A stretch of DNA of 64,000 nt from Geopseudomonas sagittaria (GTDB taxonomy: Bacteria > Pseudomonadota > Gammaproteobacteria > Pseudomonadales > Pseudomonadaceae), in NCBI RefSeq assembly GCF_900115715.1, contig NZ_FOXM01000003.1, forward strand, positions 310,001 to 374,000, given 5' to 3'. This document shows, piece by piece, positions 1 to 64,000 of the stretch (positions are counted from its first letter, which is position 1; each line of letters opens with the position of its first letter). Below the pieces are notes generated by a model. That model was given only the letters and a program-made list of their open reading frames with translations. It did not search any database and was not told the DNA's origin. The translations under genes and the position numbers were made by a program.

Positions 1-2
1 GC

Positions 3-410
3 AACCCCGCAGCGGAGCAGATCGGCCCCGAGCAATGGCCGTTTCGCATGGTGCGCCTGCGCGTGCTGGCATCGGTGGCCAAGCGCTTCCCGGCGATGCG
101 CCCCGATCCCGCGCTGGCGGCGGACGATCCGGTCAGCCTCGGCTTCGCCCAGTTCCAGAAGCACTGCCTGGCCTGCCACCGCCTGAACAAGCAGGGCGAT
201 GCGGCCTTCGGCCCGGATCTCAACCTGCCCTACAACCCTACCGAGTACCTGCGCGCCGACCTGCTGCGCCGCTACATCCGCGACCCGCAGGCCCTGCGCC
301 ACTGGCCGCAGGGGCGCATGCCGGGCTTCGACGAGGCCGCGCTGAGCGAAGCGCAGCTCGACCAGCTGCTGGCCTACCTGCGCCACATGGCCGGCCGCAA
401 GGCCGAATGA
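3..410 (+). CDS. c-type cytochrome domain protein, C-terminal part (5' end cut by window)
   Basis: The reading frame is open from the left edge, so the gene begins outside the window. One heme c attachment motif, Cys-Leu-Ala-Cys-His, lies at 165-179, and an Arg-Met-Pro-Gly-Phe stretch near 316-330 could give the axial methionine. This is the usual monoheme cytochrome c layout: covalent heme, periplasmic electron transfer. The part before the heme site may be the end of another, redox-type domain that cannot be identified here. The gene ends one base before the convergent lipoprotein gene. The partner and pathway are unknown. An internal ATG at 48 is not the real start, because the frame upstream of it also looks coding. 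Confidence 0.7.
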   Translation, partial: NPAAEQIGPEQWPFRMVRLRVLASVAKRFPAMRPDPALAADDPVSLGFAQFQKHCLACHRLNKQGDAAFGPDLNLPYNPTEYLRADLLRRYIRDPQALRHWPQGRMPGFDEAALSEAQLDQLLAYLRHMAGRKAE

Positions 411-411
411 C

Positions 412-696
412 TCAGCGCCCGGCGCGCGACTCGCGGATGTAGTAGCGCGCCCGCTCGGCCTTTTTCACGCAGCCATCGTAGGCCTCGAACTGCTGCTGGG
501 TCTTGGCGGCGGTGATCAGGGACAGGGCCTTGGAGTAGCTGACCGTGCCGGCAAAGCCTTCGGCCTTGGCGAGATCCAGCTCCTGCCACGCCGCGTCCAG
601 CTGATAGGCACAGCCGTCGCGATTCTGCGTCTTGCCGGCGCAGCCGGCCAGCGTCAGGCCCAGCGCCAGTGCCGGCAGCACGATCCAGGTCTTCAT
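412..696 (-). CDS. small lipoprotein of unknown function
   Basis: This 94-residue protein has a typical lipoprotein signal: a short Lys-containing start, a hydrophobic stretch and the lipobox Leu-Ala-Gly-Cys with the lipidated Cys at about residue 19. Two more cysteines follow in the mature part, which is otherwise Ala/Lys/Glu-rich and probably helical. The frame could extend upstream, but the ATG at 694-696 is preceded by AAGGAG at good spacing and gives the signal peptide directly, so I chose it. It is probably anchored in the inner or outer membrane. No family was recognised and no function is claimed. It is a single gene that converges with the cytochrome gene. Confidence 0.72.
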   Translation of the reverse strand: MKTWIVLPALALGLTLAGCAGKTQNRDGCAYQLDAAWQELDLAKAEGFAGTVSYSKALSLITAAKTQQQFEAYDGCVKKAERARYYIRESRAGR

Positions 697-775
697 CGTT
701 GATGCTCCTTTTTGCGGGAATTCCTGCAAGTCTAGTCGCCGGCCCGGACGCCAGGCGCCGGGCCGGTTCCTCGCC

Positions 776-1882
776 TCAGCGGCGATGGGCTGCCCGCTGG
801 CGCAGATACTCCACGACCGCGCGCTGGTCGCCGCTGAACTCGATGCGCGCCGCCTTGCTCTCGCGCTGGTAGGCGTACATCGGGTCGTAGTACTCGCCGA
901 GCAGACCCTCGATCCAGCCGCGGTGCAGGTCGACCGCGCCACTGCGCTGCTGCTCGGCCAGCGCCTCGTCCATGATCGCCGCCAGACGCTGGTAGCGCTC
1001 GCCCCCCAGGCGCTTGACGATGTTCTTCAGGCTCTGCTGCAGGCGCTCGGCAAAGGCGACGAAACCCTGCTCCGCGCCGTGCAGGGCGATGAATTCGGCG
1101 GACAGGTCGATCACGTAGTCGCCGAGGATGCGCTCGATGCGGCCTTGCAGGCTGTCTTCCAGCCATACCAGCGGGTATTCCTGCATGCCCTGGTGCAACG
1201 GCAGCGGCAGCGAGCAGCTGCCGATCAGGCGGCTCTCGTCCTCGAGGACGAACTGCTGGATGCCGGCGGCGCGCTTCTTCAGCAGGTCGATGGCCAGCAG
1301 GTTCTCGAAGTCGATCTGCCCCGGCTGCGGCGTGGCGTGCTTGCCGAAGCTGGAGCCGCGATGGTTGGCCAGCGCCTCCAGGTCGAGGGGGTTGTCCAGT
1401 TGCGCCAGCACCTCGGTCTTGCCGGTGCCGGTGAGGCCGCCGACGATGACGAAGTCGCACTCGCTCACCGCCGCCTCGGTGGTGTCGATGAGGAAGTTGC
1501 GCAGCGCCTTGTAGCCGCCGATCACCCGCGGATACTCGATGCCGGCCTCGTCCTTGAGCCACTGCTGGGTGATCTGCGAGCGCAGGCCGCCGCGGAAGCA
1601 GTACAGGTAGCCGTTGGGGTTGGCGCGGGCGAAGGCCGCCCAGGCCTCGATGCGCTCGGCCTTGAGCTGGCCGCTCACCAGCTGGTGGCCCAGCTCGATG
1701 GCGGCGTCCTGGCCGTGCTGCTTGTAGCAGGTGCCGACCTTCTGCCGCTCGAGATCGTTCATCAGCGGCAAGTTGACCGTGTGCGGGAAGGCCCCCTTGG
1801 TGTATTCCACCGGGGCGCGCACATCCATCAGCGGCAGGTCGTGAAGGAAGATGTCGCGGTAGTGGGCGCTGTTGGCACGCAT
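776..1882 (-). CDS. mnmH: tRNA 2-selenouridine synthase (MnmH/SelU)
   Basis: The 368-residue protein has the two-domain plan of MnmH. The N-terminal rhodanese domain carries the active Cys in Cys-Phe-Arg-Gly-Gly (about residue 95), and the following P-loop domain has Gly-Gly-Leu-Thr-Gly-Thr-Gly-Lys-Thr at about 148-156. The family exchanges sulfur for selenium at the wobble 2-thiouridine of tRNAs for Lys, Glu and Gln, through a geranylated intermediate, using selenophosphate. Its ATG overlaps the selD stop by one base (TGATG), so the two are almost certainly co-translated. The length matches the family. Neither selA nor selB is in this window, so the pair shown supports tRNA modification; selenoprotein synthesis cannot be judged. 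Confidence 0.95.
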
Positions 1883-2928
1883 CAGAGCACCTCTACCGCG
1901 TGGTTCTGTCGGGCCACCAGCTCGCCGATCGGCGCCAGCGCAAGACCCAGCTCGGCGGCCAGGGCGAGGAATTCCGCCTCGCCAGCCGGCTCCACCGCCA
2001 CCAGCAGACCGCCGCTGGTCTGCGGATCGCAGAGCAGCAGCTTCTGCGCTTCCGGCAGCGGCGCGATGCGGTCGCCATAGCTGTCGAAGTTGCGCAGGGT
2101 ACCACCGGGCACGCAGCCCTGGTCGAGGTAGTAATCGACGCCGGCGATGCGCGGTACCGCGGCGTAGTCGATGCGTGCGGTCAGGCCGCTGCCGTCGGCC
2201 ATCTCGACCAGGTGGCCGAGCAGGCCGAAGCCGGTGACGTCGGTCATCGCCTTGACCTGCTCCAGCTTGCCGAAGCGGGCGCCGGGCTTGTTGAGGGTGC
2301 ACATCCAGTCGCGGGCCACGCCCACATCCTCGGCGCGCAACTTGCCCTTCTTCTCGGCGGTGGTGAGGATGCCGATGCCCAGCGGCTTGGACAGGTACAG
2401 CCGGCAGCCCTCGCTGGCGGTGTCGTTGCGCTTCATGAAGCGCTTGTCGACGATGCCGGTGACCGCCAGGCCGAAGATCGGCTCGGGGGCATCGATGGAG
2501 TGGCCGCCGGCCAGCGGGATGCCCGCCTCGTCGCACACCGAGCGACCGCCGCGGATCACTTCGCGGGCGACTTCCGGCGCCAGCACGTTGACCGGCCAGC
2601 CGAGGATAGCGATGGCCATCAGCGGGTCGCCGCCCATGGCGTAGATGTCGCTGATGGCGTTGGTGGCCGCGATGCGGCCGAAGTCGAAGGGATCGTCGAC
2701 GATCGGCATGAAGAAGTCGGTGGTGGAGACCACCCCGCGTTCCTCGTCAATGGCATAGACTGCCGCATCGTCGCGCGAGGCGTTGCCGACCCACAGCTTG
2801 GGGTCGAGGTTCTGCGCGCCGCTGCCGGCGAGGATCACCTCCAGCACCTTGGGGGAAATCTTGCAGCCACAGCCGGCGCCATGGCTGTATTGGGTGAGGC
2901 GGATCGGTTCGCTGGTGGGGGCGGTCAT
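1882..2928 (-). CDS. selD: selenide, water dikinase (selenophosphate synthetase)
   Basis: SelD makes selenophosphate from selenide and ATP, the selenium donor for MnmH downstream and for selenocysteine synthesis. The 348-residue product matches E. coli SelD along its length. The catalytic segment His-Gly-Ala-Gly-Cys-Gly-Cys-Lys holds the equivalents of Cys17 and Lys20 at residues 20 and 23, with Cys rather than selenocysteine at the active position. The motifs Thr-Asp-Phe-Phe-Met-Pro and Asp-Pro-Gln-Thr-Ser-Gly-Gly are also present. The frame is open further upstream, but the ATG at 2926-2928 has a GGAG site about ten bases before it and gives the family N-terminus. It is first gene of the selD-mnmH operon and divergent from the patatin gene. 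Confidence 0.96.
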
Positions 2929-3098
2929 GCAGACACTCCGGGGGTCATTCGCGATGGCGGCGATTCTAGCAAACACCACAGGGCAAGACCTGCAGTCGAG
3001 ATCGGGGCCATACTGAAATACAAGAGACCGGGAATGAGCCATATGGTGTCGAGTTGCACCGTGTTCGCACCGGTCCTGCAGAAGATGGGGGAATCATC

Positions 3099-4100
3099 AT
3101 GGGCAAGCGTGTCGCACTGGTGCTCGGCTCGGGCGGAGCTCGCGGTTATGCACATATCGGCGTGATCGAGGAGCTGGAGGCGCGTGGCTACGAGATCGCC
3201 TGCATCGCCGGCAGCTCGATGGGCGCGGTGATCGGCGGTATCTATGCCGCCGGCAAACTGCCGGTGTACCGGCGCTGGGTGGAGACCCTGGACTATCTGG
3301 ACGTGCTGCGTCTGCTCGACGTCAGCTTCTCGCTGGGCGCGATTCGCGGCGAGCGGATCTTCGGGCGGATTCGTGCCTTTCTCGGCGAAATCAACATCGA
3401 GGACCTGCCGATCCCCTACACGGCCGTGGCCACCGACCTCACCAACCAGCAGGAAGTGTGGTTCCAGGAAGGCTGCCTGCACCAGGCCATGCGCGCCTCG
3501 GCGGCGATTCCCAGCCTGTTCACCCCGGTGGTGCAGGGCTCGCGGGTGCTGGTCGATGGCGGCCTGCTCAACCCGATCCCGATCGTGCCGGTGGTATCCA
3601 GTCGCTGCGACCTGATCGTCGCGGTCAACGTCAACGCCACCAACCAGATCCAGTACGAACTGCCGGTGATCGAGCGCCCGGCGGCGCTGAAGCACCGCCT
3701 CGACCAGATGATGGGTTCGATTGGCGCTCTGGGTGCCCGCCTGCCGTTCTTCCGTCGCAATGATCCGGACCTGCCCGCCCTGCTGCTCAGTACCGAGGGG
3801 CTGGCGGAAGGGGGCTCCACCCACGGCGTCGCCGCGGCCAAGGCCAGCCATATCCATGTCGTGGAAAACGGGGCCCCGGACAACCTGCTGGAGCTGATCA
3901 ACCAGAGCATCGACGTGATGCAGAACTCGCTGGGGCAGTACAAGATGGCCGGCTATCCGCCGGACATCTTGGTCAACGTGCCCAAGCGGGTCTGCCGCTT
4001 CTTCGAGTTCTACAAGGCCCCCGAGCTGATCGCCCTGGGGCGGATGATCGCCAGCGACTCGCTGGAACGCTACGAACGCGAGCACCCTCAAGGGCGCTGA
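3099..4100 (+). CDS. patatin-like phospholipase (NTE/RssA type)
   Basis: The 333-residue protein begins with the patatin oxyanion-hole motif Gly-Ser-Gly-Gly-Ala-Arg-Gly (about 10-16), then the nucleophile elbow Gly-Ser-Ser-Met-Gly with Ser at about 40, and the catalytic Asp of Asp-Gly-Gly at about 153. The family hydrolyses acyl esters of phospholipids or lysophospholipids; the substrate here is unknown. There is no signal peptide, so it is probably cytoplasmic or membrane-associated. An upstream ATG at 3054 is in frame, but the ATG at 3099 puts the conserved motif at the family position and follows a G-rich ribosome site. It converges with the next gene, whose stop codon begins at the very next base. 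Confidence 0.88.
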   Translation: MGKRVALVLGSGGARGYAHIGVIEELEARGYEIACIAGSSMGAVIGGIYAAGKLPVYRRWVETLDYLDVLRLLDVSFSLGAIRGERIFGRIRAFLGEINIEDLPIPYTAVATDLTNQQEVWFQEGCLHQAMRASAAIPSLFTPVVQGSRVLVDGGLLNPIPIVPVVSSRCDLIVAVNVNATNQIQYELPVIERPAALKHRLDQMMGSIGALGARLPFFRRNDPDLPALLLSTEGLAEGGSTHGVAAAKASHIHVVENGAPDNLLELINQSIDVMQNSLGQYKMAGYPPDILVNVPKRVCRFFEFYKAPELIALGRMIASDSLERYEREHPQGR

Positions 4101-5168
4101 TCAGCTGGCGGGCGGCTGATGCTGATGTCGGCTGTGCGGCTGGCTGGCGATCCAGTCGCCGATCAGGCTGTAGGCCAGCGCCAGCAGGGTCGGACCGAGG
4201 AACAGGCCCATGAAGCCGAAGGCAAGGATGCCGCCGAACACGCCGAGGATAACCACCACCAGCGGCAGGTTGCCGCCGCGACTGATCAGGTAGGGCTTGA
4301 CCACGTTGTCGATGCCGCTGATCACCACCAGTCCCCAGGCACCCAGGAATACCCCCATCCCGTAGTCGCCCTGCCAGAACAGCCAGGCGGTGGCGGGGAT
4401 CCACACCAGCGGCGGACCGACGGGGACCAGGCTGAGGGCAAAGGTGAGGATGGCCAGAACCACGGCGCCCGGCACCCCGGCGATCAGGAAGCCGATCAGC
4501 GCCATCACCGCCTGCGCCGCCGCCGTGCCGAGCACCCCGTTGACCACCCGTTGCACGGTGGCGGCAACCAGCTCCACATAGTGCTCGGCGCGCCCGCCCA
4601 TCAGCCGCTCCAGCAGGCTGCGCGCGTACTCGGCCATGCGCGGGCCGTCGCGATAGAAGAAGAACACCAGCACCAGGCTCAGGACCAGCTCCAGCACGCC
4701 GCCGCCGATCTGCGCACTGCGCGCCAGCAACCAGTTGCCCACCTCGCCCATGTACGGCTTGACCCCGGCGAACAGCGCGGCACCCTGCACATCGAGGGCA
4801 TTCCACAGATCCACCAGCTGCCCGCCGAACAGCGGCACACCGGCCAGCCAGGCTGGCGGCGCGGGCAGGCCTTCCACCTGCAGGTCCTTGAGCAGGGCCA
4901 TGGCGGAGCGGATATGGTCGGCCAGGTTGAAGCCCAGCCAGATCAGCGGCACCGCCACCAGCAGCATCCAGCCCAGGGTCAGTATGCCGGCGGAGACATT
5001 CGTGCGCCCGCGCAACAGGCGGGTCAGGCCACGCATCAGCGGCCAGCTGGCGAAGGCCAGCACCGCCGCCCAGAACAGCGCCGACCAGAACGGCGCCAGC
5101 ACCCACAGGCAGGCGCCGAGCAGCGCCAGCATGAGGATCTGCACCAGCAGGCGGTCATGTTCGATCAT
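4101..5168 (-). CDS. AI-2E/PerM family membrane transporter
   Basis: This 355-residue polytopic membrane protein has paired hydrophobic segments near the N-terminus (about 10-45), a long soluble part around residues 100-145, and a hydrophobic C-terminal half containing Phe-Phe-Phe-Tyr-Arg-Asp-Gly and Pro-Val-Gly-Pro-Pro segments. This is the architecture of the AI-2E transporter family (YdiK, TqsA, PerM). Despite the family name, members also include proteins linked to ion or solute export, so no substrate is assigned. The stop codon directly abuts the stop of the convergent patatin gene, leaving no room for a separate terminator. It is separated by 64 bases from the DUF4892 gene behind it on the same strand. 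Confidence 0.85.
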   Translation of the reverse strand: MIEHDRLLVQILMLALLGACLWVLAPFWSALFWAAVLAFASWPLMRGLTRLLRGRTNVSAGILTLGWMLLVAVPLIWLGFNLADHIRSAMALLKDLQVEGLPAPPAWLAGVPLFGGQLVDLWNALDVQGAALFAGVKPYMGEVGNWLLARSAQIGGGVLELVLSLVLVFFFYRDGPRMAEYARSLLERLMGGRAEHYVELVAATVQRVVNGVLGTAAAQAVMALIGFLIAGVPGAVVLAILTFALSLVPVGPPLVWIPATAWLFWQGDYGMGVFLGAWGLVVISGIDNVVKPYLISRGGNLPLVVVILGVFGGILAFGFMGLFLGPTLLALAYSLIGDWIASQPHSRHQHQPPAS

Positions 5169-5232
5169 CGTCTTTCCTTGCCGCGGGATGCCGGCAAGGC
5201 CGGCAGGGGGGGCATCCGTGTGCTTCGGGAGT

Positions 5233-6045
5233 TCAACGCAACCACTCCAAGCGCAGCCCCGGCCTCTCGCTCGCGGTGCTTTCCAGGCGGACGGCGCGGG
5301 TTCCGCGCTCGATCAGCGCTTCGCGCCACGCCGGCGCCGCCTCGCCGCTGAGCTGCAGGCGCACGCCGGTATCCAGACGCAGCGCCCGCGCCAGCAGGGC
5401 CAGCCAGGGGTCGACCGGCTCGGCCGGCAGCTGCGCCAGCTCCAGCACACCGGCCTCCTTGAGCTGGCGCAACAGGGTTTCGGCGTTGGGCAGGTGCTCG
5501 CCCTGCGGCGCATTGGCTTCCAGCAGCTCGACGTGCAGGTAGGCGCGGCGAGTGGCCCGGGTGATGGCATACAGCGCCAGCAGGCTGTCCTGGTGCGGTG
5601 CAGCCAGCTGCAGCAACAGATAGGCCTGCTGCTCGTCGCCGCCGAACAGCCGCGCATTGCCGAACACGTTGTTGGCCCACAGGCTGCTGGCCCCGCATTC
5701 GCGCCCCTCGCACCAGTGCAGCGCTCGCGCGCCCTGCGCCAGCAACGCGGCGCGTGCTTGGGTAAAGGCTTCGCTGCTGCCATGGCCACGCGGCAGCTCG
5801 TAGGTCAGCGCGCTCAGGCGCCCGACCACCTCGATCTCGCCGTCCACGCGCAAGCGGCCGCTGATACGGCGCAACGCACTCTGCGGGTAGAGCCGCGCAA
5901 CATTGTCCTCCACCCGGTAGTCGACGATCTCGGCCCCCGCGAAACGCGGCAGGATCTCCAGATCGCTGCTGCCCGGCACATCGGCCCAGGCCGGCGCGAC
6001 CATCAGGGCGAGTGCTCCCAGCACTCCTCGCATGCTGGTTCTCAT
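5233..6045 (-). CDS. DUF4892 family exported protein
   Basis: This 270-residue protein has an N-terminal signal peptide: a basic start (Arg-Thr-Ser-Met-Arg), a hydrophobic core and an Ala-Trp-Ala cleavage site near residue 21. The mature part includes a repeated-strand N-terminal region and a Trp-Cys-Glu-Gly-Arg-Glu-Cys-Gly segment with two close cysteines, followed by Trp-Ala-Asn-Asn-Val-Phe-Gly. I recognise it as the DUF4892 family seen in pseudomonads, whose function is unknown. The last quarter looks like an OmpA/BON-like alpha-beta fold, but this is a guess from pattern only. The start could be the first ATG or the Met four codons later; both keep the signal peptide. Confidence 0.72.
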   Translation of the reverse strand: MRTSMRGVLGALALMVAPAWADVPGSSDLEILPRFAGAEIVDYRVEDNVARLYPQSALRRISGRLRVDGEIEVVGRLSALTYELPRGHGSSEAFTQARAALLAQGARALHWCEGRECGASSLWANNVFGNARLFGGDEQQAYLLLQLAAPHQDSLLALYAITRATRRAYLHVELLEANAPQGEHLPNAETLLRQLKEAGVLELAQLPAEPVDPWLALLARALRLDTGVRLQLSGEAAPAWREALIERGTRAVRLESTASERPGLRLEWLR

Positions 6046-6215
6046 CGTCTCGGGATCGCCTGTGGCAGGTGGCCGCTGTGCCGCGCGTCGTGCTGGCCAC
6101 GCTCACCGAGTACGCTGAAAAGCTGCCGCCCCGTGGGGGGAGCAGTGGTGTACAACTCAATCATGCGCATTCTCCCGTGCAATGGCGTCCAGCCTCGGCA
6201 CTTGCCCGGCGCAAG

Positions 6216-7079
6216 TCAAGGCGCAGCGAACAGGGGTTTGAAACAGTCTGCTACTGCACGCGCACCCGCCTCGTCATCCAGGTGCAGATGGTGTCCACCG
6301 GGCAGACGATGCAGGGTGATCGGCAGTTCTTCGATCAGTGCCATCGACTGCGGGTGGCGCACCGGTATGCCCTCCTCGGCCAGCACCAGACTGACCGGGC
6401 AGCGCAGGGCGCGGACGCAGGCCTCGACGTGGGCGCGGCTCATGCGCAGCGGCGAGGGCAAGGTCAGGCGCGGATCGCTGCGCCAGGTATAACCGCCAGC
6501 CTGCGGCATCAACCCACGACTGCCGAGCAGTTCGGCCGCTTCGCGGCTGAGCGGATAGCCGCCACGCAGGCGGGCGTCGACGGCGCGCTCGACGCTGGCA
6601 TACACCGGTTTGCGCTTGCCGGGCAGGGCCAGCTGGGCCCTGAGCGCCTCGCCCAGCTGGTGGGGCGCCTGCTCCGGCTCGTGGGTCAATGGCAGCAGGC
6701 CGTCGATCAGCGCCAGGCGCTCGACGCGCTCGGGCAGTGCCGCGGCCAGCAGCATCGCGACACTCGCACCCAGCGAATGGCCGAGCAGGGAGAAGCGCTG
6801 CCAGCCGAGCTGCTCGGCCACCTGCAGTACATCCAGCGCATAGTCCCACAGTGCGTAGCTGGCCCCGGCGGGGCGGTGTCCCGAATGGCCATGCCCGGCC
6901 AGGTCGAGGGCGACGATGCGCAGGCCGTCGAGCTTGGGCGCGAGACGGGCAAAGCTCATGGCGTTGTCCAGCCAGCCATGCAGGGCCAGCACCGGCTGAC
7001 CGTCTTCGGGACCGTAGAGGTGCGCAGCCAGCTCGATGTGCGGCAGATTCAGGCGGATTTCTTCGATATGCACGCTCAT
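6216..7079 (-). CDS. alpha/beta hydrolase
   Basis: The 287-residue protein has the alpha/beta-hydrolase fold: an early His-Gly-Trp oxyanion motif (about residue 34), Asp-Leu-Ala-Gly-His-Gly-His-Ser, and the nucleophile elbow Gly-His-Ser-Leu-Gly with Ser at about 102. A late Gly-Gly-His-His provides the catalytic His. There is no signal peptide, so it acts in the cytoplasm. The substrate cannot be told from sequence; esterase or lactonase activity is likely. It is the last gene of a minus-strand run with gpsA, the DUF4389 gene and sixA, eight bases after sixA, so it is probably co-transcribed. Confidence 0.88.
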   Translation of the reverse strand: MSVHIEEIRLNLPHIELAAHLYGPEDGQPVLALHGWLDNAMSFARLAPKLDGLRIVALDLAGHGHSGHRPAGASYALWDYALDVLQVAEQLGWQRFSLLGHSLGASVAMLLAAALPERVERLALIDGLLPLTHEPEQAPHQLGEALRAQLALPGKRKPVYASVERAVDARLRGGYPLSREAAELLGSRGLMPQAGGYTWRSDPRLTLPSPLRMSRAHVEACVRALRCPVSLVLAEEGIPVRHPQSMALIEELPITLHRLPGGHHLHLDDEAGARAVADCFKPLFAAP

Positions 7080-7086
7080 GGGCTGC

Positions 7087-7557
7087 TCAGCAGTGGCTCG
7101 GCGGGTGATGGATGGCCAGCAGGTTCATCAGTCCGGCCAGCGGCATCTCGCCCTCGAGCAGCGCCAGGCTCGCGGTATTGAACGGCAGCGGCTGCTGCAG
7201 GTGGCCGTAGACCAGCAGCCCGGCCAGCGCACCGACCAGTGGCTGGTGCGTGACCAGCAGCAGGTTCTGCTCGCGCCGCTCGGCCAGCAGCTGCAGGGCC
7301 TGGCGCGGATCGTCGTCGGGGGTGATGCCGTCGATGGTGAACAGCGCAGGCGCCCGTGCCAGGGCTTCGTGCACCAGCTCGGCGGTCTGCTGTGCGCGCA
7401 CGTAGGGGCTGACCAGGATGGTGTCCAGCGGCTCGCCGAGCAGATGCCCGGCGGCATGCAAGGCCTCGCGCCGCCCCCGTTCGGTCAGCTCGCGCAGGTG
7501 ATCGCCGGTCTTCACGTAGGGGGCGGCCTGGCCGTGACGCAGCAGCCAGAGTCTCAC
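7087..7557 (-). CDS. sixA: phosphohistidine phosphatase SixA
   Basis: This 156-residue protein is a small histidine phosphatase. The Arg-His-Gly signature with the phospho-accepting His is at residue 8, and a second His-Gln-Pro-Leu motif lies about two thirds along. SixA removes phosphate from histidine in phosphotransfer proteins; in E. coli it acts on ArcB and on the nitrogen PTS. It begins with GTG, and the GTGA overlap with the stop of the DUF4389 gene suggests translational coupling. The length fits the family (about 150-160 residues). It sits between the DUF4389 gene and the hydrolase in one probable operon with gpsA at the head. Confidence 0.9.
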   Translation of the reverse strand: MRLWLLRHGQAAPYVKTGDHLRELTERGRREALHAAGHLLGEPLDTILVSPYVRAQQTAELVHEALARAPALFTIDGITPDDDPRQALQLLAERREQNLLLVTHQPLVGALAGLLVYGHLQQPLPFNTASLALLEGEMPLAGLMNLLAIHHPPSHC

Positions 7558-8078
7558 GCCTTGGGCTCCGGCGCGGCGTCCGCACCACCCTCGCCCTTCG
7601 CTACGGCAGTATCTTTCTCTGCGGGCTCATCTTGCGCGGCAGACTCGACCGGCGCCTCGCTCGCCACGGGTGCGCTGTCCGCGGCCGGAGCCTGCTCGGC
7701 GGGGGTCGCTTCCGGCACCGGGGAGGCATTCGGCGCGGCAGCCGCCGCCGGGGCCGCCGCTGCACTCCAGGTGGCGGCCAGCACGGCCTCGGCACCCTCG
7801 CCCTGCGGCTCGCGCGGCGTCGGCCAGTTGGCGAACGGCCAGGGCTTCTCGTCGCTGTGGAAGCAGCCGAAGCGACCGATCTGCGCCAGGTACTGGCTCA
7901 GACTGTCGCCGAAATTCATCGCCCCCACATGGGGCCGGCCACTGGTCAGACGGTAGACCAGCTGCACCAGCACCAGCGCCAGCAGCACCAGCTCGGCCAC
8001 CTGCCAGACCAGCACGAACAGGATCATCCACAGCACGCGCAGGATCAGACCTTCACGACTCTGTTTGACATCGGACAT
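7554..8078 (-). CDS. DUF4389 membrane protein with an Ala/Pro-rich tail
   Basis: This 174-residue protein has two parts. Residues 1-85 hold a long hydrophobic segment (about 12-42) and a Tyr-Leu-Ala-Gln-Ile-Gly-Arg-Phe region, the DUF4389 pattern of a membrane-bound domain of unknown role. Residues 95-174 are a low-complexity tail of Ala, Pro, Glu and Ser that is probably disordered and cytoplasmic. A good ribosome site (GGAGAG) precedes the ATG. It lies 13 bases after gpsA and overlaps sixA by four bases, so it belongs to the same operon. The tail is compositionally biased and likely to vary between strains; its start at residue 95 is approximate. Confidence 0.78.
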   Translation of the reverse strand: MSDVKQSREGLILRVLWMILFVLVWQVAELVLLALVLVQLVYRLTSGRPHVGAMNFGDSLSQYLAQIGRFGCFHSDEKPWPFANWPTPREPQGEGAEAVLAATWSAAAAPAAAAAPNASPVPEATPAEQAPAADSAPVASEAPVESAAQDEPAEKDTAVAKGEGGADAAPEPKA

Positions 8079-8091
8079 GTAGCGCTCTCCT

Positions 8092-9114
8092 TCAGAAACC
8101 GTTGGCGGAAATGAAATCGACGTCGGTCTTCGGCTCGCCGGACATCAGCTGGCCGATGACCTGCTGCAGGGTGCGACCCTCGAACAGTATGGCGTGCAGG
8201 CCGGCGACCAGCGGCATGTACACGCCCAGCTGCTCGGCGCGCGCCTTGAGCACGCGGATGGTATTGACCCCCTCGGCCACCTCGCCCAGGCGCTCGACCG
8301 CCGCCTCCAGGCTCAGCCCCTGTCCCAGAGCGTAGCCGACCTGATAGTTGCGGCTCTTGGGTGACGAACAGGTGACGATCAGGTCGCCGACCCCGGCCAG
8401 GCCGAGGAAGGTCATCGGGTTGGCGCCCAGGGTCACCGCGAAGCGGGTCATCTCGGCCAGGGCGCGGGTGATCAGCATGCTCTTGGTGTTCTCGCCCATG
8501 CCCAGCGCCGCCGCCATGCCGGACATGATCGCGTAGACGTTCTTCAGCGCGCCGCCCAGCTCGACGCCGAAGCGGTCGCGGCTGGCGTAGACACGGAAGG
8601 TGCGCCCGTGCAGGGCCTGCTGCACGCGCTGACAGAGTTCCTCGTCCTCGCTGGCGACCACCGTGGCGGTCAGCGCGTGCTCGGCGATCTCGCGGGCCAG
8701 GTTCGGCCCGGAGAGCACACCGATGCGCGCCTGCGGGGCGATCTCCTCGAGGATCTGGCTCATCAGCTTGAAGGTATCGGCCTCGATGCCCTTGGTGGTG
8801 CTGACCAGCAGCTTGCCCACCAGCAGATCGGCCACCGGCTGCAGCGCGCTGCGCAGCGCCGAGGACGGCAGCACGACGAACACCAGCGAGCAGGCCTGCA
8901 AGGTGGCGGCCAGCTCGGTGACCGGCTCGACCGCCGCATGCACCTTGATGCCCTTGAGATAGCGCGGGTTCTCGCGCTTGTCGCGGATCGCCGCGGCCTG
9001 CGCCGGGTCACGCATCCACAGGAGTACACGCTGGCCGTTTTCTGCCAGCAGGTTGGCCAGCGCGGTACCGAAGCTGCCGCCGCCGAGCACGGCAATGGGT
9101 TGCTGCTCAGTCAT
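8092..9114 (-). CDS. gpsA: glycerol-3-phosphate dehydrogenase [NAD(P)+]
   Basis: GpsA reduces dihydroxyacetone phosphate to sn-glycerol 3-phosphate, the backbone of phospholipids, in the cytoplasm. The 340-residue product opens with the dinucleotide-binding motif Val-Leu-Gly-Gly-Gly-Ser-Phe-Gly and contains the catalytic-Lys segment Gly-Ala-Leu-Lys-Asn-Val-Tyr-Ala in mid-protein, then Gly-Asp-Leu-Ile-Val-Thr-Cys. The frame allows a Met two codons earlier; the start chosen gives Met-Thr-Glu-Gln-Gln, which matches other pseudomonads. The ribosome site is weak (GGAT). It heads a four-gene minus-strand operon and is divergent from the TonB-dependent receptor gene. Confidence 0.95.
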
Positions 9115-9260
9115 GATCAATCCATATCGGGCCGCCAGGCGGCAATCGCTGCATTATACGGAGCGACCGCCGGTCGACCAGCGTGCTGTGACACCTGCAC
9201 GCTGGCAAAACGCCGTGCCTCGGTTAACATGCCGCCCCCAATCGAATCGGGAGTGCGGCA

Positions 9261-11405
9261 GTGGCTGTTCCCCTGCGTGTATCGCTGGTGCCCTTGCTCG
9301 GCACCCTGGCCAGCGGAGCAGCGCTCGCCGAGGACCTGTTCCTCGCCGCCACGGCGCTGCCCGAGGTTCTCACCGCCACCCGCCTGCAGCAGGCCCCGGC
9401 GGCCGTACCGGGCAGCGTCAGCGTGCTCGACCGCGAACTGATCCGCGCCAGCGGCGCGCGCAGCCTGCCCGAACTGCTGCGCCTGGTGCCCGGCATGCTG
9501 GTGGTGCCGCAGAACGGCAACAGCACAACCGTCAACTACCACGGCAGCAATGCCAACCAAGCCCGCCGCCTGCAGGTGCTGGTCGATGGCCGCTCGGTAT
9601 ATCGCGCCGGCTTTGCCCAGGTCGACTGGAACGACATTCCCGTGGCCATCGAAGACATCGAGCGCATCGAGGTGTTCCGCGGCCCCAATACGGTCAGCTA
9701 CGGCGCCAATGCGCTGATGGCGGTCATCAACATCCTCACCCGCGCCCCCCGCGACAGCCACGGCACGCGCCTGAAGGTGACCCATGGCCAGCGCGGCATC
9801 GACGACTGGTACGCCAGCCACGGCCAGGGCTGGCGTGGCGGCGACCTGCGACTGTCGCTGTCGGGGCAGCAGGACGACGGCTTCGACCACCGGGCGGACG
9901 GCCGCGACTTTCGCGACGGCCAGCGGCTCAGCCGCCTCAACCTGCGTGTGAACCAGGAGCTGGATGCCCGACAGTCGCTGGACTGGCAGCTGGCCCTCAA
10001 GGAAGGCAGCAACCAGGTCGACAACCACTACCAGCCGGTCTTCCCCATCGCCCCCCAGGCCTGGGAGCAGGACGCCGACTCGGACGTGCGCGCCCGCGAC
10101 TATGCCGGCAGCCTGCGCTGGAACCTCGATCTCGATTCGACCCACAGCCTCTATGTACAGGGCAACCTCCAGCAGTGGGAGCGCCTGCGCCAGTGGCGCG
10201 CCTGCGAGGGGCAGCTGGCGTTCAGCCCGCAGCTGGGGCAGTTGTGGGCGCTGTCGCCACAGTACGTCGAGCAGCTCGGTCAGAACCTGCAAGCGGGCAA
10301 CTTCACCCCGCCGGCCGGCACGCCCGAACAGACCGCCCTGGCCACCCGGATCCTGCGGCAGGCCTTCGCCACGCTCAACCCAGGTCAAGGCACGCTTGCC
10401 CACAGCTGCGGCCTGATCAACGAGGACGTGCGCGAGAGCCGCTTCGACCTCGAAATCCAGGACACCCTCAGCCTGTCCGACAACCTGCGCCTGGTCAGCG
10501 GCCTGCGCTACCAGCATGACCGCGCCGACTCGGACGTCTACCTCAACGGCCGGCGCAGCCGGGATACCTGGAGCCTGTTCGGCCAGTTCGAATGGCGAAT
10601 CGACCAGCACTGGCTGCTGCAGGGCGGCGCCATGCTCGAGGACGACAATGCGACCAGCCCGTCGCTGTCGCCACGCCTCGCCCTCAACTACCTGATCACC
10701 CCGGCCCACGGCCTGCGCGCGGTATACTCCGAGGCGGTGCGCTCACCGGACATGTTCGAGAACCATGTCGACTGGCAGTATCCCGTCCGCGATCTGCAGC
10801 CGGCCGCGCTCGGCCAGAGCGAGGCCCGCTATTTCGCCAGCGCCAGAGGCCCAGGCAATCTCGAGCAGGAACGCATGCGCTCGCGCGAGCTGGGTTACAA
10901 CGGCCACTTTGCCGACCTCGGCCTGAGCCTCGACTTCAAGCTGTTCTACGATGAGATCGACAAGCTGATCAGCGAGCCGCTCAAGGTGTACGACTTCATG
11001 CCCAGCAACGACAACCGCCTGCGCCTGAAGGGTGCCGAGGGTGAACTGGACTGGCAGCTGGGCCTGCAAGATCGTCTGCGCCTGGGCTATGCCTACATCG
11101 AGTTCGACGCCACCCACCGCATCGACCGGCGCCTCACCCCGCGCCACAGCGGCTCGGCCGGCTGGCTGCGCGACTGGGGGCATGACTGGTCCAGCGCACT
11201 GTTCTACTATGGCGCCGACAGTCTCAACGAGTACCGTTTCGAACGCGCAGACCTGCGCCTGGCCAAGCGCCTGCGCCTGGGCAGCGGCCAGCTGGAGCTG
11301 GCCGGCGTGCTGCAGCAGCGCCTGGACGACGAGCCCCTCGGCTGGCCGAACAACAACTACGACGAGCGCCGCGTGTTCTGGATCTCCGCCGGGCTCGAAC
11401 TCTGA
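9261..11405 (+). CDS. TonB-dependent outer-membrane receptor
   Basis: This 714-residue protein has a signal peptide (cleavage after Ala-Leu-Ala, about residue 23), a TonB-box-like segment Pro-Glu-Val-Leu-Thr-Ala-Thr, a plug domain (about 35-150, with Val-Leu-Val-Asp-Gly-Arg-Ser and Arg-Ile-Glu-Val-Phe-Arg-Gly-Pro), and a beta-barrel ending in an aromatic-rich last strand. The start is GTG, with GGGAG eight bases before it. Such receptors import siderophores, vitamins, sugars or metals; nothing here fixes the ligand. There is no extra N-terminal signalling domain as in FecA. It is three bases from a binding-protein gene and in the same operon as a hybrid kinase, so it could take part in sensing. 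Confidence 0.9.
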   Translation: MAVPLRVSLVPLLGTLASGAALAEDLFLAATALPEVLTATRLQQAPAAVPGSVSVLDRELIRASGARSLPELLRLVPGMLVVPQNGNSTTVNYHGSNANQARRLQVLVDGRSVYRAGFAQVDWNDIPVAIEDIERIEVFRGPNTVSYGANALMAVINILTRAPRDSHGTRLKVTHGQRGIDDWYASHGQGWRGGDLRLSLSGQQDDGFDHRADGRDFRDGQRLSRLNLRVNQELDARQSLDWQLALKEGSNQVDNHYQPVFPIAPQAWEQDADSDVRARDYAGSLRWNLDLDSTHSLYVQGNLQQWERLRQWRACEGQLAFSPQLGQLWALSPQYVEQLGQNLQAGNFTPPAGTPEQTALATRILRQAFATLNPGQGTLAHSCGLINEDVRESRFDLEIQDTLSLSDNLRLVSGLRYQHDRADSDVYLNGRRSRDTWSLFGQFEWRIDQHWLLQGGAMLEDDNATSPSLSPRLALNYLITPAHGLRAVYSEAVRSPDMFENHVDWQYPVRDLQPAALGQSEARYFASARGPGNLEQERMRSRELGYNGHFADLGLSLDFKLFYDEIDKLISEPLKVYDFMPSNDNRLRLKGAEGELDWQLGLQDRLRLGYAYIEFDATHRIDRRLTPRHSGSAGWLRDWGHDWSSALFYYGADSLNEYRFERADLRLAKRLRLGSGQLELAGVLQQRLDDEPLGWPNNNYDERRVFWISAGLEL

Positions 11406-11408
11406 ATC

Positions 11409-12320
11409 ATGCCGAGCATCTCAAGGATGAGACTTATCAAAACGCTCGTGCTGCTCTGCCTGCTGGCCATCACACCACTGGCGCCGGCGGCCGAGATCAT
11501 CATCGCGACCAGCCATGACACGCCGGCCCTGCACCGCTTCGTGGCCGATCTCACCGCACGCCGCCCGAGTGACCGCGTGCAGCTCATGCACCCGAGCCGG
11601 CTGAGTTCGCCCTCGACCCTGCCCAGCGACAGCCGGCTGGTCCTGCTCGGCGCCGGCGCCCTCGACTGGCGCCTCAGCGATCCCGGCGGACCGCCGACCC
11701 TGGTCATGCAGATCAGCCGAGTGCAGGCCCACCAGCGCCTGGGTGACCAGCGCCCCGCCCTGCTGACCCTGTTGTGGAGCGACCCCGCGCCCGCGCGCCA
11801 GCTGCGCCTGGTTCGCCAACTGCTGCCGCAGGCACGCCGGGTCGGCCTGCTGTACAGCGACGACAGCCGCTTTCTGGTCAACGAACTGCGCCGCCAGGCT
11901 GCCGCCCAGGGACTGGCCATCAGCGCCTGGTACTGGCCGGACAGCGGCGACAGCCGCCCGCTCAATCGCCTGCTCGACGAGAGCGACGTGCTGCTCGGCA
12001 TCGACGATCCGGCCCTGTACAACCCGCGCAGCATCAAGGGCGTACTGCTCGCCAGCTACAGTCGCAAGCTGGCGCTGATCGGCCCGACGGCCGCCTTCAT
12101 CCGCGCCGGCAGCCTGAGCAGCAGCTACAGCGACCAGCAGGACTGGCTCAACGACCTCGACCGGCTGCTTTCGCTGCCACCCGAACAGTGGCCCCGCGAG
12201 GCCTACCCGCGCGACTTCAAGGTCCTCAGCAATGCGCAGGTCGCCCGCTCGCTGGGCATCGAGCTGAGCGACGACCGCGACCAGGCCCGGCGCCTGCAGG
12301 ATTGGGAGAGAGAGCCATGA
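11409..12320 (+). CDS. periplasmic ABC-type substrate-binding protein, orphan
   Basis: This 303-residue protein has a signal peptide (hydrophobic core Leu-Val-Leu-Leu-Cys-Leu-Leu-Ala, cleavage near Ala-Pro-Ala-Ala). The mature part resembles the ABC_sub_bind family: two alpha/beta lobes with segments such as Val-Gly-Leu-Leu-Tyr-Ser-Asp-Asp and Ala-Leu-Ile-Gly-Pro-Thr. No permease or ATPase gene is near, so it probably is not part of a normal importer. Its last four bases overlap the start of the hybrid kinase gene (ATGA), implying coupled translation and a role as the kinase's ligand-binding partner. An alternative start, Met-Arg-Leu-Ile at 11427, would also give a good signal peptide. The ligand is unknown. 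Confidence 0.75.
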   Translation: MPSISRMRLIKTLVLLCLLAITPLAPAAEIIIATSHDTPALHRFVADLTARRPSDRVQLMHPSRLSSPSTLPSDSRLVLLGAGALDWRLSDPGGPPTLVMQISRVQAHQRLGDQRPALLTLLWSDPAPARQLRLVRQLLPQARRVGLLYSDDSRFLVNELRRQAAAQGLAISAWYWPDSGDSRPLNRLLDESDVLLGIDDPALYNPRSIKGVLLASYSRKLALIGPTAAFIRAGSLSSSYSDQQDWLNDLDRLLSLPPEQWPREAYPRDFKVLSNAQVARSLGIELSDDRDQARRLQDWEREP

Positions 12321-14227
12321 TGCTGCGCTGGCGCCACAGCAACATCCGCACCCGGACCCTGGCCATCAGCCTCGGCCCGGCGCTGCTGCTGACCCTGCTG
12401 CTGACCGGCTACTTCACCTATACCCGCCTGCAGGATCTGCACGCCGAGCTGACCCAGACCGGCCAGCTAATCGCCGACCAACTGGCCCCGGCGACCGAGT
12501 ACGCGGTGATCTCCGGCAACGCGCCGATCCTCGACAGCCTGCTGCAGGCCAGCCTGCACATCCCGCACGTACGCTTCATCGAGGTGCGCGACCGCGAGGA
12601 GCGGGTGCTCGCCTATGTCGAGCAGGCCCTGGGGCGGCGCGATACGCGCATCGAGGTGTATCAGGCAGCGATTGTCCGCCAGCAGATCAGGCTCGACGAC
12701 CCCTTCCTGCTCAGCCCGCCCCTGGCGCAGGGCAACAGCGACGACGAGCAGCTGGGTCGGGTGGTGGTCGGCATGACCGACGAAGCCTTCCGCCAGCGCC
12801 AGCAGCAGATCCTGCTGCGCGCCAGCGTGCTGGCCCTGCTGGCCCTGGCGCTGACCCTGCTGCTCGCCTATCGCCTGGCGCGCAGCCTGATCCAGCCCAT
12901 CGACGCCATGGGCCACGCGGTGGAGGCGATCCAGGGCGGTGACTACCACACCAAGTTGCCGGAAGCCGACGGCGGCGAGATCGGCGATCTGGCGCGCCAC
13001 ATCAACCACCTGGCGGCCGCCCTGGAACAGGCGCAGACCGAGCAGCAGCGCAGCATCGCCCAACTGGTCGGCGCCCGCGAAGAAGCCGAGAAGGCCAACC
13101 GCGCCAAGTCGGACTTCCTGGCGATGATGAGCCACGAGCTGCGCACGCCGATGAACGGCGTACTGGGCATGCTGCAACTGCTGGAAACCACCGAGCAGAG
13201 CAGCGAACAGAGCGAATACACGGCCCTGGCCACCGAGTCGACCGAACACCTGCTCAAGGTGATCAACGACATCCTCGATTTCTCACGCATCGAGCGCGGC
13301 TCGCTGGAGCTGGAAAACATCCCGTTCAAGCTGCCCGACCTGATCGCCAGCTCGGTCCAGGTATTTCGCCCCAGCGCCCAGCAGCGTGGCCTGCAGCTGC
13401 TCATGGACCTGCAACCGGGCCTGGACAACATCGAGGTGCGCGGCGACCCCACCCGCCTGCGTCAGGTGCTGGTCAACCTGATCGGCAACGCGCTGAAATT
13501 CACCGAGGAGGGCCGCATCACCGTCACCACCCGCTGGCAGATGCTCGATCAGCAGCAGATGCTCTGGCTGACCTGTGCGGTACAGGACACCGGCATCGGC
13601 ATTGCCCCCGAGCGTTTGCAGCACATGTTCGATGCCTTCGAACAGGCCGACACCTCCACCTCGCGCCGCTATGGCGGCACCGGCCTGGGCCTGTCGATTG
13701 CCCGCACCCTGGCCGAACGCATGGGCGGCGGACTGCACGCCGAAAGCACGCTCGGCCGCGGCTCGACCTTCACCCTCGAGCTGCCACTACCCTGGCGCCA
13801 CTGCCTGGCCGGCGAGCAGGCACTGCTGGAAGGCGAACTGGAACAGGGCGGCGGCCAGTCGGTGTTGCTGGTGGAGGACAACCCGGTCAACCAGACGGTG
13901 ATCGAGGCCATCCTGCGCAGCCTGGGCTTCAACGTCGATCTGGTCAGCAGCGGCCAGCAGGCCCTGCAGGCCGCCGGCGCACAGGCCTACGCGGCGATCC
14001 TCATGGACTGTCGCCTGCCCGACCTCGACGGCTACAGTGTCACCCGGCAGATCCGCAGCGGCGAGGGACCCAACCGGCATACACCGATCATCGCCCTGAC
14101 CGCCAACGCCTTGCAGGGCGACCGCGAGACCTGCCTCGCCGCCGGCATGAACGACTATCTGGCCAAGCCGTTCAAGCGCTCCGATCTGCGCTACATCCTG
14201 CAGCGCTGGGTGCAGAACCGACCATAG
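12317..14227 (+). CDS. hybrid sensor histidine kinase with receiver domain (PA1611-like)
   Basis: This 636-residue membrane kinase has a transmembrane helix at about 15-35, a periplasmic sensor region (about 40-165), a second helix (about 170-190), HAMP, a HisKA domain with Met-Ser-His-Glu-Leu-Arg-Thr-Pro (phospho-His about 273), and a HATPase domain with Asp-Thr-Gly-Ile-Gly-Ile and Gly-Thr-Gly-Leu-Gly-Leu. The receiver domain has Leu-Val-Glu-Asp-Asn-Pro-Val-Asn and a phospho-Asp at about 564. No Hpt domain is present, so a separate Hpt protein must relay the phosphate. Its place just before fabA and its architecture match PA1611 of P. aeruginosa, which known work links to the RetS/GacS biofilm switch. 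Overlap with the binding-protein gene suggests that protein gates its sensor. Confidence 0.9.
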   Translation: MMLRWRHSNIRTRTLAISLGPALLLTLLLTGYFTYTRLQDLHAELTQTGQLIADQLAPATEYAVISGNAPILDSLLQASLHIPHVRFIEVRDREERVLAYVEQALGRRDTRIEVYQAAIVRQQIRLDDPFLLSPPLAQGNSDDEQLGRVVVGMTDEAFRQRQQQILLRASVLALLALALTLLLAYRLARSLIQPIDAMGHAVEAIQGGDYHTKLPEADGGEIGDLARHINHLAAALEQAQTEQQRSIAQLVGAREEAEKANRAKSDFLAMMSHELRTPMNGVLGMLQLLETTEQSSEQSEYTALATESTEHLLKVINDILDFSRIERGSLELENIPFKLPDLIASSVQVFRPSAQQRGLQLLMDLQPGLDNIEVRGDPTRLRQVLVNLIGNALKFTEEGRITVTTRWQMLDQQQMLWLTCAVQDTGIGIAPERLQHMFDAFEQADTSTSRRYGGTGLGLSIARTLAERMGGGLHAESTLGRGSTFTLELPLPWRHCLAGEQALLEGELEQGGGQSVLLVEDNPVNQTVIEAILRSLGFNVDLVSSGQQALQAAGAQAYAAILMDCRLPDLDGYSVTRQIRSGEGPNRHTPIIALTANALQGDRETCLAAGMNDYLAKPFKRSDLRYILQRWVQNRP

Positions 14228-14333
14228 ACGGGTGGCGAAAATCCCCGAAATGCGGCACGCTTGCACCCCGCACAGCACTGGACAGCACCATTCGTCGCAG
14301 AATGACCAGACTCCGGCTGTGACTTTCATCAAC

Positions 14334-14352
14334 TGGCCATAGTCTATAGCCA
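14334..14352. promoter_or_regulatory. near-perfect palindrome in the fabA promoter region
   Basis: TGGCCATAGTCTATAGCCA is a 19-base inverted repeat, two 9-base arms around one T with a single arm mismatch. It lies 81 bases before the fabA start, in the only stretch that could hold the fabAB promoter (14228-14432), and a further CCATAGCC half-site follows at 14355-14362. Its AT-rich core may overlap the -10 region. This is a candidate operator for a fatty-acid regulator; it does not look like the FabR or DesT sites I know. The rest of the 205-base gap shows nothing else clear. Confidence 0.4.
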
Positions 14353-14432
14353 GACCATAGCCACGCCTCCACCGGAGGAGCGCGGCCAGAAAGATCTGCC
14401 CCCTGTGGTACAGGGATCGTCGAGGAGCTCGC

Positions 14433-14948
14433 ATGACAAAACAAAACGCCTTCACTCGGGAAGAACTGCTGCGCTGCAGTCGCGGTGAACTGTTCGGCCC
14501 GGGTAATGCGCAACTGCCCGCCCCCAACATGCTGATGATCGATCGCATCGCGCACATCAGCGAGACCGGCGGCAAGTATGGCAAGGGCGAAATCGTTGCC
14601 GAGCTCGACATCAACCCGGACCTGTGGTTCTTCGCCTGCCACTTCGAGGGCGACCCGGTGATGCCCGGCTGCCTGGGCCTGGATGCGATGTGGCAGCTGG
14701 TTGGCTTCTACCTCGGCTGGCAGGGCAACCCCGGCCGCGGCCGCGCCCTGGGCTCGGGCGAAGTGAAATTCTTCGGCCAGGTCTTGCCGACCGCCAAGAA
14801 AGTCACCTACAACATTCATATCAAGCGCACCATCAGCCGTTCGCTGATCCTCGGCATCGCCGATGGCACCGTCAGCGTCGATGGCCGCGAGATCTACAGC
14901 GCCGAAGGCCTGCGCGTCGGCCTGTTCACTTCCACTGACAGCTTCTAA
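14433..14948 (+). CDS. fabA: 3-hydroxydecanoyl-ACP dehydratase/isomerase
   Basis: FabA dehydrates 3-hydroxydecanoyl-ACP and isomerises trans-2-decenoyl-ACP to the cis-3 form, the branch point to unsaturated fatty acids. The 171-residue protein matches E. coli FabA throughout. The active-site His lies in [13 protein letters not shown], and the Asp partner in Gly-Cys-Leu-Gly-Leu-Asp-Ala. Both domain halves and the segment Gly-Gln-Val-Leu-Pro-Thr-Ala-Lys-Lys are intact. It is cytoplasmic and dimeric in the family. fabB follows after 11 bases, so the pair forms one operon. Confidence 0.97.
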
Positions 14949-14959
14949 GGGTTACCCGC

Positions 14960-16180
14960 ATGCGCCGCGTCGTGATCACCGGGATGGGCATCGTGTCCTG
15001 CCTGGGCAATGACAAAGAGACCGTTTCCGCCAGCCTGCGCGCCAGCCGCCCAGGTATCCGCTTCAACCAGTCCTATGCCGACATGGGGCTGCGCAGCCAG
15101 GTTTCCGGCTCCGTCGACCTCGACCTCGAAGCGCTGATCGACCGCAAGGTCTATCGCTTCATGGGTGACGCCGCCGCCTTCGCCTACCTGTCCATGCAGC
15201 AGGCGATCAAGGATGCCGGCCTGAGCGAGGAAGAGATCTCCAACCCCCGCGTCGGCCTGATCGCCGGCTCCGGCGGTGCTTCCACCTTCAACCAGATGGA
15301 AGCCATGGACATCCTGCGCGAGAAGGGTGTCAAGCGCGTCGGCCCGTACCGCGTGCCGCGCACCATGGGCAGCACCGTGTCCGCCTGCCTGGCCACCCCG
15401 TTCAAGATCAAGGGCGTCAACTACTCGATCTCCTCCGCCTGCGCCACCAGCGCCCATTGCATCGGCAATGCCATGGAGCAGATCCAGATGGGCAAGCAGG
15501 ACGTGGTCTTCGCCGGCGGCGGTGAAGAGGAGCACTGGAGCCAGAGCTTCCTGTTCGACGCCATGGGCGCCCTGTCCACCCAGTACAACGACTCCCCGGA
15601 AAAGGCCTCCCGCGCCTACGACGCCAAGCGTGACGGCTTCGTCATCGCCGGCGGCGGCGGCATGGTGGTGGTCGAGGAGCTGGAGCACGCCCTCAAGCGC
15701 GGCGCGAAGATCTACGCCGAAATCGTCGGCTACGGCGCCACCTCCGACGGCTACGACATGGTCGCCCCGAGCGGCGAAGGCGCGATTCGCTGCATGCAGC
15801 AGGCGCTGGCCACCGTCGACACCCCGATCGACTACCTCAACACCCACGGCACCTCGACCCCGGTCGGCGACGTGGCGGAAGCCCGCGCCGTGCGCACCGT
15901 GTTCGGCGACAAGGCTCCGGCGATCAGCTCGACCAAGAGCCTGTCCGGCCACTCGCTGGGCGCCGCCGGCGTGCAGGAAGCGATCTACAGCCTGCTGATG
16001 ATGGAAGGCAACTTCATCGCCGGCTCGGCCAACATCGAGGAAGTGGACCCGGAAGTGGCCGATCTGCCGATCGTCACCCAGACCCGCGAGAACGTCACCC
16101 TGAACACGGTGATGAGCAACAGCTTCGGCTTCGGCGGCACCAACGCCACCCTGGTGCTCAAGCGCTGGACCGGCAAGTAA
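14960..16180 (+). CDS. fabB: beta-ketoacyl-ACP synthase I
   Basis: FabB condenses malonyl-ACP with acyl-ACP and is needed to elongate the cis-3-decenoyl-ACP made by FabA. The 406-residue protein has the full thiolase-fold triad: the active Cys in Ser-Ser-Ala-Cys-Ala-Thr-Ser, and the two His in Asn-Thr-His-Gly-Thr-Ser-Thr-Pro and Leu-Ser-Gly-His-Ser-Leu-Gly-Ala. The glycine-rich end Phe-Gly-Phe-Gly-Gly-Thr-Asn is present. Length and start fit E. coli FabB. It follows fabA closely and is ended by a strong hairpin, so the operon is probably just these two genes. Confidence 0.97.
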
Positions 16181-16198
16181 GCCGCTCCCGCTCCACTG

Positions 16199-16230
16199 CA
16201 ACGGCACCTTCGGGTGCCGTTGTCGTTTCT
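16199..16230 (+). terminator. terminator after fabAB
   Basis: A 10-base perfect stem (CAACGGCACC with its complement) around a stable TTCG tetraloop spans 16199-16222 and is followed by a T-rich run. It lies 18 bases after the fabB stop. Confidence 0.8.
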
Positions 16231-16287
16231 GCCGCCCCTCTTCTGCCGGGAAGCTGCCCGAACCGGGACTCCGTCACTGGCACAAAC

Positions 16288-16303
16288 ATACCCTGCAGGG
16301 TAT
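16288..16303. promoter_or_regulatory. perfect palindrome, candidate operator for the DUF2892-osmC pair
   Basis: ATACCCTGCAGGGTAT is a perfect 16-base inverted repeat, 78 bases before the DUF2892 start. The shape (ATAC plus C-tract, centre, G-tract plus GTAT) resembles operators of the CsoR/CstR family, which sense copper or reactive sulfur. No such regulator gene is in the window, so the link is only by resemblance. The palindrome also contains a PstI site at its centre, which is incidental. Confidence 0.5.
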
Positions 16304-16381
16304 ACAGAGGCGTCGGGCACGGCCGCAGCGACTACGCTGAACTGACGGCATCCGCCCCCACCTGCAAGGGAGAAACCCCAC

Positions 16382-16573
16382 ATGCAATGCAACGTTGGCA
16401 AGACCGACAAGATCCTGCGCATCATCGCAGGCCTGGCCCTGCTGCTGCTCGGCGCCACTGGAGTGATCGGCTGGTGGGGCCTGATCGGCCTGGCGCCGCT
16501 GGCTACCGGCCTGCTCGGCTGGTGCCCGGCCTACAGCCTGCTCGGCATCAAGACCTGCGGCAAGGGCCAGTGA
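16382..16573 (+). CDS. DUF2892 (YgaP-like transmembrane) protein
   Basis: This 63-residue membrane protein has an N-terminal Met-Gln-Cys-Asn-Val-Gly-Lys-Thr-Asp-Lys, two hydrophobic helices (about 13-30 and 33-47) and a C-terminal Cys-Pro-Ala-Tyr followed by Thr-Cys. This is the DUF2892 domain, which also forms the membrane end of the rhodanese YgaP. Three cysteines suggest a thiol or metal role, but function is not established. It overlaps nothing and is one base from the OsmC gene, so the two make an operon. The candidate operator lies just upstream. Confidence 0.82.
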   Translation: MQCNVGKTDKILRIIAGLALLLLGATGVIGWWGLIGLAPLATGLLGWCPAYSLLGIKTCGKGQ

Positions 16574-16574
16574 C

Positions 16575-17009
16575 ATGACGCTGAAGACCATCCGCGCCAG
16601 CGGCAGCCTGGATCACGCCTTCGCCATCACCGTGGAGTCCGGCAACCACGTGATCCGCATGGACCAGCCGAAGAACGCCGCAGGACAGGATCTCGGCCCG
16701 ACCCCGCTGGAGATCATCCTCGCCGCCGTGGCCGGCTGTTTCGGCACCATCGGCCGCTTCCTCGCCCACCAACGCAAGTTCGAGCTGCGCGGCATGCAGT
16801 TCGAGATCGAGGCCGACTACGATCCGGACGGCTTGCTCGGCCGCCGCGACGACGTGCGCCCGGGCTTCCAGGCGCTGCGGGTCAAGGTAACGATCGACGC
16901 CGACCTCAGCCGCGAGGAAAAGCAGGCGGTGCTCGCGGAAATCGAGCGGCGCTGTCCGCTGGCCGACAACCTGGTCAACGGCACCCGCTTGGAAAGCCGC
17001 CTGGCCTGA
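16575..17009 (+). CDS. OsmC family protein
   Basis: This 144-residue protein has the OsmC/Ohr fold pattern: an N-terminal beta sheet, then Pro-Leu-Glu-Ile-Ile-Leu-Ala-Ala-Val-Ala-Gly-Cys at about residues 44-55 and a second conserved Cys in Arg-Cys-Pro-Leu-Ala-Asp-Asn near the C-terminus. Those are the two redox cysteines by which the family reduces organic peroxides or handles thiols. The overall sequence is closer to YhfA-like OsmC proteins than to Ohr, so peroxide activity is not certain. It starts one base after the DUF2892 stop and ends at a shared terminator. Confidence 0.85.
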   Translation: MTLKTIRASGSLDHAFAITVESGNHVIRMDQPKNAAGQDLGPTPLEIILAAVAGCFGTIGRFLAHQRKFELRGMQFEIEADYDPDGLLGRRDDVRPGFQALRVKVTIDADLSREEKQAVLAEIERRCPLADNLVNGTRLESRLA

Positions 17010-17022
17010 TCCCAGCAGCGGA

Positions 17023-17063
17023 AACGACAAGGCCCGAAGCACAGAGTTTCGGGCCTTGTCGTT
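17023..17063. terminator. bidirectional terminator between osmC-like and DUF3859 genes
   Basis: A perfect 16-base inverted repeat (AACGACAAGGCCCGAA and its complement) around a 9-base loop lies between two convergent genes. It ends in TCGTT on either strand, so it can serve both. Confidence 0.8.
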
Positions 17064-17074
17064 ATCAGCATCGA

Positions 17075-17542
17075 TCAGCGCACGTCGAATCGCTGCTCGG
17101 CCAGCTTGCGGTCGCCCTGGAACACCAGGAAGTGCCACTCGCCGGGCACCACCTCGTGGTGCTCGGTGAACTCGAAAGCCATCACGTCCTGAGTCGCGCC
17201 GGGGGCCAGCTTCTGCACCACCTCGAAACGATCGTGACGCTGGCCGTCGGGGGTGACCACACCGGGGGTGAGGTACAGCAGGGTCAGCGGGGTGTCGTCG
17301 ACCTGCTTGCCGCTCAGGGTCAGGCGCAGGCCGAACTTGGTGCCGAGCCGGGCCGGAATCGTGGTGGTCGTCTGCACCTGCTGGTTGCTGCGCAGCAGCA
17401 CCCGCTCGCCCGGCTGCACCTCGCGCGGCGGAGTCTCGAACACGCCGTACTCGACCGGCCCCTCGACCTGCACCTCGGCCATGGCCAGGCTGGAGGCCAG
17501 CCCCATAACCGCCAGCACACCCGCCATCCTGAACAACTGCAT
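17075..17542 (-). CDS. DUF3859 family exported protein
   Basis: This 155-residue protein has a signal peptide (Met-Gln-Leu-Phe-Arg, hydrophobic core, cleavage near Ala-Met-Ala) and a mature part rich in beta-strand patterns, with repeated Thr-Leu and Val-Val alternation typical of an immunoglobulin-like sandwich. I recognise it as DUF3859, whose role is unknown. The ATG at 17540-17542 follows GAGGAG at good spacing, so the longer open frame upstream is not used. It is a single gene ended by the bidirectional hairpin. Confidence 0.78.
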   Translation of the reverse strand: MQLFRMAGVLAVMGLASSLAMAEVQVEGPVEYGVFETPPREVQPGERVLLRSNQQVQTTTTIPARLGTKFGLRLTLSGKQVDDTPLTLLYLTPGVVTPDGQRHDRFEVVQKLAPGATQDVMAFEFTEHHEVVPGEWHFLVFQGDRKLAEQRFDVR

Positions 17543-17657
17543 ATAGCGCACTCCTCGTTGAGATGGCGCGAGCCTATGACTTTTCCATGACGAACCGATG
17601 ACACTCGCGAGACTGATGGCGCCCCACGCCGAACAAGCGAGCGGCGCCAGAAACAAC

Positions 17658-17689
17658 AATGCCGCTCCCCCTCGCGGGGGAACGGCATT
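17658..17689 (-). terminator. htpG terminator
   Basis: Two stacked stems, AATGCCG and TCCCCC with their complements, separated by one mismatch and closed by a TCGC loop, lie 33 bases past the htpG stop. On the minus strand they are followed by TTGTTGTTT. Confidence 0.75.
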
Positions 17690-17721
17690 CTCGCTGCAGC
17701 GACGCAGTGGCGCTCAGCCGA

Positions 17722-19623
17722 TCAGGCGGACAGCTCCACCAGCAGCTTGTTCAGACGCTGCACATAGGCAGCCGGGTCCTTGAGGCTGTCGCCGGCGGCC
17801 AGCGCGGCCTGATCGAAGAGGATGTGCGACAGGTCGGCGAAGCGCTCCTCGTCGGCCTCGGTATCCAGCTTCTCGATCAGCGGGTGCTGCGGGTTGATCT
17901 CGAAGATCGGCTTGGACTCGGGCACCTTCTGCCCGCTGGCCTCGAGGATCTGGCGCATCTGCAGACCCAGGTCCTGCTCGCCGATGGCGAGGATCGCCGG
18001 CGAATCGGTCAGACGATGGGAAACGCGCACCTCGGCGACCTGCTCGCCCAGCGCGCCCTTGAGGCGCTCGATCAGCCCCTCCTTGGCCTTGGCGACCTCC
18101 TCCTGGGCCTTCTTGTCCTCTTCCGAGTCCAGCTTGCCCAGATCCAGGTCGCCGCGGGCGACATCGACCAGCTGCTTGCCGTCGAACTCGGTGAGATGGC
18201 TCATCAGCCATTCGTCGATGCGGTCGGTGAGCAGCAGGACCTCGATGCCCTTCTTGCGGAACACCTCCAGGTGCGGACTGTTCTTCACCTGGGCATAGCT
18301 CTCGCCGGTGAGGAAGTAGATCTTGTCCTGACCTTCCGGCATGCGACCGACATAATCGGCCAGGGCCACGCTCTGCTCGCCGCTGGCATCGCTGGTGGAG
18401 GCGAAACGCAACAGGCCGGCAATCTTTTCCTTGTTGGCGAAGTCTTCGGCCGGACCTTCCTTGAGCACCTGGCCAAACGCCTTCCAGAACGCCTTGTACT
18501 GTTCGGGATCGTTCTTGGCCAGCTTTTCCAGCATGTCCAGCACGCGCTTGGTCAGTGCCGACTTCATCGAGTCGATCACCGGGCCTGCCTGGAGGATCTC
18601 GCGGGAGACGTTCAGCGACAGGTCGTTGGAGTCGACCACGCCCTTGATGAAGCGCAGGTACAGCGGCAGGAACTGGTCGGCCTGGTCCATGATGAACACG
18701 CGCTGCACATAGAGCTTGAGCCCCTTGGGCGCCTCGCGGTGGTAGAGGTCGAAGGGCGCACGACCCGGCACGTAGAGCAGCGAGGTGTACTCGAGTTTGC
18801 CCTCGACCTTGTTGTGGCTCCAGGCCAGCGGATTCTCGAAGTCGTGGGCGACGTGCTTGTAGAACTCCTGGTATTCCTCGTCCTTGATCTCGCTGCGCGG
18901 GCAGGTCCACAGCGCGTTGGCGCGGTTGACGGTCTCCCACTCGACCTCGGCGGCCTGCGCTTCCTCGCCGAACTGCTGCTTGGGCAGCTCGATCGGCAGA
19001 CCGATGTGATCGGAGTACTTCTTGATGACATTGCGCAGGCGCCAGCCGTCGGCAAACTCTTCCTCGCCGGCCTTGAGGTGCAGGACGATGCGGGTACCGC
19101 GCGCGGGCTGGTCGATATCGGCGATGTCGAACTCGCCCTCGCCCTTCGAGCTCCAGTGCACGCCCGCGCTGGCCGGGGCACCGGCACGGCGGGTGTAGAC
19201 GTCGACCTGGTCGGCGACGATGAAGGCGGAGTAGAAGCCGACGCCGAACTGGCCGATCAGCTGGGAGTCCTTCTTCTGGTCACCGGACAGGTTCTGCAGG
19301 AAGTCGGCGGTGCCGGAGCGGGCGATGGTACCGAGGTGGGCGATGACCTCGTCGCGGCTCATGCCGATGCCGTTGTCTTCCAGGGTGACGGTGCGCGCTT
19401 CCTTGTCGAAGCTGACACGGATCTTCAGCGGGTCGCCGCCCTCGAGCAACTCGGGATGGGCCAGCGCCTCGAAACGCAGCTTGTCGGCCGCGTCCGATGC
19501 GTTGGAGATCAGCTCGCGCAGGAAGATCTCCTTGTTCGAATACAGGGAATGGATCATCAGGTGAAGCAGCTGCTTCACTTCAGTCTGAAAACCCAGGGTC
19601 TCTTTGCGAGTCTCCACGCTCAT
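17722..19623 (-). CDS. htpG: molecular chaperone HtpG (Hsp90)
   Basis: HtpG is the bacterial Hsp90, an ATP-dependent cytoplasmic chaperone working with DnaK. The 633-residue protein has the GHKL ATPase signatures Asn-Ala-Ser-Asp-Ala, Asp-Asn-Gly-Ile-Gly-Met and Gly-Gln-Phe-Gly-Val-Gly-Phe-Tyr-Ser in the first 130 residues, then the middle and dimerisation domains, with full family length. The ATG at 19621-19623 gives Met-Ser-Val-Glu-Thr and follows GGAG; a GTG five codons earlier is unlikely. A strong sigma-32 promoter lies about 50 bases upstream, so heat-shock control is directly visible. It stands alone, ended by a hairpin. Confidence 0.97.
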
Positions 19624-19671
19624 GAATGCGAACTCCACAATGACAAAGCCGCTTGGCGGCGAACGTCATGG

Positions 19672-19699
19672 ATATGGAGACTTCATCCGGAATTTCAAG
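19672..19699 (-). promoter_or_regulatory. sigma-32 (RpoH) heat-shock promoter of htpG
   Basis: On the minus strand CTTGAAA (19693-19699) is followed by 13 bases and then CTCCATAT (19672-19679). This matches the RpoH consensus CTTGAAA-N13/14-CCCCATNT with one mismatch. It sits between the preceding gene's stop and htpG. Confidence 0.85.
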
Positions 19700-19731
19700 G
19701 GCTTGGCAGAAGACCTGCGGAATCCGGCGGG

Positions 19732-20979
19732 TCAGGGCTCGAGCAGCTCGATCTGCGCCACCTCGCCCGGACGCAGCAGGAAGCTGGCCTCGCCCTGCCC
19801 GCCCAGCGAGTGCTGGATCACCAGGCGCCCCTTCTCGTTGATCCCGGCAAAGCGCCCTTCGGCGCTGCGCCCGCGCTCGGTGACCACCTGCATGCGCGCG
19901 CCCAGATAACGGCTCGGCGCGCCCAGCAGGCGCTCCAGGGAGAAGCCGATGCGCCGATCCAGCGGCCGCGCATCCCCGCGGACGATGGTGGTCGGCACCG
20001 GAGCGGTGCGCAGCAGCTCCTCCTCGCTGGGCTCTGGCAGGGGCGCCGCCCGGTCGTCGCTGACGCGCCAGCCGTGCATCTCGCTGCGGCTCAGGCTGAG
20101 ACTGCTCCGGCGCGGCACACCGGCAACATGCGCCTCGACCTCGAGATCGAGGCGCTCGACGCTCAGATCGAGCAGCGGCAACGGCAACAGCTGGACATCG
20201 TGCTGACGGCTGCTGCGCTGCAGATAATCGGTGATCACCCAGGCGATGGTTTCCTGGGAGTTGTAGCGGGTATCGACCCGTCCATTGCGATAGCGCAGGC
20301 GATTGCTGTACAGCTCCACATCGCCGCTCAGCGAAGTCCGGTAGCTGGGCGGCAGGACCAGATGGAAGTCGCCGCGCAAGCGGTTCGGCGGCACGGCCTT
20401 GAGATCGAGGTGCAGGGTGTAGCCACTGCTGATCTGCCTTGCCTCGGGCAGGTCCTGATCGGGGAGCAGCCAGCTGAGTTCGATCTCCGGCAGATCGCCG
20501 CGGTCCTCCGGCAGCACGTCGAGACGCAGGTCGCCACCGGCGTATGCCGGCAGGCGGATGCTCAACTCGCGACGGGCAAAGAAGTCGTCGCCTTCGCGCA
20601 GCACCAGGGTGCCGTCGATCAGTTCGCCCAGTTCGGGGGCGAAGGACGTGCCATTGAACTCGGCACGCAGACGGATATCCAGATCTCTGGCGAGCTTGGG
20701 CTCCTCCTCCAGCCAGCGCAGGCTGAGGATGGCCGCAAGACGGTCGGCATCATGGCTGGCGAGCAGGGTCAAGCCGACCACCAGGGGAATGCAGCCCAGC
20801 CCCATCAGCACCACCGCGCTGCGCGCGCGGCGCCACTGGGCCAGGATGAACACCAGGGTCAGCGGCGGCAGCAGACTGGCGCAACCCCACAACAGGCTGG
20901 TGGCAAAGGCGCGGGCCACCAGCCAGAGCAGTCCGAACAGGATCAGCAGCAGGCCACCGACGATCAGCAGAGCATCCAT
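19732..20979 (-). CDS. membrane protein of unknown function with C-terminal beta domain
   Basis: This 415-residue protein begins with three close hydrophobic segments (about 3-23, 27-48, 54-75), then a long soluble region. The middle resembles repeated beta strands with many Leu-Asp-Leu and Arg-Leu patterns. The last 60 residues (Gly-Ala-Arg-Met-Gln-Val-Val through Val-Ala-Gln-Ile-Glu-Leu) look like a small Sm- or SH3-like barrel. I do not recognise a characterised family. It lies directly before htpG on the same strand, but htpG has its own promoter, so a functional link is not shown. Codon use is normal for the window. Confidence 0.75.
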   Translation of the reverse strand: MDALLIVGGLLLILFGLLWLVARAFATSLLWGCASLLPPLTLVFILAQWRRARSAVVLMGLGCIPLVVGLTLLASHDADRLAAILSLRWLEEEPKLARDLDIRLRAEFNGTSFAPELGELIDGTLVLREGDDFFARRELSIRLPAYAGGDLRLDVLPEDRGDLPEIELSWLLPDQDLPEARQISSGYTLHLDLKAVPPNRLRGDFHLVLPPSYRTSLSGDVELYSNRLRYRNGRVDTRYNSQETIAWVITDYLQRSSRQHDVQLLPLPLLDLSVERLDLEVEAHVAGVPRRSSLSLSRSEMHGWRVSDDRAAPLPEPSEEELLRTAPVPTTIVRGDARPLDRRIGFSLERLLGAPSRYLGARMQVVTERGRSAEGRFAGINEKGRLVIQHSLGGQGEASFLLRPGEVAQIELLEP

Positions 20980-21359
20980 CCGACAGAATTCCGCAGGTTA
21001 TGAGGGGAGTGGCCCGGGCCAGGACGGCGCATCAGTGCAAGAGCGGGCAGGCTCGGCTCGCTACCAGATGAGAACAGCGTTGCCAGGGCATCTTTGCAGG
21101 CGGCTCATGATACCTGCAGCCTGCTGGCAGCCCAAGTTGCGCACGCCAAAAGCACGACTCCTACCAAAAGCACGATACCGACTGAACTTTCCAGGGTGGC
21201 ACCCTTCCAAATAGGAGATTGTGCAGATGCGCACCACCCTGCGCAGCGGCCTCGGCAAATGGCTTGAAAAACATCGCGACCGACCAGGCTGTGCGCCTGC
21301 ATTACCTATACTCGGTCATTGACCCCGTCCCTGAACGGATACTCCCAAGGAGCACCAAC
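20980..21359. other. 380-base intergenic region before the repetitive lipoprotein
   Basis: No convincing gene is present. It holds a 12-base direct repeat (CCAAAAGCACGA at 21146-21157 and 21164-21175), a TATACT that could be the lipoprotein's -10 (21307-21312), and a GAACTT at 21184-21189 with a weak TCCAA 16 bases on, a poor AlgU-type match. A short hydrophobic reading frame on the minus strand ending at 21105 lacks a normal start codon. Confidence 0.5.
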
Positions 21360-21689
21360 ATGCAAAAACCGCTGACTTACGCCCTGCTGCTCGCGGCCAC
21401 TCTCGGCCTGGCTGCCTGCGGCGACAAGCCTGAAGAAAAAGCCAAGACGGCCGCAGACTCTGCAGCGCAATCCGTTCAATCGATGGGCGACGCCGCCAAA
21501 CAGGCTGGCGAAGCGGTCGAGGAGAAGGCCGCCGAGGCAACCGACACCATGAAGGATGCCGGTGCTGCCGTCGAGGAGAAAGCTGCTGAAGTCCAACAGA
21601 ACGTTACCGAGCAGGCCCAGGATGCCGCCAAGGCCGTCGAGGACGCCGGCAAAGCGGCGGGAGAGGCCATGGAAGAGCAGAAACAGTAG
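21360..21689 (+). CDS. lipoprotein with Ala/Glu/Lys helical repeats
   Basis: This 109-residue protein has a lipoprotein signal with the lipobox Leu-Ala-Ala-Cys (Cys at about 20). The mature part is almost wholly Ala, Glu, Lys, Asp and Gln, with repeating units such as Ala-Val-Glu-Glu-Lys-Ala-Ala-Glu that recur at about residues 57 and 74, the pattern of an extended amphipathic helix as in LEA-like or Lpp-like proteins. A clear AAGGAG precedes the ATG, so the longer open frame upstream is ignored. A strong terminator follows. It is probably an envelope stress or spacer protein, but this is inferred from composition only. Confidence 0.82.
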   Translation: MQKPLTYALLLAATLGLAACGDKPEEKAKTAADSAAQSVQSMGDAAKQAGEAVEEKAAEATDTMKDAGAAVEEKAAEVQQNVTEQAQDAAKAVEDAGKAAGEAMEEQKQ

Positions 21690-21707
21690 GATCGCCGGTA
21701 GCCAAAC

Positions 21708-21757
21708 CCGCCCTGCCCGGCACGCAACCTGCGCTGCGGGCAGGGCGGTTTTTTTTG
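21708..21757 (+). terminator. intrinsic terminator of the repetitive lipoprotein gene
   Basis: A 12-base perfect stem (CCGCCCTGCCCG with its complement at 21737-21748) is followed at once by eight T, the strongest intrinsic terminator in the window. Confidence 0.92.
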
Positions 21758-21796
21758 CCCAGCGGCGGACACCAGCAGCCGCCCCTGCGACCTCGT

Positions 21797-22531
21797 CTAC
21801 TCCACCCGTTCCTTCGACGGCTCACCCAGCGGGGTGGGACTGTAGACCATCACCTCGAGCACGTCCGAATGGAACTCGCGGCGGTACAGCACCACCACCA
21901 CCCCGGCGGTGGCCAGCATGTAGAACCAGGGGTTGATGAACCAGGCCAGGGTTGCCAGGCCGAAGTAGTAGGAACGCAGGCCGAGGTTGAACTGGTTGGC
22001 GGCCATCGAGATCACCCGCGCCGTGCGCTCGGCGTAGGCCTTGCGCTCCTGCTCGGTGACGTTGCGCTCGGAAATCATCGGCGCCGCGCCAACCAGCATC
22101 GCGGCAAAGTTGTACTGGCGCATGCACCAGCTGAAAGTGAAGAAGGCGTAGATGAACACCAGCGCCACGCTGATGATCTTGATCTCGGATATCTCGCGAC
22201 TGACCTCCTGCACGAAGGGCAGTCCGGCCAGCACCGATACCGCGCGCTCGGTGGAACCCAGCACGGTGAGGATACCGGCGAGGATGATCAGGGTGCTGGA
22301 GGCGAAGAACGAGGCGTTGCGCTCCAGATTGCCGATCACGTTGGCGTCGGCGATGCGGTTGTCGCGCATCAGCAGGCGGCGCATCCAGTCCTCGCGATAC
22401 AGGTGCAGCACGCTGGCCAGACAGGGGGTGTCCTTGCCCTTCCAGATCGCGTAGCGGGTGTAGCCCAACCAGCACAGGACAAACCAGCCGAGCGCGAGCC
22501 CATGGGGCAGATACTGTTGGTCGAATGGCAT
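21797..22531 (-). CDS. DUF599 family membrane protein
   Basis: This 244-residue protein has four main hydrophobic segments (about 9-28, 75-95, 120-140 and 195-220) and the conserved mid-region Trp-Met-Arg-Arg-Leu-Leu-Met-Arg-Asp-Asn-Arg-Ile-Ala-Asp typical of DUF599, whose role is unknown. The ATG at 22529-22531 has AAGGAG before it and gives the family start; the longer open frame is not used. It is placed between the repetitive lipoprotein and braB, the same neighbourhood as in other pseudomonads, but the spacing (124 bases) suggests an independent unit. Confidence 0.82.
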   Translation of the reverse strand: MPFDQQYLPHGLALGWFVLCWLGYTRYAIWKGKDTPCLASVLHLYREDWMRRLLMRDNRIADANVIGNLERNASFFASSTLIILAGILTVLGSTERAVSVLAGLPFVQEVSREISEIKIISVALVFIYAFFTFSWCMRQYNFAAMLVGAAPMISERNVTEQERKAYAERTARVISMAANQFNLGLRSYYFGLATLAWFINPWFYMLATAGVVVVLYRREFHSDVLEVMVYSPTPLGEPSKERVE

Positions 22532-22655
22532 CACAACTCCTTGTAAGGTCCCGGCGATTATAGCCAGGCGCAAACACCGCAACCGCGCCGCGAAGGCGTG
22601 CGCTGCGCCAGCCGAGGCCAGCCGCCCAGTGCGGCGGCGACCTCGGACCCTCGCA

Positions 22656-23960
22656 TCACTCCGGCAAACGCCCCTGCCAGCGGTCATACAGCACAGCCAG
22701 CAGCAAGGCCAACGCTACCGGCAGCAGCCAGCCCAGGCTGTGCTCGGCCAGCGGCAGGCGCGCGAGGAAGCCCGGCACCACAGCAGCGAAACCTGCCGCG
22801 GCGAGACCATCCGCGACGCCGAATACCAGGGTCATCGCCATCACCGGCACGAACACCCGCGGTGCATGCAGCCACAATCCATCAGCCAGGCTCAGGAGCA
22901 CCAGCACGATGGCCAGCGGATAGAGACCGACCAGCACCGGCACCGAAATGCTGATCAGCTGGGTCAGCCCCAGATTGGCCACCAGCAGACTGAACAGGCT
23001 GACCACCACCACCACGGTGCGATAGGACAGCGCAAACTGGCTGCTGAAGAACTCGCCACAGGCGGCGATCAGCCCGACCGCCGTGGTCAGGCACGCCAGG
23101 GTAATCACCAGCGCCAACAGCAGGCTGCCCGGGGTGCCGAAGGTGTATTGCACGTAGGCGGTGAGAATCTGCACGCCGTTCTGCGCCTCGCCGGCGATGC
23201 CCTGGCTGGTGGCACCGAGGCGGAACAGCGCTAGATAGACCAGCGCCAGACCAATGGCCGCAATCAGGGCGGCCATGATCGAATAGCGCGTGACCCGATG
23301 CGCCATGTCCACGCCATGATCGCGGATGGCGGTGGCGATGACGATGCCGAACACCAGTGCGCCCAGGGTGTCCATGGTCAGATAGCCCTGCAGGAAGCCC
23401 TGCATCAGCGGCGCAGCCTGATAGTCCGGCGCGACGGTGCCGACCTCCCCGGCCGGCGCGAAGATCGCCGCGCCGCCGAGCACCAGCAGGCCGACGATGA
23501 GGATCGGGGTGATCAGCTTGCCGACGCGCTCGAGCAGGCGGCCAGGGTTGAGAGCCAGAAACAGCGCCACGGCAAAATACACCACGCTGTACAGCGCCAG
23601 CGGCAGGGGCTGGTTGCCGGCAAAGGGTGCCAGGCCCATTTCAAACGACACCACCGCGGTGCGCGGGGTGGCGAACAGCGGGCCGATGGCCAGATACACC
23701 GCGACGGCGAACAGCAATCCGGCGCGCCGCCCCAGCGGGGCCGTGAGCTGCGCCATGCCACCACCGACCCGCGCCAGCGCCACCACGGTGAGCAACGGCA
23801 GACCGACGCCGGTAATCAGAAAGCCCAGCGCGGCACTCCACACGGCCTCGCCAGCGGCCATGCCGGCACTCGGCGGGAAGATGATGTTGCCGGCGCCGAG
23901 GAACAACGCGAAGGTCATGAAGCCGAGGGCCAGTACATCGACGGTTTTCAGATGGTTCAT
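22656..23960 (-). CDS. braB: branched-chain amino acid:cation symporter BraB/BrnQ
   Basis: This 434-residue inner-membrane carrier takes up leucine, isoleucine and valine with Na+ or H+. It has about twelve hydrophobic segments and the LIVCS-family start Leu-Gly-Phe-Met-Thr-Phe-Ala-Leu-Phe-Leu-Gly-Ala-Gly-Asn-Ile-Ile-Phe-Pro. Length fits BraB of P. aeruginosa (about 437). The start at 23958-23960 gives the family N-terminus Met-Asn-His-Leu-Lys; the ribosome site is weak. It lies behind sucD on the same strand but is separated by a hairpin, so it is probably transcribed on its own. BraB and BraZ differ in affinity; which this is rests on position. Confidence 0.9.
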   Translation of the reverse strand: MNHLKTVDVLALGFMTFALFLGAGNIIFPPSAGMAAGEAVWSAALGFLITGVGLPLLTVVALARVGGGMAQLTAPLGRRAGLLFAVAVYLAIGPLFATPRTAVVSFEMGLAPFAGNQPLPLALYSVVYFAVALFLALNPGRLLERVGKLITPILIVGLLVLGGAAIFAPAGEVGTVAPDYQAAPLMQGFLQGYLTMDTLGALVFGIVIATAIRDHGVDMAHRVTRYSIMAALIAAIGLALVYLALFRLGATSQGIAGEAQNGVQILTAYVQYTFGTPGSLLLALVITLACLTTAVGLIAACGEFFSSQFALSYRTVVVVVSLFSLLVANLGLTQLISISVPVLVGLYPLAIVLVLLSLADGLWLHAPRVFVPVMAMTLVFGVADGLAAAGFAAVVPGFLARLPLAEHSLGWLLPVALALLLAVLYDRWQGRLPE

Positions 23961-24006
23961 GCGTACAACCAGAGAGTGGAGTCGGAACCCGGCGAACGCC
24001 CGAAAC

Positions 24007-24036
24007 GAAGAGAGCCACCCGCAGGTGGCCCTCTTC
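24007..24036 (-). terminator. hairpin after sucD
   Basis: GAAGAG-A-GCCACC pairs with GGTGGC-C-CTCTTC around a CGCA loop (one mismatch), 22 bases past the sucD stop. The following T-run is weak, so some readthrough to braB is possible. Confidence 0.6.
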
Positions 24037-24058
24037 CTCAAGCCAGCTCCACCGGAGC

Positions 24059-24940
24059 TTATTTCATGGACCAGCCAGTCACTTCGGCCAGCGCCTTGCC
24101 GATATCGGCCAGCGAGCGCACGGTCTTCACCCCGGCATCCTGCAGCGCGGCGAATTTCTCGTCCGCAGTGCCCTTGCCGCCGGAAATGATCGCGCCGGCA
24201 TGGCCCATGCGCTTGCCGGGCGGTGCGGTCACGCCGGCGATGTAGGACACCACCGGCTTGCTCACGTTGGCCTTGATGAAGGCCGCCGCCTCTTCCTCGG
24301 CACTGCCGCCGATCTCGCCGATCATCACGATGGCTTCGGTCTGCGGATCCTGTTCGAACAATTTCAGGATATCAATGAAGCTCGAACCCGGGATCGGGTC
24401 ACCACCAATGCCCACGCAGGTGGACTGGCCGAAGCCGGCATCGGTGGTCTGCTTCACCGCCTCGTAGGTCAGGGTGCCGGAACGCGACACGATACCGACC
24501 TTGCCCGGCAGGTGGATGTGGCCGGGCATGATACCGATCTTGCACTCGCCCGGGGTAATCACGCCCGGGCAATTCGGCCCGATCAGGCGCACGCCCAGCT
24601 CATCGCACTTGACCTTGACCTCGAGCATGTCGAGGGTCGGGATGCCCTCGGTGATGCAGATGATCAGCTGGATGCCGCCAAAGGCCGCCTCGAGGATGGA
24701 GTCCTTGCAGAACGGCGCCGGCACGTAGATCACCGACGCGGTGGCACCGGTAGCGGCCACGGCATCCTTGACGGTGTCGAACACCGGCAGACCGAGATGG
24801 CTGGTGCCGCCCTTGCCGGGAGTCACGCCGCCGACCATCTGGGTGCCATATTCCAGGGCCTGCTCAGAATGGAAGGTACCCTGACTGCCGGTGAAGCCCT
24901 GGCAGATGACCTTGGTGTCCTTGTCGATCAGGATGCTCAT
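24059..24940 (-). CDS. sucD: succinyl-CoA synthetase alpha subunit
   Basis: SucD with SucC converts succinyl-CoA to succinate with formation of ATP or GTP. The 293-residue protein has the CoA-binding start [14 protein letters not shown], the Gly-Pro-Asn-Cys-Pro-Gly-Val motif, and the phospho-His near the end in Gly-His-Ala-Gly-Ala-Ile. Its ATG overlaps the sucC stop by one base (TAATG), so the two subunits are coupled. It is the last gene of the block and is followed by a hairpin. Confidence 0.97.
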
Positions 24941-26106
24941 TACTTGCCCTCCGCGGCCTTGACGACCTGCTGCGCGGCGTCGGTCAGACTGGTTGCCGCG
25001 ATGATGTTCAGACCACTTTCCGCCAGCACGCCGGCACCCAGCTCGGCGTTGTTGCCTTCCAGGCGCACCACCACCGGCACCTGCACGCCGACCTCGCGAA
25101 CGGCGCCGATGACGCCTTCGGCGATCATGTCGCAGCGCACGATGCCGCCGAAGATGTTGATCAGCACCGCCTTCACGTTGCTGTCGGAGAGGATGATCTT
25201 GAACGCCTCGACCACCCGCTCCTTGGTCGCGCCGCCGCCGACGTCGAGGAAGTTGGCCGGCTTGCCACCGTGCAGGTTGACGATGTCCATGGTGCCCATG
25301 GCCAGACCCGCGCCGTTGACCATGCAACCGATGTTGCCGTCCAGCGCCACGTAGTTGAGCTCCCACTTGGCCGCGTGGGCCTCGCGCGGGTCGTCCTGGG
25401 AGTGGTCCTGCATCTCGCGCAGCTTGGGCTGGCGGTACAGGGCGTTGCCGTCGATGTTGAGCTTGGCATCCAGGCAATGCAGGTTGCCGTCGGTCTTGAT
25501 CACCAGCGGGTTGACCTCGAGCAGGGCCAGGTCGTAGTCCTGGAACAGCTTGGCCAGGCCGACGAAGATCTGCGCGAACTGCTTGATCTGGTCGCCCTTG
25601 AGGCCGAGCTTGAACGCCAGCTCGCGACCCTGGAACGGCTGGGCGCCGACCAGCGGGTCGATGGTGGTCTTGAGGATCTTCTCGGGAGTCTCGTGGGCGA
25701 CCTTCTCGATGTCCACGCCACCCTCGGTGGAGGCCATGAACACGATGCGCCGGGTGGAGCGGTCGACCACCGCGCCCAGATACAGCTCCTTGGCGATATC
25801 GGTACAGGACTCGACCAGAATCTTGCTGACCGGTTGCCCATTGGCGTCGGTCTGGTAGGTCACCAGACGCTGATCGAGCCACTGTTGGGCAAAGGCCTTG
25901 GCTTCTTCCTTGCTACGAACCAGCTTGACGCCGCCCGCCTTGCCACGACCGCCGGCATGTACCTGGGCCTTGACCACCCAGGCAGTGCCGCCAATCTTGT
26001 CGCATGCTTCGGCTGCTTCTTTGGGAGTATCGACTGCGTATCCCAGGGATACCGGCAACCCATACTCGGCAAACAACTGCTTACCCTGATATTCGTGAAG
26101 ATTCAT
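24940..26106 (-). CDS. sucC: succinyl-CoA synthetase beta subunit
   Basis: SucC is the ATP-grasp, nucleotide-binding subunit of succinyl-CoA synthetase. The 388-residue protein begins with [11 protein letters not shown] and contains Gly-Gly-Arg-Gly-Lys-Ala-Gly-Gly (about residues 53-60) and [11 protein letters not shown] near the C-terminus, all typical. Length equals E. coli SucC. A 226-base gap with a strong hairpin separates it from lpdG, so it may have its own promoter there as well as readthrough. Confidence 0.97.
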
Positions 26107-26238
26107 CTTTCCATACCACTTTAGTTGTAAGTATTGGCACCACGGATCTTAATCGGGAAAAGCCTGCAGCGGTAGCCTGTTTGGGCAGCCAGTCAAGTCG
26201 AGATCGACATCGCGCACCGCCAATGGCCGAAACGACAA

Positions 26239-26282
26239 CGGCCCCGGTCACGGGAAGTCTGAGACTCCCACGACCGGGGCCG
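26239..26282 (-). terminator. hairpin between lpdG and sucC
   Basis: CGGCCCCGGTC (26239-26249) pairs with GACCGGGGCCG (26272-26282), an 11-base GC-rich stem 50 bases past the lpdG stop. No long T-run follows on the minus strand, so it could act as a partial terminator or RNA-processing and stability element. Confidence 0.6.
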
Positions 26283-26332
26283 CTGGGGGCCGTACGGATC
26301 AGGCCAGGCCTCATCCGTACGGCAGACGCGGA

Positions 26333-29053
<2,721 letters not shown>

Positions 29054-29133
29054 TATCTGCGGTTCCTATTGATTCGGGTTCTTCAAACGTGCGACTGCCG
29101 GACGCGGGGTCCGGCAGCGCACTGGTGAAGGCA

Positions 29134-31965
29134 TTAAACGGTGAAAGCGTCCTGCAGCAGTTTTTCCTGCTGCTCGGCGTGCATCGAGGCGTAGCCACAT
29201 GCCGGCGCTGCGGAAGCTTCGCGGCCGGCGTAGGCCAGGCCGAGAGTCTTCTTGTGCGCGCTGATGACGCGACGCATGTGATGCTGGCTGCAGTACCAGG
29301 CGCCCTGGTTCATCGGCTCTTCCTGGCACCAGACCACGTGCTTGAGGTTCTTGTAGGGCGCCATGATCTCGGCCAGCTCTTCCTCCGGGAACGGATAGAG
29401 CTGCTCGATACGCACGATGGCGGTGTCCTCGCGACCCTCGGCACGACGCTTGTCCAGCAGATCGTAGTAGACCTTGCCGCTGCACAGGACCAGACGCTCG
29501 ACCTTCTTCGGATCCAGGCTGTCGACATCCGGCAGGACCGGATGGAACGAGCCTTGGGCCAGATCTTCCAGGGTCGAGACGGCCAGCTTGTGACGCAGCA
29601 GCGACTTCGGCGTCAGGGCCACCAGCGGCTTGCGCAGCGGGCGGATCACCTGGCGGCGCAGCATGTGGTAGACCTGCGCCGGGGTGGTCGGCACACAGAC
29701 CTGGATGTTCTGCTCGGCGCACAGCTGCAGGTAACGCTCCAGACGCGCGGAGGAGTGCTCCGGACCCTGGCCTTCGTAGCCGTGCGGCAGCAGCATGGTC
29801 AGGCCGCACAGACGACCCCACTTGTGCTCGCCGCTGGTGATGAACTGGTCGATCACCACCTGGGCACCGTTGGCGAAGTCGCCGAACTGGGCTTCCCAGA
29901 TCACCAGCGCGTTGGGCGTGGTGGTGGCGTAGCCGTATTCGAAGGCCAGTACCGCTTCTTCGGAAAGGAAGGAGTCGTACAGGTCGAACTTGGGCTGACC
30001 TTCATACAGGTGCTGCAGCGCGATGTAGCGGCTGGCATCCTTCTGGCTGTGCAGCGCGGCATGACGGTGCGAGAAGGTGCCGCGACCGACGTCCTGACCG
30101 GTGATGCGCACCGGGTGGCCTTCGACCAGCAGGGTGGCGTAGGCCAGGGTCTCGGCGAAGCCCCAGTTGATCGGCATGGCACCGGCGCCCATGCGGCCGC
30201 GATCCTCGAGGATCTTGGCGACCTGGCGCTGCACCACGAAGCCTTCCGGAATCTGCAGCAGCTTCTGGTTCAGTTCCTGCAGGGTCTTCAGGTCGAAGCT
30301 GGTGTCATGACGCGCGGTCCAGGCATGGCCCAGATACGGACGCCAGTCGACGAACAGTTCCGAGTTCGGCTCCTTGACCAGGCTCTTCACCACGTGCAGG
30401 CCATTGTCCAGCGCGGTACGGTAATCGTCGACGCGGGCCTGGACCTGTTCGGCACTCAGGGTGCCGGACTGCACCAGCGCATCGGCATACAGTTCGCGGG
30501 TGGTGCGCTGCTTGGCGATCTTCTGGTACATCAGCGGCTGGGTGCCGCTCGGCTCGTCGGCCTCGTTGTGGCCGCGACGGCGGTAGCAGACCAGGTCGAT
30601 AACCACGTCACGCTTGAACTGCATGCGGTAGTCGACGGCCAGCTGGGTCACGAACAGTACAGCTTCCGGGTCATCGCCGTTGACGTGCAGGATCGGCGCC
30701 TGAATCATCTTCGCCGGATCGGTGCAGTACTCGGTGGAACGCGAGTCTTCGGTGTTGCTGATGGTGAAACCGACCTGGTTGTTGATCACGATGTGGATCG
30801 TGCCACCGGTCTTGAAGCCGCGAATCTGCGACATCTGGAAGGTTTCCATCACCACGCCCTGACCGGCGAACGCCGCGTCACCGTGGATCGAAACCGGCAC
30901 CACCTTCTCACCCGTGGTATCGCCGCGACGGTCCTGACGGGCACGCACGGAGCCCTCGACCACCGGAGAAACGATCTCCAGGTGCGACGGGTTGAACGAC
31001 ATGGCCAGGTGCACTTCGCCACCCGGGGTCATGACGTTGGAGGAGAAACCCTGGTGGTACTTCACGTCACCGGAGCTGAGGCCTTCGACCTTCTTGCCTT
31101 CGAACTCGTCGAACAGGTCGCGCGGGTTCTTGCCGAGGGCGTTGACCAGCAGGTTCAGACGGCCGCGGTGGGCCATGCCGATGACGATTTCCTTGGCGCC
31201 GTAGGAGCCGCTGCGCTGGATGATCTCGTCGACCATCGGCACCATGCTCTCGCCACCTTCCAGACCGAAGCGCTTGGTACCCGGGAACTTGGTACCCAGG
31301 TACTTCTCCAGGCCCTCGGCAGCCGTCAGGCGCTCGAGCAGGTGGCTCTTGGCTTCGGTGGAGAACTGCGGACGGCCGCGCACGCTTTCCAGACGCTGCT
31401 GGAACCACTTGCGCTGTTCGGAATCGACGATGTGGGTGAATTCCGCACCGATGGTGCCGCAGTAGGTCGCCTGCAGGGCATCGCGGATTTCACGCAGGGT
31501 CGCTTCCTGCTTGCCGATGAACAGCTCGCCGGTATGGAAGACGGTATCCAGGTCGGCGTCGGTCAGACCGTAGTGATGGATCGACAGATCGGCCGGCGCC
31601 TTGCGCTCCCACAGACCCAGCGGGTCCAGTTGGGATGCCTGATGGCCACGCATGCGGAAGGCCTGAATCAGACGCAGCACTTCGACCTGCTTCTTCTCAT
31701 GCTCGCTGCTCACCGCAGCGGCGGATACCGGCTGGGCGCGACGCTGGTTCTTGGCCAGCAGCACGAAGTGATCGCGGACCGTGGCATGGGAAACGTCGGG
31801 GGACTGGCTGCCGTCGGCCGGCAACTTCTGGAAGTAGGTGCGCCACTCTTCGGGCACAGCGTTGGGATCGTGCAGGAAGAGCTCGTAGAGTTCTTCGACG
31901 TAGGCAGCGTTTCCACCGGACAGGTGGGCACTGTTCCACATCCGCTGCATTACGCTTTCATGCAT
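29134..31965 (-). CDS. sucA: 2-oxoglutarate dehydrogenase E1 component
   Basis: SucA decarboxylates 2-oxoglutarate with thiamine diphosphate and passes the succinyl group to the lipoyl arm of SucB. The 943-residue protein has the N-terminal E1-specific segment Leu-Tyr-Glu-Leu-Phe-Leu-His-Asp-Pro, the cofactor region Gly-Asp-Ala-Ala-Phe-Ala-Gly-Gln-Gly-Val, and the C-terminal pyrimidine-binding domain, with full family length. The ATG at 31965 follows GAGGGTG. A 256-base gap with a terminator-like hairpin separates it from sdhB, so sucA probably has its own promoter. Confidence 0.97.
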   Translation of the reverse strand: MHESVMQRMWNSAHLSGGNAAYVEELYELFLHDPNAVPEEWRTYFQKLPADGSQSPDVSHATVRDHFVLLAKNQRRAQPVSAAAVSSEHEKKQVEVLRLIQAFRMRGHQASQLDPLGLWERKAPADLSIHHYGLTDADLDTVFHTGELFIGKQEATLREIRDALQATYCGTIGAEFTHIVDSEQRKWFQQRLESVRGRPQFSTEAKSHLLERLTAAEGLEKYLGTKFPGTKRFGLEGGESMVPMVDEIIQRSGSYGAKEIVIGMAHRGRLNLLVNALGKNPRDLFDEFEGKKVEGLSSGDVKYHQGFSSNVMTPGGEVHLAMSFNPSHLEIVSPVVEGSVRARQDRRGDTTGEKVVPVSIHGDAAFAGQGVVMETFQMSQIRGFKTGGTIHIVINNQVGFTISNTEDSRSTEYCTDPAKMIQAPILHVNGDDPEAVLFVTQLAVDYRMQFKRDVVIDLVCYRRRGHNEADEPSGTQPLMYQKIAKQRTTRELYADALVQSGTLSAEQVQARVDDYRTALDNGLHVVKSLVKEPNSELFVDWRPYLGHAWTARHDTSFDLKTLQELNQKLLQIPEGFVVQRQVAKILEDRGRMGAGAMPINWGFAETLAYATLLVEGHPVRITGQDVGRGTFSHRHAALHSQKDASRYIALQHLYEGQPKFDLYDSFLSEEAVLAFEYGYATTTPNALVIWEAQFGDFANGAQVVIDQFITSGEHKWGRLCGLTMLLPHGYEGQGPEHSSARLERYLQLCAEQNIQVCVPTTPAQVYHMLRRQVIRPLRKPLVALTPKSLLRHKLAVSTLEDLAQGSFHPVLPDVDSLDPKKVERLVLCSGKVYYDLLDKRRAEGREDTAIVRIEQLYPFPEEELAEIMAPYKNLKHVVWCQEEPMNQGAWYCSQHHMRRVISAHKKTLGLAYAGREASAAPACGYASMHAEQQEKLLQDAFTV

Positions 31966-32110
31966 GCTAGGTCACCCTCGGTAAGGGGACACCACCTGGC
32001 GTGGAGACCGCAGGATGGCTCGAAAGTCCAGAGCAGCGACTTCGGTAAAGCCACTACGGATCCCGCAGATGGTCCGGGTTCCAGCCCGGTTGCCCCTGCT
32101 GGTCGTTTTT

Positions 32111-32142
32111 TGATCAAAAAACCGCAGCTTTGTGAGCTACGG
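32111..32142 (-). terminator. terminator after sdhCDAB
   Basis: On the minus strand an 8-base stem (CCGTAGCT with AGCTGCGG, one G-T pair) around CACAA is followed directly by six T. The T-run is half of an 18-base palindrome, GTTTTTTGATCAAAAAAC at 32105-32122. The sdhB stop is about 80 bases upstream. Confidence 0.75.
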
Positions 32143-32221
32143 CTGGTTCTGCAGCAGCACGGAGCGGCGGTAACCCACCACCCCGTGCTGACTTGGTTGA
32201 ATCACTGCCAGAGGCAGATCA

Positions 32222-32926
32222 TCAGGTAGCGCTTTGCAGCAGCATGTTACGTACGTGACCGATTGCCTTGGTCGGGTTGAGACCCTTGGGGCAAACGTTC
32301 ACGCAGTTCATGATCCCGCGGCAACGGAACACACTGAACGGATCGTCCAGCGAGGCCAGACGCTCTTCGGTCTTGGTGTCACGGCTGTCGGCCAGGAAGC
32401 GGTAGGCCTGCAGCAGGGCAGCCGGACCGAGGAACTTGTCGGGGTTCCACCAGAACGACGGGCAGGAGGTCGAGCAGCAGGCGCACAGGATGCACTCGTA
32501 CAGACCGTCCAGCTTCTCGCGCTGTTCCGGGGATTGCAGACGCTCGATGGCCGGAGCCGGAGTATCGTTCTGCAGATACGGCTGCACCTTCTCGTACTGC
32601 TTGTAGAAGATGCTCATATCGACCACCAGGTCACGAATGACCGGCAGACCAGGCAGCGGACGGACCACCAGCTTGCCGTTCTTCACCACCGCCGACAGCG
32701 GGGTGATGCAGGCCAGGCCGTTCTTGCCGCTGATGTTCATGCCGTCGGAACCGCACACGCCTTCGCGGCAGGAACGACGGTAGGAGAAGGTGACGTCCTG
32801 CTCCTTGATCAGCGCCAGCACGTCCAGCACCATCAGGTCCTTGCCACCGGTGTCGACCTGGAAGTCCTGCATGAACGGAGCAGCGTCTTTCTCCGGGTTA
32901 TAGCGATAAACACTCACTTGCAACAT
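32222..32926 (-). CDS. sdhB: succinate dehydrogenase iron-sulfur subunit
   Basis: SdhB passes electrons from the SdhA flavin to ubiquinone through three Fe-S clusters. The 234-residue protein has the [2Fe-2S] ligands in Cys-Arg-Glu-Gly-Val-Cys-Gly-Ser-Asp-Gly plus a later Cys, and the [4Fe-4S] and [3Fe-4S] ligands in Cys-Ile-Leu-Cys-Ala-Cys-Cys and Cys-Val-Asn-Val-Cys-Pro-Lys-Gly. The ATG at 32924-32926 gives Met-Leu-Gln-Val-Ser-Val-Tyr; a GTG three codons earlier is possible but overlaps the ribosome site AAGGGTG. It follows sdhA by 11 bases. Confidence 0.96.
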   Translation of the reverse strand: MLQVSVYRYNPEKDAAPFMQDFQVDTGGKDLMVLDVLALIKEQDVTFSYRRSCREGVCGSDGMNISGKNGLACITPLSAVVKNGKLVVRPLPGLPVIRDLVVDMSIFYKQYEKVQPYLQNDTPAPAIERLQSPEQREKLDGLYECILCACCSTSCPSFWWNPDKFLGPAALLQAYRFLADSRDTKTEERLASLDDPFSVFRCRGIMNCVNVCPKGLNPTKAIGHVRNMLLQSAT

Positions 32927-32937
32927 GGCGGTCACCC

Positions 32938-34710
32938 TTAATAAGTACGAACCTTGGGTTCAAAGGCCGGAACGGTCTTCGGCGAGAAGTTGACACCACG
33001 CTTGGTCACGCGCTTCTCACCCGGGAAGTACAGGGAGTGGCACAGCCAGTTCTCGTCGTCGCGATCCTCGAAGTCTTCGCGGGCATGCGCGCCGCGGGAC
33101 TCTTTGCGAGCCTCGGCAGCGATCGCCGTGGCTTCGGCCACTTCGAGGAGGTTTTGCAGTTCCAGCGCTTCGGTACGCGCAGTGTTGAAAGCCTGGCTCT
33201 TGTCCGCGATCTTGACGTTCGCGATGCGCTCACGCAGGTCGGCCAGTTGGGCAATACCCTTCTGCATGTATTCGCCGGTACGGAATACACCGAAGTAGTT
33301 CTGCATGCAGTTTTGCAGCTCTTTACGCAGCGGAGCCACGTCTTCGCCAGTGGTGCGCTCGTTGACGCCGGACAGGCGCTTGAGCGAAGCCTCGAGGTCG
33401 GACTCGGTGGCACCACGGTGCTCGATGCCTTCCTTGAGGGCTTTTTCCAGGTGCAGACCCGCGGCACGACCGAACACCACCAGGTCGAGCAGCGAGTTGC
33501 CGCCCAGACGGTTGGCGCCGTGTACGGATACGCAGGCTACTTCACCTACGGCGAACAGACCGTCGATGATCTTGTCGTTGCCGTTGGCGTCCTGGGTGAT
33601 GGCCTGGCCATGGATGTTGGTGGCTACGCCGCCCATCATGTAGTGGCAGGTCGGCACGACCGGAACCGGAGCAGTCACCGGATCGACGTGAGCGAAGGTC
33701 TTGGACAGTTCGCAGATGCCCGGCAGGCGGCTGTGCAGCACTTCCTCGCCGAGGTGATCGAGCTTCAGCAGCACGTGATCGCCATCCGGACCACAGCCGT
33801 TACCGGCGATGATTTCCTTGACCATGGAGCGGGCGACCACGTCGCGACCGGCCAGGTCCTTGGCGTTCGGCGCGTAACGCTCCATGAAGCGCTCGCCGTG
33901 CTTGTTGATCAGGTAGCCACCCTCGCCGCGGCAACCTTCGGTCACCAGCACGCCAGCACCGGCGATGCCGGTCGGGTGGAACTGCCACATTTCGATGTCC
34001 TGCACCGGCACGCCGGCACGCAGGGCCATGCCCACGCCGTCACCGGTGTTGATCAGGGCGTTGGTGGTGGACGCGTAGATGCGGCCGGCACCGCCGGTGG
34101 CCAGCACGGTGGCCTTGGCGCGGATATAAGCCGTCTCGCCAGTCTCGATGCAGATGGCGATGATGCCGACGATGGCGCCGTCCTGGTTCTTCACCAGATC
34201 GACCGCGAACCACTCGTTGAGGAAGGTGGTGCCGTTCTTCAGGTTGGCCTGGTACAGGGTGTGCAGCAGGGCATGACCGGTACGGTCGGCTGCGGCACAG
34301 GTACGTGCGGCCTGGGTCGGGTTATCCGGTCCCTTGGACTGACCGCCGAACGGACGCTGATAGATGCGACCCTGTTCGGTACGGGAGAACGGCAGCCCCA
34401 TGTGCTCGAGTTCGAACACGGCCTCCGGGCCAACGGAGCACATGTATTCGATCGCGTCCTGGTCACCGATGTAGTCGGAACCCTTGACGGTGTCGTACAT
34501 GTGCCAGCGCCAATCGTCGTTCGGGTCGGCCGATGCGATGGCGCAGGTGATGCCGCCCTGGGCGGATACGGTGTGCGAGCGGGTCGGGAAGACCTTGGTT
34601 ACCACGGCAGTCTTGTGTCCCGACTGGGACAGCTGCAGCGCGGCGCGCATGCCGGCACCGCCACCACCGATGATGATGGCGTCGAAGGAAAGAGTAGGAA
34701 TGTTAGCCAT
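32938..34710 (-). CDS. sdhA: succinate dehydrogenase flavoprotein subunit
   Basis: SdhA oxidises succinate to fumarate at a covalently bound FAD on the cytoplasmic face of the inner membrane. The 590-residue protein starts with the Rossmann motif Gly-Gly-Gly-Gly-Ala-Gly-Met, then the FAD-attachment His in Ser-His-Thr-Val-Ser-Ala-Gln-Gly-Gly. The substrate-site segment His-Tyr-Met-Met-Gly-Gly and the C-terminal Arg-Gly-Ala-His-Ala-Arg-Glu-Asp-Phe are present. It lies between sdhD (3 bases) and sdhB (11 bases) in the sdhCDAB operon. Confidence 0.97.
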
Positions 34711-34713
34711 GGA

Positions 34714-35082
34714 TCAGATACCCCAAAGAATCTGCACACCCCAGACAAAGAACGCGAACATGGCGATGCCGCAGACTGCCTGGAAAAGGAAACGCACAGC
34801 GGTGGCCGACTTGCCCAGCGCCATCGGCGTCAGGTAGTCGGTGGAGATGGTCCACATGCCGACCCACGCGTGTGCACTCAGGGCAACGATGGCCAGCAGG
34901 CTGAAGATGCGCATCCAGTTTTGGGAGAACAGACCGTGCCAGTCGGCAAAGCTCAGACCCGGATTGGCTACCAGGTAGCCCAGCAGGAAGATGAAATAAG
35001 CCGCGAGAACCACAGCGGAAACCCGCTGGGCCATCCAGTCGTACAGACCCGACCGAGAGAAGTTAGTGACGTTGGTTACCAT
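34714..35082 (-). CDS. sdhD: succinate dehydrogenase membrane anchor subunit
   Basis: SdhD with SdhC anchors SdhAB to the inner membrane and forms the heme b and quinone site. The 122-residue protein has three transmembrane segments (about 24-44, 61-83, 91-115) and the conserved Ser-Ala-His-Ala-Trp-Val-Gly-Met with the His and Asp-region of the quinone/heme site, then Asp-Tyr-Leu. The ATG at 35080-35082 gives the family start Met-Val-Thr-Asn-Val-Thr and overlaps the end of sdhC by seven bases, so translation is coupled; a GTG two codons earlier is less likely. Confidence 0.94.
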   Translation of the reverse strand: MVTNVTNFSRSGLYDWMAQRVSAVVLAAYFIFLLGYLVANPGLSFADWHGLFSQNWMRIFSLLAIVALSAHAWVGMWTISTDYLTPMALGKSATAVRFLFQAVCGIAMFAFFVWGVQILWGI

Positions 35083-35450
35083 ACCCACACCCCCGCAAGA
35101 ACGATCAGCACCGCGGAGATGGCGATGACGATTTTGGAGCCCAGCTTGCCGCCTTCCAGCGTTTCACCAATGCCCATATCCATAATCAGATGGCGAATAC
35201 CGGCTACCATGTGGTACAGCAGCGCGGACAACAGGCCCCAGATCACGAACTTGGCCAGAGGGCTGGTCAGACACGCCTTCACCTGCTCGAAGCCTTCCTC
35301 GGACGTCAGGGACAGATCGAGTGCATACAACAGCACTGCGATGCCCACGAACAGAATGACGCCGGAAATACGGTGAGCGATGGACGTGTAAGCAGTGATT
35401 GGGAGTTGGATGGTCCTAAGGTCTAGGTTTACGGGTCGTTTGCTATTCAC
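35076..35450 (-). CDS. sdhC: succinate dehydrogenase cytochrome b556 subunit
   Basis: SdhC is the first membrane subunit. The 124-residue protein has three hydrophobic helices and the segment Tyr-His-Met-Val-Ala-Gly-Ile-Arg-His-Leu-Ile-Met-Asp, holding the heme-ligand His. The start is a GTG at 35448-35450 (Asn-Ser-Lys-Arg-Pro-Val-Asn-Leu follows). An in-frame TGA lies four codons before it, so no longer start is available. The ribosome site (AAAGAAG) is poor. A good sigma-70 promoter is 134 bases upstream. It heads the sdhCDAB operon and is divergent from gltA. Confidence 0.93.
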   Translation of the reverse strand: MNSKRPVNLDLRTIQLPITAYTSIAHRISGVILFVGIAVLLYALDLSLTSEEGFEQVKACLTSPLAKFVIWGLLSALLYHMVAGIRHLIMDMGIGETLEGGKLGSKIVIAISAVLIVLAGVWVW

Positions 35451-35583
35451 GGCTTCTTTTCACACTGAGAGCCCCAACCAGCAGGGCAAGTTGTCGGGAA
35501 GGTGCACTTGTCAGGTACCCATCACCAGGGAGCGACAACAGCCAGAACCTAGGCCTGGCATAGCCTCTGGCGGTCGGCCACGC

Positions 35584-35612
35584 AGTATAGACAGTTAGAC
35601 CTTCGATGACAA
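35584..35612 (-). promoter_or_regulatory. sigma-70 promoter of sdhCDAB
   Basis: On the minus strand TTGTCA (35607-35612), a 17-base spacer and TATACT (35584-35589) match the sigma-70 consensus at 5 of 6 positions each. It points to sdhC, with a leader of about 125 bases. Confidence 0.72.
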
Positions 35613-35727
35613 CGCGCCCCCCTAGCCTAAAGGACTGATTGTCGCACCCCTGCAAAAGGAGTAAATAGCCGTCTAATTGGCACGAACATGCCGGCCGGAA
35701 AGCGACGCAAACCGACTTTCGGACAAA

Positions 35728-35755
35728 TTGACTTTCGCTTTTATGGCTCTATAGT
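35728..35755 (+). promoter_or_regulatory. sigma-70 promoter of gltA
   Basis: TTGACT (35728-35733), a 16-base spacer and TATAGT (35750-35755) lie about 75 bases before gltA in an AT-rich patch. The remainder of the 379-base sdhC-gltA gap (35451-35829) holds only the opposing promoter and unstructured leader. Confidence 0.75.
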
Positions 35756-35829
35756 GGCACGGGCCCTGCCTGGGGGGCCGTGTTTCATAAAGATGATTTC
35801 AAGCCAAGCAAAATTTTAGGAGGCCGGTT

Positions 35830-37116
35830 ATGGCTGACAAGAAAGCACAGTTGATCATCGAGGGCGCAGCCCCCGTCGAGCTGCCCATTCTCTCTGGGAC
35901 CGCCGGTCCCGACGTCATTGACGTCCGGGCCCTGACCAATCAGGGCGTCTTCACCTATGATCCTGGCTTCATGTCGACAGCCGCTTGCGAGTCGAAGATC
36001 ACCTTCATCGACGGCGACAAGGGCATCCTGATGCACCGCGGCTACCCGATCGAGCAGCTGGCCGAGAAGTCCGACTACCTCGAGACCTGCTACGCGCTGC
36101 TCTACGGCGAGCTGCCGACTGCCGAACAGAAGGCCGAGTTCACCGGCCTGGTGAAGAACCACACCATGGTTCACGAGCAGATGAAGTCGTTCCTCAACGG
36201 CTTCCGTCGCGACGCTCACCCGATGGCCGTGATGTGCGGCATGGTTGGCGCCCTGTCGGCGTTCTACCACGACTCGCTGGACAACAACAATCCGCAGCAC
36301 CGCGAAATCTCCGCGATCCGCCTGATCGCCAAGATGCCGACCATGGCTGCCATGTGCTACAAGTACTCAGCCGGCCAGCCGATCATGTATCCGCGCAACG
36401 ATCTGAGCTACGCGGAAAACTTCCTGCACATGATGTTCAACACCCCGTGCGAAGAGAAGAAGATCAACCCGATCCTGGCCAAGGCCATGGACCGCATCTT
36501 CATCCTGCACGCCGACCATGAGCAGAACGCCTCCACCTCCACCGTGCGCCTGACCGGCTCCACCGGTGCTAACCCGTTCGCCTGTATCGCCGCCGGCATC
36601 GCCGCGCTGTGGGGACCGGCCCACGGTGGCGCCAACGAAGCCGTGCTGACCATGCTCGACGAAATCGGCGACGTGTCGAACATCGAGAAGTTCATCGCCA
36701 AGGCCAAGGACAAGAACGACCCGTTCAAGCTGATGGGCTTCGGTCACCGCGTGTACAAGAACTTCGACCCGCGTGCCAAGGTCATGAAGCAGACCTGCGA
36801 CGAGGTGCTGTCCGAGCTGGGCATCAACGATCCGAAGCTCGAGCTGGCCATGAAGCTGGAAGAGATCGCGCGCAACGATCCGTACTTCAAGGAACGCAAC
36901 CTGTACCCGAACGTCGACTTCTACTCGGGCATCATCCTGAAGGCCATCGGCATTCCGACCAGCATGTTCACCGTGATCTTCGCCCTGGCACGTACCGCCG
37001 GCTGGATCGCCCAGTGGAAGGAAATGTACGCCGAAGGCTACAAGATCGGCCGTCCGCGCCAGATCTACACCGGCTACACCCAGCGTGACTACCTGCCGCT
37101 GGATCAGCGCAAGTAA
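35830..37116 (+). CDS. gltA: type II citrate synthase
   Basis: GltA condenses acetyl-CoA and oxaloacetate to citrate, the first TCA step. The 428-residue protein has the catalytic residues in Gly-Pro-Ala-His-Gly-Gly-Ala-Asn-Glu, Gly-Phe-Gly-His-Arg-Val-Tyr-Lys and Asn-Val-Asp-Phe-Tyr-Ser-Gly, and the N-terminal domain of the hexameric, NADH-sensitive type II enzyme. AGGAGG precedes the ATG. It is a single gene with its own promoter and a strong terminator, divergent from sdhC. Confidence 0.98.
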
Positions 37117-37131
37117 GTTCGGCGCTACATA

Positions 37132-37166
37132 CAAAAGGGCTGCCTCGGCAGCCCTTTTGCTTTTCC
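37132..37166 (+). terminator. gltA terminator
   Basis: A 12-base perfect stem (CAAAAGGGCTGC and complement) around CTCG ends at 37159; the distal arm carries TTTT and is followed by GCTTTT. Confidence 0.88.
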
Positions 37167-37276
37167 GGCCTACCCCACCACCCCGGCAGACCTCCACCCG
37201 GGATCGCTGCGAACTGCTCGCCGCAGAAAAGCCCGAACCCCCACCCGCAGCACTGGCGCCCCAGGGTGAAGGCGAC

Positions 37277-37528
37277 TCAGGCCGTCAGTTGCTCCAGCTC
37301 GCTCAGCAGGCGAATGGCCTGTTCATCCGTCTCGCCGCAGACCAGCGGGTCGGCGGAAAACCGTGCGCACACCGCTGGCCGCTCAGGTCGACCGAACAGA
37401 CGACAGAGGTTTCCCTCATCCAGCTGCACGCAGCGCACACCGGCCGGCTTGCCCGCGGGCATGCCGGGGATGGGCGAGGAAATCGACGGGGCGATGCAGC
37501 AGGCCCCACAACCGGCTCGACATTGCAT
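37277..37528 (-). CDS. YkgJ-type cysteine cluster protein
   Basis: This 83-residue protein has the N-terminal Cys-Arg-Ala-Gly-Cys-Gly-Ala-Cys-Cys and further cysteines in Arg-Cys-Val, Leu-Cys-Arg, Val-Cys-Ala and Val-Cys-Gly, the spacing of the YkgJ/CxxCxxCC zinc- or iron-binding cluster family, of unknown biochemical role. I start at the ATG at 37526-37528 (Met-Gln-Cys-Arg); a GTG four codons earlier is also open. It is a lone gene between gltA and the dehydrogenase, convergent with gltA. The 200-base gap after it (37529-37728) shows nothing. Confidence 0.8.
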   Translation of the reverse strand: MQCRAGCGACCIAPSISSPIPGMPAGKPAGVRCVQLDEGNLCRLFGRPERPAVCARFSADPLVCGETDEQAIRLLSELEQLTA

Positions 37529-37728
37529 GATCAGTGCCACCAGAACAATTTTGGACCCAGATAACCAGGCGTGACCTCCGCCACGCGGCGCGCGAGGATA
37601 GCCGCCGCTTCGGCACTCGCCAAGTGCTGCCCATCATGATTATTCCGCGGAGACACGCCACGCCGGCTTGGATGCAGGCGCCGCCCTGCTCAGCCTCCGC
37701 AGCACCTGGGCGCACTGACCCGGGTCAC

Positions 37729-38607
37729 TCAGGACTTCGCCGGCGACTTCAGTCGGGTGAGCAGGCTCGAGGTATCCCAGCGCCCGCCGCCCGCCGCCTG
37801 CACGTCGGCGTAGAACTGATCGACCAGCGCGGTGACCGGCAACTGGGCGCCGTTGCTGCGCGCCTCGTCGAGCAGGATGCCGAGATCCTTGCGCATCAAG
37901 TCTACCGCGAAACCGAAGTCGAAGCGCCCCTCGAGCATGCTCGCGTGACGATTCTCCAGCTGCCAGGATTGCGCCGCGCCCTTGCTGATCACCTCCATCG
38001 CCGCCTTGCCATCCAGGCCCGCGCACTGGGCAAAATGCAATGCCTCGGACAACCCCTGAAGCAGACCACCGATACAGATCTGATTGACCATCTTGGTCAA
38101 CTGACCGCTACCGGCATGCCCCATCAGGCGCACCATGCGCGCATAGCTCTGAATAACCGGCTCGGCGCGGGCGAACACTGCCGGCTCGCCACCCACCATC
38201 ACCGTCAGCACGCCGTTCTGCGCACCGGCCTGGCCACCGGATACCGGCGCATCGAGAAACTCCAGCTCGCGTTCGGCGGCCAGCACCGCCAGCTCCCGCG
38301 CCACCGTTGCCGATGCGGTGGTGTGATCGACCAGCACGCAGCCCGGCGCCATGCCGGCGAAGGCGCCATCCGCACCCAGCACCACGGCGCGCAGATCGTC
38401 ATCGTTGCCCACGCAGCTCATCACATACTCGGCACCCAGCGCGGCCTCGCGCGGCGTCACGGCACTGCGCCCGCCGTGCTCGGCAACCCAGCGCTGCGCC
38501 CTCTCCGCCGTGCGGTTGTACACGCACACCTCATGGCCGTTGCGCACCAGATGTCCAGCCATCGGGTAGCCCATCACCCCGAGCCCCAGAAATGCGACCT
38601 TTGCCAT
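37729..38607 (-). CDS. NAD(P)-dependent beta-hydroxyacid dehydrogenase
   Basis: This 292-residue protein belongs to the 3-hydroxyisobutyrate dehydrogenase family. It has the dinucleotide motif [10 protein letters not shown] at the start, the substrate segment [10 protein letters not shown], and the catalytic Lys in [11 protein letters not shown]. Family members act on 3-hydroxyisobutyrate, tartronate semialdehyde or glyoxylate-type substrates; which applies cannot be told, and there is no valine-degradation neighbour. GGAGGTG precedes the ATG at 38605-38607. It is divergent from the exonuclease gene. Confidence 0.88.
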
Positions 38608-38709
38608 CCTTTCACCTCCATTGAGCGAGCGCCTGAGCCTAGCACAGGGGTTTGCCGCAGCAGTAGGCAGACCCCATACTCGCGCCATACGGACGGAGGA
38701 GCGGCGCGC

Positions 38710-39297
38710 ATGAAGCACTGGCTGGTAATCGACCTGGAAGCGACCACCGATGACGGTGGCTGGCCGATCGAAGAAATGGAAATCATCGAGATCGGCGCCG
38801 TGATCGTCGATGAGCAGGGCCGCGAGCAGGACCACTTCCAGAGCTTCGTCCGCCCTACCCGCTGCCCGCAGCTCACCGCCTTCTGCCGGCAGCTGACGCA
38901 TATCCGCCAGACCGACGTGGACGGCGCGCCTACCCTGCTCCAGCTGCAGGCAAGTTTCGAACCCTGGCTGCAGCAACATCTGGCCAGCCTGCAAGGCTGG
39001 CTCAGCTGGGGCAACTACGATCGCCAACAGTTCGAGGCAGAATGGCGCCGGCAGCAGATCGCCAGTTGCCTGACCGGGCTGCCGCACTTCAACCTGAAGA
39101 AGCTGTTCAACCGCCAGTTCAAGGACAGCGCCGGGCGCAAGCAGGTCGGCCTGAACCACGCACTGGAACAGGCCGGGCTGGTATTTCGCGGCACCCAGCA
39201 TCGCGGCATCGACGATGCGCGCAACATCGCCCGCCTGCTGCCGCTGACCCTGCCGACACTCGCCGCAGCACGCCTCGAACTACAAGCACCACACTGA
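38710..39297 (+). CDS. DEDDh-type 3'-5' exonuclease
   Basis: This 195-residue protein has the exonuclease triad motifs: Ile-Asp-Leu-Glu-Ala-Thr (Exo I) at about residue 7, a middle Trp-Gly-Asn-Tyr-Asp (Exo II), and His-Arg-Gly-Ile-Asp-Asp-Ala-Arg-Asn (Exo III) near the end. It resembles the ERI1/KapD-like group of DEDDh nucleases, which trim RNA or DNA ends. No other domain is present. GGAGGAG stands before the ATG. It is a stand-alone gene; the role is probably nucleic-acid maturation or repair. Confidence 0.88.
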
Positions 39298-39416
39298 GTC
39301 GCCGAAGGCCAGGGCCAGCGAGCACGATTGCACTGCCCGTGGCAGCGGCACAGGTGACGTATTCATGCGCCTTGGGCATACTGCGGACCCTTTTCTTCCC
39401 TTCCTGCGAGGCCCGC

Positions 39417-39698
39417 ATGTTCAAGGTCAACGAGTACTTCAACGGCACCGTCAAATCCATCGGCTTCGAGATGAGCGAAGGCCCCGCCACCGTCGGCGTG
39501 ATGGCTCCCGGCGAGTACGAATTCGGCACCGCCAAGGCCGAAGTCATGCACGTGGTGGCCGGCGCCCTGACCGTCAAGCTGCCGGGCAGCGACAGCTGGG
39601 AAACCTTTGCCGCCGGCAGCAAGTTCAACGTGCCGGCCGACAGCAAGTTCCAGCTGAAGGTCGCCCAGGACACCGCTTATCTCTGCGAGTACCGCTGA
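39417..39698 (+). CDS. ppnP: pyrimidine/purine nucleoside phosphorylase PpnP
   Basis: PpnP phosphorolyses several nucleosides to free base and ribose 1-phosphate in the cytoplasm. The 93-residue cupin-like protein starts Met-Phe-Lys-Val-Asn-Glu-Tyr-Phe and contains [10 protein letters not shown] and Phe-Asn-Val-Pro-Ala, as in E. coli PpnP (YaiE), with equal length. The ATG at 39417 is the family start; the larger upstream open frame overlaps the exonuclease gene and is not coding. A strong bidirectional terminator separates it from cysB. Confidence 0.92.
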
Positions 39699-39746
39699 GC
39701 GCAGGCCTGCGCCCGCAGCGTTAAACGCCTCGCCCGGGCGCAGACG

Positions 39747-39780
39747 AAAAAAGCCCGACCACCGCTGGTCGGGCTTTTTT
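39747..39780. terminator. bidirectional terminator between ppnP and cysB
   Basis: A perfect 15-base inverted repeat (AAAAAAGCCCGACCA and complement) with a CCGC loop gives six T on either strand between two convergent genes. Confidence 0.93.
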
Positions 39781-39795
39781 ATGCCTAGCGCCTGC

Positions 39796-40791
<996 letters not shown>

Positions 40792-40890
40792 TTAGGCCGA
40801 AGGCTGCCCACTGCAGCCCTTATCTTTTATAACCATATCCATGGTCTATTTTTGATCTTAGATTAAAATGGCCTTTTTGTATGCTTTCAC

Positions 40891-41385
40891 TCAACAGCCG
40901 CTACCCTCCGGAATGATCGGCACCAGATAGACCGGCACCCGAGCCTGCTGCAGCAGCCGCATGCAGGTGCGCCCCAGCGCCGAACCGGCTCCCATGCTCT
41001 GGCTGTGCGAGCCGATCACGATCAGCTCGACGCCCAGATCCTGGGCCTCCTGCAGAATCATCTGTGGCGGGTCGCCGAGCAGTACCCGCACGGCCCGGAT
41101 CGGCAGCGAGTCCTCTTCGCTTTCCCGCAACTCGTCACAGAAGCCTTCGAACACCCGCTGCTCGATGCTCACCATCACGCTGTCCAGCCCGTTAGCCTGC
41201 AGATCAGTGAGGGTAGCCTCGTCCAGATGGGTCTGCAGAACCGACTCGGCGAACAAGCCGAGCGGCTCGACCACATGCAGGACATAGAGATCGGCGCCAT
41301 GGGCACGCGCCAGCAACAGCGCATGCTGCAGCACGTAAGGCGCGAACAGACCGAGATCGGTGGCGTAGAGAATCGAGCGGATCAT
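40891..41385 (-). CDS. universal stress protein (UspA family)
   Basis: This 164-residue protein has the USP alpha/beta fold: start Ile-Leu-Tyr-Ala-Thr-Asp-Leu, and the ATP-binding pattern Val-Ile-Gly-Ser-His-Ser-Gln-Ser near the C-terminus, though the Gly-x2-Gly-x9-Gly-Ser nucleotide loop is only partly matched (Gly-Ala-Gly-Ser-Ala-Leu-Gly-Arg). It ends Pro-Val-Tyr-Leu-Val-Pro. Its family acts in stress survival; no enzymatic role is fixed. It stands alone between cysB and the panE-like gene. Confidence 0.88.
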   Translation of the reverse strand: MIRSILYATDLGLFAPYVLQHALLLARAHGADLYVLHVVEPLGLFAESVLQTHLDEATLTDLQANGLDSVMVSIEQRVFEGFCDELRESEEDSLPIRAVRVLLGDPPQMILQEAQDLGVELIVIGSHSQSMGAGSALGRTCMRLLQQARVPVYLVPIIPEGSGC

Positions 41386-41515
41386 CAGGCCTCCGTTGGC
41401 GGGGGCTGTGTTTCCTACTCAGCGTAGCAGGCGTTTAACGATCACTCGCCGGCCCCGCCGGGAGGCACGCGAGCGACCTGAACAGCACCGCGCGCCGGCC
41501 ATACCGGCTTCCTTC

Positions 41516-42469
41516 CTATCGCCTGCCCGCAGCCTGCAGGAAAGACAGCGCCTGATACAGCATGCGCACCCGCGGCATCTCGACACCCGCCGCAGTCGCC
41601 GCGGCCAGCGGTGCTGCGTAGAGCGCCGGCAGCTCGGCCGGGCGCTGCTGGGCGAAGTCGTGGTACATGCTCGGCAGGTAGTCGGGCATGCGGTCGGTGT
41701 AGGCCAGCAGCTTCTGCGGGTAGTTGTCCGGCAGCGTGTAGCCGCAGGCCAGGCTGGCATCGACCACTTCCTGCATCAGCGACTGCAGCAGCGCGCGGCT
41801 GTCGGCATTGGCCATCAGCGGCCGCGTGGAACTGCCAAGCAGCACCGAGACACCGTTGTAGGGGATGTTCCATACCAGTTTCTGCCAGCGCGCCTGGTTG
41901 AGATCGGCAAGCACGCTGGACTCGATGCCTGCCTCGCGCAGCCAGGCCACGCCCTGCTCGAGCAGCGCCAGACGCTCACCCGCCAGGGCCGGACCGCTGT
42001 GGTAGCCCAGGTTGCACACGCCCTGGGACTGGTGGACCACCACGCCCGGCGCCTCGCGATGGGCACAGATGAAGCACAAGCCGCCGAGCAGGTGCAGCGA
42101 GTCGGGCAGCAGCGGACGCAACGCATCCTCCACGCCCAGGCCGTTCTGCAGCAGCACCACCTTGGCCCCTGGCGCGGCGACCTGGGCAATCAGCGGCGCC
42201 AACTCGCCATTGCTGGTGGTCTTGGCGCCGACCAGCAGCCAGTCGCAGACCGGCATCGCGGCCGCATCCTGCCAGGCATTGACCTTGGGCAGATGCAGCT
42301 CGCCGAGCTGGGCATGGCGCACACGCAGGCCCTCGCGAGCCACCGCCGCGTACTCGCTACGCAGCAGGAAGTGCACCTCGAAACCGGCGCGAGCCAGCAT
42401 CAGGCCGTAGTATCCACCGATGGCACCGGTACCGATGATGCCGATGCGCGGGCGAGCGGATTCGCTCAT
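41516..42469 (-). CDS. panE: 2-dehydropantoate 2-reductase family enzyme (ApbA/PanE)
   Basis: PanE reduces ketopantoate to pantoate with NADPH in coenzyme A synthesis. The 317-residue protein has the NADPH motif Gly-Thr-Gly-Ala-Ile-Gly-Gly-Tyr-Tyr-Gly near residue 13, the catalytic Lys segment Trp-Gln-Lys-Leu-Val-Trp-Asn, and Asn98-type Gln-Asn-Gly-Leu-Gly. Length is typical. GGAGCATTGCC precedes the ATG at 42467-42469; the longer upstream frame overlaps the DAHP synthase leader. Pseudomonads carry several paralogues of this family, so the pantothenate role is likely but unproved. Confidence 0.85.
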   Translation of the reverse strand: MSESARPRIGIIGTGAIGGYYGLMLARAGFEVHFLLRSEYAAVAREGLRVRHAQLGELHLPKVNAWQDAAAMPVCDWLLVGAKTTSNGELAPLIAQVAAPGAKVVLLQNGLGVEDALRPLLPDSLHLLGGLCFICAHREAPGVVVHQSQGVCNLGYHSGPALAGERLALLEQGVAWLREAGIESSVLADLNQARWQKLVWNIPYNGVSVLLGSSTRPLMANADSRALLQSLMQEVVDASLACGYTLPDNYPQKLLAYTDRMPDYLPSMYHDFAQQRPAELPALYAAPLAAATAAGVEMPRVRMLYQALSFLQAAGRR

Positions 42470-42743
42470 GGCAATGCTCCTCAACAATAGCGATCGCGCA
42501 CTATCCATGGGCCGTGCCGGCGTAGGCAAGCCACTCGCGCAGAAAACCACCGCTGATCGCACACTGATGCATGGCAATAAAGCGGCCGAACGGCTGCGGC
42601 CAACCCCGGAAAAACTGCAAGTCTTTATTGTGAAGCGGCGGCCTAAAGCGTTAAGGTTCAGGCATCCCGTTGCCCCATATTGCTGCGCTCCGCCACGGGC
42701 CTGGCTGGCGGACGGCATCCGTGACCTGACGAGTAGTAACACG

Positions 42744-43820
42744 ATGGCTGATTTACCGATCGACGACCTTAACATCGCCTCCAACGAGGCGCTGATCACC
42801 CCCGACCAGCTCAAGCACGAACTGCCCCTCACCGAAACCGCCCGCCAGACCGTGAGCCACGGCCGCCAAGTGGTGCGCGACATTCTCGACGGCAAGGATC
42901 ACCGCCTGTTCGTGGTGGTCGGCCCCTGCTCGATCCACGACATCAAGGCCGCCCACGAGTACGCCGAGCGCCTCAAGGTGCTGGCTGCCGAGGTTTCCGA
43001 CTCCCTGTTCCTGATCATGCGCGTGTACTTCGAAAAGCCGCGCACCACCGTCGGCTGGAAGGGCCTGATCAACGACCCCTACCTCGACGACTCCTTCAAG
43101 ATCCAGGACGGCCTGCACATCGGCCGCAAGCTGCTCTGCGATCTGGCCGAGATGGGCCTGCCGACCGCCACCGAAGCCCTCGACCCGATCTCCCCGCAGT
43201 ACCTGCAGGACCTGATCAGCTGGTCGGCCATCGGCGCGCGCACCACCGAATCGCAGACCCACCGCGAAATGGCCTCCGGCCTGTCCTCGGCAGTCGGCTT
43301 CAAGAACGGCACCGACGGCAGCCTGACCGTGGCGATCAACGCCCTGCAGTCGGTTTCCAGCCCGCACCGTTTCCTCGGCCTCAACCAGCAGGGCCAGGTG
43401 TCGATCGTCACCACCAAGGGCAACCGCTACGGCCACGTGGTCCTGCGCGGCGGCAACGGCAAGCCGAACTATGACTCGGTCAGCGTCGCCCTGTGCGAGC
43501 AGGAACTGACCAAGGCCGGCATCCGCCCGAACATCATGGTCGACTGCAGCCACGCCAACTCCAACAAGGACCCGGCTCTGCAGCCGCTGGTGATGGAAAA
43601 CGTCGCCAACCAGATCCTCGAGGGCAACAACTCGATCATCGGCCTGATGGTGGAAAGCCACCTGGGCTGGGGCAGCCAGTCGATTCCGAAGGACCTCTGC
43701 GACCTCAAGTATGGCGTGTCCATCACCGATGCCTGCATCGACTGGGACAGCACGGAAAAGACCCTGCGCAGCATGCACGCCAAGCTCAAGGACGTCCTGC
43801 CCAAGCGCAAGCGTGGCTGA
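42744..43820 (+). CDS. class I 3-deoxy-7-phosphoheptulonate (DAHP) synthase
   Basis: This enzyme joins phosphoenolpyruvate and erythrose 4-phosphate, opening the shikimate pathway. The 358-residue protein has Val-Gly-Pro-Cys-Ser-Ile-His-Asp, the PEP-site segment Phe-Glu-Lys-Pro-Arg-Thr-Thr-Val-Gly-Trp-Lys-Gly and Asp-Cys-Ser-His-Ala-Asn-Ser, as in E. coli AroF/G/H. Which amino acid inhibits it cannot be read by eye, so no symbol is given. No clear ribosome site precedes the ATG at 42744. I looked for a Phe/Tyr/Trp-rich leader peptide upstream and found none. A strong terminator follows. Confidence 0.93.
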   Translation: MADLPIDDLNIASNEALITPDQLKHELPLTETARQTVSHGRQVVRDILDGKDHRLFVVVGPCSIHDIKAAHEYAERLKVLAAEVSDSLFLIMRVYFEKPRTTVGWKGLINDPYLDDSFKIQDGLHIGRKLLCDLAEMGLPTATEALDPISPQYLQDLISWSAIGARTTESQTHREMASGLSSAVGFKNGTDGSLTVAINALQSVSSPHRFLGLNQQGQVSIVTTKGNRYGHVVLRGGNGKPNYDSVSVALCEQELTKAGIRPNIMVDCSHANSNKDPALQPLVMENVANQILEGNNSIIGLMVESHLGWGSQSIPKDLCDLKYGVSITDACIDWDSTEKTLRSMHAKLKDVLPKRKRG

Positions 43821-43833
43821 GCGACCATGCAGA

Positions 43834-43869
43834 CAACAAAAAGCCGGGCATTCGCCCGGCTTTTTGTTG
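43834..43869. terminator. terminator after DAHP synthase gene
   Basis: A perfect 16-base inverted repeat (CAACAAAAAGCCGGGC and complement) around ATTC carries five T on each strand, serving both this gene and the convergent GNAT gene. Confidence 0.92.
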
Positions 43870-43880
43870 GTTGATCCGCC

Positions 43881-44165
43881 CTACTCCTGACGCTCGACGC
43901 TACGCTGGCGACGCTCCAGATAGCGCTCCACATAGGAGCAGGAAGGAATCACGGTATACCCCTTGCCTTCGGCGAACTGCAGCGCCTGCTCGGTCAGCGC
44001 CGCCGCCACGCCACGCCCGCGCAGGGCATCGGGCACGAAGGTGCGGTAGATGTCGATGGTCTGCTTGCCCAGGTCCATGTAGGACAGGTAGGCACGACAG
44101 CCATCCACCGTCACCTCGAACTGCTTGCCAACCTGATCATGCCGAATGGGCAGTGACTTGTTCAT
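43881..44165 (-). CDS. small GNAT-type N-acetyltransferase
   Basis: This 94-residue protein is the minimal YjdJ-like GNAT: a beta-rich N-terminus, then the acetyl-CoA loop Arg-Gly-Arg-Gly-Val-Ala-Ala-Ala-Leu (about 51-59) and a C-terminal Tyr-Val-Glu-Arg-Tyr. The acceptor is unknown. The ATG at 44163-44165 has GGGGAGA before it; a GTG one codon earlier is also possible. It converges with the DAHP synthase gene and shares its terminator. Confidence 0.85.
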   Translation of the reverse strand: MNKSLPIRHDQVGKQFEVTVDGCRAYLSYMDLGKQTIDIYRTFVPDALRGRGVAAALTEQALQFAEGKGYTVIPSCSYVERYLERRQRSVERQE

Positions 44166-44447
44166 CACGCGTCTCCCCTTGCACTGCGCAACCGCCGTCC
44201 AGTTCAGCGACGATAGCCATAAAACTGTCTGCCGGAATAGGGAACATTAGCAAAGCCTGCCAGGCCCTGTCCAAAGTCTGTAGCGCCCCGAGCATCCCTC
44301 TTCAACGGCGCGGATCACGCCGATTGGACAACCGGAGTCCGAACAAGTGCCCCCACGAGGAGCAGTCGACTGATTGTTTTTTAAACAGATCCGCGATCAA
44401 GCACATAACAAAACATAAAAAATTCCACTCGCCTTGCACTCGACACG
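44166..44447. other. intergenic region before the oprI promoter
   Basis: This non-coding stretch lies between the divergent GNAT and oprI genes. The right half (44370-44447) is strongly AT-rich for this genome, as expected upstream of a very highly expressed gene (UP-element-like). No further motif or ORF is seen. Confidence 0.5.
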
Positions 44448-44475
44448 TTTACTTACTAAAAGTAATGCGTACTAT
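44448..44475 (+). promoter_or_regulatory. probable oprI promoter
   Basis: TTTACT (44448-44453), 16 bases and TACTAT (44470-44475), continuing into ATAAC, form a sigma-70-type promoter about 65 bases before oprI, behind an AT-rich block. Confidence 0.6.
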
Positions 44476-44511
44476 ATAACCCAGCCGATTTCCCGTAAGG
44501 GAGATTGCATC

Positions 44512-44529
44512 ATGGAAAGTCCACCTTAA
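44512..44529 (+). CDS. five-codon leader ORF before oprI (candidate)
   Basis: ATG GAA AGT CCA CCT TAA encodes Met-Glu-Ser-Pro-Pro. Its ATG has AAGGGAG nine bases before it, and its stop codon overlaps the oprI ribosome site AAGGGGAA, 10 bases from the oprI ATG. The Pro-Pro-stop ending is a known type of slow termination context. Whether it is translated is untested; chance occurrence is possible for so short a frame. Confidence 0.35.
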
Positions 44530-44539
44530 GGGGAACACG

Positions 44540-44791
44540 ATGAACAACGTTCTGAAAATTTCCGCTCTGACCCTGGCCGCCATCCTGGCTACCGGTTGCA
44601 GCAGCATGTCCAAAGAAACCGAAGCCCGTCTGACCGCTACCGAAGACGCCGCTGCCCGCGCTCAGGCTCGTGCCGACGAAGCCTACCGCAAGGCCGACGA
44701 AGCTCTGGTAGCTGCTCAGAAGGCTCAGCAGACCGCTGACGAAGCCAACGAGCGCGCCCTGCGCATGCTGGAAAAAGCCAGCCGCAAGTAA
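44540..44791 (+). CDS. oprI: outer-membrane murein lipoprotein OprI (Lpp)
   Basis: OprI is the abundant Braun-type lipoprotein linking outer membrane and peptidoglycan. The 83-residue precursor has the lipobox Leu-Ala-Thr-Gly-Cys (Cys20), a mature 64-residue Ala/Glu/Arg coiled coil with heptad-like repeats, and the C-terminal Lys that is the peptidoglycan attachment residue in Lpp. Codons are biased as in highly expressed genes. A good promoter and a strong terminator bracket it. An L,D-transpeptidase gene of the class that attaches such lipoproteins faces it. Confidence 0.97.
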
Positions 44792-44818
44792 TAGGTTTCA
44801 CGACCTTGCATTTGCAGA

Positions 44819-44847
44819 AGCCGACCCGCGAGGGTCGGCTTTTTTAT
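44819..44847 (+). terminator. oprI terminator
   Basis: A 9-base stem (AGCCGACCC and complement) with a GCGA loop is followed by TTTTTATT. Confidence 0.92.
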
Positions 44848-44895
44848 TGCCTGGCAACAACGCCCATAGAGTAGTTGCCCAGCGCTCAGGCAATA

Positions 44896-44930
44896 AAAAG
44901 CCCGCTGCAGCCTGGCCACAGCGGGCTTTT
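44896..44930 (-). terminator. terminator of the L,D-transpeptidase gene
   Basis: AAAAGCCCGCTG (44896-44907) pairs with CAGCGGGCTTTT (44919-44930), 15 bases past the transpeptidase stop; the minus-strand arm ends in a T-run. Confidence 0.85.
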
Positions 44931-44945
44931 CCAACCAGCAACGGC

Positions 44946-45902
44946 TTAGTGCGTTACCGCGCTGGCCAGCTCCTCTCGCGACAGGGCGATCTCCACCGGC
45001 AGGCCATCCTCGGCGGCGACCACCTCGCGCACCACCTCCCAGTCCAGACGCATGCTGTCTTTCAGGTCATCGCGCTTGAGCAGGGTATTGATCACTTCGG
45101 TGTGCTTGTCGACCACCGAGGGGTCGCCGTGATCGTCCAGCGGCGTGTGGGCCTCGAGGTAGACCTTGCCGCCCGCTACGCCGAACTTGTACGGCTCGTT
45201 GATGATCCGCACCGACGTGCCGACCGGCACCATCTTCGCCAGCTCCAGCACGTTGTGGTTGAGCATGCGGAAGCAGCCATGACTGACACGCATGCCGATG
45301 CCGAACTTCTTGTTCGAACCGTGGATCAGGTAACCCGGCGTACCCAGGGTGAACTTGAATGGGCCCAGCGGATTGTCCGGTCCCGGCGGGAACACCGCCG
45401 GCAGAATGTCACCGTCCGCGGCATGCTCGGCGCGGATCGACGCTGGCGGCGTCCAGGTCGGATTCGGAAACTTCCCGGTGATGGTGGTGCTGGCGATCGG
45501 CGAGCCCCAGCCTTCGCGGCCGATCCCCATCGGGAAGGTATGCACCACGTTCTGACCCTTGGGGTAGTAGTACATGCGGTACTCGGCCAGGTTGATCACG
45601 ATGCCTTCACGCGGTCCTGGCGGCAGCACGAAGCGGGTCGGCAGGACGATATCGGTTCCCTCGCCAGGCAGCCAGGGATCGACGCCCGGATTGGCAGCGA
45701 CCATTTCCAGATAGCCGAGGTCGTTGGCCGTGCCGATGTCGGCGAAGGTGTCCTCGTACTTGGCCTTGATCACCCGGACCTGGCCGACAACATCCTCACC
45801 GGGCGGCGGCAGAGGCAGTTCGAGCGCGCCGGCGGGTGCAGCCAGCAGCAGTGCGGCCAGGCTGGCCAGCATGGGGCGAACGGCAACAACACGGGTGAAC
45901 AT
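44946..45902 (-). CDS. L,D-transpeptidase (YkuD/ErfK family)
   Basis: This 318-residue periplasmic enzyme has a signal peptide (Leu-Ala-Ser-Leu-Ala-Ala-Leu-Leu-Leu-Ala, cleaved near Ala-Gly-Ala), an N-terminal LysM-like stretch (Asn-Pro-Gly-Val-Asp-Pro-Trp-Leu-Pro-Gly), and the YkuD catalytic motif Ser-His-Gly-Cys-Phe-Arg-Met with Cys at about 210. Enterobacterial members (YbiS, ErfK, YcfS) attach Lpp to peptidoglycan or form 3-3 cross-links. The start at 45900-45902 gives the family N-terminus; starts at 45932 and 45872 are also possible. Facing oprI, its likely role is to link OprI to the wall. Confidence 0.9.
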   Translation of the reverse strand: MFTRVVAVRPMLASLAALLLAAPAGALELPLPPPGEDVVGQVRVIKAKYEDTFADIGTANDLGYLEMVAANPGVDPWLPGEGTDIVLPTRFVLPPGPREGIVINLAEYRMYYYPKGQNVVHTFPMGIGREGWGSPIASTTITGKFPNPTWTPPASIRAEHAADGDILPAVFPPGPDNPLGPFKFTLGTPGYLIHGSNKKFGIGMRVSHGCFRMLNHNVLELAKMVPVGTSVRIINEPYKFGVAGGKVYLEAHTPLDDHGDPSVVDKHTEVINTLLKRDDLKDSMRLDWEVVREVVAAEDGLPVEIALSREELASAVTH

Positions 45903-45966
45903 CGGCGATACCTGAGCAATTTTAACGGTCATTAATTGTACACCCCCGGCAAAAGCAGGGGAAACC

Positions 45967-46248
45967 TCAGCGCAACGGCCAGTCGCGCGGCAAGCCATGA
46001 CGGTCGGCACGCAGGCGCTGCAGGCAGGCCGAGCACAGGCGACGATCCTTCAGTGCGGTCTTGTCCAGCGCTTGCCACAACGGATGGGCCGGCAACAGGC
46101 TGCCGCACAGGGTGTGATCGCCCGGATCGTCCAGCTCCAGCTGCCGGGCGACCAGGTGCATGCGCGCCTCCTGACAAGCGAACAGGTCCAGCTGCTCGTC
46201 GGGAACAAGCAGCCGGTAGGCGTACAGGGACCAGGAATGGCGCGACAT
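45967..46248 (-). CDS. small conserved protein of unknown function
   Basis: This 93-residue protein has no signal peptide or membrane segment. Cysteines occur in Phe-Ala-Cys-Gln-Glu-Ala-Arg, Thr-Leu-Cys-Gly and Arg-Leu-Cys-Ser-Ala-Cys-Leu-Gln-Arg, so a zinc-binding role is possible but not shown. It begins Met-Ser-Arg-His-Ser-Trp at 46246-46248. It lies between the transpeptidase and tesA on the same strand, a neighbourhood conserved in pseudomonads. I do not recognise a named family. Confidence 0.72.
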   Translation of the reverse strand: MSRHSWSLYAYRLLVPDEQLDLFACQEARMHLVARQLELDDPGDHTLCGSLLPAHPLWQALDKTALKDRRLCSACLQRLRADRHGLPRDWPLR

Positions 46249-46308
46249 CAATGGCTCCGGGGCGGCGCGGCGCGCAACCTTAGCCGAAAGCCTCGGGCGG
46301 GAAAAGCC

Positions 46309-46914
46309 TCACAGCAGCGGTTGCAGCGTCGGCCAGAGATTTTCCAGCAGAATCGGCTGGGCGGCGGCCGTCGGATGGATGCCGTCGGCCTGCACCATGC
46401 CGTCGACGCCCCCCACGCCCTCGAGGAAGAACGGCACCAGCGGCACCTGCTCGCGCTCGGCCAGCTCGACGTACGCCTGCTCGAAGGCGCGGGTATAGCG
46501 CGGGCCGTAGTTGGGCGGCAGCCTCATGCCCAGCAGCAGCACCTCTGCCCCGGCCGCGCGGCTCTGCGCAATCATAGCCGCAAGATTCTGTTGCAATTGC
46601 ACAGGCGGCTGGCCACGCAGGCCGTCGTTGCCGCCCAGCTCGATCAGCACCAGCTGTGGCGCATGCGCATCGAGCAGCGCCGGCAGGCGGGAGAGCCCGC
46701 CGGCACTGGTGTCGCCGCTCACCGAGGCGTTCACCACCTGCCACTGCGGAGCCTCCCGTTGCAGACGCTCGGCCAGCAGGCTGACCCAGCCATCGCGGGT
46801 TTCCAGGCCGAAAGCCGCACTGATACTATCGCCAACGACCAGCAAGGTTCCCGCCGTCGCATTCTGGGCCAGCAACAGCAGGCCCAGACAGCCGCGCAAC
46901 AACCAGATACGCAT
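46309..46914 (-). CDS. tesA: multifunctional acyl-CoA thioesterase/arylesterase/lysophospholipase
   Basis: TesA is a periplasmic SGNH hydrolase cleaving acyl-CoA, aryl esters and lysophospholipids. The 201-residue protein has a signal peptide (cleavage near Ala-Thr-Ala), the nucleophile in Gly-Asp-Ser-Ile-Ser (Ser30), Gly-Gly-Asn (Asn96) and Asp-Gly-Ile-His (Asp177, His180), the full catalytic set. It starts only ten bases from the divergent ABC gene, so the two share a promoter region; this tesA/ybbA arrangement is conserved widely. Confidence 0.93.
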   Translation of the reverse strand: MRIWLLRGCLGLLLLAQNATAGTLLVVGDSISAAFGLETRDGWVSLLAERLQREAPQWQVVNASVSGDTSAGGLSRLPALLDAHAPQLVLIELGGNDGLRGQPPVQLQQNLAAMIAQSRAAGAEVLLLGMRLPPNYGPRYTRAFEQAYVELAEREQVPLVPFFLEGVGGVDGMVQADGIHPTAAAQPILLENLWPTLQPLL

Positions 46915-46924
46915 CGGATTCTCC

Positions 46925-47605
46925 ATGAACAGCAGCATTCTTGCCGCGCAGAACCTTAGCAAAGTGGTCGGCAGCGCGGAAGGCGAGCTGACCATCCTCG
47001 ACGATCTATCCCTGCAGCTCGGCCGCGGCGACAGCCTGGCCATCGTCGGTCGCTCCGGCTCGGGCAAATCCACCCTGCTCGGCCTGCTCGCCGGCCTCGA
47101 CCGCCCCAGCAGCGGTGACGTGCTGCTGGCCGGCCATGTCCTCTCCCATCTCGATGAGGACCAGCGCGCCCGCGTGCGCGCCGAACACGTCGGCTTCGTG
47201 TTCCAGTCGTTCCAGCTGCTCGACAGCCTCACCGCGCTGGAAAACGTCATGCTGCCGCTGGAGCTGGCCGGCTGCGGCGAGGCCCGCGAACGCGCGCGCA
47301 ACCTGCTGGAGCGGGTCGGTCTCGGCCAGCGCCTCGGCCACTACCCACGCCAGCTGTCCGGTGGCGAGCAGCAGCGGGTAGCGATTGCCCGTGCCTTCGT
47401 CGGCGAGCCGGACATCCTGTTTGCCGACGAACCCACCGGCAATCTAGACAGCCTCACCGGCGAGCGCATCACCGAACTGCTGTTCGAGCTCAACCGCGAG
47501 CGCGGCACCACCCTGGTGCTGGTTACCCACGACGCCCGCCTGGCCGCCCGCTGCCAGCAGCAGATCCGCCTGGAAGCTGGGCGCCTGGTCGCCACGGAGG
47601 CCTGA
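46925..47605 (+). CDS. ABC transporter ATP-binding protein (YbbA type)
   Basis: This 226-residue ATPase has Walker A Gly-Arg-Ser-Gly-Ser-Gly-Lys-Ser-Thr (about 42-50), the signature Leu-Ser-Gly-Gly-Glu-Gln-Gln (144-150), Walker B Ile-Leu-Phe-Ala-Asp-Glu-Pro (164-170) and the H-loop Val-Thr-His-Asp. It is of the MacB/LolD class and matches YbbA. It pairs with the FtsX-like permease gene one base downstream and is divergent from tesA. The cargo is unknown; export or mechanotransmission across the periplasm is typical. Confidence 0.92.
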
Positions 47606-47606
47606 C

Positions 47607-50111
47607 ATGCGCACCCTGCCGCTTACCCGCCTGCTCCAGCTGAGCCTGCGCCAGTTGCTGCGCGAGGCGCGCAGCGGCGAACTGCGCGTGCTGTTCTTCG
47701 CTCTGCTGATCGCCGTCTCGGCCAGCAGTGCCATCGGCTATTTCAGCGCCCGTCTGAATGGCGCCATGCTGCTGCAGGCCGGCGAATTCCTCGCCGCCGA
47801 CCTGGTGCTGCGCGGCAGCGCCCCCGCCGCTGCCGAGCAGATCGCCGCCGGCCGCCAGCAGGGCCTGGCGCACGCCCGTGCCGTGGAGTTTTCCAGCGTG
47901 GTCGCCACCGACCAGGCCATCCAGCTGGCCAGCGTCAAGGCAGTGGACGAGGCCTACCCGTTGCGCGGCCAGCTGAGGAGCGCCGAGCGCCCCTTCGCCG
48001 CCGAGACGCCCGGCGGACGCCCGGCGCCCGGCGAGGCCTGGGTCGAGGCGCGCCTGCTGGTGGCGCTGGACCTGGCGATCGGCGACTCGATCGAGATCGG
48101 TCGCCAGCCGCTGCGCCTGACCCGGGTGCTGACCTACGAGCCCGATCGCGCCGGCGACTTCTACAGCCTGACCCCGCGGGTGCTGATCAACCTGGCCGAC
48201 CTGGACAGCACCGGGGTGGTCCAGCCCGGCAGTCGGGTCAGCTACCGCGAACTGTGGCGCGGCGAGCCCGCCGCGCTGGCCGCCTATCGCCGCGCTATCG
48301 AGCCCGGCCTGGCCGCCCACCAGCGCCTGCAGGACGCTCGCGACGGCAGCCGCCAGATCGGCGGCGCCCTCGACCGCGCCGGACACTATCTGGGCCTGGC
48401 CAGCCTGGTCGCCGTACTGCTCGCCGGGGTTGCCGTCGCCCTGTCCGCCGCACGCTTCGCCAGTCGGCGCTACGACCTGAGCGCCATGCTGCGCTGCTTC
48501 GGCCTGTCGCGCCGCGAGGCGCTGCTGCTGTTCGGCCTGCAACTGCTGCTGCTCGGCCTGTTCGCCAGCCTGGCCGGCGCATTGCTCGGCTGGCTGGCGC
48601 AGTTCGGCCTGTTCTACCTGCTCGGTGGACTGCTGCCGGACGAGATCCCCGCCGGCGGCCTGCTGCCGGCGCTGGTCGGCATGGCCACCGGCCTGGTGGC
48701 GCTGGCCGGCTTCGCCCTGCCGCCGCTGGCCGCCCTGGGCCGGGTGCCGCCGCTGCGCGTGCTGCGCCGCGACCTGCTGCCGCTGCCCCTGGCCAGCTGG
48801 CTGGTCTACGCCTGCGCCCTGCTGGCGCTGGCCCTGATCATGTGGTGGCTGAGTCTGGAGATCCTGCTGACCCTCGCCCTGCTCGGCGGCGGCCTGGTTG
48901 CCTGCCTGCTGTTCGGCGGCCTGTGGCTGCTGGCCCTGCGCGGCCTGCGCGGCCTGCTGGCCAACGCCGGGCTGACCTGGCGCCTGGGTCTAGGCCAGCT
49001 GCTCCGCCATCCGCTGGCGGCCGCCGGGCAGTCGCTGGCCTTCGGCCTGATCCTGCTGGCCATGGCCCTGGCCGTGATGCTGCGCAGCGAACTGCTGGAC
49101 AACTGGCACGCGCAGCTCCCCGAGCAGGCGCCCAACCACTTCGCCCTGAACATCCTGCCCGCCGAGGAACAGGCCTTCGCCGCACGTATCGCCGAGCTGT
49201 CGCCGCAGCCCGCCACGCTCTATCCGGTCGTCCCCGGGCGGCTGCTCAGCATCAACGGCGAGCCGTGGCAGACTCGGGTCGACCAGGAAACCCGCGGCGA
49301 CCGCGCGGTACGCCGCGACCTCAGCCTGACGTGGTCGGCCAGCCTGCCGCAGGACAATCAGCTGCTCGCCGGTCAGTGGTGGGACGGCCTGCCAGCCGAC
49401 CATGGCCCGGCCGTGTCGATGGAGGCCGAGCTGGCCGAACGCCTCGGCGTCGGCCTGGGTGATCGCCTCGTCTTCAGCATCGCCGGGCAGGAGGTGGAGG
49501 CACGGGTGAGCAGCCTGCGCAGCGTCAACTGGGACAATTTCCAGCCGAATTTCTTCATGATCTTCGAGCCACGCATCCTCGCCGACCTGCCGACCACCTA
49601 CCTCACCAGCTTCTACCTGCCACCAGGCTCCGAGCGCGCGCTGGTCGAGCTGGCGCGCGCCTTCCCGGCAGTCACTCTGCTGCAGGTCGACGCGGTGCTC
49701 GCCCAGCTGCGCAGCATCCTGGGCCAGGTGACCCTGGCGGTCGAATACGTGCTGCTGTTCGTGCTCGCGGCCGGCCTCGCGGTGCTGTTCGCCGGCCTGC
49801 AGGCGACGCTGGACGAGCGTATCCGCCAAGGCGCCCTGCTGCGCGCCCTCGGTGCCGAACGCGGACTGCTGGTCCGCGCCCGCCGCAACGAGTTCGCCGT
49901 GCTCGGCGCCGGCAGCGGCCTGCTCGCGGCGCTGGGCTGCGAAGTGGCCAGCGCCCTGCTCTACCGCTTGGTGTTCGACCTGTCCTGGCAGCCGCACCCA
50001 TCCCTGCTTCTGCTGCCGCTGATCGGCGCGCTGCTGGTCGGCGGCGCAGGATTGCTCGGCACCCGCCGCGCCCTGAATGCCAGCCCGCTCGCCGTGCTGC
50101 GCGAAACCTGA
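47607..50111 (+). CDS. FtsX-like ABC permease (YbbP type)
   Basis: This 834-residue inner-membrane permease has an N-terminal transmembrane helix (about 25-45), a large periplasmic domain, and two FtsX-like core units, with clusters of helices at about 265-450 and 710-825. The last unit ends Asn-Ala-Ser-Pro-Leu-Ala-Val-Leu-Arg, the typical MacB-superfamily C-terminus. It forms the exporter with the YbbA-like ATPase one base upstream. The substrate is unknown; lipid or lysophospholipid handling is suggested by the tesA link in the literature, but the sequence does not show it. Confidence 0.92.
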
Positions 50112-50147
50112 ACCTGCCTACCACCCGCCTTGCTGGATGAATGCCCG

Positions 50148-50645
50148 ATGAGCCGTTACCGTCCGCCGCGTACCGCCGGCACCCCGCTGATCACCCCCGA
50201 GGGCGAGGCACGCATGCGCGCCGAGTTGCACGAGCTGTGGAACGTGCGCCGTCCGCAGGTCACCCAGGCGGTCAGCGAGGCGGCCGCCCAGGGCGATCGT
50301 TCCGAGAACGCCGAGTACACCTACGGCAAGAAGATGCTGCGCGAGATCGACAGTCGGGTGCGCTTTCTGCGCAAGCGCCTGGAGAACCTCAAGGTGATCA
50401 GTGAGCGGCCGAGCGATCCCGGCAAGGTCTACTTCGGCGCCTGGGTCACCCTCGAGGACGAGGACGGCGAAACCGCCCGCTATCGCATCGTCGGCCCCGA
50501 CGAGTTCGACCTCAAGCTCAACCTGATCAGCATCGACTCGCCGCTGGCCCGCGCCCTGGTCGGCAAGGCGCTGGACGCCGAAGTACAGGTGCACACACCG
50601 ACCGGCGAGCGCACCTGGTACGTGGTCGAGATCGATTATCCCTGA
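50148..50645 (+). CDS. greB: transcription elongation factor GreB
   Basis: GreB rescues backtracked RNA polymerase by stimulating transcript cleavage. The 165-residue protein has the N-terminal coiled coil with the active acidic tip in Gly-Asp-Arg-Ser-Glu-Asn-Ala-Glu-Tyr and the C-terminal FKBP-like domain with Ile-Ser-Ile-Asp-Ser-Pro. It resembles GreB more than GreA by Leu-Trp near the start and Tyr-Gly-Lys-Lys. The start Met-Ser-Arg-Tyr at 50148 fits; an ATG six codons earlier also reads in frame. It lies 36 bases after the permease gene. Confidence 0.94.
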
Positions 50646-50654
50646 GCGCCCGCT

Positions 50655-51104
50655 TCAGCGGCTGGAGCAGGCACGCGCGAGCACCTCGTCAAACGACAGC
50701 TTGCCGGCGCCCTCCAGCAGCAGCGCCACGCAGGCCGCCAGCAGCGCCAAGGCGTATTCGTAGCCGTTGTTGCTCATGAAGAAGCCGTTGACCCAGTGCA
50801 CGCTGAAGATCGCCACCAGCGCGACCACGACCAGCACCGCAGCCGCCGGGCGCACCAGCAGGCCGATGACCAGCGCCAGGCCGCCGAAGAACTCGCCGCT
50901 GCCGGCCAGCAGCGCCATCAGGTAACCCGGGGCCAGACCGATCGACTCCATCCACTGACCGACACCGGCCAGACCGCCACCGCCAAACCAGCCGAACAGC
51001 TTCTGGGCGCCGTGGGCCATGAAGGTCAAGCCGATCACCACGCGCAGCACGGTCAGGCCGTAGCCGCCGCGGGTGGACATCAGGGAGGCACAGAACGCAT
51101 TCAT
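50655..51104 (-). CDS. DoxX family membrane protein
   Basis: This 149-residue protein has four hydrophobic helices (about 15-35, 55-75, 80-102, 118-138), with the DoxX pattern Phe-Met-Ala-His-Gly-Ala-Gln-Lys-Leu-Phe-Gly and Glu-Phe-Phe-Gly-Gly-Leu-Ala-Leu. Members are found in thiosulfate:quinone oxidoreductase and in redox or stress-linked complexes; many are uncharacterised. The start at 51102-51104 gives Met-Asn-Ala-Phe. An inverted repeat lies six bases upstream. It converges with greB and is followed on the same strand, upstream, by the MltF-like gene. Confidence 0.87.
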   Translation of the reverse strand: MNAFCASLMSTRGGYGLTVLRVVIGLTFMAHGAQKLFGWFGGGGLAGVGQWMESIGLAPGYLMALLAGSGEFFGGLALVIGLLVRPAAAVLVVVALVAIFSVHWVNGFFMSNNGYEYALALLAACVALLLEGAGKLSFDEVLARACSSR

Positions 51105-51109
51105 GACAG

Positions 51110-51140
51110 GATTCTCTTCAGGCAGGTGATGAAGAGAATC
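51110..51140. repeat. inverted repeat just before the doxX-like gene
   Basis: GATTCTCTTCA (51110-51120) and TGAAGAGAATC (51130-51140) are perfect 11-base arms around 9 bases, five bases upstream of the DoxX start codon. As RNA it would hide the ribosome site; as DNA it could be an operator. Confidence 0.6.
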
Positions 51141-51204
51141 TAGCCGAGAAACCCGAAACGAACAGCGCAAACCCCCGGCGTAACCGATCGAAAAACCAGA
51201 TCGA

Positions 51205-52659
51205 TCAAGGTTCCAGACGATAGCGCTCGCGGGCGAAGGCCAGATGGTACTTGTTGACGCTGCTGACGTAGCTGACCACGCCCATGCCGAAGCGCTCGGC
51301 GGCCAGCCGCTCGACCTGGAAGAACCACTGGTTGGGATTGAGCCCGCGCCTGCGGGCCTCGGCGCGCAGACGCTGCACGCGCTGCGGGCCCAGGTTGTAG
51401 GCGGCGAGGACAAAGGCCATGCGCTCGCGCTCGTTGAACTGGGCGCTGGCGAAATAGCGTCGGCGGATCATCGCCAGATACTTCGCCCCGGCCTGCACGT
51501 TGCCGTCGAGACTGGCGGCATTGCCCACCCCGACGTTGCGCGCCGCCGCCGGCGTGACCTGCAGCAGCCCCGTGGCCCCGCCAGCCCCGCGGGCGGCCGG
51601 ATTGAGGGTCGACTCCTTGAACGCCAGCGCCGCCAGCAGCAGCCAGTCCAGCGACTGCGCCCGGGCATGCTGCATCAGCACCGGACGCACCCGCTCGAGA
51701 CGCTGGCGCTCGAGACGGCCAAGGGGATAGTGGACCTTGTACAGGCGCCGATAGACCCGCAGGAAGGCCGCATCCTGATCGGCCGGGGCGCGGTAGCCGC
51801 GCAGGAAGCGGTCGACGCTGGCGCGCAGGTTGGGCGCCGCACGCTGCACGAACCAGCTCATGTCACCCTGGTCGGTCAGTTGCAGGTGGCGCTCGATGCG
51901 CAGTTTCGGCAGTACCTTGGCCCAGCGCTCGGCAATCGGCAGTTCGACCGCGGTCATCGGCAGGATGCCGGCGTGCACCAGCTCCAGCACATCCTCCACG
52001 GCCAGGCTGGGGTCCTGCCAGTCGGCGACGATCGGCGTCTTCAAGCCGGCATTGACCTTCAGCAAGGCATCGCGTGCGGCGCTGCCCGCCGGCAGCGCCA
52101 GGCTGCGGCCGGCCAGTTGCTCGAGACGCTGATAGCGGCGGTTGCCCTGGCGCGCCACCACCACCAGCGGCACATCGCGCAGGATCGGCGTGCTGGCGCG
52201 CACCGCCATGCCGCGGCGCACCGGCAGCAGCTCGCCCGGCGCGACCAGATCGCCCTCGCCACGCAGCAACGCCGGCAGCAACTGCTCCTTGGGCAGCGGG
52301 ATCAGCTTCAGGCGCACCTCGCGACCGTCGCGGGCGTTGCGATTGAGGTACTGCTCGAAGGCGCGCAGACGCCGATACTCGATGCCAATCGGCTCGCCGC
52401 GCACCTCGCCGGAGCTGTTGCGGCTCTGGTTGACCAGCACGCGCAGCTGGCCGCTGGCACGCACGGCGGCCAGATCGCGAGTCGTCTCGCCCGGCGCCCA
52501 GCCTTCCGGCGGGCCGGCCAGACGCGCACTGGCGCCCTGCGGCAGCAGCGCCAGCAGGCACCCCAGCAGCATCAGGACGGGCAGCGTCGCGGCACAACGC
52601 TCGACAAAGCCGCTGCATCGGGCAGCCAGGTTGCGGTTAAATAAGCTCTTTTTCGTCAA
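51205..52659 (-). CDS. MltF-like membrane-bound lytic transglycosylase
   Basis: This protein has a solute-binding-like domain (SBP type 3, about 55-300) fused to an SLT lytic transglycosylase domain (about 325-470) with the catalytic Glu in Ala-Phe-Lys-Glu-Ser-Thr-Leu-Asn-Pro and Tyr-Asn-Leu-Gly-Pro-Gln-Arg-Val. It cleaves peptidoglycan glycan strands in the periplasm; the SBP part may bind peptides or muropeptides. The first ATG (52743) overlaps tatD, so I prefer the TTG at 52657-52659, which has GAAGGGAA before it and gives a basic start (Thr-Lys-Lys-Ser-Leu-Phe-Asn-Arg) and a signal peptide. Predicted length is 484 residues. Confidence 0.85.
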
Positions 52660-52707
52660 TCTCGAATTCCCTTCCAGGGCATTCGGCCAGAATACGGGTG
52701 CAGCACC

Positions 52708-53514
52708 ATGCAGCTGATCGACATCGGCGTCAATCTGACCCATGCCTCATTCGCCAAAGACCGCGAAGGTTTTCTGCAACGCGCCTATGCCGCCGACGTC
52801 TGCCAGATGGTGCTCACCGGTACCTCGCCGGACGACAGCGAAGCGGCACTGGAACTGTGCCGGCAGTTCGACCCCGAAGGCCGCCGTCTGTTCGCCACCG
52901 CCGGCCTGCACCCCCACGAGGCCAGCCAGTGGAACAGCGACAGTGCGCGTCGGCTGCGCGACCTGCTGGGCGAGCCGCAGGTGCGTGCAGTGGGTGAATG
53001 CGGGCTGGATTTCAATCGCGACTTCTCGCCCAGGCCCCAGCAGGAGCGCGCGCTCGAGGAGCAACTGGCGCTGGCCTGCGAGCTGGGCCGCCCGGTGTTC
53101 CTCCACGAGCGCGAGGCCAGCGAGCGCCTGCTGGCGATCCTCGGCGAGTTCCGCGACCGTCTGCCGGCCGCGGTGGTGCACTGCTTCACCGGCGAGAAGC
53201 GCGCGCTGTACGCCTACCTCGACCTCGACCTGCATATCGGCATCACCGGCTGGATCTGCGACGAGCGCCGCGGCAGCCACCTCCACCCACTGGTGCGCGA
53301 GATTCCGGCCGGCCGGCTGATGCTGGAAAGCGATGCCCCCTACCTGCTGCCGCGCACCCTGCGGCCACGCCCCAAGCACGGTCACAACGAGCCGGCCTTC
53401 CTGATCGAGGTGCTCAACGAGGTCGCGCGCCATCGCCACGAGACGCCGGAAATCCTGGCGGCACACAGCACGGCCTGCGCCCGAGCGTTCTTCGGCCTGC
53501 CGGAGCTGGCTTAG
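52708..53514 (+). CDS. TatD family metal-dependent hydrolase (DNase)
   Basis: This 268-residue TIM-barrel protein has the TatD motifs: Asp-Ile-Gly-Val-Asn-Leu-Thr, Ala-Gly-Leu-His-Pro-His, Gly-Glu-Cys-Gly-Leu-Asp-Phe, His-Cys-Phe-Thr-Gly and Glu-Ser-Asp-Ala-Pro-Tyr-Leu-Leu-Pro. TatD is an Mg-dependent 3'-5' DNase linked to DNA repair. The N-terminus Asp-Ile-Gly-Val-Asn-Leu and the late His-Asn-Glu-Pro place it with TatD itself rather than YcfH/YjjV, but the sub-type is judged by eye. It is divergent from the MltF-like gene and converges with the CHAD gene. Confidence 0.9.
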
Positions 53515-53539
53515 CTCTCAATGCTCGCGGGCACGGCGA

Positions 53540-54310
53540 TCAGCAGACGCTGTCCGCCGCGCCCAGTGCCTCCTGCAGCTGCAGCAGCACCGCATCCGCC
53601 TCGACCTCGGCGGCCGCCAGCTCGCGCTGCCAACGCACCAGGCAGGGCTGCAGGTCGGCTTCGTCGCCGGCTCGCAGGCACCATTGCAGATGGTCGTGCC
53701 AGTCGCCCAGCGCCGACTGCGCAGCCTTGAGGGCAGCCGGCGGCGCGGACAGCTGATGCGGCCAGACCTCGGCGGCGTAGCGCACGCGCTTGACCAGCAG
53801 GCGCAGACGATGGCGGTCGTGCGCCGGGTCGGCCAGCGCCGTCTGCAGCGCCTGCTGCTGGCGCAGCAGCCGGCGGTGCAACTTCTTCTCCATGCCCTTG
53901 AGCAGCCCTTCGCGCTCCACCTCGCGCAGCAACCCGGGCCACTGGGTCAGGCACTGCTGCAGATGGGGCAGCGCCGGACCGGCGAGCAGGGCCTGATAGC
54001 CCTGCTCGAGGATCTGCCGGCGCGCCATCGCGGGCCTGTGCAGGCCGTGATGCTCCAGCTCACTGATCAGCACTTCCAGATCGCGCAGCGGACTGCTCAG
54101 CCGCCCGACCTCGGCGGTGGCCGCCTCCAGGGTGTCGACGCCTGGCAGGCCGCGCAGCGGCCGCAGCAGGCTGCGCAGGCGCCGCACGGCGATGCGCAGG
54201 TCGTGCAAGGCTTCTGCGTCGGTAGCGGCCGCCAGCCGCGCCCCGGTCGCCAGCAGGGCCACCTCCAGGGTAATGAAGCGCGCGATCAGCCGATTGGCCA
54301 GTGCCGCCAT
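53540..54310 (-). CDS. CHAD domain protein
   Basis: This 256-residue protein is an all-helical CHAD domain: Ala-Leu-His-Asp-Leu-Arg-Ile-Ala-Val-Arg-Arg-Leu-Arg near residue 34 and a second Arg-Leu-Leu-Val-Lys-Arg-Val-Arg-Tyr-Ala-Ala-Glu near residue 180, the two basic repeats that bind polyphosphate in characterised members. There is no attached CYTH/triphosphatase domain. Family knowledge suggests polyphosphate binding; a role here is inferred. GAGGAAAC precedes the ATG. It stands between tatD and the transglutaminase operon. Confidence 0.88.
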   Translation of the reverse strand: MAALANRLIARFITLEVALLATGARLAAATDAEALHDLRIAVRRLRSLLRPLRGLPGVDTLEAATAEVGRLSSPLRDLEVLISELEHHGLHRPAMARRQILEQGYQALLAGPALPHLQQCLTQWPGLLREVEREGLLKGMEKKLHRRLLRQQQALQTALADPAHDRHRLRLLVKRVRYAAEVWPHQLSAPPAALKAAQSALGDWHDHLQWCLRAGDEADLQPCLVRWQRELAAAEVEADAVLLQLQEALGAADSVC

Positions 54311-54403
54311 TGAGTTTCCTCCGCAAGGGGTTGATCCGCTTCAGCGCCGAGCATAGCAGGCGCCTGCCGCCGCCACCGCGAAGCAGTCCAGGCACCGCGC
54401 GGC

Positions 54404-56425
54404 TCAGACCTCACGGCGGGGGCCACGGACGAGCGCGCCGGCGCCCCACCAGCCTCGCCGCGGCAGCTTGCGCCGCAGCTGCTTGAGCGCCCGGCGCAGC
54501 GCGGCGAGGTCGGCGGCCGTGCCGGCATAGCGCTGCCAGGCGAACCGCTGGGCAAAGGCGTCGATCTCCCGCGCCTGCGCCGGCAGCGCCGCGGCGGCCC
54601 GCGCGGCGAACGCCAGCGGCCCCTCGCCACCCTCGCGGCGCAGGCCATGGCGCGCCAGCAGGCGCTCGAAGCGCTGGTAGAGCCGCAGCAGCGGGTCATG
54701 CTCGCGCTGCCACGGCTTGAGCAGCAGCAAGGCCAGGCCGCCGAGCAGCAGCGCAGCCGCCGCGACCAGCAGCAGCGCCACCCGGCTGGCATCCACCTGG
54801 CCCAGCCAGCCTTTGAGCAGTTCGAGCTGCGCCTCGCCTTGGTAGCCGAGCACCTTGCGCTGCCAGGCATAGTTGAGACTGTCCCAGGACAGACGCAGCG
54901 AATTCAGCCAGGCGACATGCCGGTAACGGATCGGCGACAGCGCGGTCCCGGCGCGGAAGGCATCCTCGGCCGGCAGCGCCTGCTCCAGGCCCTGCTCGAT
55001 GCGCTCGGGGGCGACCTGGAAGGTCGGGTCGACGCTGACCCAGCCACGCTCCGGCAGCCAGTACTCGACCCAAGCGTGGGCATCGAACTGGTGCACCAAC
55101 ACGTAGTTGCCGGCCGGATTCAGCTCGCCGCCCTGATAGCCGGCCACCACCCGCGCCGGAATGCCGGCCGCGCGCAGGACGAAGGTCATCGCCCCGGCAT
55201 AGTGGGCACAGAAGCCCCGCCGGCTGTCGAACAGGAAGTGGTCGACGGTGTCGGCACCGGCCAGCGGCGGCTTGAGGGTGTAGAAGTACGCCTCGCGGGC
55301 AAAGTGGCCGAGCAGCTCGTCGACCAGCGCCTGCGGATTCTCGCCGTGGCGCTGGCGCAGCTGCGCCGCCCAGCGCCGCGCCCGCGGGTTGCCGTCGGCC
55401 GGCAGCTGCAGGGCGGCACCGAGGCGCGGACTGGCCTGCGGCTCGCGGCGGGCCTGCGGCCATGAGGTCACGTCGTAGAGCAGGCTCTGCTCCACCGGCC
55501 GGCGCCGCTGCAGACGGAAGTCGCCCATCTGCCGGGTCTGCTCCAGCTCCGTGCGCGCGGTATCCAGGGCGAACAGCCAGGGCTGGCCGCTCGGCTGCAT
55601 GACGATGCTGTAGGACAGCGCCGGCCCCTCCGCCTGCCAGTCCGGCTCGGTGCGCGGCGGCTCGGGCAGTTGCGACCAGCGCCGACCGTCGAATTGTTCG
55701 AAGGTCAGCGCGCGCCAGTAGAGCTCGGGGCGCGGCGGAATAGGTCCGTCGAAACTGGCCCGGAACGCCAGCGCCGAGGACTGGCTGAGTTCGGCGATGT
55801 CGCCCGGACTCATGCTCTCGGCCAGGCCGGTGGTGCCGCGCTCGCCCGGCATGGGCACCGACCACAGCGGCCCCAGCCGCGGGAACAGCAGAAACAGCAC
55901 CAGCATCAGCGGCACCGCCTGCAGCAGCAGGCTGGCGGCCAGGCGCAGGGTCGGCCAGGGCCGCTCGCTGAGGCCGCTCTGCTGCAGGCCGATCAACGCC
56001 GCCAGCAGGGCGGTCACCGGTAGCAGGCTGTACACCGCGGCCGGCAGGCTATCGTCGAACAGGTAGCTGGTGACCACCGCGAAGAAGCCGAGGAATACCA
56101 GCACCAGGGCATCGCGGCGGGTCTTGAGTTCCACCAGCTTGAGCACGAAGGTGGCGATCAGCAGCGCCACCCCGGCATCCAGGCCGATCAGCGAACCGCG
56201 CGAGGCGTATACCCCCACCCCCGCCGCCAGCAGCATGAAGCCCTTGGTCACCCCACCGGGATAGCTGGTGCGCATGCGGAACACCTGGAAGCGCCAGGTG
56301 GCGCAGACCAGCCACAGACCCGTTATCCAGCCCGGCAGATGGGCCAGGTGCGGCAGGATCACCAGCGCCTGGGCCACCAGCAGCCAGAGCAGGCTGATGC
56401 GCGGAATCGCCGGCGAAGCCTTCAT
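54404..56425 (-). CDS. DUF3488/transglutaminase-like membrane protein
   Basis: This 673-residue protein has an N-terminal multi-helix DUF3488 membrane domain (about 10-200), a periplasmic transglutaminase-like domain with the triad in Gly-Phe-Cys-Ala-His-Tyr (Cys about 406), Asp-Ala-His-Ala-Trp-Val-Glu and Val-Asp-Pro-Thr, then one more helix (about 550-575) and a cytoplasmic DUF4129-like tail. Such proteins may cleave or link peptides at the membrane. GGAGGT precedes the ATG, which overlaps the DUF58 stop by four bases. It is last of the moxR-DUF58-transglutaminase operon. Confidence 0.9.
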   Translation of the reverse strand: MKASPAIPRISLLWLLVAQALVILPHLAHLPGWITGLWLVCATWRFQVFRMRTSYPGGVTKGFMLLAAGVGVYASRGSLIGLDAGVALLIATFVLKLVELKTRRDALVLVFLGFFAVVTSYLFDDSLPAAVYSLLPVTALLAALIGLQQSGLSERPWPTLRLAASLLLQAVPLMLVLFLLFPRLGPLWSVPMPGERGTTGLAESMSPGDIAELSQSSALAFRASFDGPIPPRPELYWRALTFEQFDGRRWSQLPEPPRTEPDWQAEGPALSYSIVMQPSGQPWLFALDTARTELEQTRQMGDFRLQRRRPVEQSLLYDVTSWPQARREPQASPRLGAALQLPADGNPRARRWAAQLRQRHGENPQALVDELLGHFAREAYFYTLKPPLAGADTVDHFLFDSRRGFCAHYAGAMTFVLRAAGIPARVVAGYQGGELNPAGNYVLVHQFDAHAWVEYWLPERGWVSVDPTFQVAPERIEQGLEQALPAEDAFRAGTALSPIRYRHVAWLNSLRLSWDSLNYAWQRKVLGYQGEAQLELLKGWLGQVDASRVALLLVAAAALLLGGLALLLLKPWQREHDPLLRLYQRFERLLARHGLRREGGEGPLAFAARAAAALPAQAREIDAFAQRFAWQRYAGTAADLAALRRALKQLRRKLPRRGWWGAGALVRGPRREV

Positions 56426-57402
56426 CGACGGACCTCCGCAGGATTGGCCGGCAGGCCGAACAGCGCCAGCTCGCGCAGGCACAGCTCGCGCTGCAGCGCG
56501 CCGCTACCGGGTGCACGACTCACCCCCGGCAGGCGCAGGCCGAAGGGTTGCTCGTGACCGGCCAACTGGACGACCCAGTGGCAGAGCAGCGACAGGCGCG
56601 CTTCACGATCGCCGCCGAGGCTGTCGAAGTCCAGCCACAGGTCATGCCCCTGCAGCTCGGCGAAGTCCTTGACCAGCAGCCCCTGGCCGCGCGACCAGGC
56701 CTTCCAGTGCAGACGCCGGCGCGAGTCGCCGCTCTGGTAGGGGCGCAGCCCCTGGAAGTCGTCGACGCCGCTGCGCGTGCTGGCCATCCCCGGCTCCTCG
56801 TCGTCCGCCACGCCGCCACCGGCAGGCGGCAGCTCGCCGCTCAGCGGGCGCGGATAGACCAGCGCCGCCAGATCCAGGTCGACCCAGCTCCAGGCCACCA
56901 ACAGACCGAGGGGAAAGCGGCTCTCGACCCGCAGGCGCGGCGCACGCAGCCAACCGCGCTGGCTGGCGGGCAGGAACAGCTCCATTTCGCTGCTGCCGTC
57001 GGCCTCGACCTCCACCGCCTGCAGCGGCGCCGGGGGCCAACCCAGGGCTATGCCGCGATGGGCACGCCCGTTGCTCTGCAGGCGCAGACGAAAACCGGCC
57101 TGCTCGCCGGCGAACACCGGCGGCGCCTCGCCCGCGGCCAGCACCAGGCCGGCCAGGTTGCGGTAGGTGTGCAGGATGGTGACCAGGCCCAGCGACAGCA
57201 GCAGGAAGGTCAGCCCGTAGGCCAGGCTGTTCTGGTAGTTGATCGCCGCCAGCAGCATCAGCAGCAGCGCCAGACCGAACATCAACCCCTGCGGGGTGGG
57301 CAGGATGAAGATCCGCCGCTGGTCCAGACGCACCTGGCGGGCCGGCGGAATGCGCTTCTCCAGCCAGCGGTGCCAGCGCGTGGCAAACAGGCGGGCGGGC
57401 AT
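56422..57402 (-). CDS. DUF58 (VWA-like) protein
   Basis: This 326-residue protein has two hydrophobic segments (about 40-85) and the DUF58 motif Gly-Asp-Ser-Arg-Arg-Arg-Leu-His-Trp-Lys-Ala, with preceding Arg-Pro-Tyr-Gln. DUF58 proteins lie next to MoxR ATPases and usually carry a vWA-like metal site. Its ATG overlaps the moxR stop by one base (TGATG), and its stop overlaps the transglutaminase ATG (ATGA), so three genes are read as a coupled set. The precise role is unknown. Confidence 0.9.
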   Translation of the reverse strand: MPARLFATRWHRWLEKRIPPARQVRLDQRRIFILPTPQGLMFGLALLLMLLAAINYQNSLAYGLTFLLLSLGLVTILHTYRNLAGLVLAAGEAPPVFAGEQAGFRLRLQSNGRAHRGIALGWPPAPLQAVEVEADGSSEMELFLPASQRGWLRAPRLRVESRFPLGLLVAWSWVDLDLAALVYPRPLSGELPPAGGGVADDEEPGMASTRSGVDDFQGLRPYQSGDSRRRLHWKAWSRGQGLLVKDFAELQGHDLWLDFDSLGGDREARLSLLCHWVVQLAGHEQPFGLRLPGVSRAPGSGALQRELCLRELALFGLPANPAEVRR

Positions 57403-58319
57403 CAGAACGGCGTCACTTCGCGCAGCAACCACTGCACCAGCGCACCGCCGCCGTGCCCGGCCGGATCGGCCTGGTCGCGCAGGCGATGGCCGGCCACCGA
57501 CGGCAGCACCGCCTGCACGTCCTCGGGAATCACGTAGTCACGGCCGGCCAGCATCGCCCAGGCCCGCGCCGCGGCGAGCAGCGCCAGGCTGCCGCGCGGC
57601 GACAGGCCAAGGGCAAAGGCCGGCTGGGTACGGGTCGCCTCGGCCAGGCGCAGGACGTAGTCGATCACCGCATCGCTGGCATGCACGCCCGGCACCTCGG
57701 CCTGGATCCGCGCCAGCGCGGCGTGGTCGAGAATCGGTTCCAGACGCGGCAGCAGGTCGCGGCGCGCCTCGCCGAGCAGCAGTGCCTTCTCGGCACTGCG
57801 CGCCGGATAGCCGAGCGACACGCGCATCAGGAAGCGGTCGAGCTGCGACTCAGGCAGGGCGAAGGTGCCGCCCTGGCAGCTGGGGTTCTGCGTGGCGATG
57901 ACGAAGAACGGCTCGGGCAGCGGCCGCGTGGCCCCCTCGATGGTCACCTGCCCCTCCTCCATCGCCTCGAGCAGGGCGCTTTGGCTTTTCGGGGTGGCGC
58001 GGTTGATTTCGTCGGCCAGCACCAGCTCGGCGAAGATCGGCCCCGGATGGAAGATGAACTGCCCGGTTTCCCGATTGAATACCGAGGTGCCGAGAATGTC
58101 ACCGGGCAGCAGGTCGGAGGTGAACTGGATGCGCTGATAACTGAGGCCCAGCACCCTGGCCAGGGTATGGCTGAGGGTGGTCTTGCCCATCCCCGGCAGA
58201 TCCTCCAGCAGCAGATGGCCACGCGCCAGCAGGCAGGCCAGGGCCAGGCGCACCTGCTTGTCCTTGCCGAGCAGAACCTGGTTGACGGCCGCCAGGCAGC
58301 TGTCCAGTTGGGTGCGCAT
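57402..58319 (-). CDS. MoxR family AAA+ ATPase
   Basis: This 305-residue AAA+ ATPase has Walker A Leu-Pro-Gly-Met-Gly-Lys-Thr-Thr (about 41-48), Walker B with Leu-Ala-Asp-Glu-Ile-Asn-Arg-Ala, the sensor segment Ala-Thr-Gln-Asn-Pro and the MoxR-specific Gln-Gly-Gly-Thr-Phe-Ala-Leu-Pro-Glu-Ser-Gln-Leu-Asp-Arg. MoxR proteins act with DUF58/VWA partners as chaperones for assembling metal enzymes or envelope complexes. It heads the operon; about 400 bases lie between it and the divergent DapB-like gene. Confidence 0.95.
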   Translation of the reverse strand: MRTQLDSCLAAVNQVLLGKDKQVRLALACLLARGHLLLEDLPGMGKTTLSHTLARVLGLSYQRIQFTSDLLPGDILGTSVFNRETGQFIFHPGPIFAELVLADEINRATPKSQSALLEAMEEGQVTIEGATRPLPEPFFVIATQNPSCQGGTFALPESQLDRFLMRVSLGYPARSAEKALLLGEARRDLLPRLEPILDHAALARIQAEVPGVHASDAVIDYVLRLAEATRTQPAFALGLSPRGSLALLAAARAWAMLAGRDYVIPEDVQAVLPSVAGHRLRDQADPAGHGGGALVQWLLREVTPF

Positions 58320-58723
58320 GCGCGTACTCCCTTCGCGAAAAGCGCTGATCCTACTGGGCCAGCGCCGCGAGGCAAAGCGGAGCGACGCCGAATTGCCGGC
58401 GCGTCCACGCTTGCAGCAGGTTGCGGATCGCCCCGCAGGGCGAGCCGCCGCGGCCAGGCGGCAAAGACCGTGGTTTTATTGCGGGATATTACGAGACCGC
58501 AGCCCCCGTAACTCGGGGGCTGCGGCGCAGTGTCCCGCAATCGTCACATCCATCACGCAGCCTTGGCCCCGGCCCGACGCGTGGACCCACCGCGCCAGCA
58601 TGGGGTAAGGTCGGGACGCGGTCGGTCCGCCCGGACCACCCACAACATATTGAACGCGCAGTCATTTTCCCCGGGAGTATGCGTATTCGGACAACAACAA
58701 TCGAACACTCGAGGGCATGCAAA
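58320..58723. other. 404-base gap between moxR and the DapB-like gene
   Basis: This contains the nested inverted repeat at 58478-58541, described separately, and presumably both divergent promoters; none is clear by eye. An in-frame ATG at 58679 for the DapB-like gene is preceded by GGGAG only two bases away, too close to be convincing. No other ORF is supported. Confidence 0.5.
58478..58541. repeat. nested inverted repeat (hairpin within a hairpin)
   Basis: The outer arms ATTGCGGGA (58478-58486) and TCCCGCAAT (58533-58541) are perfect 9-base complements. Inside, CCGCAGCCCCCG (58497-58508) and CGGGGGCTGCGG (58514-58525) form a perfect 12-base stem with a TAACT loop. It is too GC-rich and lacks a T-run on either strand for a plain terminator. 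It lies between two divergent operons, so neither needs a terminator there. Confidence 0.6.
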
Positions 58724-59485
58724 TTGAAGGTTGGATTGATAGGTTTTGGACGCACAGGCAAGTCTGTCGCCTCCGTTCTGCTCGAAAGCGACGCCACTGC
58801 GCTGCAGTGGGTCATCCGCGGCTCGGCCAATCCCGAGCGCAAGTCGGCCGCCGACTGCCTGGGCGTGGTCTCCGACAATCCGGCGCTGATCTTCGGCTGC
58901 GACGAGATCGCCATGGACAGCCTGCTCGACCGCCACCCGGTCGACGTGATCATCGACTTCTCCAGCGCCGACGGCCTCGACCTGTATGCCCGCGCGGCGA
59001 GCCAGCGCGGCATCGCCATCATCAGCGCCATTTCCCAGTACCCCGAGGAGCGCGTCGCGCAACTGCGGGCAGTGGCCGAGCACACCCGGGTGCTCTGGTC
59101 GCCGAACATCACCATCGGCATCAACTTCCTGATCCTGGCGGCGAAGATCCTCAAGCAGATCGCTCCCGAGGCCGATATCGCCATCATCGAGGAGCACTTC
59201 GCAGCCAAGCCGGAAACCTCCGGCACCGCCCGGGTCATCGCCGAAACCCTCGACCAATGCAGCGACGACATCAAGTCGATCCGCGCCGGCGGCATCGTCG
59301 GCCGCCACGAGATCCTCTTCGGCTTTCCCTACCAGACCGTGCGCCTCAGCCACGAGTCCATCGCCCGCGAGGCCTTCGGCAATGGCGTGCTGTTCGCCGC
59401 CAAGAACCTGCTGGAGCGGGGCAACGGCTTCTACAGCATGCAGGACCTGATGGAGCCGTACGTCTACGAGCGCACGGACAACTGA
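58724..59485 (+). CDS. DapB-like (dihydrodipicolinate reductase superfamily) oxidoreductase
   Basis: This 253-residue protein starts Lys-Val-Gly-Leu-Ile-Gly-Phe-Gly-Arg-Thr-Gly-Lys-Ser with a dinucleotide-binding loop and keeps Val-Ile-Ile-Asp-Phe-Ser and Ser-Gly-Thr-Ala. Compared with E. coli DapB, the catalytic region Ala-His-His-Arg-His-Lys-Val-Asp-Ala-Pro-Ser-Gly-Thr is Glu-His-Phe-Ala-Ala-Lys-Pro-Glu-Thr-Ser-Gly-Thr: one residue shorter, with His159 and Lys163 kept but His160 replaced by Phe. I start at the TTG at 58724, with GAGGG eight bases before it; an ATG at 58679 is also open. It is a DapB paralogue; the substrate is unknown. Confidence 0.8.
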   Translation: MKVGLIGFGRTGKSVASVLLESDATALQWVIRGSANPERKSAADCLGVVSDNPALIFGCDEIAMDSLLDRHPVDVIIDFSSADGLDLYARAASQRGIAIISAISQYPEERVAQLRAVAEHTRVLWSPNITIGINFLILAAKILKQIAPEADIAIIEEHFAAKPETSGTARVIAETLDQCSDDIKSIRAGGIVGRHEILFGFPYQTVRLSHESIAREAFGNGVLFAAKNLLERGNGFYSMQDLMEPYVYERTDN

Positions 59486-59564
59486 AGCCCCATACTCGAC
59501 TCTCGAGGCGCCGGCCGAGCGGCGGCCGCGCAGAGCATGACCCGCAGCAACCAGGAGAACAGCC

Positions 59565-62291
<2,727 letters not shown>

Positions 62292-62295
62292 GCGG

Positions 62296-63099
62296 TCACT
62301 GCTCCTGCACTTGCTCCTGCTGCTGGGGAATGACCTGCAGCTGGGCGTGCATCTGCTCCTGGCCGCCACCGCGACACATGCCACGTACCGGGCAGGCGTC
62401 GAGGTAGTCGAGGCCGACCGCCAGCTTGAGATGGCGCTCGGGACGGGCCAGCTGGTTGGTCACGTCGAAGCTGTACCAGGCGCCATCGAGCCAGACCTCC
62501 GCCCAGGCGTGGCTGACCAGCCGCTCGCTGCCCGCGGCGCACAGGTAGCCGGACACGTAGCGCGCCGGAATGCCCAGACTGCGCACGCAGGCGAGGAACA
62601 CATGGGTGTGGTCCTGGCAGACCCCGGCGCCGAGGGCGAAGGCCTGCGCCGCGGTGGTCTCGACGCGGGTCGCACCGGGGGTGAACGGCATGCGCTGGTA
62701 CAACTGCGCCATCAGATCTATCAGCGCCGGGCGGTCGCGCTGTGCGCCGCAGACGCTGCGCGCAAATTCGCGCAGGGCGGCATCGGCCGCCGTCAGGGCG
62801 GTGCTGCGCAGGTAGGGCAGCGGCGAGCCCGGATCGTTCTCGCTCTCGCAGTCCTCGTCGATTTCCACATGGCCGTGGGCGTTGATGACGATGGCCTGAT
62901 GGGGTTCATCGAGGGTCAGCACATGGAGGATGTTGCCGTGGCCGTCGCGCTGTCGATGGGCCGCCTGCGGCAGCTCAAGCGCCCAGTCGAGTACCCGCTG
63001 GCGCGGACTGTCCTGCGGCGTCAGACGCAGATACTGAATGCTGGCCCGCACCTGGTCCGCGTAGCGGTAGATGGTGTCGTGATGGATGGCAAGTTTCAT
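62296..63099 (-). CDS. transglutaminase-like cysteine protease family protein
   Basis: This 267-residue protein has an N-terminal beta domain (Ile-His-His-Asp-Thr-Ile-Tyr-Arg-Tyr) then a transglutaminase core: Cys161 in Gly-Val-Cys-Gln-Asp-His-Thr-His, His in Val-Ser-His-Ala-Trp-Ala-Glu-Val and Asp in Ser-Phe-Asp-Val-Thr-Asn. The tail is a glutamine-rich string after Gln-Val-Ile-Pro. No signal peptide is seen. These proteins occur with alpha-E and circularly permuted ATP-grasp proteins in peptide-tagging gene sets. It overlaps the alpha-E gene by four bases and converges with the ATPase gene. Confidence 0.9.
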   Translation of the reverse strand: MKLAIHHDTIYRYADQVRASIQYLRLTPQDSPRQRVLDWALELPQAAHRQRDGHGNILHVLTLDEPHQAIVINAHGHVEIDEDCESENDPGSPLPYLRSTALTAADAALREFARSVCGAQRDRPALIDLMAQLYQRMPFTPGATRVETTAAQAFALGAGVCQDHTHVFLACVRSLGIPARYVSGYLCAAGSERLVSHAWAEVWLDGAWYSFDVTNQLARPERHLKLAVGLDYLDACPVRGMCRGGGQEQMHAQLQVIPQQQEQVQEQ

Positions 63100-64000
63100 A
63101 CGGCCTCCAGATAGGCACTGTGGACGGCGCTGCCCAGCTGGCGCACCAGCAGGATGTAATCGTGAATCCAGGCCTGCAGCCCCTCCTCCAGCACCTCCTC
63201 GATGCCGGTGAAGCGCAGGCGCGCCTCCAGCTCGGCGGCCATGCGCTGGGCCGGGCGACCGTTGGTGCCGGGAATCTCGGCGAGGATCTGGCTCAGGGCC
63301 CCGATGCAGGTGCGCAGCGAGCGCGGCACCTCGGGGCGCAGCAGCAGCAGCTCGGCCACCTGGGCGACCCGCGGCGAGCCGCGATACAGGGCGGCATGCG
63401 CCTCGTAGGCCGACAGCGCGCGCAGCAGCGCACTCCACTGGAAGTAGTCACGCGCCGAGGAGTCGCCCAGCGGCTCGTCGCCCATCAGCTGGTGGCGGGC
63501 ATCGAGCAGGCGCAGGGTATTGTCCGCGCGCTCGATGAAGGTGCCGAGACGGATGAAGCGATAGGCGTTGCCGCGCATGATGGTGCCCTCGGTGGCACCG
63601 CGGAACAGGTGCGAGCGCTCCTTGACCCACTCGCAGAAATGGCTGGCGCCGAAGTTCGCCGGCGACTGCGTGGCGATGTGGCGCATCTCCAGCCAGGTGG
63701 CGTTGATGTTCTCCCAGACGTCGGCGGTGATCCGCCCGCGCACCGCGTGGGCGTTGGCCCGCGCCGCACGCAGGCAGCTGTAGAGGCTCGCCGGATTGTC
63801 GGCGTCGAGGGCGAAGAAGTGCAGGATGCGCTCGGCGTCCAGCTCGCCATGGCGCTCCAGGTAGGCGTCCAGGGTGCCGGTGATCAGCAGCGGCATGGCC
63901 AGCTCTTCCAGGCCATCGCCGCGCCCGCCCTGCGGCATCAGCGACAGCGAATGGCTGACATCCAGCATCCGCGCCATGTTTTCCGCGCGCTCCAGATAGC
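63096..64000 (-). CDS. alpha-E (DUF403) domain protein, 5' end cut by window
   Basis: The frame runs off the right edge, with Tyr-Leu-Glu-Arg-Ala-Glu-Asn-Met-Ala-Arg at the margin, just inside a typical alpha-E N-terminus. It is an all-helical protein with conserved Arg-Ala-Arg-Glu-like and Leu-Arg-Leu-Leu-Asp-Ala-Arg motifs. The family is always found with the transglutaminase and an ATP-grasp (and often a peptidase) in a predicted peptide-synthesis or modification system. Its stop overlaps the transglutaminase ATG by four bases. At least 300 residues are visible. Confidence 0.88.
   Translation of the reverse strand, partial: YLERAENMARMLDVSHSLSLMPQGGRGDGLEELAMPLLITGTLDAYLERHGELDAERILHFFALDADNPASLYSCLRAARANAHAVRGRITADVWENINATWLEMRHIATQSPANFGASHFCEWVKERSHLFRGATEGTIMRGNAYRFIRLGTFIERADNTLRLLDARHQLMGDEPLGDSSARDYFQWSALLRALSAYEAHAALYRGSPRVAQVAELLLLRPEVPRSLRTCIGALSQILAEIPGTNGRPAQRMAAELEARLRFTGIEEVLEEGLQAWIHDYILLVRQLGSAVHSAYLEAV

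Follow-up and report, generated by a model that had tools for sequence, protein, structure and literature searches.

We found that the 16-base palindrome upstream of the ygaP-like–osmC gene pair of Geopseudomonas sagittaria is probably an operator of CsoR25, a CsoR-family protein that, judged from sequence and gene company, would act as a sulfide/persulfide-responsive repressor of both ygaP-like–osmC and a PDO–SQR–SulP operon located elsewhere in the genome. A CsoR-family sulfur-stress regulon is itself of a known kind; the differing feature here is a displaced cysteine pair in the regulator. Below, the window is the whole 64,000-nucleotide stretch of DNA that was analysed.

The palindrome and its genes

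The sequence ATACCCTGCAGGGTAT at 16288-16303 is palindromic without mismatch across all 16 bases, exactly as the original prediction stated. The genes and signals around it are the following (window coordinates):

14433-14948, fabA, upstream of the palindrome (named by eye)
14960-16180, fabB, beta-ketoacyl-ACP synthase I, upstream of the palindrome
16200..16221, + strand, hairpin AACGGCACC-TTCG-GGTGCCGTT past fabB, a probable terminator parting the unit from fabAB (by eye)
16277..16306, + strand, possible promoter CTGGCA-N18-TATACA, putatively assigned by eye
16288..16303, no strand assigned, palindrome and proposed operator ATACCC-TGCA-GGGTAT, a TAC-X8-GTA inverted repeat and candidate CsoR25 site
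16382..16573, + strand, YgaP-like transmembrane protein, 63 aa, PF11127, three cysteines
16575..17009, + strand, OsmC-family protein, 144 aa, PF02566, two cysteines
17023..17063, no strand assigned, long inverted repeat AACGACAAGGCCCGAA / TTCGGGCCTTGTCGTT, a probable bidirectional terminator between osmC and a DUF3859 gene (by eye)

By eye, the -10-like hexamer of the possible promoter (16301-16306) shares bases with the palindrome's right arm; a consensus scan found no sigma-70 promoter before ygaP-like–osmC. With a by-eye hairpin upstream and a by-eye inverted repeat downstream, beyond which the DUF3859 gene lies on the opposite strand, the pair seems to form a separate transcription unit; the terminator scan listed neither the hairpin nor the inverted repeat. 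Both products contain cysteines, as had been described, and the OsmC protein scores 70.7 bits against PF02566 (cut-off 27.5) and 59.7 bits against NCBIfam OsmC_like_Se, under the cut-off of 95 for that model.

Chance alone readily yields perfect 16-base palindromes: the window holds five, against a mean of 2.75 expected under a first-order Markov model (40 samples, maximum 7), so length proves nothing and conservation is what counts. We therefore dropped palindrome length as evidence, and the original emphasis on the palindrome as special by itself did not survive, since it is not beyond chance and its central TGCA varies between relatives. Exact ATACCCTGCAGGGTAT is present as a single copy in the 4.6-Mb genome, and 0.11 matches with up to three mismatches are expected per window. 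The informative unit is the pair of arms, ATACCC-N4-GGGTAT, rather than the full palindrome. Although the five palindromes in the window speak for a chance string without function, the arms are kept around a variable centre before osmC in six genus members and in further Pseudomonadaceae, and the same arms stand before a persulfide dioxygenase (PDO) gene, which makes this reading exceedingly improbable.

A second copy precedes a sulfide-oxidation operon

The proposed search for other copies was fruitful: the arms occur exactly twice in this genome against no match for the reversed control pattern, and the second copy (C41:28074-28089) lies 26 bp upstream of the PDO gene. The gene order there is an MBL-fold PDO, a TIGR01244(DUF442)-SQR fusion and a SulP sulfate permease, and PDO-[DUF442-SQR]-SulP is a sulfide-oxidation operon. 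The PDO matches PF00753, and its match to NF040641 (E 1.8e-117, positions 141-423) reaches 392.8 bits, below a cut-off of 625 that was set for a fused protein; it counts as an MBL-fold enzyme that resembles the dioxygenase portion of Blh.

With one mismatch allowed in the arms, the genome gave four matches against two for the control, so that the informative copies are the exact or near-exact ones only. Looser scans of this genome for extra targets were dropped as too noisy against their reversed controls (full sequence with three mismatches, 29 versus 3; arms with two mismatches, 66 versus 20). The pattern ATACC-N6-GGTAT gave three matches versus one for its control, the extra match (C19:24667) being inside an open frame.

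Some near-matches lie close to terminal oxidase genes. A one-mismatch site, ATACCCATGGGAGTAT, is present at G000:C34:409171-409186 (L231 position 2172), some 100 bp upstream of a CydP-like gene (by eye); the adjacent cydA matches over its first 147 bases only and is followed by transposase-like frames. A similar site in G050 (L237) precedes a cydP-cydA stretch that runs to the end of the locus, and L107 has an exact site in that place. The C34 site may thus be a third regulon member, now disrupted. A degenerate site of the type ATACCT..GGGGTAT recurs in L233, L234, L235 and L236 (G085, G077, G025 and G050) at the same place, between the ccoP- and ccoG-like genes of a cbb3-oxidase (by eye). A link between terminal oxidases and the sulfur regulon is possible; the looser genus-wide scan gives leads only (in G009, 0 matches versus 3 for the control).

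CsoR25 is the candidate regulator

What protein acts at these sites? The genome encodes four CsoR-family (PF02583) proteins, on contigs C12, C25, C29 and C34, and none of them lies in the window, in agreement with the original prediction, which had suggested a search for a matching CsoR/CstR gene. That search led to the C25 gene:

G000:C25:86574-86837, CsoR25, CsoR-family, 88 aa, preceded by a Tll0287-like (PF11845) gene

CsoR25 scores 74.6 bits against PF02583 (cut-off 22.8). No site with up to three mismatches was found in a 13-kb stretch around its gene, so autoregulation is not seen in this genome.

The other three proteins (C12:22308-22541, C29:331845-332078 and C34:428500-428733) are encoded by copies that share one DNA sequence throughout the 234 bp matched; a repeated mobile element may carry them. 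As PF02583 members of the same genome, they could in principle work the site; however, they show a C-H-C pattern, retaining the His and the second Cys of metal sensors, and one copy adjoins a HupE-like gene near a contig end (by eye). Moreover, G050 and G069 have the site and yet their sole PF02583-type match (E <= 0.001) is the CsoR25 orthologue. We consider it extremely unlikely that one of these proteins is the regulator.

The cysteines of CsoR25 are informative. C36 and C60, 24 residues apart, are invariant in all 32 distinct sequences of the CsoR25 clade. The Cu(I) ligands of copper CsoR are Cys 36, His 61 and Cys 65. CsoR25 keeps only the first of these (C36): position 61 carries Leu in 32/32 sequences, and position 65 carries Ala (26 sequences) or Thr (6). 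The aligned columns 61/65 are His/Cys in 4ADZ (copper CsoR), in InrS and in the C-H-C copies of this genome, and Asn/Cys in the CstR of 7MQ1. Because His 61 and the second copper Cys are missing, a copper role for CsoR25 appears unlikely, and copper, listed originally among the possible inducers, is disfavoured by the sequence. The natural reading is that CsoR25 is a dithiol sensor, with a gene company that points to sulfur.

A class-wide search returned CsoR25 matches in 40 of 369 genomes. Both cysteines are present in six of the next eight best loci (L203-L208, 42-60% identical), though not in L209 and L210. An SQR or PDO gene accompanies three of the six in the approximately 3-kb locus, and two of these three also carry a one-mismatch site. 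Since these three (L205, L206 and L208), C36/C60 relatives near SQR or PDO genes, belong to other Gammaproteobacteria, the CsoR25 branch is wider than Pseudomonadaceae.

The site is conserved before osmC

We collected close OsmC orthologues from 99 genomes, which returned 26 loci (54-100% identical). A site with up to two mismatches is present in the 420 bp before osmC at 12 of these (9 exact, 3 with two mismatches), with constant arms and four variable central bases. Conservation in orthologous regions, on which the original prediction was staked, is complete in the genus sample: this osmC is found in six of eight members, and all six carry the exact arms. In a second OsmC set (L121-L131, n = 11), of which L121, L122, L125, L128 and L130 come from the same genomes as five of the 26, the best site had 0 mismatches at four loci, 1 at two, 2 at three and 4-5 at two.

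The pair itself is less constant. In Pseudomonas linyingensis, the nearest named relative found (OsmC 98% identical), as in the genus members other than G. sagittaria, osmC follows the site immediately, with no ygaP-like gene between. The conserved target behind the predicted operator is osmC and not the ygaP-like–osmC pair, because within the genus sample the ygaP-like gene is interposed in this genome only, and because more distant ygaP-osmC pairs (L024, L028) lack both the site and CsoR25. The notion of a DUF2892-osmC unit therefore holds for osmC and, as regards the ygaP-like gene, for this genome alone in the genus sample. In total, the eight genomes contain 15 exact sites: 8 at PDO (two in G025), 6 at osmC or ygaP-osmC and 1 at a rhodanese gene.

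Site and CsoR25 occur together

Strong CsoR25 orthologues (E < 1e-25, a cut-off chosen after a gap from 2e-29 to 1.6e-8 appeared) are present in 64 of 198 Pseudomonadaceae genomes. The exact site was found in 51 of these 64 genomes and in 35 of the 134 without CsoR25 (Fisher p 9e-13), whereas 3 of the 198 contain the reversed control pattern. When site presence was shuffled within genera (20000 trials), the mean overlap was 36.9, the maximum 48 and the observed 51 was never reached; the genomes in both comparisons are related, not independent events, with finer kinship uncorrected. Thirteen CsoR25 genomes lack the exact site, and one of them (G009) has a two-mismatch site before PDO.

There are 117 exact copies, 77 in CsoR25 genomes and 40 in the others, and we inspected 77 of them (48/77 and 29/40, respectively), calling genes by a simple codon-position rule that is poor in AT-rich genomes. 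The two groups of genomes differ sharply in what lies behind the site: (i) in CsoR25 genomes, 26 of 48 sites stand before PDO (16), osmC (8) or ygaP-like (2) genes, two of the 16 PDO-site genes (L094, L098) being PDO-like and just 33-34% identical; 9 more count only by an adjacent CsoR25 gene, and are therefore circular as targets for this comparison, 7 are otherwise intergenic and 6 lie in genes; and (ii) in genomes without CsoR25, 0 of 29 sites stand at PDO, osmC or ygaP-like genes, 26 lie in genes and 3 were called intergenic, in AT-rich genomes. Overall, a CsoR25 gene lies within 700 bp of 12 sites. The CsoR/CstR-type outline read from the palindrome originally is thus supported by a CsoR-family gene that tracks the site across the 198 genomes. 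None of the three outcomes that were to refute the original prediction (no further copy, no regulator, loss of the palindrome in orthologous regions) came about, and in substance that prediction was correct.

The other intergenic sites precede a rhodanese gene (L087), 1-Cys peroxiredoxin and FAD disulfide reductase genes (L092), an FAD disulfide reductase gene (L097), genes for YedE-like sulfur transporters (L103, and L107 by eye) and a small gene followed by cydA of cytochrome bd (L107). One in-gene site (L119) lies at the start of an FAD reductase gene, as at L097/L092, inside the longest frame. Between persulfide and peroxide, the two signals proposed originally, the genes behind the sites favour persulfide.

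Not every copy is a target. An intergenic site near the end of a plsX-like gene (L065) is probably due to chance. ATACCC-N4-GGGTAT also occurs at one place inside an rpoN-like gene in L055, L057, L058, L063, L064, L079 and L081; in these seven genomes without CsoR25 the string is a coding coincidence shared by descent, and it cautions against pattern scans.

The association is sharper when single promoters are compared. PDO-like matches exist in 192 of 198 genomes, and among the best 30 loci a site with up to two mismatches lies in the 200 bp before PDO in 26/26 genomes with CsoR25 (11 exact, 12 with one mismatch, 3 with two) versus 0/4 without. In three of these four genomes that lack CsoR25 (G017, G044 and G056; PDO 83-88% identical), the right arm is intact and the left arm has decayed. 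Before osmC, sites with up to two mismatches occur in 12/13 loci with CsoR25 versus 0/13 without; G095 is the sole CsoR25 genome among the 13 whose osmC orthologue lacks a site.

Could a sulfide/persulfide switch of another family, ArsR-type BigR/SqrR/YgaV or Rrf2, work the site, with CsoR25 a mere hitch-hiker in the gene clusters? YgaV and BigR are ArsR-type regulators, unlike CsoR25, and YgaV adjoins ygaP. According to the available parts of two papers, BigR of plant bacteria is sulfide-responsive and controls the PDO-type gene Blh, and YgaV of Escherichia coli exerts a sulfide-responsive control like the role proposed for CsoR25, so that such genes are under ArsR-type control in other bacteria (PMC5823870, PMC9774250). 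The TAC/G-tract/GTA layout is, however, typical of CsoR-family operators, and site presence tracks CsoR25 within genera too. In G. sagittaria itself neither site shares a contig with the CsoR25 gene, and the link is therefore not explained by simple clustering. A switch of another family is, on this evidence, improbable.

Operator spacing and comparison with known CsoR-family systems

The arrangement TAC-X8-GTA is present within 120 bp before PDO in 26/26 genomes with CsoR25 versus 0/4 without, and before osmC, in equal 420-bp windows, at 12/13 loci with CsoR25 versus 1/13 without; the single occurrence at an osmC locus without CsoR25 is chance. TAC-X9-GTA was found in none of the PDO and osmC upstream windows examined. 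As far as the sequence goes, the operator layout is that of the CsoR family (TAC/G-tract/GTA).

This spacing bears on the possibility that the palindrome is a copper-sensing CsoR operator, with Cu(I) as inducer and the pair as part of a copper response. CsoR25 belongs to the same Pfam family as copper CsoR and, in the accessible part of PMC3902906, the consensus operator of the Streptomyces lividans copper CsoR, ATATACCCCTNAGGGGTATAT (targets copZA), is very similar, with arms nearly those found here. Its middle is one base longer (X9 versus X8 here), the copper CsoR type-2 operator being TAC-X9-GTA with G-tracts (PMC3902906), whereas the X8 spacing occurs in 38 of the 39 PDO and osmC promoters of genomes with the regulator and X9 in none. 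The S. lividans protein (4ADZ in the alignment) keeps the His and the second Cys that CsoR25 lacks, and the genes identified downstream of the sites code for PDO, SQR, rhodanese, YedE-like proteins and the like. Taken with the replaced ligands, this makes the copper reading very improbable.

The proposed sulfur-responsive CsoR25 has its nearest working parallels, from what the accessible text of the reports conveys, in CstR, YrkD and TTHA1953 (PMC5480029, PMC9405070, PMC9918477, PMC10318464, PMC9774590). CstR, the CsoR-like sulfurtransferase repressor (S. aureus, E. faecalis; S. pneumoniae structure 7MQ1), is a persulfide sensor that controls sulfide-oxidation genes; here a CsoR25-linked site precedes such genes (PDO-SQR-SulP), a genomic association by which CsoR25 may control them. 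A standard CstR, one of the regulators envisaged at first, is nevertheless not what we found: CstR cysteines (C31/C60 in Staphylococcus aureus, C31/C62 in Enterococcus faecalis, in the available text) are 29 to 31 residues apart (+29 in 7MQ1, +31 in E. faecalis), whereas the second Cys of CsoR25 is at +24 and its +29 position is Ala/Thr. Sequence similarity between CstR and CsoR25 is weak (phmmer E 5e-8 to 9e-8). In the portions of the literature at hand, S. aureus CstR probably has a single operon under its direct control, whereas here both sites are distant from the regulator gene and from one another.

YrkD of Bacillus licheniformis resembles CstR and represses a cluster that includes sqr and pdo, the kind of genes proposed as targets here, but it has both cysteines of S. 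aureus CstR, to which it is 50% identical, as far as the available text of PMC9918477 goes. TTHA1953 of Thermus thermophilus is a CsoR-family repressor of sulfur oxidation with a TAC/GTA-repeat operator and, like CsoR25, is encoded at a distance from its targets; unlike CsoR25, it has cysteines C39/C68 (29 apart), the operator TACNNTACNNNNGTANNGTA and Sox-pathway targets, and NaHS did not lower its DNA binding, each according to the available part of PMC10318464. Open-access titles and abstract openings named no CsoR-family persulfide regulator in a Pseudomonas relative and offered nothing relevant to OsmC and persulfide; the words CstR, CsoR and operon are absent from the text of a paper on the P. 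aeruginosa PDO (PMC12856154).

A model for the CsoR25 regulon

What would be the mechanism of CsoR25 control? We propose that reduced CsoR25 sits on the TAC-X8-GTA sites over the promoters of ygaP-like–osmC and PDO-[DUF442-SQR]-SulP and keeps both off. Once persulfides or polysulfides form by sulfide oxidation, C36 and C60 would react, probably forming a bridge between subunits, and the modified CsoR25 would release the DNA, turning both transcription units on. SQR and PDO would then oxidise the sulfur and SulP may move the oxidised product, while OsmC, here with the YgaP-like membrane protein, may handle thiol or persulfide damage.

The chances are about even, in our estimate, that CsoR25 defines an additional branch of the CsoR family for sulfur sensing, one extending beyond Pseudomonadaceae within Gammaproteobacteria, in which C36 and C60, 24 residues apart, would sense persulfide, TAC-X8-GTA would be the operator and the regulon would include SQR, PDO, SulP, rhodanese and YedE-like proteins together with OsmC, peroxiredoxin and cytochrome bd oxidase. 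An orphan palindrome thereby becomes part of a testable regulon for which a single candidate regulator, the operator and the target genes can all be named. The site puts an OsmC protein under the same proposed control as sulfide oxidation, and the shifted cysteine pair makes it possible to test directly how the CsoR scaffold discriminates between copper and persulfide.
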